Shown here: one piece after another, positions 1-32,625 of the stretch
Numbering within the stretch: the first letter of the stretch is position 1
Layout: each line of letters opens with the position of its first letter
Origin: Alphaproteobacteria bacterium
Lineage (GTDB): Bacteria; Pseudomonadota; Alphaproteobacteria; Sphingomonadales; Sphingomonadaceae
Direction: 5' to 3'
Assembly: GCA_030431875.1 (NCBI GenBank)
Contig: JAUIIG010000033.1
Span: 1-32,625, forward strand
Length of the DNA: 32,625 bases
The notes under the pieces: generated by a model
The model's input: only the letters and a program-made list of their open reading frames with translations
Databases searched by the model: none
What the model was told of the DNA's origin: nothing
Translations under genes and position numbers: made by a program

Positions 1-630
1 GCCGGTGGGCACCAGGCTGGCGGCATAGTTGCCGCCGCACTTGGCTTCGCCCGTGCCGCCCGGAGCCGCGCGGGTATATTCGCTGACCCAGACCGACACC
101 GCCGGAGCGCCCGACTTGAAGTAGTTGCCTGCCGGGCTGAGGATCACGAGGAACTTGTACTTGGTCGCCGGACGCACGCCGAGGAAGTGCTCGTTGGCGA
201 ACATGAAGGGGCGGATATAGAGCGAACCGCCCTCGACGGTGGGGAACCAGTCGGCATCCTCCAGCACCACCTGCTTGCAAGCGTCGATGAACACGTCTTC
301 GGGCAGTTCGGGCATGGCGAGGCGGCGGGCGCTGGCGTTGAAGCGCCTGGCGTTCGCGTCAGGCCGGAACAATGCCATCGAGCCGTCGGACAGGCGGTAG
401 GCCTTGAGCCCTTCGAAGATCTCCTGTGCATAGTGCAGCACGCTGGAGGCCGGGTGCAGCGGGATCGGAGCGCAGGGGCCGATGGTGGCCGAGTGCCAGC
501 CTTCTCCGGCGTCGTAATCAACCATGGCCATGTGATCGGTGAAGACCTTGCCGAAGCCGGGATCGGCGATCAGCGCGTCGCGGTCTGCAGCGGGGACGGG
601 GGCAGGGTGGGGCAAGTGTTCGAATTGCAT
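1..630 (-). CDS. ilvE: Branched-chain amino acid aminotransferase, partial (3' end outside window)
   Basis: This is a PLP fold-type IV aminotransferase that interconverts Leu, Ile or Val with their 2-oxo acids using glutamate/2-oxoglutarate in the cytoplasm. The window contains the first 210 codons, starting at the ATG 630-628 (protein begins MQFEHLPHP). Visible family motifs are ALHYAQEIFEGLKAY-like residues around 64-77 (here VLHYAQEIFEGLKAYR), the ADWFPTVEGGSLYIRPF segment near 125-142, and KCGGNYAASL, whose Lys197 aligns with the PLP-binding lysine of IlvE and BCAT. The long N-terminal part before the active site matches the type II (about 360-residue) BCAT group, so roughly 150 residues should lie outside the window. 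Nothing looks broken. Its 3' neighbour is not visible. It is divergent from the lipoprotein gene at 738. Confidence 0.93.
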   Translation of the reverse strand, partial: MQFEHLPHPAPVPAADRDALIADPGFGKVFTDHMAMVDYDAGEGWHSATIGPCAPIPLHPASSVLHYAQEIFEGLKAYRLSDGSMALFRPDANARRFNASARRLAMPELPEDVFIDACKQVVLEDADWFPTVEGGSLYIRPFMFANEHFLGVRPATKYKFLVILSPAGNYFKSGAPAVSVWVSEYTRAAPGGTGEAKCGGNYAASLVPTG

Positions 631-737
631 AGGTTGCGGCGATTAGTAGCGGGCGCGGGGCGAGGCAAGAGGATGTCGCGCTGGCGGGCCATATGGCTGG
701 CATGGTTCGCGCCATGCTGTCGGGCTATCCGTCCGGC

Positions 738-1457
738 ATGACCTCGATCGATACGAAGATGACATGCAGCCTTGCGCTGGCCCTGCTGCTGACCGGCTGC
801 GATTTCGCGGAGCCGGTGATGGCCGAGGTGCCGGCGGAAGAGCCGGTGGCCGCGGAAACGGTGGAGGCCCTGCCGGTGCCCGCACTGGTTGCGCCTGTTC
901 CCGCACCAACGTCTGCCGAGCTGCCGGACACCGAACTTACCTGCTCCTACCCGGTCGGCCGGGAAGACACGCTGGAGACGCTGCAGGCACGCTACGGGCA
1001 GGCGGTGGAAGTGGCCGAACTGGCCGGGCCGGAAGGCACGACGCTGCCCGGCGTCATCCTCTGGTCCTACGATCGCGAGCGGAAGATCGAGGTGGCATTC
1101 ACCAGCGACAGGCGCGACCGAGTGGACTTCGTACGCACCAATGCCCCGTCGCTCTGGTCCGTCCGCAACCTGCGTAACGGCGATTCGATCACGCGGGTGC
1201 AGGCCATCAACGGCGTACCATTCGAATTCTACGGCTTCGGCTGGGACGCAGGCGGCAACGTCAGCGATTTCCGCGGCGGCGAGTTCGAGCGGATCGGGCC
1301 GTGCCGGGTGATCATGGTGCTGGCCTATGACTACCCCGTCAGCCAGCCACCGCGCGAACTGGTGGGCGACACACCGCTGATGTCGGATCGCGACGATATC
1401 GACGAGCTGCTGGTATACGTGGACGAGATCGGACTGGCTTTCGATCCGGCTTACTGA
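738..1457 (+). CDS. Putative lipoprotein of unknown function
   Basis: The product is 239 residues with an N-terminal lipoprotein signal: a hydrophobic stretch followed by a lipobox LLTGC, with Cys21 as the expected lipidated residue. Start 738 is preferred because it gives a Lys before the hydrophobic core; 759 is an alternative in the same frame, and an upstream in-frame ATG at 693 would put the signal too far inside. A Pro/Ala/Glu-rich linker follows the lipobox, then a globular domain with two Cys residues (in TCSYP near 71 and GPCRV near 197) that could form a disulfide. I do not recognise the family. It is probably exported to the envelope. It is divergent from ilvE and followed by a long gene-free stretch. 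Confidence 0.75.
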   Translation: MTSIDTKMTCSLALALLLTGCDFAEPVMAEVPAEEPVAAETVEALPVPALVAPVPAPTSAELPDTELTCSYPVGREDTLETLQARYGQAVEVAELAGPEGTTLPGVILWSYDRERKIEVAFTSDRRDRVDFVRTNAPSLWSVRNLRNGDSITRVQAINGVPFEFYGFGWDAGGNVSDFRGGEFERIGPCRVIMVLAYDYPVSQPPRELVGDTPLMSDRDDIDELLVYVDEIGLAFDPAY

Positions 1458-1476
1458 GCGACAGAAACCATCGCCC

Positions 1477-1520
1477 AAAAATGAGAAGGCCAGTCCCACC
1501 CTTTCGTGGAACTGGCCTTC
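1477..1520 (-). terminator. Intrinsic terminator of the minus-strand small RNA
   Basis: A perfect 10-bp stem (1520-1511 with 1494-1485) has a further 4-bp inner stem. On the minus strand it is followed by TCA and then five T (1481-1477). On the plus strand there is no T run, so it serves the minus strand and not the lipoprotein gene ending at 1457. Confidence 0.65.
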
Positions 1521-1574
1521 GCATGGTCAGCGGTCGTTACACCGCCAACGAAGCCTTACTCGGCGATTTGAAGA

Positions 1575-1631
1575 CTACCGAATATGCTCCGCACGGGTCG
1601 TTTCCGACCTCCCTGCTGAACCATGAGACAT
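1575..1631 (-). CDS. Possible 18-residue small protein (mini-ORF)
   Basis: The ATG at 1631-1629 lies 7 nt after GGAGG within a 15-nt anti-16S match, the strongest ribosome-binding site in the window. The frame encodes 18 residues (begins MSHGSAGRSE) and ends at TAG 1577-1575. A second ATG 7 nt downstream opens a 22-residue frame in another phase (1624-1556). The coding stretch overlaps the first hairpin of the candidate RNA. Neither peptide is recognisable, and translation is an inference from the ribosome-binding site alone. Confidence 0.3.
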   Translation of the reverse strand: MSHGSAGRSETTRAEHIR

Positions 1632-1793
1632 CGGATCACCTCCTTTCGCGCTGTAAAGCCAGAATGCCGTTTCACCGGCGTCCAAGACCTGCATGTGTTG
1701 CCGGTCTTGATGCCTGTTGTGAATCGCCGAGTCCGCTAAAACAAGCCTTGATTATTTCTTTTTCACAGTCAGAATTGTGCGTCTGCGTTGGGA

Positions 1794-1816
1794 GGGAGCT
1801 ATGGGCTCCCTTTTTT
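1794..1816 (+). terminator. Intrinsic terminator, plus strand
   Basis: GGGAGC (1794-1799), loop TATGG, GCTCCC (1805-1810), then six T (1811-1816). There is no obvious short gene immediately upstream. It may stop read-through from the lipoprotein gene ending at 1457. A TTGATT-17-AGAATT pair at 1748-1776 could be a weak promoter just before it. The T run overlaps the left end of the repeat element. Confidence 0.55.
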
Positions 1817-2079
1817 GTTTTTCGAAGGCGCCTCCGCGCCTTCGTCCTCGGCGCTGATCCCTCCACTACGCTGCGCTCCGTTGCGGGGCACCTGCGGGTC
1901 GCGCCGTGCGCTCGGTCGTGCGCTTGTCGCGCACGAGTTCAGTGCTGGATGGCTATCTTGTGCGGGCCACGGTCACGACAGTGACCGCGAGGCCGACTGC
2001 CCGCCCGCAGCGGGCGCGTAGCGTAGCGAAGCGCGTCTAGCGAGGACGCTCGCACGGAGGTGCGAGCGAAAAACAAAAA
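1812..2079. repeat. Palindromic intergenic repeat element, copy 1
   Basis: The element is 268 bp with perfect 13-bp terminal inverted repeats: TTTTTGTTTTTCG at 1812-1824 and its complement at 2067-2079. Just inside each end is a 9-bp hairpin with a 4-nt loop: 1823-1831/1836-1844 with loop CTCC, and 2047-2055/2060-2068 with loop GGAG, the same loop read on the other strand. The inner part is very G+C-rich. It shares a block of 21/22 identical bases (1911-1932) and other blocks with the second copy at 25094-25393. No protein is encoded convincingly. It lies between convergent genes and resembles a MITE or a long REP-type element. Confidence 0.7.
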
Positions 2080-2081
2080 TC

Positions 2082-2606
2082 CTAACTCCTACAATCCTCC
2101 ACCACCCGGGTGATTTCCGGATAAGCGGGCACGTAGATCGGCTCTGTCCCGCCGACTTCCACAGCGAAGCGGCCCTTGGAAAAAGCGATGGCGTCCAGCA
2201 GCGGATCACGCGCGTCGACGTGCGCCAGCAGCAGCGGGGCGAAGCTGACGGCGGGTTCTGCCAGCAGCGCGCCAGTCTGGGTTTCGGTGCGAATGATCAT
2301 CGAGGTTTCGCCCTCGGGTTCACCCATGCGGCTGATGCTGATGCGGCTGGCGAGAATCTCGCAGGCGATGATCAGTTCGACGCCGTCTTCCTCGCCCGTG
2401 CCGAAGATCGCGGCGGTCTCGGTCGGTTCGGCGACGTAGCGCCAGTCACCTGGCGTCTGCTCCTCGTTCATCCAGCTGTGATCGTCCTGCGAGGCCTGCG
2501 GTGCCGGGGCGGCTGGTTCGGGTGCGGCAGGCGAGCAGGCGGCGGGCAGGGCCAGCAGGAGCGAGCCTGCAGCAGCGGCGATGGAGAAGGGACGGATCAA
2601 CTGCAT
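2082..2606 (-). CDS. Small exported protein, probable lipoprotein (paralogue of the upstream gene)
   Basis: The product is 174 residues with an N-terminal signal (hydrophobic 8-22) ending in LPAACS. The Cys suggests lipidation, although Pro at -3 makes the lipobox imperfect. An Ala/Pro linker follows, then a small domain ending in a Y-P-E-I-T-x-V-x-x-x-C pattern. Its C-terminal half aligns with the protein encoded immediately upstream (2597-3115): both share a G-x-W start, an acidic-hydrophobic strand with one Cys, and the C-terminal YP...Cys block, so they are tandem paralogues. Start ATG 2606 overlaps the upstream stop by 10 nt, implying translational coupling. Function unknown; the location is probably the envelope. 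Confidence 0.75.
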   Translation of the reverse strand: MQLIRPFSIAAAAGSLLLALPAACSPAAPEPAAPAPQASQDDHSWMNEEQTPGDWRYVAEPTETAAIFGTGEEDGVELIIACEILASRISISRMGEPEGETSMIIRTETQTGALLAEPAVSFAPLLLAHVDARDPLLDAIAFSKGRFAVEVGGTEPIYVPAYPEITRVVEDCRS

Positions 2607-3115
2607 GCGTAGAGGACCTGGCTGATGCCGGGATGGGTGGGATATTGCATGCGTTCTCCTGTCGGCGAGGTGAGCACCACGACTTCGCCCGCGTTGGACA
2701 TGGCGTGGAAGATGGCGAGGCTGCCTTCGATTTGCGCGGTGAGGCCGCCCGCGACGGGCGTCATGTCGATCCGCGCGGCTTCGCCACCGGCGTCGATGCG
2801 CCAGGCTTCGTCGCCGCTGGCCGCACGGCCCAGGCTAAGCGTGACCGCACCGGTCGCGCGGTCGCAATCGATACGCAGGGCCGGTTCCGTGCCCTCTTCG
2901 CCATAGGATGCAAAGCCGCCCTCGGCGCTCTGGTTGACCGTCCAGCTGCCGGGGACCAGCGCCGTGCCATCGGGCGCGGCGGTGGGGGTGGGGGCAGTGG
3001 TGAGCACCGGCGCGGGCGCGGCGACTTCTTCCGGAGTTTCGGCGTCTTCGCTGCTGCCGCAAGCGGCCAGCGCGGTGCTTGCAAGGGTGACCAACAGGAC
3101 ATGGCGGAAGTGCAT
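2597..3115 (-). CDS. Putative lipoprotein (first gene of a two-gene operon)
   Basis: The product is 172 residues. Start ATG 3115-3113 is chosen because it places a signal peptide (MHFRHVLLVTLASTALAAC) with a clean lipobox LAAC at the N-terminus; the frame stays open further upstream but that would bury the signal. A linker rich in Glu, Ala, Pro and Thr follows, then a compact domain with a central Cys and a C-terminal Cys two residues before the stop. The end, YPTHPGISQVLYAC, matches the end of the downstream gene product. It is divergent from tlyA with 52 bp between the starts. I do not recognise the family; exported envelope protein is an inference from the signal. Confidence 0.78.
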   Translation of the reverse strand: MHFRHVLLVTLASTALAACGSSEDAETPEEVAAPAPVLTTAPTPTAAPDGTALVPGSWTVNQSAEGGFASYGEEGTEPALRIDCDRATGAVTLSLGRAASGDEAWRIDAGGEAARIDMTPVAGGLTAQIEGSLAIFHAMSNAGEVVVLTSPTGERMQYPTHPGISQVLYACS

Positions 3116-3167
3116 CGGATTCGTTCCTTCTGGACGGATTGCCTTTGCCCATTCTATCGCCGTGCCG

Positions 3168-3932
3168 ATGAACGAGCGCAAGCCATCTCGCCGCCGGATC
3201 GACCAGTTGCTCGTGGAGCGCGGTGAAGCGGAAAGCCGCACCCGTGCGCAGGCGTTGGTGATGGCGGGACTGGTCTTTGCCGGGCCTCCCGGAAAGCTGG
3301 AACGGATTGGCAAGTCCGGCCAGCAAGTTCCTGAAGACTGGGCTGTAGAGGTTCGCGGGCGCGATCATCCGTGGGTGGGGCGCGGCGGGGTCAAGCTGGC
3401 CCATGCCATCGAGCACTTCGGGCTCGACCCGACCGGCGCCGTGGCCATGGATATCGGCAGTTCGACCGGTGGCTTTACCGAAGTGCTGCTGCACCACGGG
3501 GCAGAGCATGTCTTCGCTGTCGATGTCGGCACCAACCAGCTGGCGTGGAAGTTGCGGCAGGACCCGCGCATCACCGTGCTGGAACAGACCAACGCCCGCG
3601 CCCTGACGCCCGAAATCATCGACCGGCCATGCAACTGGGTGGTCTGCGACGCCAGCTTCATCGGGCTGGCCAAGGTGCTGGAAGTGCCCCTGGCGCTGGC
3701 CGCGCCGCAATGCCGGGTGGTGGCGCTGATCAAGCCGCAGTTCGAGGTCGCCAAGCACGAGGTCGGCAAGGGCGGCATCGTGCGCGAGCCCGAGCTGCGC
3801 CAGCGGGTTTGCGACGAGGTATGCGCGTGGCTGGAGCAGGGTGGCTGGACCATCGAGGGCCTGACCGAAAGCCCGATCACCGGCACCGAGGGTAATGTTG
3901 AATTCCTCGTCAACGCAACCCGCGGCGGCTGA
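3168..3932 (+). CDS. tlyA: TlyA family rRNA (cytidine-2'-O)-methyltransferase
   Basis: The product is 254 residues. TlyA proteins methylate cytidine 2'-OH groups in 16S and/or 23S rRNA using SAM; the family is also annotated as hemolysin A. An N-terminal S4 RNA-binding domain (about 8-65: RRRIDQLLVERGEAESRTRAQ) is followed by an FtsJ/RrmJ-like Rossmann fold. SAM motif I is DIGSSTGGF from residue 95, DASFIG lies near 163, and the catalytic-type KPQFE lies near 189. GNVEFL near the C-terminus is also family-typical. Start 3168 gives the canonical length and places the S4 domain at the N-terminus, although the frame is open upstream. The gene stands alone, divergent from the lipoprotein operon. 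Confidence 0.93.
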   Translation: MNERKPSRRRIDQLLVERGEAESRTRAQALVMAGLVFAGPPGKLERIGKSGQQVPEDWAVEVRGRDHPWVGRGGVKLAHAIEHFGLDPTGAVAMDIGSSTGGFTEVLLHHGAEHVFAVDVGTNQLAWKLRQDPRITVLEQTNARALTPEIIDRPCNWVVCDASFIGLAKVLEVPLALAAPQCRVVALIKPQFEVAKHEVGKGGIVREPELRQRVCDEVCAWLEQGGWTIEGLTESPITGTEGNVEFLVNATRGG

Positions 3933-4028
3933 AGCGCGGATGGCCGGACAAGGACTTTCTGGCGCTTGCCAGCAGCCTAGCCCCTCGTCAGATTGCGAAC
4001 CAAGCCGAATCACGGAGTTGCTTTCCCG

Positions 4029-4583
4029 ATGAACCGTCTCGCCAGTCCCGCGCAATTGCGCGCCAGCCTGATCCGCTGGGCACTGTTCCTTGTGCCGCTG
4101 GTCATGCTGCTGGGCTTCCTGTCCGGCCAGCTGAGCGGCAGCGGCGCGGGCAGTCCGTGGTTCCAGTCGCTGGAAAAGCCTGACCTGTTCCCGCCGCCCG
4201 CCACCTTCGGCATCGTCTGGACCGCGCTCTACTTCATGATGGGCCTGTCCTTCGCCATGATCTGCGCGGCATGGGGATCGCGCCTGCGCGGCTGGGCGAT
4301 CCTGTTCTTCATTGTCCAGCTGGTGCTCAACCTCGCCTGGTCGCCTGCTTTCTTCGCCATGCACGACATCATGCTGGCGCAGATCATCATCATCGCGCTG
4401 GACGTGGTCCTGCTGGTCACCGTGGTGCTGGCCTTCAAGGTGCGCAAATGGGCAGGCGTCCTGCTGCTGCCCTACCTCGCCTGGGTGTTGTTCGCGACGC
4501 TGCTCAACTACCAGTTCCTGCAAGCGAACCCCGATGCCAGCGAGATCGAGGAAAGCGGTGCGCAGCAACGCATAGAGTTGTGA
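4029..4583 (+). CDS. tspO: TspO/MBR family tryptophan-rich membrane protein
   Basis: The product is 184 residues with five hydrophobic helices. TspO proteins bind porphyrins and cholesterol-like ligands; in alphaproteobacteria they modulate tetrapyrrole-dependent gene expression. Visible signatures are W-F-x-S-L-x-K-P-x-x-x-P-P (44-57), a following helix beginning with FGIVWTALY, LNLAWSPAFF (100-109) and WVLFATLLNYQF near 150-161. The N-terminus has about 15 residues before helix 1. ATG 4029 has a GGAG 11 nt upstream. It sits between tlyA and ubiK with 96 and 59 bp gaps, in the same direction but not clearly one operon. The C-terminal tail is acidic and soluble. Confidence 0.9.
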   Translation: MNRLASPAQLRASLIRWALFLVPLVMLLGFLSGQLSGSGAGSPWFQSLEKPDLFPPPATFGIVWTALYFMMGLSFAMICAAWGSRLRGWAILFFIVQLVLNLAWSPAFFAMHDIMLAQIIIIALDVVLLVTVVLAFKVRKWAGVLLLPYLAWVLFATLLNYQFLQANPDASEIEESGAQQRIEL

Positions 4584-4642
4584 AGACGGCGCGGCGTCAA
4601 TTCCCCTTGAGAAACCGAGCGCGAGGCTCCAGATACTTACCC

Positions 4643-4888
4643 ATGCAAAGCGAAAACAAGATCATCTCCGACTTCGTCAAGGTCGCCAACTCGGCTGCGG
4701 GTACGCTCGCCGGCATGACGCGCGAGGCGCGTGATGGTGCGCGCGAACGCATGCGCGAAGCCCTTGGCGGGCTCGACTTTGTCAGCCGCGAGGAATTCGA
4801 CGCGGTGAAGGACATGGCGGCCAAGGCGCGTGAGAAGGTCGACGACCTCGAAGCGCGGATCGCCGCGCTCGAAGCCAAGCAGGGCTAA
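4643..4888 (+). CDS. ubiK: Ubiquinone biosynthesis accessory factor UbiK (BMFP family)
   Basis: The product is 81 residues. UbiK (YqiC) is a small membrane-fusogenic protein that assists the aerobic Ubi complex (with UbiJ in gamma- and beta-proteobacteria) in late ubiquinone synthesis. The sequence has the family layout: MQSENKIISDF, an amphipathic helix with Ala/Gly (residues 12-45), then VSREEFDAVKDMAAKAREKVDDLE and a C-terminal coiled coil (LEARIAALEAK) that drives trimerisation. Length matches the family. The start ATG 4643 gives exactly the known N-terminus. It converges with the minus-strand gene ending at 4910, only 21 bp away. Confidence 0.88.
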   Translation: MQSENKIISDFVKVANSAAGTLAGMTREARDGARERMREALGGLDFVSREEFDAVKDMAAKAREKVDDLEARIAALEAKQG

Positions 4889-4909
4889 ACTTCCGGCCAG
4901 GTCCGCCAG

Positions 4910-5317
4910 CTAGATCCGGTCGTCGAAGTACTCGCTGGCCAGTTCGTTGTTGGTGAGCCGCTGGCAGCGCGTCATCAGTGCCATCTGGTTTTCCTCGATC
5001 GCCCGGTCGCGGCGACCGCCCGGCGGCATTGCCAGCAACCCGTTCAGCGTCGACGTGATCTCTTCCAGCTTGTCTTCCTTGCGGTTGATGATCGCGCTCT
5101 GCCGTTCCGGATCGACGGCAGCAATTGACCGGTTCAGGTGTTCTGCCAGCGCATCCGAACGCACTGCATAGCGGCCATATTGCGAGCAGATTCCGGCCAT
5201 CGCCCACATTTCGGAGAGCAGTTCCACCTCGCGGTCTACCGGCGCGGCGTCCTGCGCCTGTGCACCCGATGTGGCGGCCAGTGCCAGTCCCGCTGCAAGT
5301 GCCCATCGCTTGTGCAT
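4910..5317 (-). CDS. Periplasmic protein of unknown function
   Basis: The product is 135 residues. ATG 5317-5315 is chosen because GGGGGAGAGG precedes it and a Sec signal follows directly (MHKRWALAAGLALAATSGAQAQ, cleavage expected after AQA). The mature part is helical and charged, with Cys near 56 and another near 122 (MTRCQRL) that may form a disulfide. I do not recognise the family; it resembles the many small secreted alpha-helical proteins of sphingomonads. It is divergent from recO with 76 bp between the starts. Confidence 0.7.
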   Translation of the reverse strand: MHKRWALAAGLALAATSGAQAQDAAPVDREVELLSEMWAMAGICSQYGRYAVRSDALAEHLNRSIAAVDPERQSAIINRKEDKLEEITSTLNGLLAMPPGGRRDRAIEENQMALMTRCQRLTNNELASEYFDDRI

Positions 5318-5393
5318 ATGCCTCTCCCCCGAATGTGGTCGCAGGCAAGATAACCCATTGCTTGCAAAGTCGCCAGCTTGCACAGCCGTGGTC

Positions 5394-5993
5394 ATGCAAG
5401 TCCGCGCCCCCGCCATCCTCGTTGCCGCCCGCCAGCATGGCGAGACGGCGGTCGTGGCACGCTTCCTGACCGAGGAATACGGACTGGTCGCGGGCTATGT
5501 CGCGGGCGGGCGCGGGCGGAACCTGCGACCGGTGATGATCCCCGGCAACGCGGTGGAGGTGCAGCTGTCGGCCAAGTCCGACAGCCAGCTGCCCTTCGCC
5601 AAGGTGGAACTCACCGAAAGCCGCGGGCCGTGGCTGGCCGAGCCGCTACCTGCCGCCGCCATCGGCTGGCTCACCGCACTCACCGCTGCCGCCTTGCCCG
5701 AACGCGAGCCCTATCCGCCGCTCTACGATGCGCTGGGCGCGGCGCTGTCTGCGATCTGCCATGCGCCATCCGCACGCGGCTGGGCCGGGGCGCTGGTCGG
5801 CTACGAGATTCTGCTGCTACGCGAACTGGGCTATGGCGGCGCGGACCAGCGGCCCGAAGGCGACATGGCGCAGGTGCTGGAGGCGATGGACGCCATCGGC
5901 CCCGCGCTGGACCACTACCTGCTTGCCGACCGCGCCGGAGGCGTTATGGCCGCGCGGCAACGCTTGCGCGAACTGCTTGGACGGATGACCTGA
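5394..5993 (+). CDS. recO: DNA repair protein RecO
   Basis: The product is 199 residues. RecO works with RecR to load RecA on SSB-coated DNA in the RecF pathway. The N-terminal OB-fold is recognisable ([38 protein letters not shown], residues 5-43), followed by the helical C-terminal domain with the [12 protein letters not shown] segment (about 142-153). It is shorter than E. coli RecO (242 residues), and I see no zinc-binding Cys cluster, so the C-terminal region is reduced; this seems a lineage trait, not a truncation, because the leuB start overlaps the recO stop. Start 5394 gives the usual N-terminus. The TGATG overlap couples it to leuB. Confidence 0.88.
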
Positions 5994-7051
5994 TGAAAAT
6001 CGCACTCTTCCCCGGCGACGGGATCGGACCCGAAATCATGGGCGAGGCGCGCCGCGTGCTCGACGCTATCGACCTGCGCGGACTGGTGCTGTTCGAAGGC
6101 GATGTCGGCGGTGCGGCCTATCGCAGGTACGGCCACCCCTTGCCGCCCGAAACGCTGGACATGGCCAAGGCCGCCGATGCCGTGCTGTTCGGTGCCGTGG
6201 GCGATCCCGCCTGCGACAACCTCGAACGCCACTTGCGCCCGGAACAGGCCATCCTCGGCCTGCGCAGCCAGTTGGGCCTGTTCGCCAACCTGCGGCCCGC
6301 CACCATGTTCCCGGGTCTGGAGGACATGTCTGCCCTGCGTCCCGAAGTCGCCAGCCAGATCGACCTGCTGATCGTGCGTGAGCTCAACGGCGACGTATAC
6401 TTCGGCGAAAAGGCCATGCGCGTGCTCGATGACGGGCGGCGGCAGGGCTATGATTTCATGTCCTACGCCGAAGACGAAGTGCGCCGCATCGCCCATGTCG
6501 CCTTCCGCGCGGCGCAGGGCCGAAAGGGCAAGCTGTGCTCGGTCGACAAGGCCAATGTCCTCGAAACCAGCCAGCTGTGGCGCGACGTGGTGATCGAAAC
6601 GCACGCGGAATATCCCGATGTCGAGCTCAGCCACATGTATGTCGACAATGCTGCCATGCAGCTGGTGCGCAATCCCGGCCAGTTCGACGTGGTCGTTACC
6701 GGCAACCTGTTCGGCGACATCCTGTCGGACCAGGCCAGCATGTGTGTCGGCTCCATCGGCCTGCTCGCCAGCGCCGCGCTGGGCGAGCGGCAGACCGATT
6801 TCGGCACTTTCGGCATGTACGAACCGATCCACGGTTCCGCCCCCGACATCGCCGGGCAGGGCAAGGCGAATCCGATGGCCATGATCCTCTCGCTCGCCAT
6901 GCTGCTGCGCCACTCGCTGGGGCTGGAAGCCGAGGCCGCGCGGATCGAAGCCGCTGTCGGCAAGACGCTGGAAGACGGCGTTCTGGGCGCCGACTTGGGC
7001 GGTTCGGCAGGCACCAGCGAAGTGGGCGATGCAGTGCTGGCAAGGCTGTAA
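5993..7051 (+). CDS. leuB: 3-isopropylmalate dehydrogenase
   Basis: The product is 352 residues. LeuB oxidatively decarboxylates (2R,3S)-3-isopropylmalate to 2-oxoisocaproate with NAD+, the third step of leucine synthesis, in the cytoplasm. The sequence shows GDGIGPE (8-14), the RxxLxLxxNLRP region ([14 protein letters not shown], near 94-107), [10 protein letters not shown] near 130, [12 protein letters not shown] near 183, and the [10 protein letters not shown] metal/NAD motif (about 238-247) followed by [14 protein letters not shown]. Length is typical. ATG 5993 overlaps the recO stop in TGATG, so translation is probably coupled. recO-leuB is an unusual functional pairing. No leucine leader peptide or attenuator is visible. 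Confidence 0.95.
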
Positions 7052-7100
7052 GTCTTGCGGCGGTAACCTTATGGTTAATATTTCGCCGTAACCCGCCTGC

Positions 7101-8246
7101 ATGGACATGAGCCTCGACGACCTTCAGACCCAAGCGAAAGCTGCGACCAAGCCGCTTGAACTGGCGGTAGTGCTGCCCACGCTCAACGAGCGCGGCAACA
7201 TCGCGCCGATGGTCGAACGGCTGGAAAAAGCGCTTGGCCCCTCGGGCTGGGAAGCCGTCTTCGTCGATGACAATTCGCACGACGGCACGGCCGAGGAAGC
7301 TCGCCGCATCGGGCAGACCGACCCGCGCATCCGCGTGATCCAGCGCATCGGCCGCCGCGGCCTTGCCAGCGCCGCGATCGAGGGCATGTGCGCCACCGCC
7401 GCGCCTTTCGTGGCGGTGATGGACGCCGATCACCAGCACGATCCCGCGCTGCTGAAGGACATGCTCGAAGCCGTGAAGTCGGGCGAATACGACCTCGCCT
7501 ATGCCAGCCGCTTTGCCGTGGGCGGCAATGCCGACGGGCTGACCAGCAAGGGCCGCGAGAACGGCAGCCGCCTGGCCAATGCCCTTGCCCGCAAGCTGAC
7601 CGGCACCGAACTGACCGACGCCATGAGCGGGTTCTTCCTCCTGCGCACAGACCAGTTGCGCAGCCAGGCGGAAGACCTCTCCGGCATCGGTTTCAAGATC
7701 ATGCTGGATATCCTCGCGACTGCCGAGCCGCGCCTCAAAGTGAAGGAATTCCCCTTGAAATTCGCCGAACGCCTGACCGGCGAAAGCAAGCTGGACCACG
7801 GTGTGGTGCTGGATTTCGCTGCCGGCCTGATCGAACGTTACCTTGGCCGCTGGGTCCCGGTGCGCTTTGCCCTGTTCGGCGTGGTCGGCGGGCTGGGCGT
7901 CTTCGTCCACATGGCCGTGCTTGCCGCGATCTACTGGCCCGACGAGGTCGGTTTCGGCCTTGCCCAGGCGACGGCAACCATGGTCGCCATGACCTTCAAC
8001 TTCTGGCTCAACAACCTGCTGACCTACCGCGACAAGAAGCTGTCGGGCGCGCAGGACATGTTCTGGGGCTGGCTGAAGTTCTGCGGCGCCTGTGCGGCGG
8101 GTGCCTTTGCCAATGTCGCCGTGGCTACCCTGCTCGAACAGAAGGGCCTCGTCTGGTGGGGCGCAGCCTTGGTCGGCGTGGCGATTGCCTCGGTCTGGAA
8201 CTACGCCTTGTCGAGCAAATTCGTCTGGGGCCGCTTCCGCCGCTAG
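7101..8246 (+). CDS. Polyprenyl-phosphate glycosyltransferase (DPM1-like GT2) fused to GtrA
   Basis: The product is 381 residues in two parts. Residues about 20-240 form a GT2 domain of the dolichyl-phosphate mannose synthase type (VVLPTLNERGN near 24, VDDNSHDGT near 53, DAD at 108-110 as the metal-binding DxD, GFFLLR near 176). It should transfer a hexose from a nucleotide sugar to undecaprenyl phosphate at the inner face of the membrane. Residues about 255-378 form a GtrA domain with four hydrophobic helices (VPVRFALFGVVGGLGV, FNFWLNNLLTYR, SKFVWGRF), thought to flip or handle the lipid-linked sugar. The convergent PMT-type gene (9001-10275) is a plausible user of the product. The sugar cannot be read from sequence. 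Confidence 0.88.
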   Translation: MDMSLDDLQTQAKAATKPLELAVVLPTLNERGNIAPMVERLEKALGPSGWEAVFVDDNSHDGTAEEARRIGQTDPRIRVIQRIGRRGLASAAIEGMCATAAPFVAVMDADHQHDPALLKDMLEAVKSGEYDLAYASRFAVGGNADGLTSKGRENGSRLANALARKLTGTELTDAMSGFFLLRTDQLRSQAEDLSGIGFKIMLDILATAEPRLKVKEFPLKFAERLTGESKLDHGVVLDFAAGLIERYLGRWVPVRFALFGVVGGLGVFVHMAVLAAIYWPDEVGFGLAQATATMVAMTFNFWLNNLLTYRDKKLSGAQDMFWGWLKFCGACAAGAFANVAVATLLEQKGLVWWGAALVGVAIASVWNYALSSKFVWGRFRR

Positions 8247-8291
8247 GCCTCCCTAGTCAGTGCCTGTCCGCCCCGGCGGATCAAGAAATTC

Positions 8292-8317
8292 GGAACCATA
8301 TTCGATTTCCACCCGTT
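8292..8317 (+). promoter_or_regulatory. EcfG-type general stress response promoter
   Basis: GGAACC (8292-8297), 16 nt, CGTT (8314-8317): an exact match to the alphaproteobacterial EcfG/SigT consensus with canonical spacing. It lies 54 bp upstream of the small membrane protein at 8371. This predicts control through the PhyR-NepR-EcfG partner switch. Confidence 0.7.
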
Positions 8318-8370
8318 CCTAGGTTCAAGAAGGACGCAGCCCCCCGGCGTCCCAAGGTTAGGAGCAAATC

Positions 8371-8553
8371 ATGGAAATTCTTGGACTTCTCGTCCTGCTG
8401 CTGGACATCTACGCGATCTACAACGTGCTCGTGAGCGGCTCGTCGCTGCCTGCCAAGGCACTTTGGACCCTGGGCATCATCGTGCTGCCGGTCATCGGCT
8501 TCATCGTGTGGCTCGTTGCCGGCCCGCGTGGCTCGGGTCGCGCCATCGCTTAA
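8371..8553 (+). CDS. Small PLDc_N-type membrane protein, copy 1
   Basis: The product is 60 residues with two predicted helices (about 3-22 and 29-50) joined by a short polar turn, resembling the N-terminal membrane domain of cardiolipin synthases (PLDc_N) as a stand-alone protein. Key residues are LDIYAIYNVL and LWTLGIIVLPVIGFIVWLVAGPRG. It ends shortly after the second helix. The protein encoded at 8784 is a clear paralogue. ATG 8371 follows AGGAGC at good spacing. An EcfG promoter precedes it, and a strong terminator follows at 8585. A role in envelope stress is inferred from the promoter only. Confidence 0.82.
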   Translation: MEILGLLVLLLDIYAIYNVLVSGSSLPAKALWTLGIIVLPVIGFIVWLVAGPRGSGRAIA

Positions 8554-8584
8554 GCGATAACGACGATAACGACACAATCAAACA

Positions 8585-8618
8585 ACGGCGGCCGGTCCCG
8601 AAAGGGGTCGGCCGTTTT
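8585..8618 (+). terminator. Intrinsic terminator after the first small membrane protein gene
   Basis: GGCCGGTCCC, loop GAAA, GGGGTCGGCC form a 10-bp stem including two G-U pairs, followed by a T-rich tract (GTTTTGTT). It isolates the EcfG-driven unit from the next gene. Confidence 0.75.
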
Positions 8619-8735
8619 GTTATGTAATGTCGCCGCGGTGCCAGTAATCGCGCCGTGCCCGGAACTGGAAGCATGGTGCCGTTTACCGGACGAGGTCAGC
8701 CGCCCATCGAAAGACTCGCCACTTCGCCGTCATTG

Positions 8736-8755
8736 TGTATTATATCACCAATACA
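8736..8755. promoter_or_regulatory. Inverted repeat, candidate operator
   Basis: TGTATT (8736-8741), 8 nt, AATACA (8750-8755): a perfect 6-bp inverted repeat in an unusually A+T-rich patch 29 bp before the gene at 8784. The position overlaps where -10/-35 elements would be, which fits a repressor operator. The regulator is unknown. Confidence 0.35.
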
Positions 8756-8783
8756 GTAAGGCAGACACACCACGGAGGCGCAA

Positions 8784-8981
8784 ATGCTCAGTTTCCTTTT
8801 CTGGACCACGATCATCGTGCTCGACATCTGGGCCGTGCTCAATGTCTGGCGGGTCAGCCGCAGCGACGTCGCCAAGGTGTTGTGGGCACTGGGGATTGTC
8901 GTCTTTCCTGTCGTCGGGCTGCTGGCATGGGGCGTCGCCGGGCCGAAAGACCCGGCGCTGCTGCCCGGCCCGCGCCGCTAG
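8784..8981 (+). CDS. Small PLDc_N-type membrane protein, copy 2
   Basis: The product is 65 residues and a tandem paralogue of the product of the gene at 8371. Both share an LDIxAxxNVxxxS core, AKxLWxLGIxVxPVxG, and WxVAGP(R/K) at the end of the second helix. Two membrane helices are expected with a short Pro/Arg tail. ATG 8784 is preceded by GGAGGCGCAA, a good ribosome-binding site. Its upstream region lacks the EcfG promoter of copy 1 and carries an inverted repeat instead, so the pair appears to be regulated separately. It converges with the PMT gene, 19 bp from that gene's stop. Function unknown. Confidence 0.82.
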   Translation: MLSFLFWTTIIVLDIWAVLNVWRVSRSDVAKVLWALGIVVFPVVGLLAWGVAGPKDPALLPGPRR

Positions 8982-9000
8982 AAGCGAAAAGCCCGGGACC

Positions 9001-10275
9001 TCACCGCCAACCCCCGGTCCATGCCCACATCAGGAAATCCTGCGCATCGCCCAGCGGGGCGGCGGTCAGGATCGGGTACCAGAAGGCGAAGAAGCCCAGC
9101 GCGCCCAGTGTCAGCGCCAGCGGCACCAGTCGCTCGCCGCGTTGCCAAAGGCGCTCGACGGCCAGGGCCAGCGCTGCGCTCAGCACCATGCCGGCGAGGA
9201 AGTAGTGGAAGTAGAACTGCACCGCCTTGGGTGCGACCACCCATAGCGCGAGGCTGGCGACATAGAGCACCACCAGCGCCAAGCAGTCGCGACGCTGCTG
9301 TTTCCAGCCGGTCCATGCGCACCAGCCGAGCGCGAGCAGGCCGAACCACATGGTCACCGGGTTGCCGATCAGCATGACCCCGCGCTGCGCTCCGTCGATA
9401 TTCTCGTAAAGATACCAGATCGCGCGGCGGTTCAGCACCCAGTCCCACCACTGGCTCTGGTAGGGATGCGGCTCGGGCACCTGAGTCTGCAGCGAGAGCA
9501 TGGTGCGGTGCAGGTCGACCAGACCCTCCGGCGTGCCCGAATGGACCTGCCAGTAGAGGAACGGCCAGAAGGTGGCGGCGTAGACCAGCAGCGGCACGAC
9601 GCCGAGCCAGATTGCCGCTTCCCACAGGCTCATGCCGCCCACCGGCCAGCCGCGCACAGAGCGCACCGGGCGACGGCGTCCGGCATAGAGGCGGGCGGCG
9701 AGGAAGGTCAGCCCCGGCAGCACGGCGAGGGGGATCGCGTTCCACTTGCAGGCCATGGCTGCACCCAGCGCCACACCCGCCACGGCCAGCCGCCAGCGGG
9801 CGGTCTCGTTCTCGCGGACGGCGCCCGCGCACATCCATAGCGCCAGCATCATGAAGCCGACCATGAACACGTCGAGCATGGCGATGCGGGCATGGACGAA
9901 GAGCAGGAAATTGGTCGCCACGAACAGGCCCGTCAGCAGGCTGGCGGCGCGGGTCTGGCTGGCGAACCACATGCCGCGCATGGTGGCGAACAGCGCCAGG
10001 GTGCCGAACAGCACCGACATGATCCGCCAGCCGAACGCGGTATCGCCAAACACCGCAATCCCCAGTGCGATCAGCTGCTTGGCGAGCGGCGGATGTTCGA
10101 GGTTGGTCGCCCAGTCGAGCTCGATCACCGCGCGCGCGGCGGGCAGGTAATGCACCTCGTCGAAGTAGGGTTCGCTGGGCACGCCGATGCGCACCAGGCA
10201 CAGCACGAGGAAGGCCAGGGCGATGGCGCAATTCCACAGGAAAGGGTCGCGGGAATGGTCTGGCGGAACGCTCAT
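9001..10275 (-). CDS. PMT-family phospholipid carrier-dependent glycosyltransferase
   Basis: The product is 424 residues and a polytopic membrane protein with about ten hydrophobic helices. It belongs to the GT39/PMT (protein O-mannosyltransferase) superfamily: FDEVHY (38-43, catalytic Asp-Glu), WATNLEHPPLAKQLIALG (about 54-70), and HARIAMLDVFMVGF (about 127-140). Such enzymes move a sugar from a polyprenyl-phosphate carrier to proteins or glycans on the periplasmic side. Start ATG 10275 is chosen over an upstream in-frame alternative because the PMT N-terminus normally begins a few residues before helix 1. It is divergent from metZ (76 bp). The GT2-GtrA protein at 7101 could supply its substrate. 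Confidence 0.9.
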   Translation of the reverse strand: MSVPPDHSRDPFLWNCAIALAFLVLCLVRIGVPSEPYFDEVHYLPAARAVIELDWATNLEHPPLAKQLIALGIAVFGDTAFGWRIMSVLFGTLALFATMRGMWFASQTRAASLLTGLFVATNFLLFVHARIAMLDVFMVGFMMLALWMCAGAVRENETARWRLAVAGVALGAAMACKWNAIPLAVLPGLTFLAARLYAGRRRPVRSVRGWPVGGMSLWEAAIWLGVVPLLVYAATFWPFLYWQVHSGTPEGLVDLHRTMLSLQTQVPEPHPYQSQWWDWVLNRRAIWYLYENIDGAQRGVMLIGNPVTMWFGLLALGWCAWTGWKQQRRDCLALVVLYVASLALWVVAPKAVQFYFHYFLAGMVLSAALALAVERLWQRGERLVPLALTLGALGFFAFWYPILTAAPLGDAQDFLMWAWTGGWR

Positions 10276-10345
10276 GCCCGTGTGGCGATAAGGGGGCAGG
10301 GGACCAAGGGCAATTGGCAAATCGGCAAGTGGCTCCTACACGGGC
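10276..10345. promoter_or_regulatory. Inverted repeat spanning the metZ leader
   Basis: GCCCGTGT (10276-10283) and ACACGGGC (10338-10345) are perfectly complementary and bracket nearly the whole PMT-metZ gap, ending 6 bp before the metZ ATG. Between them lie three spaced GGCAA units (10308-10330). If formed in RNA, the stem would cover the metZ ribosome-binding region. I could not match it to SAM-II, SAM/SAH or SAH riboswitch consensus. Confidence 0.3.
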
Positions 10346-10351
10346 GGCGAA

Positions 10352-11560
10352 ATGAAGAAAACTACCGGCTCCGATCCTTCCGTCACCGCGAAATGGCGTC
10401 CTGCGACGCAGGCCGTGCGCGCGGGCACCGTCCGCAGCCAGTTCGGCGAGACCAGCGAAGCGCTGTTCCTCACCTCGGGCTTTACCTACGACAGCGCCGA
10501 AGAAGTCGCCGCGCGCTTCGCCGGCGAGGCCGAGGGCATGCAGTACTCGCGCTTCAAGAACCCCACGGTGGAGATGCTGCAACAGCGCATCGCCGCGATG
10601 GAGGGTGCCGAGGCCTGCCTCGTGCAGGCAAGCGGGATGGCTGCCATGACTTCCTCGCTGCTGTGCATGCTGTCGGCGGGCGATCACGTGGTCGCGGGTC
10701 GTGCGGCCTTCGGCTCGTGCCGCTGGATCCTCGACAATGTCCTGAACCGGTTCGGCATCACCCATACGGTGGTGGACGGCACGGACAATGCGGCCTGGGA
10801 AGCCGCCGTGCAGCCCAACACCAAGGCCTTCTTCTTCGAGACCCCGGCCAACCCGACCATGGACCTGGTCGACCTCGAATTCGTCTGCGGCCTCGCGCGG
10901 TCGAAGGGGATCACCACTGTGGTCGACAATGCCTTTGCCACGCCGGTGCTGCAGCGGCCGATGGATTTCGGTGCGGACGTGGTCGCCTATTCGGCCACCA
11001 AGCTGATGGACGGACAGGGCCGCGTCATGGCGGGCGCCGTTTGCGCGTCGAAGCAGTGGATCGAGGAGAAACTCTCGCCGTTCCAGCGCAACACTGGCCC
11101 GATCTGCGCCCCGTTCAATGCCTGGGTGGTGCTCAAGGGGCTGGAAACGCTGTCGCTGCGCGCCAGGGCGCAGAGCGATAACGCGCTGCAGGTCGCCAGC
11201 TTCCTCGAAGAGCGCGGCCTGCGCGTGCTGCATCCCGGCCTTCCCAGCCACCCGCAGCACGACCTGTGCAAGCGACAGATGGTCGCCGCCGGGCCGATCT
11301 TCAGCTTGTTCGCGCCGAAGGGTCAGGAGCAGGCCATGGCGCTGTGCAATGCGCTGGAGCTGATCGATATCTCCAACAACATCGGCGATGCGAAGTCGCT
11401 GATGTGCCACCCGGCCAGCACCACGCACTACAACATGGGCGCCGAAGGCCGTGCTGCCGCAGGCATCGAGGACGGCATGTTGCGCCTCAACGTGGGGCTG
11501 GAAGATCCGCTCGATCTGATCGAGGACCTGGACCAGGCGCTGGGCCGCGTGGGGGTCTAA
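10352..11560 (+). CDS. metZ: O-succinylhomoserine sulfhydrylase
   Basis: The product is 402 residues in the Cys/Met metabolism PLP family. MetZ makes homocysteine directly from O-succinylhomoserine and sulfide in methionine synthesis. The PLP lysine is Lys217 in YSATKLMDGQGRVMAG; the MDGQGR sequence after the lysine is typical of MetZ and differs from the cystathionine gamma-synthase/beta-lyase versions. Also visible are YSRFKNPT (about 65-72), the ETPANPTMDLVD region (about 165-176), and the C-terminal RLNVGLEDPLDLIEDL. Length is normal. It stands alone; an inverted repeat spans its leader. A sulfhydrylase acting on O-acetylhomoserine is less likely but cannot be excluded. Confidence 0.92.
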   Translation: MKKTTGSDPSVTAKWRPATQAVRAGTVRSQFGETSEALFLTSGFTYDSAEEVAARFAGEAEGMQYSRFKNPTVEMLQQRIAAMEGAEACLVQASGMAAMTSSLLCMLSAGDHVVAGRAAFGSCRWILDNVLNRFGITHTVVDGTDNAAWEAAVQPNTKAFFFETPANPTMDLVDLEFVCGLARSKGITTVVDNAFATPVLQRPMDFGADVVAYSATKLMDGQGRVMAGAVCASKQWIEEKLSPFQRNTGPICAPFNAWVVLKGLETLSLRARAQSDNALQVASFLEERGLRVLHPGLPSHPQHDLCKRQMVAAGPIFSLFAPKGQEQAMALCNALELIDISNNIGDAKSLMCHPASTTHYNMGAEGRAAAGIEDGMLRLNVGLEDPLDLIEDLDQALGRVGV

Positions 11561-11624
11561 TTCCCTCAGCATCCTTGCCTAACGCACTGCTTTCGTTATC
11601 CCTTAGGGGATGACGGAGGGACTG

Positions 11625-13589
11625 ATGGCTTCTTCTTGGGTAAGGCTTGCCGCTGCGGGCCTGGTATTCGCAGCTGGCTTTGCGGCCACGCCGGCCTTGG
11701 CGCAGGAAGTGGAGGCCGCTTCGGTAATCCCGCCGGAAATCCCTACCAGCGCATTTGCCTCGCAGGCTGCCTTGCGCGGGGCGGAGCTTTCGCCCGACGG
11801 CAGCATGTTCGCCTATTCCACCCGGGTAAACGGCAGCACCTACATCGTCGTGCACGACGCCGACTCGCGCGAGATGGTCAACGGTTTCAACATTGGCGAC
11901 GAGCTGGATTTCGGCTGGTTCCGCTGGGCGGGGAACGACACGATCCTGTTCTCCATGACCGGGACCTGGCGCGACGATTACCGCTTTACCCGGCTCTATG
12001 CCTTCAACCTGCCGCGCCAGCAGGTCAACATCCTGCAATTGCGACGCATGGAACTGGACGGGAACGACATCGTCCATATCGATCCGGATGGGCGATACGT
12101 GCTCGTCAGCATTGCCGAATCCTATCGCGACTGGCCTGACGTCTGGCGGTTCGACCTTGATGGCGAGGGAGAGCCCGAGGGCGAAAAGGTGCTGAACAAG
12201 CAGGACGGTGTCTTCCAATGGATTGCCGACAATACCGGCGTCGTCCGGATCGGCCTGCGCGTTGCCACTGCCAGCCGGGTGGCGGTACGTTATCGCTCCA
12301 GCGCCGATGACGACTGGCGCGAGATCGCCCGCACCCGCTTCGACAACAACGACGAGGTGGACCTGTGGGATTTCTATGGCCTGCGCGCGGGCTCCGACAT
12401 GGCCTATTCGCTGGCGGTCCCGCCGGGAGCCCAGCGCCGCGCGCTGATGGAATTCGACTTCAACACCGGCGAAGTGGGACGGATTGTCCACCAGTCGGAA
12501 GAAGCGGACATCACCTCGGTCACTTTCGATGCGGAGATGAACCCGATCTCGCTGGGCCTGGCAGGCGACGATTTCCGCCGCGAATGGCTGGACGAAGATC
12601 TGCGAACGACCGTCGAAGCGCTGCGGCGGGCCTTGCCGGGCAGCTGGGTCTCCTTGCGGGACTGGTCGCGCGATCGCTCGCGCATGCTCGTACTGCAGTC
12701 GGGGCCCGCCGATCCGGGTGCGCTTTACGTGTTCACGCCGGGCGAACGGCGGCTGGACCTGATGGCCGAACTGCGCCCGCAAGTGCAGTCTGACTGGCTC
12801 AGCGAGCCCGAGGCGATCCGATACGATGCCCGCGACGGCACCTCGATCCATGCCTACCTCACCCTGCCACAGGGGCGCGAGCCGGAGGGCCTGCCGCTGA
12901 TCGTGCACCCGCACGGCGGCCCTTACGGCGTTCGCGACAGCGACAATTACGACGATACGGTGCAGTTGCTCGCCAACCGTGGCTACGCAGTGATCCAGCC
13001 GAACTATCGCGGGTCGGGCGGCTATGGCGAGGACTTTGAAGACCTGGGTTACGGCCAGATTGGCCGCGCCATGCAGGACGACCTCGACGATGCCGTTGCC
13101 TACCTGGTGAGCGAGGGTATCGCCGACCCCGAACGGGTATGCATTGTCGGCGGTTCCTACGGTGGTTTCGCTGCCGTCTGGGGCGCGATTCGCAACCCGG
13201 AGATCTATCGCTGCGCCGCCAGCTGGGCGGGGGTCATGCATTTCGAACGGCAGCTGGGGCACGATCGCAACTTCCTGTGGGGGCGCAATCGCAATCGCTG
13301 GGCCAACCGGGTGGATGGCGACCAGACCAACTTCGACCTCGACGACGTGTCGCCTGCCGTGCAGGTCGCGCGGCTGACGCGCCCGGTGCTGCTGGCCCAC
13401 GGGGAGGAGGACAACACCGTCCCCTTCAACCAGTTCACCTTGATGGTGAGCCGGGCAGAGAACGCCGATGTCGAGCTGGAGACACTGGTGCTGGAGGAGT
13501 CCGGGCACAACTTCGCCGGCGTGGATGACGAACAGGCCTGGTACGACGCGCTTGTTGAATTCCTGGAGCGCCACAATCCGGCGGACTGA
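11625..13589 (+). CDS. Secreted S9-family serine peptidase (prolyl oligopeptidase type)
   Basis: The product is 654 residues. A Sec signal ends near ALAQ (residue 27), so it acts in the periplasm or outside. A beta-propeller-like region (about 45-390) is followed by an alpha/beta-hydrolase domain: HPHGGPYG near 428-435, the nucleophile Ser511 in GGSYGG, Asp596 in EEDNTVP and His628 in SGHNF complete the triad. It should cleave short peptides (dipeptidyl/acylaminoacyl type). Start ATG 11625 is preferred because GGAGGG precedes it; an in-frame ATG at 11610 has no spaced ribosome-binding site. It lies 64 bp after metZ. With the M14 carboxypeptidase nearby it suggests peptide scavenging. Confidence 0.92.
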   Translation: MASSWVRLAAAGLVFAAGFAATPALAQEVEAASVIPPEIPTSAFASQAALRGAELSPDGSMFAYSTRVNGSTYIVVHDADSREMVNGFNIGDELDFGWFRWAGNDTILFSMTGTWRDDYRFTRLYAFNLPRQQVNILQLRRMELDGNDIVHIDPDGRYVLVSIAESYRDWPDVWRFDLDGEGEPEGEKVLNKQDGVFQWIADNTGVVRIGLRVATASRVAVRYRSSADDDWREIARTRFDNNDEVDLWDFYGLRAGSDMAYSLAVPPGAQRRALMEFDFNTGEVGRIVHQSEEADITSVTFDAEMNPISLGLAGDDFRREWLDEDLRTTVEALRRALPGSWVSLRDWSRDRSRMLVLQSGPADPGALYVFTPGERRLDLMAELRPQVQSDWLSEPEAIRYDARDGTSIHAYLTLPQGREPEGLPLIVHPHGGPYGVRDSDNYDDTVQLLANRGYAVIQPNYRGSGGYGEDFEDLGYGQIGRAMQDDLDDAVAYLVSEGIADPERVCIVGGSYGGFAAVWGAIRNPEIYRCAASWAGVMHFERQLGHDRNFLWGRNRNRWANRVDGDQTNFDLDDVSPAVQVARLTRPVLLAHGEEDNTVPFNQFTLMVSRAENADVELETLVLEESGHNFAGVDDEQAWYDALVEFLERHNPAD

Positions 13590-13639
13590 TGCGAGAGTCC
13601 CCTTGTGACGGGCGGGAATCCCGTTACGCTGCACGGGTA

Positions 13640-14056
13640 ATGACTCAGGCCACCATCTCTTCACTGTTCCAGCATGTCGCGATCACTGCCGGGGTTACCG
13701 TGCGCGTGTCGGTGAACTTCATGCCAGAGCAGTCGCGCGTGGGCGCGGGCCGCTGGTTCTGGGTCTACCATATCCGCATCGAGAACGGCCGCGACGAGCG
13801 CGTGCAGCTGAAGACGCGCCACTGGCGCATCAGCGATTCGAACGGGATGGTGAACCTCGTTGATGGCGAGGGCGTGGTGGGCGAAACGCCGGTGCTCGAA
13901 CCCGGGCAGACGCACGACTACGTCTCCGGCTGCGAACTGACGACCAACATGGGCGCGATGGAAGGCCACTACACCTTCGCCCATGCCGACGGCACGCTGT
14001 TCGAGGTGGCCATTCCGCATTTTACCCTCGCTGCTCCCGCGGAGCAGGAAGGGTAA
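13640..14056 (+). CDS. apaG: ApaG family protein
   Basis: The product is 138 residues with a fibronectin type III-like fold; ApaG is linked genetically to Co2+/Mg2+ tolerance and Ap4A metabolism but its biochemistry is unsettled. Family residues are clear: VTVRVSVNFMPEQS (residues 17-30), FWVYHIRIENGRDERVQLKTRHW, DGEGVVGETPVLEPG, YVSGCELTTNMGAMEGHYTF. ATG 13640 gives the usual N-terminus; an upstream in-frame ATG at 13587 overlapping the peptidase stop would add 17 residues without family support. Its stop codon (14054-14056) directly abuts the stop of the convergent M14 gene (14059-14057), leaving no intergenic base. Confidence 0.92.
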   Translation: MTQATISSLFQHVAITAGVTVRVSVNFMPEQSRVGAGRWFWVYHIRIENGRDERVQLKTRHWRISDSNGMVNLVDGEGVVGETPVLEPGQTHDYVSGCELTTNMGAMEGHYTFAHADGTLFEVAIPHFTLAAPAEQEG

Positions 14057-16654
14057 TTACCTAACCCGCGCAGGCGCCACGATCACCGCGTTGGCCAGCA
14101 ACAAGTCCAAGCCGTCGAGGTATCCACGAACGGTCGGGTCATGCACGAAGCCGATGGCGAGGCCGCGGCCTGTCTGTTCGGCGATCATGTAGGGCTTGTA
14201 GGCCATCTGGCGGCGGTTCTCGTCCCAGACGTAGCCCGATGCCACCAGCTCTTCCGGTCCGGCATAGCGCACAACGTTGGTGCCGTTCGACAGGCTGAGC
14301 GGGGTGAGGATCAGCGATCCGTCGGCGAAGACGACCGGCGCGTTGCCGTCGTATCCGGCAGCGAGGAAGCTTTCGCCATCGACCACCGTATTCAGCAGCG
14401 CGCCCGGCAGGGTGTCGGGGCGGCGCGAGGGATCGACGATGGCTTCGCGGTACTCCGCCTCGTCCTCGATCGCCGTTCCGGCTACGGTGTCTTCCGCTTC
14501 GTCCTCGTCCGGATCGCCGCCCAGCACCGTCTCCCGGCTGGTGGAGAACAGCGCGTTGTCGCCGCTGGCAAAGCTCGCCAGCGCGTCGCCATAGGCCACC
14601 AGCACGCCGCCGTCCCGGACATAGGTCGTCAGGGCAGAGCGGGCAGAGGAGGGCAGGGTGTAGACATCGGGCACGATCACCACGTCCCAGTCATCCAGCT
14701 GAGCGCGGGCCACGGTGCCGCTGCGGATCGGCGCGACGGGCAGGCCAAAGCGCTGCTCGATCACGTAGCGCGTGGCACCGGCGGACAGCGGCGAGATGCC
14801 ATCTTCCCAGACCATGGCGATCCGCGGCGCGGCGAGGCGCACGAAGCTGTCGCTGCCGAGGTTCGGACCGTCCTCGACCCAGCCGCTGTCGAGCGGTGCG
14901 GTTTCGGCTCCGATGGCAGCGGCGAGGGTGGCGAGGGCATCGCCCATGTCCGGGTTGTCGCCGTGGGAGAAGACCACCGTGCCGCGCGGGAAGCTGCGGC
15001 CATTCACGGTGAAGGCGGTGTCGGTCGCACGGCCAACCAGTCCGCGCTTCAGCGCCTCGGCCACCAGTTGCACCTGTCCGCTATCGGTCCACGGCACGGC
15101 CACGCCGAAAGCCCCGGCGGCTGCGGTAAGCGAGGGCATGGCGTCGTCCGCCGAGACCAGCGTGCCTTGCTCGGCATTGGCGCATTCGGTGACCTCCAGC
15201 CCGCTCATCAGGCCGACCGACCAGGCGGTGGTGTCATAGATTTCGTGCGGCAGGTCACTGGCGCGGCGTTCTTCCTGCGCGTCGATGAAGTCGGCGGGCA
15301 ATTCCACGTCGCGGTCCAGCAGGCTGCGAATCAGCCGCGCAGTGGGCTGGCGCATCGAGATCGAAAGGTAGCCGCGCGGATAGGACCGTCCGCAGGCACT
15401 GACCGGGCCATCGACGCGGCCTACGCTCACGCCCTGGTGGGCCAGGCGGCGGGCGAGCTGTTCGGCGTTCCACCGGCGGTCTGCCAGGTCGATCACGAAC
15501 CAGCCGCTGCCGGCGTCGCCCTGCGCGGCGGTGCGGCGGTAGGTGGCATAGTCATTGAGGAACATGTCCGCATTGCGCGCCACGGTTTCTGCCGTCGCCA
15601 GCGTCGAGACGAAGTGATTGCGCACGGTATCGGCGTAGGTCAGCGTCTCGCCGTTGCTGCGATCCCAGACGAGGCCGCGCGCGGACGATTGCTCGAAGGT
15701 CATGGCAATCGCACCGTTCAGCGTTGGCCAGGTGTCGCCGTAGCCGGGGTAGAAGGCGTCGAAGACCTCGCGGGTGAAATAGGGCTGGCCCATCCGGTCC
15801 AGCCAGGCGCCGATATTGCGGCCCAGCACGTGCTGCTTCGCCCGCTGGTCGGCGGTGATGTAGGGGTTGAACGGGTCCGCGCTCGGCGGGAAGAAATAGG
15901 TCGAATCCCCGCCCATCTCGTGGGCGTCCACCAGCACTACCGGCTGCCAGTCGCGCACGGCGGCGACCTTGCCCTGCGTTTCCGGCTGGGTCAGCGCGAA
16001 CCAGTCGCGGTTCATGTCGAACAGGTAGTGGTTGTAGCGCCCGCCCGGCCACGGCTGGTCATGCCCGGCCGTGTAGCGATCGCCCGAAGGTGCGATCCCC
16101 AACTGGGCGTAGTAGGAATTGGTGAAGCGCGCGCGCCCGTCGGGGTTCTGCATCGGGTCGATGATGACCACGCTGTTGGAAAGGATGGTGTCGACCAGAT
16201 CGTCTCCCTGCGCGGCGAGCAGGTGGTAGGCCAGCGCCAGCGCGGCGTCGGAGCTGCTGATCTCGTCTCCGTGGACGCCATAGGATAGCCACGTAACGGG
16301 CAGCGAGTCCGGCGCGGGTGCACCGCCAGCGGCAATGCGCTGCATGTCCGCCTGCACCGCCTCGATCCGCGCCATGTTCGCTTCATTCGTGATCACGGCA
16401 TAGACCAGCGGGCGGCCTTCCCAGCTTTCCGCATATTCGACCAGGCGCATGCGTTCCGGCGCGGCTGCGGCCAGCGCCTGCATGTAGGCGATCACCTGTT
16501 CGGGGCGGCTGATCTGTTCGCCGGAGCGGTGTCCTACGGCCTCTTCCAGCGTCGGGATCGCCGGGTCGAACCGGCCGTCGAGGAAGCTTTGCGCTTGCGC
16601 CGGAACGGCGAAAGCGAGGACTGCGGCCACAAGGCCGGCGAACATGCGGATCAT
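14057..16654 (-). CDS. Secreted M14-family zinc carboxypeptidase
   Basis: The product is 865 residues. A Sec signal (hydrophobic 5-18, cleavage after AQA near 21) exports it. The M14 domain follows (about 50-370): zinc ligands His128 and Glu131 in GVHGDE, NPDGRAR near 170, the third ligand candidate His245 in DAHEMGG, and the catalytic Glu candidate Glu321 in FEQSSARG. About 490 further residues form a C-terminal extension, including a segment (about 590-750) reminiscent of a glutamine amidotransferase-like fold, as seen in long bacterial M14 proteins. Start 16654 has GGAG at 6 nt. It is divergent from the LysR gene (132 bp), which might control it. Confidence 0.9.
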   Translation of the reverse strand: MIRMFAGLVAAVLAFAVPAQAQSFLDGRFDPAIPTLEEAVGHRSGEQISRPEQVIAYMQALAAAAPERMRLVEYAESWEGRPLVYAVITNEANMARIEAVQADMQRIAAGGAPAPDSLPVTWLSYGVHGDEISSSDAALALAYHLLAAQGDDLVDTILSNSVVIIDPMQNPDGRARFTNSYYAQLGIAPSGDRYTAGHDQPWPGGRYNHYLFDMNRDWFALTQPETQGKVAAVRDWQPVVLVDAHEMGGDSTYFFPPSADPFNPYITADQRAKQHVLGRNIGAWLDRMGQPYFTREVFDAFYPGYGDTWPTLNGAIAMTFEQSSARGLVWDRSNGETLTYADTVRNHFVSTLATAETVARNADMFLNDYATYRRTAAQGDAGSGWFVIDLADRRWNAEQLARRLAHQGVSVGRVDGPVSACGRSYPRGYLSISMRQPTARLIRSLLDRDVELPADFIDAQEERRASDLPHEIYDTTAWSVGLMSGLEVTECANAEQGTLVSADDAMPSLTAAAGAFGVAVPWTDSGQVQLVAEALKRGLVGRATDTAFTVNGRSFPRGTVVFSHGDNPDMGDALATLAAAIGAETAPLDSGWVEDGPNLGSDSFVRLAAPRIAMVWEDGISPLSAGATRYVIEQRFGLPVAPIRSGTVARAQLDDWDVVIVPDVYTLPSSARSALTTYVRDGGVLVAYGDALASFASGDNALFSTSRETVLGGDPDEDEAEDTVAGTAIEDEAEYREAIVDPSRRPDTLPGALLNTVVDGESFLAAGYDGNAPVVFADGSLILTPLSLSNGTNVVRYAGPEELVASGYVWDENRRQMAYKPYMIAEQTGRGLAIGFVHDPTVRGYLDGLDLLLANAVIVAPARVR

Positions 16655-16728
16655 CGAAGACTCCAAGGGTTCCCTGTTACAGGTGAAACTGTCCGCAGGC
16701 GGGAGCGCGGTCAAGCTGCCCCTCGGGA

Positions 16729-16773
16729 TAAGTGCAAGAATCTTGCCGCCAGCCGCATGCCTGCCTAAGTGCA
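16729..16773. promoter_or_regulatory. Repeats in the M14-lysR divergent region, candidate operator
   Basis: TAAGTGCA occurs twice in direct orientation (16729-16736 and 16766-16773), and GCAAG-AAT-CTTGC (16734-16746) is a perfect 5-bp inverted repeat overlapping the first. LysR regulators usually bind such sites between divergent genes. The assignment is an inference from position. Confidence 0.3.
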
Positions 16774-16786
16774 CCAGCCAAGCACC

Positions 16787-17581
16787 ATGAAACGCACGCA
16801 CCTGCCCCTGAACGCCTTGCGCGTATTCGATGCCGCCGCGCGGCACCTCTCGTTCACCCGCGCGGCGGACGAACTGGCGGTGACGCCTGCCGCCGTAGGG
16901 CAGCAGATCCGCGCGCTGGAAGACGTGCTGGGCGTGGTGCTGTTCCGCCGCACGTCGAAGGGGCTGGAGTTGACGGGAGAGGCCGAAGCGGGCCTCGATT
17001 CGCTGCGCGACGGCTTCCTCAAGTTCGAGGAAAGCGTGCAGGCCATGCAGGCCGGGCAAAGCTCGTCCAACTACGCCATTGCCTGTCCGCGCGAATTCTA
17101 TGCCCAGTGGCTGGCCCCGCGACTGGCGGCTTTCCGCCGCGACAATCCCGACGTTACCGTGCAGCTGACCGCTGACGAAAACGCCGATTTCACCGAGGCC
17201 AACCTCGATCTTGCCATCCGGCTGGTCGAGGGACCTGGCGAACTGGAGGGCGAGAAGCTGGTCGGCGGGTGCAAGGTTTGCGTGGCCGCGCCAGGCGCTC
17301 CCGACAGCTGGATTTCCTGGCCCACCTACGAACCGCCCGAGGGCGCCCGCGTGGCGCTGCAGGTGGGCAACGCCGGACAGGTACTGTCCTCGGCCATTGC
17401 CGGGCTGGGGCGCGCATGGCTGCCGCTGCCGCTGGTATCCGAAGCACTTGCCGACGGTCGGCTGGAAGTCATCGGCGAACCCGAGGATTGCCGCCGCAAC
17501 TACTGGCTGGTCGCCCCGCGCCCGCAGTGGCGGCAGAAGAAGGTGAAGGCGCTGGTGGCGCATCTCACCGGCGATGCCTGA
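16787..17581 (+). CDS. LysR-family transcriptional regulator (GcvA-like)
   Basis: The product is 264 residues. The N-terminal winged HTH is obvious (residues 8-66: LNALRVFDAAARHLSFTRAA, DELAVTPAAVGQQIRALEDVLG). The effector domain (about 90-255) is shorter than in typical 300-residue LysR proteins but has the usual GLGRAWLPLPLV element. The start of the HTH, PLNALRVFDAAARHLSFTRAA, resembles the GcvA/AmpR subgroup. ATG 16787 is preferred to an upstream in-frame GTG at 16769. Its stop overlaps the start of the GNAT gene by 8 nt, so the two are co-translated. The divergent M14 carboxypeptidase gene is a possible target. Confidence 0.9.
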   Translation: MKRTHLPLNALRVFDAAARHLSFTRAADELAVTPAAVGQQIRALEDVLGVVLFRRTSKGLELTGEAEAGLDSLRDGFLKFEESVQAMQAGQSSSNYAIACPREFYAQWLAPRLAAFRRDNPDVTVQLTADENADFTEANLDLAIRLVEGPGELEGEKLVGGCKVCVAAPGAPDSWISWPTYEPPEGARVALQVGNAGQVLSSAIAGLGRAWLPLPLVSEALADGRLEVIGEPEDCRRNYWLVAPRPQWRQKKVKALVAHLTGDA

Positions 17582-18104
17582 CACGCCCACGCTGACCTCG
17601 CCGCGCTTCCTGTGCCGCCCGCTGCGACAGGGTGACGAAGGTGCCTTCTGGCCGGCGTTCTCTAGCGAAGAGCAGATGCGCTACTGGTCGCGCGGGCCGT
17701 TTGACGATCGCGGTGAGTTTCGTGACTACCTGTTCGACAGCAAGGGCGAATGGGGCGGGCGGACCTGGATCTGCGAACCGCATTCAGGCGGTGCTCCGGT
17801 GTTCCGCATGGTCGCCAGCAGCAATGTCGAGCAGGTGGCAGAGATCGGCTATATCCTCGTCCCCGGCAACGAAGGGCAGGGCATTGCCCGCGAATGCCTG
17901 ACCGCGCTGATCACCCACCTGTTCCGGGTGGAGCACTTTCACCGTATTTTTGCCGACGTCGACCCGCGCAATCGCCGCTCCAACGCCTTGCTTGAGCGCC
18001 TGGGATTCACCCGCGAAGGACACCTTCGGCATACCATGAAGACCCACATCGGCTGGGCCGACACGTGGATGTGGGGGCTGCTGGCAGATGAATGGCCGCA
18101 CTAG
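17574..18104 (+). CDS. GNAT-family N-acetyltransferase (RimJ/RimL type)
   Basis: The product is 176 residues. The fold reads as a RimJ/RimL-like acetyltransferase: TSPRFLCRPLRQGD at the N-terminus, then VAEIGYILVPGNEGQGIARECL (about 88-109), where the NEGQGIA turn binds acetyl-CoA, then FHRIFADVDPRNRRSNALLERLGF (about 122-145), the standard motif B. It would acetylate an amine on a protein N-terminus or small molecule; the substrate cannot be told. ATG 17574 overlaps the lysR stop by 8 nt. Confidence 0.88.
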   Translation: MPDTPTLTSPRFLCRPLRQGDEGAFWPAFSSEEQMRYWSRGPFDDRGEFRDYLFDSKGEWGGRTWICEPHSGGAPVFRMVASSNVEQVAEIGYILVPGNEGQGIARECLTALITHLFRVEHFHRIFADVDPRNRRSNALLERLGFTREGHLRHTMKTHIGWADTWMWGLLADEWPH

Positions 18105-18189
18105 GCGCGATTAAGCTTTGACGCGTTAAGCCAGATGTGCTGCCACAGGGCAGTTACACAAGTTACGATCCAACAGGGGGTATCGACAG

Positions 18190-19407
18190 ATGTTCAAGAC
18201 GTTCCGCAATTCCGCCCGAAAATCCGCAATGCTGCTGGCAGGCGCTGCCGCAGTGCTTGCCACACCCGCGCTGGCGCAGGTGCGCGATCTCGATAACGAA
18301 GCCAGCGACGTGCGCGTGTTCCAGGGCCGGGTCGCGGGCGAACCCGCCGTATTCTACGTCACCACGCCAGCCGAGGGCTCGCTGCAGATCGACGTGCTGG
18401 CCCAGGGCGAGCTCGATCCCATCGTCCGCGTGCGCGACGCCGAGAGCGGCGAGACCATTGCCGAGGACGACGATGGCGGTGAAGGGCTGAACTCGCGCGT
18501 CACCATCAGCGATGCTTCGCGCCGCATCGTGATCGAAGTCGACAGCTTCGGCGCCGACTGGGCGGAAGATGGCGAGGACTATGGCGGTTCCTTCGACCTG
18601 CGCCTGGCGATCAGCAATTGTACCGCCGGGGGCGGCACCGCGATCACCTATGGCGCCAGCGAAAACGGCTCCATCTGCGGTGCGGAGAACCTCTACACCT
18701 TCGCGGGCGAAGCCGGCCAGACGGTCGAAATCGCCATGATCGCGGAAAGCGACGATCTCGATCCCTACCTCGAACTGCGCGACGCCGATGGCGAGACCGT
18801 GGCCTTCAACGACGACGGCGGCGACAGCCTCAACTCGCTGCTGCGCCACACCTTCGAGGAAAGCGGCACCTATACCGTGGTCGCCACCAGCTATGGCGGC
18901 ACCACCGGCGACTACCGCCTGCGGGTGCGTTCGCAGCGCGTCGCTTCGGCGCAGCTGCCGCTGCAGGTGATCGGCCTCGATGACGAGGCCAGCGGCGAAC
19001 TGGTGTCGAGCTGGAGCGGCGGTGAAGACGGCCTTGGCCTGACGCACATCGATTACCAGCTGAGCGATGCCGCACGGGCCGCGCTTGCGCGGGGCAACGG
19101 TGAAGTGACGATCCGCATGACCTCGGCTGGCGGCGCGGATGCCGACTTCGGCGGTTCGATCGACCCCTATGTCGAGATCGGCTTCGACACCCCGCTGGGC
19201 TTTGCCGTGATCGACGCGGACGACGATGGTGCGGGCGACCTCAACTCGCTGCTGCCGATCGACCTTGGCCCGATTGCCGGCAATTCCGCCCTGCTCGACA
19301 TGCTGCGCATCCGCGCCCAGGGCTTCGGCGGTTCGGGCGGAGCCTATACGCTGACCATCACCGAAGGCATGGAACAGCGCGTCACCGACGGCTGGGGCAT
19401 CGAATAG
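18190..19407 (+). CDS. Secreted protein with three PPC-like acidic repeats
   Basis: The product is 405 residues. A Sec signal with a basic start (MFKTFRNSARKSAM) is cleaved near ALAQ (30). The mature protein carries repeats of the bacterial pre-peptidase C-terminal (PPC) type starting near residues 76, 191 and 325: DPxx(R/E)xRDA(E/D)xGETxAxxDDGG, then LNS and a hydrophobic strand. Asp-rich loops suggest calcium binding. PPC domains normally trail secreted peptidases, but here no catalytic domain is present, so this is a stand-alone exported repeat protein, perhaps an adhesin or inhibitor. ATG 18190 lies 9-15 nt after an AGGGGG tract. A terminator follows at 19437. Confidence 0.8.
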   Translation: MFKTFRNSARKSAMLLAGAAAVLATPALAQVRDLDNEASDVRVFQGRVAGEPAVFYVTTPAEGSLQIDVLAQGELDPIVRVRDAESGETIAEDDDGGEGLNSRVTISDASRRIVIEVDSFGADWAEDGEDYGGSFDLRLAISNCTAGGGTAITYGASENGSICGAENLYTFAGEAGQTVEIAMIAESDDLDPYLELRDADGETVAFNDDGGDSLNSLLRHTFEESGTYTVVATSYGGTTGDYRLRVRSQRVASAQLPLQVIGLDDEASGELVSSWSGGEDGLGLTHIDYQLSDAARAALARGNGEVTIRMTSAGGADADFGGSIDPYVEIGFDTPLGFAVIDADDDGAGDLNSLLPIDLGPIAGNSALLDMLRIRAQGFGGSGGAYTLTITEGMEQRVTDGWGIE

Positions 19408-19436
19408 ACCGGACGGCTATTAGCACGCGAACAACG

Positions 19437-19464
19437 AAGGGCGGGGAGCAATCCCCGCCCTTTG
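19437..19464 (+). terminator. Intrinsic terminator after the PPC-repeat gene
   Basis: AAGGGCGGGG (19437-19446), loop AGCAAT, CCCCGCCCTT (19453-19462): a perfect 10-bp stem running into a short T tract. Confidence 0.75.
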
Positions 19465-19661
19465 CGCTTTCCGGATTATCAAGAGGCGCGCGTAAGTGCC
19501 TGCTTCGCCAATATTAAATTGCTGTAAGGAAGCGTGAACCCAAACAATACATGCTATGGACCTAATTGTTGCCACGCTCTGCCCTTGTTAAGTCGGCAAT
19601 GAGGGGAAGCGACGGTTTGACTTAAGCGGGGTGCAGCAAGGCATGCCGACAGGGGGTTGCC

Positions 19662-20564
19662 ATGGCTGACCGAGACGACGCGTCCGATCTATCGACCGAC
19701 GAAAGCGTGTCCGCTGCCGACTTCGTACGCGGCTTCGCCAAGTGGCGCGATACGGCGCAGACTTCTCCGGTGTTCATTTCCACCCACGGGCGGGTGACCC
19801 ATGTCCTGACCAACGTGGAACAGTTCCAGCGCATGGCACTGGCCGCTTCGGATACCAGTAGAATGAGCCAGAGCTCGCTTTACGGTTTGGCCGACTATGT
19901 GCGGGAAGGGGTCGTGGTTGTCGATGCGGAGGAGCGCATCCTCTACGCCAATCCCTTCGCCAAGGCCTATTTCGGATTTCCCGACCAGTTCATCGGCGAG
20001 GCAATGCTGGACCTTCTGCCCGGCATCGCTGGCTCGATGTTCATCGCGCAGATACGCCGGACCGGCAGCTCACGCGAACCCTTGGCTGCCGACCTGCCAT
20101 CGGTGCTGAAGCCGGATCGGTGGCTCCATTTCCAGACCATTCCCCTGCATGCGAACGTGGCCATCACCTTCCGCGATATAACCGAGGAGGTCTCTGCCCA
20201 CCGTCTCGCCGACGTCAAACAGGCTACCATCCACGCCATCAGCCAGCATCCCGATGTCGGCTATATCCGCCTGTCGCCGACGGCCTTGATCGAGCGGGTC
20301 GACGAAACCTTCAGCAACTGGATCGGGCTTTCGGAAGAACGCCTGGCCGGCGTGAAGATCGTCGACCTGTTGCAACGCAAGGACCGCGCCGAGGCTTCCG
20401 AAGCGATCAGCCTGGCTGTCAACGAAGGCAAGGAATGCCGTTTCCGTGCCAACTTTGCTCCCAATCGCGAGGGGCTGCTGGTTGCCGATTGCTCCTGCGT
20501 GCCCTTGCGGGGTGCCTATGGCCTGGAAGGGGCAATCATCGTGTTCACCCGGGTACACGACTGA
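19662..20564 (+). CDS. Phd/YefM antitoxin-like domain fused to two PAS domains
   Basis: The product is 300 residues, cytoplasmic. Residues about 18-60 (SAADFVRGFAKWRDTAQ, PVFISTHGRVTHVLTNVEQFQRM) have the pattern of a Phd/YefM type II antitoxin DNA-binding domain: S-x-x-x-F-x-x-x-F, then V-x-I-T-x-H-G-R and a hydrophobic x-x-V-E-x-F. Two PAS domains follow, about 73-180 (GVVVVDAEERILYANPFAKAYFG) and about 190-297 (DETFSNWIGLSEERLAGVKIVDLL). There is no kinase, GGDEF or HTH output and no neighbouring toxin. It may be a DNA-binding regulator with PAS sensory input. ATG 19662 is a good start. The 254-bp region before it contains only the previous gene's terminator and no clear promoter. Confidence 0.75.
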   Translation: MADRDDASDLSTDESVSAADFVRGFAKWRDTAQTSPVFISTHGRVTHVLTNVEQFQRMALAASDTSRMSQSSLYGLADYVREGVVVVDAEERILYANPFAKAYFGFPDQFIGEAMLDLLPGIAGSMFIAQIRRTGSSREPLAADLPSVLKPDRWLHFQTIPLHANVAITFRDITEEVSAHRLADVKQATIHAISQHPDVGYIRLSPTALIERVDETFSNWIGLSEERLAGVKIVDLLQRKDRAEASEAISLAVNEGKECRFRANFAPNREGLLVADCSCVPLRGAYGLEGAIIVFTRVHD

Positions 20565-20583
20565 CCAACCCGGCCAAGGCCGA

Positions 20584-20600
20584 TTGCACGGATTGTGCAA
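20584..20600. promoter_or_regulatory. Inverted repeat between the PAS gene and the tadE-like gene
   Basis: TTGCAC, 5 nt, GTGCAA: a perfect 6-bp inverted repeat 20 bp after the PAS gene stop. It has no T run, so it is not an obvious terminator. It could be an operator for the 20766 gene. The rest of this 200-bp gap shows nothing recognisable. Confidence 0.25.
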
Positions 20601-20765
20601 ATTGCATGACCGCTGGCGGCCAATGTCTTGCAGCGGAATTTACCATGGCGACCCGACAGGGGTAAGCGGGACAGCGGGTGGCCGCTGGTCGTTATGTAAA
20701 TTCTGCAAAACGGCCAGTTCGGGGCATTGCCAAACGCTTGAGGCTTGCATGGCAACCTTGGTTGC

Positions 20766-21227
20766 ATGGAAAAGTCCCCAGCACCACAAGCACCCGCCAG
20801 CCTTTGCCGCTGGCGCCGTTTCACCTGTCGCCTGCTCGGTGAAGAACGCGGTGCAGTCCTGATCGAAGCGGCCTTCGGGCTGCCCATCGTCATCCTGCTG
20901 TTGCTCGGGTCGGTCAGCTACGGCGTCTGGTTCATGGCGGCGCACAGCGTGCAGCAGGCCGCCAACGAGGCCGCACGAGCGGTGATAGCGGGCATCGACG
21001 CCGAGGACCGCGAGGCAATCGTCGCAGACGTGGTGGCCGACGGGGTGCTGTCCGCCGGCACGGTCGATGCCAGCAAGGTGACCGTCGATACGGAGCTTGT
21101 CGGCAACGTCTTCACGGTGTCGGTCAGCTACGACATTTCCGACAGCCTGCTGCTGTCCACCTCCATTGTTCCCCTCCCGCAAGGGCCGATCACGCGCGAG
21201 GCGCGCGTCCGGCTCAGCTCAATCTGA
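20766..21227 (+). CDS. TadE-like pseudopilin-family protein
   Basis: The product is 153 residues. After about 28 basic residues comes ERGAVLIEAAFGLPIVILLLLG, the TadE/TadG N-terminal motif: a Gly-Ala cleavage region, a Glu about five residues in, and one membrane helix (about 31-52). The rest is an extracytoplasmic domain. TadE proteins are minor pseudopilins of Flp/Tad pili processed by the TadV/CpaA peptidase. No other tad/cpa genes lie within the window. ATG 20766 has only a weak ribosome-binding site. The TadG-like gene begins 14 bp downstream, so the two form an operon. Confidence 0.82.
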   Translation: MEKSPAPQAPASLCRWRRFTCRLLGEERGAVLIEAAFGLPIVILLLLGSVSYGVWFMAAHSVQQAANEAARAVIAGIDAEDREAIVADVVADGVLSAGTVDASKVTVDTELVGNVFTVSVSYDISDSLLLSTSIVPLPQGPITREARVRLSSI

Positions 21228-21241
21228 TCAAGAGGCCAGCC

Positions 21242-22882
21242 ATGTTCTCAATCCGCAAACTTGCTCGTGATGAAGACGGTACCGCTGCGATCCTGCTGGG
21301 TATTTCGCTGCCGCCGCTGATGGCCGTCGGTGCCCTGGCGCTGGACCTTGGCTCGCTCTACCTCGCCGAACGCGAACTGCAGTCCATCTCTGATGCAGCC
21401 GCAGCGGCGGCCGTGGCCGAAGGGCGCGACGGGAACGAGGCAGAAATTGTCGCGGCGGTTATCGCCGAGAGCGGCGTCGAAGACGTGTCGGTCGTGGAGC
21501 TTACCCTTGGCGAATATACCCGCGATGTTGACCTGGCATGGGACCAGCGGTTCGATCCGACGTCGCTCTATCCCAATGCCACCCGGGTAGTGCTCACGCG
21601 CGAAGTGCCGCTGTTCTTCGGCAGTTTTGTCCTCGATGAAAACCAGGCGCAGGTTACCGCGCAGGCGACGGCGGCAAAAACCGACATGGCCGGGTTCATG
21701 CTGGGGACGCGGGTGGTGGACCTGCCGGGCGACCTCGCCAACAACCTGTTGTCGGCGCTGGCCGGGACGGCACTGGACCTGACCGACAACGATGTTGCCC
21801 GGCTTGCCAATGTCGAGATCGACGTGCTGTCCCTGGCCGAGGAACTGGGGCCCATCATCGGCATGGAGGGCGAGACTTTCGGCGAGATCTTCGATGCCGA
21901 CGTGCCGCTGTACCAGGTGGTGCAGGCCATGGCGGCGGCCACCGACGACCCGGTGCTGGCCACCGTGCTGGGCGACGTCGCCTCGCGCGTGGGCAGTGAT
22001 TACGTGTTGCTGTCCGACCTTATCGATCTCGGCCCGCTGGGAAACAGTGATGTCAACGATGGCCAGTCGGGCGTGAAGGTGGATGCCTATTCGCTGCTGC
22101 GCAGCGTTCTGCAGGCAGCCCACGGCGACAGCTACGAGGTGACGATGGACACCAACCTGGCCGGGCTGGCCAATGTGGAAGGGCGCTTGGCCGGCGGATT
22201 CTCGGAGGAGCGTTCACCCTGGCTGACGGTCGATACCATGGGCGACGTGACGCTGCGTACCTCGGAAACGCGGTTGCTGGTCACGGCTACCACCGGATCG
22301 CTGGCAGGCTTGCCGGCAGCGCTGGAAGTGCCGGTCTACACCGAGCTGGCGTCTGCCGAGGCGACCATGGCCGACATCGTCTGCGCCGCAGGTGATGGCA
22401 GCGAAGGCGTCTACGTCGACGTCACGCCATCGCTGGGAACGGCCGCGATCGCCAAGGTCAATCTCGACATGTTCGATGATTTCAGCGTGCCGTTGTGGCT
22501 GGAACCGGCGACGCTGATCGATACGCCGCTGGTTGCGGTAGATGCCTATTCCGACATTGCGCTGGGCGGCGAGGTGACGCAGCAGCTGCATTTCACCCCG
22601 GAAGATGTCGAAGACCGGCTGACCAAGACCGTCGGCACCACCGATGTGCTGCAGGGTGCGGCAAGCTCTCTGGTCGAGGATGTCGACCTGACCGTCGAAG
22701 TCGCCGGGCTCGGCCTGGGCTTGGGCGGATACACTGATCTTGTCGGCAACACGCTCGGGTCGGTCGCGCCGTCGGTAGACGAGCTGTTGGGCCAGTTGAC
22801 CGAATTGCTGGGCGTGAAAGTTGGTGCAGCGGATGTGACGGTGGATCGGCTGCGGTGCGGTCAGCCCACGATCGTTGCCTGA
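21242..22882 (+). CDS. TadG-like protein with long extracytoplasmic domain
   Basis: The product is 546 residues. The N-terminus has the TadG-type segment: ARDEDGTAAILLGISLPPLMAVGALALDLGSLYLAERELQSISDAAAAAA (about 8-57), one membrane helix followed by the conserved LQxxxDAAALAAA-like region. The remaining about 480 residues are acidic and outside the membrane; I see no von Willebrand factor A MIDAS (DxSxS), unlike many TadG proteins. Two Cys residues (about 383 and near the C-terminus) may pair. It follows the TadE-like gene by 14 bp with GAGG before ATG 21242. It probably acts in pilus anchoring or surface assembly. Confidence 0.8.
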   Translation: MFSIRKLARDEDGTAAILLGISLPPLMAVGALALDLGSLYLAERELQSISDAAAAAAVAEGRDGNEAEIVAAVIAESGVEDVSVVELTLGEYTRDVDLAWDQRFDPTSLYPNATRVVLTREVPLFFGSFVLDENQAQVTAQATAAKTDMAGFMLGTRVVDLPGDLANNLLSALAGTALDLTDNDVARLANVEIDVLSLAEELGPIIGMEGETFGEIFDADVPLYQVVQAMAAATDDPVLATVLGDVASRVGSDYVLLSDLIDLGPLGNSDVNDGQSGVKVDAYSLLRSVLQAAHGDSYEVTMDTNLAGLANVEGRLAGGFSEERSPWLTVDTMGDVTLRTSETRLLVTATTGSLAGLPAALEVPVYTELASAEATMADIVCAAGDGSEGVYVDVTPSLGTAAIAKVNLDMFDDFSVPLWLEPATLIDTPLVAVDAYSDIALGGEVTQQLHFTPEDVEDRLTKTVGTTDVLQGAASSLVEDVDLTVEVAGLGLGLGGYTDLVGNTLGSVAPSVDELLGQLTELLGVKVGAADVTVDRLRCGQPTIVA

Positions 22883-22944
22883 CGACTGGTTGCGCCGTTA
22901 CCGCTACCCCATCGGCGATACCGGCAAGCAGCCAGGACAGGGGC

Positions 22945-22972
22945 GGGGCGGGGAGCGATCCTCGCCCCGTTG
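22945..22972. terminator. Hairpin between convergent genes
   Basis: GGGGCGGGG (22945-22953), loop AGCGAT, CCTCGCCCC (22960-22968): 9 bp with one G-U pair, and a weak T tract (GTTGT). It sits between the convergent TadG-like gene and the lipoprotein gene and may stop both transcripts. Confidence 0.5.
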
Positions 22973-22994
22973 TGCTTGGCGGACGGATTGCCGA

Positions 22995-23726
22995 TCAGGC
23001 GCTAGGCAGCAGGATGACGGCGGACAGCCGTTCGGAGGCTTCGTCGGGCAGGTCTTCCAGCGCACCGTAGATGGCCCGGCCCAGGCGGCACTGGGCGTCT
23101 TCCGACAGGCTGAGGAGCGGGGCGCCGCCGTAGAAGAAGGCATCGACTTCGTCGGCAGTCATGCCGTTTGCCTGCAGCGCGACAGCGTAGGCATCCCAGT
23201 CAGCTTCGGTGGCTTCGCCGCGTTCGACCGGGTTGTCACGCCCGGCGGCCATGGCGCGCACCTGCGCGACCGTCAGCCGTGACAGCTGCATCTCCGTGCG
23301 GTTGGACAGGAAGTCGTCGTGAGCGAGGCCGGACATGGTGTAGCGGGCGCATTTGCCCTGGCCTTCGCTGGCCACCATTTCCATGGCCCGGACCGAATGC
23401 GCGCGGACCTCGAACAGGTCCTCCCGCGGGGCGGCGGCGAAGTGGTGCATGTTGCGCGTCATGAACTGCAGCATGAAGTCCTGCGCGCCGTAATAGCCAG
23501 ACTGCCCGCTGCGGTCGGTCTGCATCGAATCGAGCAGGGTCTGGCGCAGCGCGGCATAGTCCTCGGGGAATTCTTCCTCCAGCGCGGCATAGAGCTCCGC
23601 GAGGCCGGGATCGGAGGCGATCTCGGCGTCGAGCTGGTCCTCGTTGGACATGAACACGGAGCTGTCGCAGGCCGCCAGCGGCACGGCGAGCGCCAGTGCG
23701 GCGGCGAGACGAAACCCCGTGCGCAT
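22995..23726 (-). CDS. Putative lipoprotein of unknown function
   Basis: The product is 243 residues. The signal MRTGFRLAAALALAVPLAAC has a lipobox LAAC; lipidation is expected at Cys20. The mature part is helical and acidic, rich in Met and Phe (for example FMLQFMTRNMHHF near 85-97), with two internal Cys residues (near 126 and 213) that may form a disulfide. I do not recognise the family. ATG 23726 overlaps the stop of the upstream gene in TGATG, so it is the second gene of a coupled two-gene operon with 23726-24979. Confidence 0.78.
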   Translation of the reverse strand: MRTGFRLAAALALAVPLAACDSSVFMSNEDQLDAEIASDPGLAELYAALEEEFPEDYAALRQTLLDSMQTDRSGQSGYYGAQDFMLQFMTRNMHHFAAAPREDLFEVRAHSVRAMEMVASEGQGKCARYTMSGLAHDDFLSNRTEMQLSRLTVAQVRAMAAGRDNPVERGEATEADWDAYAVALQANGMTADEVDAFFYGGAPLLSLSEDAQCRLGRAIYGALEDLPDEASERLSAVILLPSA

Positions 23727-24979
23727 CAGCCCTCTGCCGGGTCCGCCTCGTCATCGGCGGGCGGCGGCGGGGGCGGGCCGAAGCCCGGGCGCGGGCCGGT
23801 GCCCGGATCGTGGTCGAACGGCTGGGCAAAGCGGCTGCGGTCGTCGTTTTCGGCGGTCACCGGCTCTTCCAGCCCCTGCGCGATGCGCTCCTGCTGGGCG
23901 CGGCTGGCGCTGATGTAGTCGCGCGGCATGTAGTTGCCCTCGTGACAGGCGTATTCGAAGAACTGGTAGTCATCGTCACGCACCCAGGCGAGGCGGGTGG
24001 TCCACGGCTGGGTGTAGACCTGCGGGTCCGAATAGGTCAGCTCGTGGATGATGGTGTTCGGGCCGGTCATGGTCAGGCGTTCCACCGTCATCGCCTCGGT
24101 GCTCATCGGCACGGTGTTGAAGGCGGGCACGTCCAGCGTACCGGTGAACTGCGTCGCCATGTTCAGCGGGCTGGCGGAGCGGGCGTAGACATCCTCTGTC
24201 GCGCTGTCACCGGAGACGATGTTGGTCGTCTCGATCACCAGCGTGCGGCCTTCCCACCAGCCGCGCGAGTTGCCCATCCATGCTTCGGTCCGCTCGTCCC
24301 ACTTGGCGGCGCGGGCCTCTTCCTCGCTGTCGTAGATCTTCACCACGCGGGTGCCGAGCATTTCCAGCATGATGGTGATGTAGCCCGGCGACTGGAACAC
24401 GCGGATGCCGTTGTTGTAGCGGAACGGGTACATCGAGGCGGGGAAGCCGCGCGATACGCAGCGGTCCCAGGAGTCGAAATCGTCGACCCAGTCATAGGCC
24501 TGCCCCGGCACCCAGCCCGAACGGCCCTGCTGGAACAGCTCCATGGCCTCGGGCGTCAGGTCGGGCAGCTGCCCGTCCGCGGGGGAGACCAGCATGGCGG
24601 TGGACTTGGCCCAGTCGGTGCTCTCGAACCATTCGGCCAGACCTTCCGTACCGCCAGCGCCGATGCCGCTTTCGTTGGCCTGGGTGAAGCGCCCGTCATT
24701 GCCGCGCGCGGCGTCCAGTCGGCGCTGGAATTCCTCGTCGGTCACCCAGAAGCGGTCGCCATAGGCGGCGGGGCGCTGGAACAGGATGCGGCCATTGTTG
24801 ATCGGCTCGATCGGCCAGGTGCCGGTGAAATCGTAGTCGCCCCAGGGCAGCCGGTCCGGCTCGTAATCGGTGGGGACGGGCGGCAGCTCGGTCAGGTCGT
24901 CAGGACGTTCCTGCGCCACGGCGACGGCGGAAAGTGCCAGCGACGAAGCGGCGACAGCGAGCGTGATCTTGCGGAACAT
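23726..24979 (-). CDS. Conserved secreted protein of unknown function
   Basis: The product is 417 residues. A Sec signal (MFRKITLAVAASSLALSAVAVAQ) ends near residue 23. The central part contains DRCVSRGFPASMYPF (near 172-186) and GYITIMLEML followed by RVVKI, then WEGRTLVIETTNI and HELTYSDPQVYTQPWT. This pattern recurs in a widespread, functionally unassigned secreted family found in Sphingomonadales and Acidobacteria, often near peptidase or TonB-dependent transporter genes. The C-terminus is a Pro/Gly-rich, Asp/Glu-rich tail. Two Cys residues (near 174 and 366) could pair. It is the first gene of the operon with the lipoprotein gene. Confidence 0.75.
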   Translation of the reverse strand: MFRKITLAVAASSLALSAVAVAQERPDDLTELPPVPTDYEPDRLPWGDYDFTGTWPIEPINNGRILFQRPAAYGDRFWVTDEEFQRRLDAARGNDGRFTQANESGIGAGGTEGLAEWFESTDWAKSTAMLVSPADGQLPDLTPEAMELFQQGRSGWVPGQAYDWVDDFDSWDRCVSRGFPASMYPFRYNNGIRVFQSPGYITIMLEMLGTRVVKIYDSEEEARAAKWDERTEAWMGNSRGWWEGRTLVIETTNIVSGDSATEDVYARSASPLNMATQFTGTLDVPAFNTVPMSTEAMTVERLTMTGPNTIIHELTYSDPQVYTQPWTTRLAWVRDDDYQFFEYACHEGNYMPRDYISASRAQQERIAQGLEEPVTAENDDRSRFAQPFDHDPGTGPRPGFGPPPPPPADDEADPAEG

Positions 24980-25093
24980 CGATTGGTTCTCCCAAACCCA
25001 AATTGATTTTGTCCAGTTGTAAGAGAGAATCGCAATAGCGGCAAGCGGGTTGGGTAATGGATGGTGGACGGTGTGCTGATGGAGAGGGAATGG

Positions 25094-25393
25094 TTTGCTT
25101 TTCGCTCCGACCTCCGTCGGAGCGTCCTCGGTGCTATTCGCTCCGCTTCGCTGCGCGGCACCTGCGGTCGGGCGGTCGCCCTCGGTCGTGCGCTAGTCGC
25201 GCCCGATCCCAGCGCATGATAGCCCACTTGCACCAAGGCCTTGGCGCAGGTCAGCTACCGTGTCGCGGAGCACCGCCCGCAGGGCCGCAAGCGCGACCGC
25301 GCGCCCGCAGCCGCCCCGTAGCGAAGCGGAGGGATTCAGGCGAGGATAGCCAAGTGAGCGGACGCGAACGCCGGCGCTTGAGGCCAAACAAAC
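25094..25393. repeat. Palindromic intergenic repeat element, copy 2
   Basis: This is homologous to the element at 1812-2079. The left end has TTTGCTTTTCG followed by a 9-bp hairpin 25103-25111/25116-25124 with loop CTCC, the same loop as in copy 1 but with a different stem, base pairing preserved. GTCCTCGG follows as in copy 1, and CTCGGTCGTGCGCTAGTCGCGC (25181-25202) differs from copy 1 by one base (split here as one 22-base block). The right end (CAAACAAAC) is degraded and its hairpin is imperfect. It fills the gap between two minus-strand genes. The remaining bases of the 424-bp gap (24980-25093) show nothing clear beyond a presumed promoter for the secreted-protein gene. Confidence 0.65.
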
Positions 25394-25403
25394 ATTCTCC
25401 CCA

Positions 25404-26237
25404 CTACCTTTCCTCCTCCCCACCCGCGCCATCGCCGCTGGCCTTGACCAGTCCCAGCCGCTCTGCCGCCTCCCGCCGTTCGCGCATCTTGTCGATCTTG
25501 GCGTTGAGGCGGGCGAGCACGTCGCCGCGGTCGGCCTTGCGCTGCGCGGCAGCTTCGGCGAGCACTTCGGCCTTGATGCTCTCGTAGAGCGGGTGGCCGG
25601 GACGCACGTCGGCGCCGTAGCGATTGGCGCGGCGCTGGCGCAGGAAGAACATCACCAGCGCCTCGTTATGCCGCCGCTCGGTGCCCAGCACCTTGCCGGC
25701 AGAGACCACCAGCCGCTCCTCCCCCTCGATGGCGCGGGCGAGGGCGCAGTCCTCCAGCCGGGAGACGCCGCGATCCACCGCCATGTCCCAGGCCGCGCGG
25801 AATTCGTCGGCACCGGGCTTCTGCCGCAACTTGTAGAGCGCCTCCAGGCTCGCCCCGATGTGGAGCGCGGCCTGCTTGACGACGCCGGTGGCGGCGAGAT
25901 GGGCGATGAACTTGCGCTGCCGGTCCGGCGTGATCGAGTTCCTGCGCGGCGCGACATGGGGGACGGGCGCAAAGTCGAGCAGCGGATCGTCCGCATCGAC
26001 CGGCGAGGGCGGGGCGGTGACGTAGCTGGTGGCCCGCGACCGGGCTCGCGTGGCCGGGTCCTCGCTGCGAGACTGGCTGGAGGGGCACGCGGGTTCCGTC
26101 TCGGAGGGACGTTCCTCGGTCGCATCAAGACAAGAAGGCGAGGGCGTGGCGCGTGCTCGGCGGGCAGGGAGATTGTTGGGCATGCTCGGGAGGGGAGCAT
26201 GGGTGTGGGGTTGTAGGGAAGACTTTTCGAGCTTCAT
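25404..26237 (-). CDS. HTH protein of phage terminase small-subunit type
   Basis: The product is up to 277 residues. The conserved core begins near residue 97: RRNSITPDRQRKFIAHLAATG, VVKQAALHIGASLEALYKLRQKPGADEFRAAWDMAVDRG. This is a homeodomain-like HTH as in terminase small subunits, followed by ALARAIEGEERLVV and KVLGTERRHNEALVMFFLRQR. Alphaproteobacteria carry many such chromosomal proteins of unknown role without phage neighbours. The first about 45 residues are low-complexity, and their DNA forms copy A of a 105-bp direct repeat. The start is uncertain: ATG 26237 and 26183 both lack a ribosome-binding site. The C-terminus is a charged coiled-coil-like segment. The G+C content is host-like. 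Confidence 0.65.
   Translation of the reverse strand: MKLEKSSLQPHTHAPLPSMPNNLPARRARATPSPSCLDATEERPSETEPACPSSQSRSEDPATRARSRATSYVTAPPSPVDADDPLLDFAPVPHVAPRRNSITPDRQRKFIAHLAATGVVKQAALHIGASLEALYKLRQKPGADEFRAAWDMAVDRGVSRLEDCALARAIEGEERLVVSAGKVLGTERRHNEALVMFFLRQRRANRYGADVRPGHPLYESIKAEVLAEAAAQRKADRGDVLARLNAKIDKMRERREAAERLGLVKASGDGAGGEEER
26117..26221. repeat. 105-bp direct repeat, copy A
   Basis: The 105 bp match 26994-27098 at about 95 positions without gaps. The repeat contains the hairpin CATGCTC/GAGCATG. It covers the 5' end of the HTH gene. Together the two copies bracket about 770 bp of A+T-richer DNA, which suggests duplication or insertion. Confidence 0.85.
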
Positions 26238-26269
26238 AGGAAGCTCAGGACGGATAATCCTTTAGCCTT

Positions 26270-26908
26270 TCACAAGGTTGGATCTCTTAATATCGGTAGC
26301 AACTCGCGTTCGAGGTTACTGATCGCTTCTTCGATCGAAACGCCTACTGGGTTCCGCTCAGGCTTGCCCATTCCCATGTCCCATATATCTTGTTCAATTC
26401 GCGTACTAAATTCCTGATCTTGACGGTTATCCGTTGCATACATTTCTGCCGACACATTAACCGAAGTTACTTGCTGCCAGAGGGCCTGAAGTTGTGCCTC
26501 AACAATCTCGCCAAAATAGGCACGAGCTTTCGGCATAACATCGAAAATCATATCCCAATCGGAGTCGTACTGTTTCAGGCGAATTCGTGTGGCTTGTCCC
26601 TGTCTAGCTCGCCGCTGCCTTTCTTCAGGCAAGCTTCGATACCATTCCTGCTCTTTCAGGATTTCATCTGCATTTTCGAGTTCATAACCATGGGTCATTG
26701 GGCTGCGAACGGCTGCCATGTTCCGCTTAATTCTGTAGGCTAGAGTCAGGATTTCATCAGCCGTCTCAAGCCGGCGCTCGAGCAGCTTCTCCTTCCGGAA
26801 TCCGTCGATTGTATTTGCTGCCCGGTGTGCTGCGTAAACTACTGCTCCAACGCCCGCCCATGCAGCGAGGCCGCCAATCATCGAACCTGTTGCGCCCCAA
26901 TCAATCAT
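26270..26908 (-). CDS. Single-pass membrane protein of unknown function in the accessory island
   Basis: The product is 212 residues. One N-terminal membrane helix (about 8-28, SMIGGLAAWAGVGAVVYAAH) is followed by a basic, helical cytoplasmic domain (FRKEKLLERRLETADEILTLAYRIKRNMAAVRSPM). This layout of one helix, a coiled coil with R/K-E heptads and an 'IRSPM'-like turn is familiar from unnamed proteins of genomic islands, but I cannot give a family. ATG 26908 overlaps the stop of the 50-residue ORF upstream (TGATG), so translation is probably coupled; an in-frame TTG lies just before. The DNA is A+T-richer than neighbouring genes, with codons such as TTA and ATA. It is divergent from the KAP NTPase gene. 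Confidence 0.65.
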   Translation of the reverse strand: MIDWGATGSMIGGLAAWAGVGAVVYAAHRAANTIDGFRKEKLLERRLETADEILTLAYRIKRNMAAVRSPMTHGYELENADEILKEQEWYRSLPEERQRRARQGQATRIRLKQYDSDWDMIFDVMPKARAYFGEIVEAQLQALWQQVTSVNVSAEMYATDNRQDQEFSTRIEQDIWDMGMGKPERNPVGVSIEEAISNLERELLPILRDPTL

Positions 26909-27060
26909 CAAAATGGGATATCGTCATCGAGATCGTCGTGCGCAAGCTTTTCTCCATCAATTAGAGATGTCTCATCGATCTTCCACCGTCCACCGGTCGC
27001 ATCAAGACAAGAAGGCAAGGGCGTGGTGCGGTCGCGGCGGGCGGGGACACTGTTGGGCAT
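26908..27060 (-). CDS. 50-residue ORF ending in an SSB-like DDDIPF tip
   Basis: From ATG 27060 the frame encodes about 50 residues: a Pro/Arg/Thr-rich start (MPNSVPARRDRTTP) that matches the start of the HTH protein because both lie in the 105-bp repeat, then a unique part (GRWKIDETSLIDGEKLAH) and the end DDLDDDIPF. That last motif is the acidic tip by which SSB recruits its partner proteins (E. coli SSB ends DDDIPF). No OB-fold is present. The stop overlaps the start of the membrane protein gene. It may be a real small protein, a remnant of an ssb-like gene, or an accidental chimera. Confidence 0.45.
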   Translation of the reverse strand: MPNSVPARRDRTTPLPSCLDATGGRWKIDETSLIDGEKLAHDDLDDDIPF

Positions 27061-27098
27061 GCTCGGGAGGGGAGCATGGGGGTGGAGTTGTAGGGAAG
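26994..27098. repeat. 105-bp direct repeat, copy B
   Basis: This is the partner of 26117-26221, with about 10 substitutions and no gaps. Codon phase is conserved, so both copies read MPN(N/S)(L/V)PARR(A/D)R on the minus strand. The 877-bp offset between copies equals the inserted segment plus one repeat. The copy ends 89 bp before the KAP NTPase start. Confidence 0.85.
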
Positions 27099-27187
27099 TG
27101 AGCAATTACACAATTTTCACTTGAGCAGATATTGCCGTTAGTCAAACTTGCGCCTTTGGCCGCGCAGATTGGACTTGGAAATTTGGG

Positions 27188-28591
27188 ATGAAGAATTGGG
27201 ACGAAGACCTATTCGAACGTCGGCAGACCGCACAAAACCTCATCGCTTATTGTGAAAGTGTTTCAAAGGCTGGAGCCTTGCTTGACGAAGAGCGCTCGCT
27301 CGTGATCGCGGTGGACGCTGAATACGGATTAGGAAAAACGTATTTTTTGAAAGGCTTGATGCTCGATGCATGCGAGAAACATCCGGTTGCATATATTGAT
27401 GCTTGGGCAGATGATCTCATCGATGAACCACTGATCGCGTTAGCGGCGGTTCTTAAGACGGCCGTCCGTCCGCTTATCGAAGCTGATCCAAAGCTAAAGT
27501 CCCGCTGGGGTGTCTTTGCCCGTAAGACAGGGAAGGTCTTCTGGCTAGGAAGCAAGGGACTCGCCAAAAGAGGAGCCCAACTGGCGATTACTTCGGGCGC
27601 AGTCGATCAAATTGCTGACGTGCTTGAAATCGATGATGCCGCACTTCGGAAGGAAATCGCGCAAGCAGCTAACGATGCAGTCACTGATACGGTGAAGGAT
27701 GTTGAAGACGAGCTCAAAGCCCTAGAGGAAAACGAAGTTCTTTCGGCTGAAATTGAGCGATTTGAAGCCGGGCGGCAAGCCATAGAAGACATGAAGCGAA
27801 GTCTCAGCGCGCTGGTTTCAGCTATTGAGGCTCAAGGCAAATCGTTGCCTGTGTTTATTATTATCGACGAATTGGATCGTTGCCGGCCGTCATACGCCAT
27901 AAAATTGCTCGAAGAGCTTAAGCACTTATTCTCAGTTCCGGGTGTTGTCTTCGTGTTAGGTGTCAATTCAACGCAATTGTCCCGGGCGATTGCAGGTGTT
28001 TATGGCAGCCAGTTTTCAGGTTCTTCATACCTTGAGCGCTTCATTGACCGGAGCATTTCGCTTCCATTTCCGCCGCTACGCCAGCTGACCGGCAAAATGT
28101 TGGAGAAGATTCCTGGGTTTGCACGCCTCAAATTTCCGAAGGTTACAGCCGCTGATTCAAGGAACGAGATACCTCCGATAGAAGTAGTCACCTGGATTCT
28201 AGAGTTTTACAAGATTTCCCCACGAAACATCTTCAAGTTTTTTGATCGGCTGCAAACTTGTCTTGCAATTAGTAAAGAAGGCGATGTGGATGGAATTTAC
28301 TTGCTAGAGTTGATTGCGAGAAGCTTCGCTACGAATGAGATTGAGAATGGGCGGCCCTGGCAGGTCGGTGTGGGAGGAGGATTCAACAATTGGCAGTGGC
28401 TCGATGGTGATCTATTTTTTGCCGAGTTGCATGGGGTCTATTCCCTCACACAACGAGAGGCACGTAAGGTCGCGCAGGATGATAGTCCCATATCTGAACA
28501 TCAAGCGTGGTTTCTTGACCAGTCCGGATCGTATGGATCACCCGTCACATATAGAGCCTTGCTCAATGCCGTGGGTGCAATCGGAGGCTAA
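27188..28591 (+). CDS. KAP-family P-loop NTPase
   Basis: The product is 467 residues. Walker A is AEYGLGKT (44-51, Lys50) and Walker B is VFIIIDELDRCRP (222-234, Asp227), the D-E-L-D-R-C-R-P form diagnostic of KAP NTPases (Kidins220/ARMS and the F-plasmid phage-exclusion protein PifA). Between them lies a long insert, partly helical (about 145-210), typical of the family, but with no convincing membrane helix. A C-terminal domain of about 180 residues follows. The gene is clearly A+T-richer than its surroundings and uses codons rare nearby (TTA, AGA, ATA), a sign of transfer. The ribosome-binding site is weak. A terminator follows at 28709. An anti-phage role is an inference. Confidence 0.85.
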   Translation: MKNWDEDLFERRQTAQNLIAYCESVSKAGALLDEERSLVIAVDAEYGLGKTYFLKGLMLDACEKHPVAYIDAWADDLIDEPLIALAAVLKTAVRPLIEADPKLKSRWGVFARKTGKVFWLGSKGLAKRGAQLAITSGAVDQIADVLEIDDAALRKEIAQAANDAVTDTVKDVEDELKALEENEVLSAEIERFEAGRQAIEDMKRSLSALVSAIEAQGKSLPVFIIIDELDRCRPSYAIKLLEELKHLFSVPGVVFVLGVNSTQLSRAIAGVYGSQFSGSSYLERFIDRSISLPFPPLRQLTGKMLEKIPGFARLKFPKVTAADSRNEIPPIEVVTWILEFYKISPRNIFKFFDRLQTCLAISKEGDVDGIYLLELIARSFATNEIENGRPWQVGVGGGFNNWQWLDGDLFFAELHGVYSLTQREARKVAQDDSPISEHQAWFLDQSGSYGSPVTYRALLNAVGAIGG

Positions 28592-28605
28592 ACGCAGCGA
28601 GGTCT

Positions 28606-28733
28606 TGACCCCTGTAGGAAACCCACCTAAAGGCGCGCGCATCCGAGGCTCGCTCCTGTAGCGCCAGCCTTGGCCAGATAGAGCTGAACATTGCCGGTTA
28701 TGTCCCGGGGCTCCGCACAAGGGAGCCTTTTTC
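28606..28733 (+). ncRNA. Possible small transcript after the KAP gene
   Basis: TTGACC, 17 nt, TAAAGG starting near 28607 resembles a housekeeping promoter, and a good terminator ends at about 28732, leaving a stretch of about 95 nt without a reading frame. It may equally be the 3' end of the KAP transcript. I found no match to SRP RNA, 6S RNA, tmRNA or tRNA. Confidence 0.2.
28709..28732 (+). terminator. Intrinsic terminator before the str operon
   Basis: GGCTCC (28709-28714), loop GCACAAG, GGAGCC (28722-28727), then five T. It ends the transcript that includes the KAP gene and insulates rpsL. Confidence 0.75.
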
Positions 28734-28760
28734 TATTGGGGTAGATCGTGAGGCAGGCGG

Positions 28761-28800
28761 CCCCGGATCAAGTCCGGGGTTCGTATTTCTCGCGAAATAC
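28761..28800. repeat. Two adjacent REP-like hairpins upstream of rpsL
   Basis: CCCCGGA-TCAAG-TCCGGGG (28761-28779) is the widespread alphaproteobacterial palindrome. GTATTTC-TCGC-GAAATAC (28783-28800) follows directly, also with a perfect 7-bp stem. The remaining about 170 bp up to rpsL must contain the str operon promoter, but I could not identify -35/-10 boxes with confidence. Confidence 0.6.
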
Positions 28801-28970
28801 TCGGGCAGCCGTCAAAGTAACCCGGTGCCAATGGTTTCCGGGTGGAGCGTTTCAGGCTCGCGCGAACGGTCGCTTGGCCCGCTTTTGCGGTCAGGCTGCG
28901 GTTTGCACGATCCCGATACATTCCATCCGGCAAGCCCACGGCGCCATCGCAATTGGTGAAGTGAGAACTC

Positions 28971-29342
28971 ATGCCGACTATTAACCAGCTGGTCCGCAAG
29001 CCGCGCCAGCCCATCGTCAAGAAGAGCAAGTCTGCGGCGATGGAATCCGCCCCGCAGAAGCGCGGCGTTTGCACCCGCGTCTACACGACGACCCCGAAGA
29101 AGCCGAACTCGGCCCTGCGCAAGGTGGCCAAGATCCGTCTGACCAACCAGCGCGAAGTCATCGCCTATATCCCGGGCGAAGGCCACAACCTGCAGGAACA
29201 CTCCGTGGTGCTGATCCGCGGCGGCCGTGTGCGCGACCTTCCCGGTGTGCGTTACCACGTGCTCCGCGGCGTGCTCGACACGCAGGGTGTGAAGGACCGC
29301 AAGCAGAGCCGTTCGAAGTACGGCGCCAAGCGTCCGAAGTGA
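28971..29342 (+). CDS. rpsL: 30S ribosomal protein S12
   Basis: The product is 123 residues, part of the decoding centre. The sequence is near-universal: [32 protein letters not shown] (31-51), [12 protein letters not shown] (67-78) and SKYGAKRPK at the end. Lys43, the classical streptomycin-resistance position, is wild type. The other classical position, 88, is Arg here ([12 protein letters not shown]) where E. coli and Mycobacterium tuberculosis have Lys. It is the first gene of the str operon. The stop codon is part of a 10-bp hairpin (29340-29362) that also lies in the rpsL-rpsG gap. Confidence 0.98.
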
Positions 29343-29461
29343 CCATGCCGGGGGCATGGTCATCCTCGAAAAATCGCCGTCAGCGATTTAATCGGGGATC
29401 CAGTCCCGAGGCTTCTTGAGTTTATCGCCCTCCGCCCCTGGATCCCCGCCTTCGCGGGGAT
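29340..29461. repeat. Hairpin cluster and REP element between rpsL and rpsG
   Basis: In order: TGACCATGCC/GGCATGGTCA (29340-29362, includes the rpsL TGA), AAATCGC/GCGATTT (29371-29389), then a REP unit with GGGGATCCAG (29394-29403) facing CTGGATCCCC (29438-29447), whose right arm is also part of ATCCCCGC-CTTC-GCGGGGAT (29442-29461). The last hairpin is the common sphingomonad/alphaproteobacterial REP. No T run follows, so the operon should still be read through, perhaps with attenuation. Confidence 0.75.
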
Positions 29462-29501
29462 GACGAAATAGGGGGCAGGGCCAAGAGAAGGAAATCGTGC
29501 A

Positions 29502-29972
29502 ATGTCACGTCGTCGTCGTCCCGAGAAGCGGGAAATCCTGCCTGATCCGAAGTTCGGTGATCAGGTGCTGTCGAAGTTCATGAACAACCTGATGCTGGAC
29601 GGCAAGAAGGCCGTTGCTGAAGGTATCGTCTACTCGGCTCTCGACACTGTCGAAGCCAAGGCGAAGAGCGATCCGGTCGCCCTGTTCCATGACGCGCTGA
29701 ACAATGTGAAGCCGCAGGTCGAAGTGCGCAGCCGCCGTGTCGGTGGTGCCACCTACCAGGTGCCGGTCGAGGTTCGCCCCGAGCGTGCCCAGGCGCTGGC
29801 CATCCGCTGGCTGATCTCCGCTGCTCGCGGTCGTGCGGAAACCACCATGAGCGCCCGTCTCTCGGGTGAGCTGATGGATGCCGCCAACAACCGTGGCAAT
29901 GCCGTCAAGAAGCGCGAAGACACGCACCGCATGGCGGACGCCAACCGCGCCTTCTCGCATTACCGCTGGTAA
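29502..29972 (+). CDS. rpsG: 30S ribosomal protein S7
   Basis: The product is 156 residues, which binds 16S rRNA near the E site and nucleates assembly of the small-subunit head. It shows [40 protein letters not shown]-like residues (76-95), [13 protein letters not shown] and the C-terminal AFSHYRW. Length is standard. AAGGAAATCGTGCA precedes the ATG. The 159-bp gap to rpsL is unusually long for this pair and is filled by hairpins. In E. coli S7 represses its own operon by binding the rpsL-rpsG gap; whether that control survives here is open. Confidence 0.98.
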
Positions 29973-29987
29973 TACGCCGGTAACACC

Positions 29988-30008
29988 GGGGCCGCATCGG
30001 GCGGCCCC
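29988..30008 (+). promoter_or_regulatory. Intra-operon hairpin between rpsG and fusA
   Basis: GGGGCCGC (29988-29995), loop ATCGG, GCGGCCCC (30001-30008): a perfect 8-bp stem in the 62-bp gap, without a T run. It could affect RNA stability or the relative expression of fusA. The fusA ribosome-binding site (ACGGAG) follows it. Confidence 0.45.
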
Positions 30009-30034
30009 ACAACCTCTCTCACGGAGTAACAGAT

Positions 30035-32167
30035 ATGGCCCGCGAATATCCGCTGGAGCGCTATCGCAATATCGGCATCATGGCCCACATCGATGCCGGC
30101 AAGACCACCACGACCGAGCGTATTCTCTACTACACCGGCAAGTCCTACAAGATCGGCGAAGTCCACGACGGCGCCGCCACCATGGACTGGATGGAGCAGG
30201 AGCAGGAACGCGGTATCACCATTACCTCGGCTGCGACGACCACCTTCTGGACCCCCGAAGATCCCGCCATGGATCCGCGTTCGGCTCCCGAAGACCTGCG
30301 CGCTGCCATGCCGAAGTACCGCATCAACATCATCGACACCCCCGGCCACGTCGACTTCACCATTGAAGTCGAACGCTCGCTGCGCGTGCTCGACGGCGCG
30401 GTTGCCGTCTTCGACGGCGTTGCCGGCGTTGAACCGCAGTCCGAAACCGTGTGGCGCCAGGCCGACAAGTACGGCGTTCCGCGCATGTGCTTTATCAACA
30501 AGCTCGACCGTACCGGTGCCGACTTCTACTACTGCGTCCAGTCGATCATCGATCGCCTCGGCGCGACGCCGCTGGTGCTTTACCTGCCGATCGGTGCGGA
30601 AAGCGACCTCCAGGGCGTTGTCGACCTGGTCAACAACCGCGGCATCGTATGGCAGGCCGAAGACCTCGGCGCGAAGTACGAGTTTGTCGATATCCCGGCC
30701 GACCTTGCCGACAAGGCTGCCGAATACCGCGAGAAGCTGATCGAGACCGTCGTCGAACAGGACGACGATGTCATGGAAGCATATCTGGAGGGTGAAGAGC
30801 CCGACGTTGCAACCATCAAGCGTCTCATCCGCAAGGGCACCATGTCGCGCGACTTCGTGCCGGTAACCTGTGGTTCGGCCTTCAAGAACAAGGGCGTCCA
30901 GCCCCTGCTCGACGCCGTGGTCGACTACATGCCTTCGCCGCTCGACGTTCCCGCGATCAAGGGCGTCAAGCCCGACAGCGACGAGGAAGAAACCCGTCCG
31001 TCGTCGGACGATGCTCCGTTCTCTGCGCTGGCGTTCAAGATCATGAACGACCCGTTCGTCGGCTCGCTCACCTTCACCCGCATCTATTCGGGCAAGCTGT
31101 CGAAGGGCAGCTACCTGAACTCGGTCAAGGACAAGCGCGAGAAGATCGGCCGCATGCTGCTGATGCACTCGAACAACCGTGAAGACATCGATGAGGCCTT
31201 CGCTGGCGATATCGTCGCCATCGCCGGCCTCAAGGAAACCACCACGGGTGACACGCTGTGCGATCCGGCCAAGCCGATCATCCTCGAGCGGATGGAATTC
31301 CCCGAGCCCGTGATCGAGCTGTCGGTGGAACCGAAGACCAAGGCCGACCAGGAAAAGATGGGCATCGCCCTCAACCGCCTGGCCGCCGAGGATCCGAGCT
31401 TCCGCGTGTCGACTGACCACGAAAGTGGCCAGACGATCATCAAGGGCATGGGCGAACTGCACCTCGACATCCTGGTCGATCGCATGAAGCGCGAGTTCAA
31501 GGTGGAAGCCAACGTCGGTGCACCGCAGGTGGCCTACCGTGAATCGCTCGGCCGCAAGGTCGATGTCGATTACACCCACAAGAAGCAGTCCGGTGGTTCG
31601 GGCCAATTCGGCCGTGCCAAGGTGACCGTGGAGCCGGGTGAACGCGGCCAGGGCATCGTCTTCACCGACGAAGTCAAGGGCGGTAACATTCCGAAGGAAT
31701 ATATCCCCGCGATCGAGAAGGGCATGCGCGAGCAGGCCGAAAGCGGCCACCTGGTCGGCTTCCCGATCATCGACTTCACGATCACGCTGACCGACGGCGC
31801 CTACCACGACGTCGACTCGAGCGCGATCGCCTTCGAAATCTGTGGTCGTGGCGCCATGCGCGAAGTGGCCGAGAAGGCCGGCATCAAGCTGCTTGAGCCG
31901 GTGATGAAGGTCGAAGTTGTGACGCCGGAAGAGTTCATGGGCGACGTTATCGGCGACTTGAACTCCCGTCGTGGCCAGATCCAGGGCACTGACAGCCGCG
32001 GCAACGCACAGGTTGTCGAGGCCCACGTGCCGCTGGCCAACATGTTCGGCTACGTTAACGAACTGCGTTCGTTCACCCAGGGCCGCGCCCAGTACACGAT
32101 GCAGTTCAGCCACTATGACGAAGTTCCGTCGAATGTGGCGCAGGAGATCAAGGAGAAGCTTGCGTAA
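30035..32167 (+). CDS. fusA: Elongation factor G
   Basis: The product is 710 residues, the GTPase that drives translocation and, with RRF, ribosome recycling. The G domain has [12 protein letters not shown] (17-28), DTPGHVDFT near 103 and NKLDRTGAD near 157. Domains II-V follow in normal order, including [13 protein letters not shown] in domain IV and EIKEKLA at the C-terminus. About ten residues longer than many EF-G proteins because of an insert after the first switch region ([16 protein letters not shown], about 71-86), which is common in sphingomonads. Third gene of the str operon, 92 bp before tuf. Confidence 0.98.
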
Positions 32168-32259
32168 GAGCAGGCAAGCGTCTAGGGGCGGCGCCTGATT
32201 CAGCGGGTGCCGCCACTTCTCCCGTAAAGATTCAATTTCAAGCAGAGGTTATTTGAAAA

Positions 32260-32625
32260 ATGGCTAAGGAAAAATTCGAGCGCAATAAGCCGCACTGCAA
32301 CATCGGCACCATCGGTCACGTCGACCACGGCAAGACCACGCTGACGGCCGCGATCACCAAGGTGATGGCTGAGACCTATGGCGGTGCAGCTGTCGATTTC
32401 GCAAACATCGACAAGGCTCCCGAAGAGCGCGAGCGCGGCATCACCATTTCGACCGCACACGTCGAATACGAAACCGAAGCACGTCACTACGCACACGTCG
32501 ACTGCCCGGGCCACGCTGACTATGTGAAGAACATGATCACCGGTGCCGCCCAGATGGACGGCGCGATCCTGGTGGTGAACGCTGCTGACGGCCCGATGCC
32601 GCAGACCCGCGAGCACATCCTGCTC
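32260..32625 (+). CDS. tuf: Elongation factor Tu, partial (3' end outside window)
   Basis: The first 122 codons of EF-Tu are in the window. EF-Tu-GTP delivers aminoacyl-tRNA to the ribosome. Visible motifs are [10 protein letters not shown] (19-28, P-loop), ERERGITIS (about 56-64, switch I), [12 protein letters not shown] (about 81-92) and the [13 protein letters not shown] region before the window edge. ATG 32260 is preceded by AGAGG 12 nt upstream. It completes the classic rpsL-rpsG-fusA-tuf order. Most relatives carry a second tuf elsewhere. Confidence 0.98.

Follow-up and report, generated by a model that had tools for sequence, protein, structure and literature searches.

The locus analysed here raises the question of whether three neighbouring genes beside rpsL, encoding a short peptide with an SSB-like C-terminal tip, a membrane protein and a KAP-family NTPase, form one undescribed defence module with the membrane protein as effector, as the original prediction held. 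Analysis of the window (the whole 32,625 nt stretch of DNA, from a member of the Sphingomonadaceae) and of related genomes leads us to favour, with a probability of about 0.78, another explanation: a compact hotspot that carries an intact single-gene KAP candidate (PADLOC PDC-S20) together with the relic of a two-gene TIR–TM212 unit. The interval and its flanks comprise the following features.

25404..26237, minus strand: HTH277, a 277-aa gene (HTH label by eye), the conserved left flank of the slot
26110..26221, minus strand: repeat copy 1, covering the HTH277 leader and the 5' end of its coding sequence
26270..26908, minus strand: TM212, a 212-aa protein with a probable N-terminal membrane anchor and a helical bundle
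26908..27105, minus strand: apparently chimeric 65-codon ORF, the 'SSB-tip peptide' of the original prediction
26908..26999, minus strand: putative remnant of the 3' end of a TIR-domain gene (~28–30 codons), its product ending in DDLDDDIPF and its stop overlapping the TM212 start
26987..27098, minus strand: repeat copy 2, holding the HTH277 leader and 5' end in truncated form, joined to the TIR relic
27188..28591, plus strand: KAP-family P-loop NTPase (PADLOC PDC-S20), intact, 467 aa
28971..29342, plus strand: rpsL, the right flank, named by eye from its translation, with homologues in other genomes
29502–29972, 3' of rpsL: rpsG, named by eye from its translation
30035–32167, 3' of rpsG: fusA, named by eye from its translation

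HTH277 had no match in a Pfam search. The distinct base composition and the direct repeats that had drawn attention to the locus were both confirmed: GC content is 48–59% in the six 500-base windows over 26.0–29.0 kb vs 57–71% in the remaining windows, and the repeats extend over 112 nt with 88% identity (BLAST E 8e-36), far beyond chance. The genome has a third copy, diverged (77%), which by eye precedes a different ORF (L003).

The 65-codon ORF does end as predicted (...HDDLDDDIPF), and its TGA stop and the ATG start of the 212-aa gene have an A in common (TGATG). Its N-terminal half, however, corresponds to repeat copy 2 and hence to the 5' end of HTH277; read as an HTH277 fragment, it is 70% identical over residues 6–45. 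Among the 24 TM212 loci searched, tblastn matched its other half to the TIR gene of L120 (E 1.1e-5), the C-terminal ends being ATDGSWVIKDRKLVDQNTKGGYDDLDDDVPF in the L120 TIR protein and ATGGRWKIDETSLIDGEKLAHDDLDDDIPF in the window relic. None of 2000 shuffles reached the score of this match and 15 of 2000 did so once the last nine residues were omitted, the similarity outside the tip being short (about 12 residues). Those nine residues are identical to the end of the SSB of the same genome, DDLDDDIPF, the gene for which lies elsewhere (contig C70). The ORF thus shares with the bacterial SSB tip (DDDIPF) an acidic run followed by IPF at the very C-terminus; a Pfam scan of the 65 residues gave no match and hence neither a TIR nor an SSB domain, and of the SSB combination of OB fold and tip only the tip is present. 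What remains of the TIR gene in the window is the C-terminal tail alone. No homologue of the 364-aa TIR protein was found in the same genome at E≤1e-3, and the three window ORFs scanned with PADLOC gave no match to ThsA or ThsB, the pair that makes up Thoeris. Judged from its sequence, the 'SSB-tip peptide' joins a duplicated HTH277 5' end to what were the final ~30 codons of a TIR gene since lost and, as its two halves have these separate origins, is not the independent small gene that had been predicted.

It could be argued that this chimera has since become a functional small gene, encoding a free SSB-tip peptide, a competitor of SSB for its partners, and being translationally coupled to TM212. 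The frame is open, the tip equals that of the host SSB over nine residues, the stop–start overlap with TM212 is kept and the repeat supplies the upstream region of another gene. Considering that the ORF was found in the window's genome only, that its N-terminal half is an HTH277 fragment in the HTH277 frame and that its listed start is TTG, we regard such a gain of function as unlikely.

The reading as a TIR–TM212 relic draws on L120, where the closest relative of TM212 (75% identical) lies directly behind an intact 364-aa TIR gene and overlaps it by TAATG. This is the only genome in which an intact TIR gene was seen next to TM212; no homologue of the 364-aa protein occurs in the stretches around the 23 other TM212 loci or in the six TM212 loci from genomes of the order, and the second closest TIR gene (L144) has no TM212 behind it. 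We also considered TM212 as the fixed partner of one effector and rejected this as a rule, since seven loci (L130, L132–L137) share a different upstream protein of 362 aa. The copy of this protein in L010 (the same place as L132) had no match in a Pfam search, and an impression by eye that it is akin to the 424-aa neighbour in L142 was not borne out, BLASTP finding no similarity. In the window the TIR–TM212 module appears to be dead, with TM212 whole and the TIR gene lost but for its last ~30 codons. As to TM212 itself, it has one N-terminal hydrophobic stretch (best 19-residue Kyte–Doolittle mean 1.53), so that the predicted single-pass anchor is probable, not certain.

That all three genes nevertheless act together, the membrane protein serving as effector, might be suggested by their adjacency, common low GC and shared slot, and by the KAP gene being a defence candidate in its own right. 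The chimeric nature of the tip ORF speaks against this, as does the distribution of the other two genes. Among 295 other genomes of the order TM212 is present in 6 and KAP in 26, and none has both, a result that is weak alone because an overlap of only about 0.5 is expected by chance; in addition, within the stretches examined, no KAP gene accompanies TM212 in 24 + 6 loci and no TM212 accompanies KAP in 10 loci. Moreover, KAP is divergent, with a repeat in between. Given the divergent orientation and the separate distributions, the three genes do not form a single operon, no support was found for the membrane protein as the effector of KAP, and we consider a three-gene system highly improbable.

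The KAP NTPase is itself well supported, as had been predicted, by a Pfam KAP_NTPase match (E 5e-28), a Walker A motif GLGKT with Lys50 and a Walker-B-like IIIDELD from residue 224. A PADLOC run, which the original prediction had called for, matched it to a family already listed there: the PDC-S20 model, a defence candidate, matches residues 3–365 of 467 (E 9.2e-66), with the P-loop domain in common and the C-terminal ~100 residues of the window protein outside the matched stretch. PifA, of the same family, is the protein by which the F plasmid excludes T7, and transmembrane segments are frequent in KAP proteins. Here the best 19-residue hydropathy mean (1.46) lies within the NTPase core, and similarity to PifA is not full-length: the PADLOC match (E 1e-11) pairs residues 25–307 with PifA 28–268 of 720, so that only the P-loop half of the 467-aa protein corresponds to the 720-position profile. 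The same holds for QatA (E 4e-12; P-loop half only, 467 aa vs 646 positions). No fixed partner was seen by eye across nine KAP neighbourhoods. In titles and abstracts of the open-access literature we found neither PDC-S20 by name nor, in a search on KAP and PifA, a description of it. The str-operon site also houses close KAP homologues in other genera: of the two closest (49–51%), the one in G228 is upstream of rpsL and the one in G077 upstream of rpsG, and in G277 a homologue (33%) has rpsG on one side and, by eye, an HTH277-like gene on the other. We take KAP to be a predicted single-gene defence protein of a family already in PADLOC, intact here.

The slot between HTH277 and rpsL recurs with changing content. 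In the genus, 28 of 34 rpsL loci have an HTH277 homologue upstream (the loci come from 34 of the 37 other genus genomes with an rpsL match, G100, G306 and G320 not among them). In other genera, matching by hand gave a divergent HTH277 within ≤4 kb of rpsL in 12 of 57 genomes; G059 has the two genes in the same orientation and was not counted. The 39 gaps measure 1.4–3.7 kb (L102, with two HTH277 hits, excluded). Within the genus, to which the family count is confined, the cargo including the window's two proteins amounts to 46 proteins in 39 families, and 18 of 27 genomes have private cargo only. Among the main cargo ORFs, chosen mechanically (≥150 aa, GC ≤57%), which means that some may be no genes, 16 of 35 have a PADLOC match at E≤1e-7 vs none of 10 flank ORFs (Fisher p 0.006), a small control, for which 20 ORFs were drawn randomly out of 172 and the first 10 used. 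The 16 comprise 10 of the 26 largest low-GC ORFs from the genus and 6 of the 9 from other genera. The 1e-7 limit was set after weak matches (~1e-6) to the HTH part of a CARF model had been seen, one such match occurring in the flank control as well (5e-6), and cargo was counted at this limit because the L103 hit has an E value of 2.2e-8. The matches are to parts of Thoeris, PARIS, CBASS, DRT, AbiU and restriction–modification systems: a ThsB pair, AriA with AriB, AbiU, DRT6 twice, DRT8, a CBASS cyclase and type II methyltransferases.

One may object that the interval gathers selfish or neutral genes, that KAP is not immune in function and that the PADLOC hits reflect broad family models. In keeping with this, 19 of the 35 main ORFs have no match at 1e-7, by eye some cargo resembles LuxR-type or DUF cassettes, a 5'-nucleotidase is found in one of the gaps, the name PDC-S20 was absent from the literature searched, as noted, and the control numbers ten ORFs. 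Since the matches to components of named systems are strong, with none in that control, we think a non-immune slot rather unlikely. With conserved flanks, variable cargo and defence enrichment over the (small) control, the HTH277–rpsL interval can be described, from its gene content, as a compact defence hotspot in many genomes of the family, about half of its cargo being recognisably of defence type. Because the same interval holds defence genes in relatives, and KAP homologues occur at the str-operon site, the defence reading gains independent support; location thus favours the original guess of defence, and the three-gene module is not supported. In titles and abstracts of the open-access literature we found no description of an rpsL defence hotspot. 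As far as the text of PMC10250203 on cDHS1 and cDHS2 of Pseudomonas aeruginosa goes, these core defence hotspots are alike in having fixed core-gene flanks, variable defence-rich cargo and no tie to a single mobile element; they are flanked by tRNA or tmRNA genes and the median size of cDHS1 is 26 kb, whereas the rpsL slot spans 1.4–3.7 kb, holds few genes and has a protein-coding flank.

The relic also points to a TIR subfamily with an SSB-like tip. The 364-aa protein of L120 has a TIR_2 domain (E 9.7e-15) and ends DDLDDDVPF, and of 31 core TIR hits 16 carry a strict SSB-like tip, compared with 1 of ~5,290 other ORFs. The distribution is patchy, with 15 of the 31 failing the strict rule; by cluster the tip occurs in 12 of 24 at 90% identity and in 6 of 16 at 70% (5 wholly), and the TIR tree needs five tip changes, at least three of them forced. 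Tip-bearing proteins come from at least two classes. For comparison, SSB-family sequences carry the tip in 14 of 19 (L205–L207 are without it, L201 ends at a contig end and L200 was read in the wrong frame). The general TIR_2 family as carrier of the tip was rejected, none having it among the 13 of 30 loci with a visible C-terminus (the other 17 end short of the stop codon). Additional scans of viral sequences yielded no new member of the subfamily, the TIR gene of a Klebsiella plasmid had no match in E. coli genomes (DNA similarity) or in phages (tblastn), and only one of nine chromosomal TIR neighbourhoods (L241) looked defence-like by eye. With ThsB, SpbK and TIR–SAVED proteins the L120 protein shares the TIR_2 domain and weak PADLOC matches (SAVED–TIR 9e-6, SpbK 3e-4, ThsB 9e-4), none of them full-length; unlike these it has an extra C-terminal region (weak PD-T7-3 match, 2.7e-6) and the SSB-like tip. 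No TIR protein with such a tip was found described in open-access titles and abstracts.

We suggest a mechanism, each functional step of which we infer. Since the intact TIR protein carries the C-terminal tip of SSB, it may occupy SSB-tip pockets of host or phage replication and repair proteins, so that TIR effectors of this subfamily would dock where SSB docks. Phage infection would alter these complexes and release or cluster the TIR domain, NAD+ would be consumed and the infected cell would stop. TM212 may anchor or restrain its TIR partner at the membrane, and KAP may work alone as an NTP-driven exclusion protein. A wider proposal, to which we would give somewhat less than even odds, is that a subfamily of TIR immune effectors, present in at least two Pseudomonadota classes (perhaps degenerate in an actinobacterium), carries a true mimic of the host SSB tip as its sensing end, which would plug into the SSB pocket on replication and repair proteins and read out phage takeover as NAD+ loss, the window preserving a fossil tail in a family-wide compact rpsL defence slot.

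Finally, mimicry of the SSB tip offers a concrete hypothesis for how one TIR group may sense infection. What appeared to be a three-gene oddity resolves into this hypothesis and a small slot beside rpsL, common to many genomes of the family, whose 19 unmatched main ORFs could be screened for new defence systems.

Reading the ORFs of the window (contig C86 of a 2.96 Mb assembly in 91 contigs) recovers the three ORFs that the original prediction had combined into a candidate undescribed defence module, namely an 'SSB-tip' peptide, a membrane protein (TM212, 212 aa) and a KAP NTPase, lying between the 277-aa gene HTH277 and rpsL. The deviant base composition (GC down to 48–59% over 26.0–29.0 kb) is likewise borne out, as are the direct repeats, two 112-nt copies of 88% identity that flank the left unit.

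Repeat copies in the window
26110–26221, minus strand, copy 1, 5′ start of the 277-aa ORF (HTH277)
26987–27098, minus strand, copy 2, 5′ start of the 'SSB-tip' ORF, read in the HTH277 frame

A third, diverged copy (77%) lies, by eye, just upstream of an ORF in locus L003. Since all three copies sit at or just upstream of ORF starts, we infer that the repeat represents the 5′ end of a gene rather than an insertion-site duplication. HTH277, labelled by eye, gave no match in a Pfam profile search.

The 'SSB-tip' peptide is not a gene of its own: the ORF consists of an HTH277 5′ end (repeat copy 2) and the tail of a TIR gene. In L120, whose TM212 is 75% identical to that of the window, the TM212 start overlaps (TAATG) the stop of a 364-aa protein that matches TIR_2 (9.7e-15) and ends in DDLDDDVPF; in the window, the stop of the tip ORF and the TM212 start are joined by an overlap of the same kind (TGATG). 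Across their nine codons, the tips of the two loci show five synonymous differences and a single amino-acid difference, I/V. No shuffle of 2000 matched the score of the relic (the TIR-derived 3′ part) against the L120 TIR protein, and 15 of 2000 reached it when the last nine residues were removed; L144, a 54% TIR relative, has the preceding AT...WKI common to the relic/L120 alignment. The simplest history would be a deletion that joined a second HTH277 5′ end to the TIR tail.

Residues 259–336 of the L120 protein (L120:4907–5998), behind the TIR domain, match PD-T7-3 (2.7e-6) near its C-terminus, hinting at a module common to two defence proteins. The window's own genome, G000 (2.96 Mb), holds seven TIR_2 matches (contigs C89, C24, C10, C59 and C27 among others), none of which was recovered with the L120 TIR protein as query at E≤1e-3.

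From profile and similarity searches we collected 37 distinct TIR-core hits, with 31 different cores at E≤1e-30. A strict tip, defined as a terminal (hydrophobic or P)-P-F with at least two acidic residues among the six before it, ends 16 of these 31, vs 1 of ~5,290 comparison ORFs (stop-to-stop, at least 100 codons, same loci, non-coding frames included). By cluster, with rows not independent, the tip is carried by 12/24 at 90% identity and 6/16 at 70%. Near misses occur in L156 (SEPPF, Paenarthrobacter) and L174 (SEAIPF), and in L154 and L159 a tip is encoded but lies out of frame or beyond an in-frame stop; it is absent from L145, L150, L160, L164–L166, L169, L182, L183, L186 and L187. On the TIR-core tree the tip requires five changes, at least three of them forced, and appears in three separate parts, so that it would be either old and then lost or gained more than once. 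A similar tip ends 14 of 19 SSB-family rows. The SSB of the window's genome ends in DDLDDDIPF, as does the relic, and pairs from single genomes read EEFDDDIPF (SSB) and EEEFDDDIPF (TIR) in G919, YDDLDDDIPF and YDDLDDIPF in G191, and, mismatched, DLDDDVPF and DEDLPF in G120; G239 has the tip on its SSB and a TIR protein (L145) without it. The proposed mechanism of the TIR tip, in which these effectors would dock at the sites used by SSB, builds on known biology: RecO, PriA and Exo I are among the proteins with pockets for the SSB tip, and TIR proteins act as NADases. The TIR genes have a GC content below their surroundings in 9/9 neighbourhoods, and most of the nine stand, by eye, alone amid ordinary genes. 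At L241:5158–8926 a tip-bearing TIR gene adjoins a 973-aa protein whose sequence, by eye, suggests a DNA methyltransferase or a subunit of an R-M system.

Nor do the three ORFs form one module. KAP and TM212 homologues (26 vs 6 of 295 other genomes of the order) share no genome outside the window's and no locus: none of the six TM212 genomes is in the KAP list, TM212 was not found in 10 KAP loci, and KAP was found neither in 6 TM212 loci nor in 24 loci of the named-genome scan. Because a chance overlap of only ~0.5 is expected from so few genomes, this shows absence of linkage and does not imply avoidance.

The KAP ORF matches KAP_NTPase in Pfam (5e-28) and PDC-S20 in PADLOC (9.2e-66), with weaker matches to PifA and QatA, and is thus an already known defence candidate; it may act as an autonomous, PifA-like exclusion NTPase. 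Homologues occur in 42 plasmid records and 5 of a phage collection. Of the two nearest (49–51%), the one in G228 is located upstream of rpsL and the one in G077 upstream of rpsG, and a 33% homologue in G277 lies, by eye, between rpsG and an HTH277-like gene.

TM212 is predicted to be all-helical, its structural matches being generic bundles. Its nearest named relative is in an uncultured Erythrobacter MAG, and others are alphaproteobacterial (e.g. Sphingobium, Sphingomonas, Caulobacter, Qipengyuania). In seven loci (L130, L132–L137) it follows a 362-aa protein of unknown family, a pair that by eye is very similar across several genera (TM212 at ~5968–6636 in most). A TraI-like helicase adjoins the pair in L130 and hints at a conjugative element there, so that TM212 may also be carried by a mobile element.

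The rpsL slot itself has the features of a defence hotspot. HTH277 lies upstream of rpsL in 28 of 34 genus loci with rpsL, the gap being 1.6–3.4 kb (n=27 analysed), and 26 of 27 gaps hold cargo ORFs (at least 150 aa, GC ≤57%; 44 in all). With the window's two proteins, the genus cargo comprises 46 proteins in 39 families, and 18 of 27 genomes have private cargo only. When the largest cargo ORF per genome was searched with PADLOC (E≤1e-7), 10 of 26 matched: PDC-M38A, ThsB (with a second ThsB), PDC-M36A, AbiU, DRT6, PDC-M66B, PDC-S50, AriA (with AriB), DRT8 and a type II MTase (with REase), the weak ones being PDC-M36A (7e-10), PDC-M66B (7e-14) and PDC-S50 (2e-8). In other genera the same divergent HTH277–rpsL pair is found in 12 of 57 genomes (gap 1.4–3.7 kb), with cargo ORFs in 9 of 12 gaps and PADLOC matches in 6 of 9 (MTase_II twice, a CBASS cyclase at 5e-136, a helicase, an AriAB-like ATPase at 9e-16 and DRT6). 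Control ORFs upstream of the slot gave 0/10 at 1e-7, with one weak CARF/HTH-type match (5e-6), vs 16/35 for cargo (Fisher p 0.006); weak CARF/HTH-type cargo matches in L092, L094 and L258 were left out of the count. Among the further cargo are PRTase-CE, HATPase and DUF6119 proteins, as well as a 5′-nucleotidase adjoining a P63C protein.

Pieces of one cassette, made up of small proteins and what by eye is a LuxR-type protein, recur in the gaps of L091, L092, L094, L107, L115 and L258 and may be native slot content; the weak CARF matches in these gaps are probably due to the HTH. In another genus, the slot at L262:1473–3257 holds a CBASS-type cyclase (5e-136) and upstream a 225-aa ORF that looks, by eye, membrane-bound, possibly a compact two-gene CBASS.

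The view of this region as a defence locus holds, with part of the reasoning behind it wrong. The window contains a known candidate (KAP) and a relic. The surprise lies not in this content itself but in what the relic points to: tip-bearing TIR proteins of a subfamily in which the tip occurs in at least two bacterial classes.
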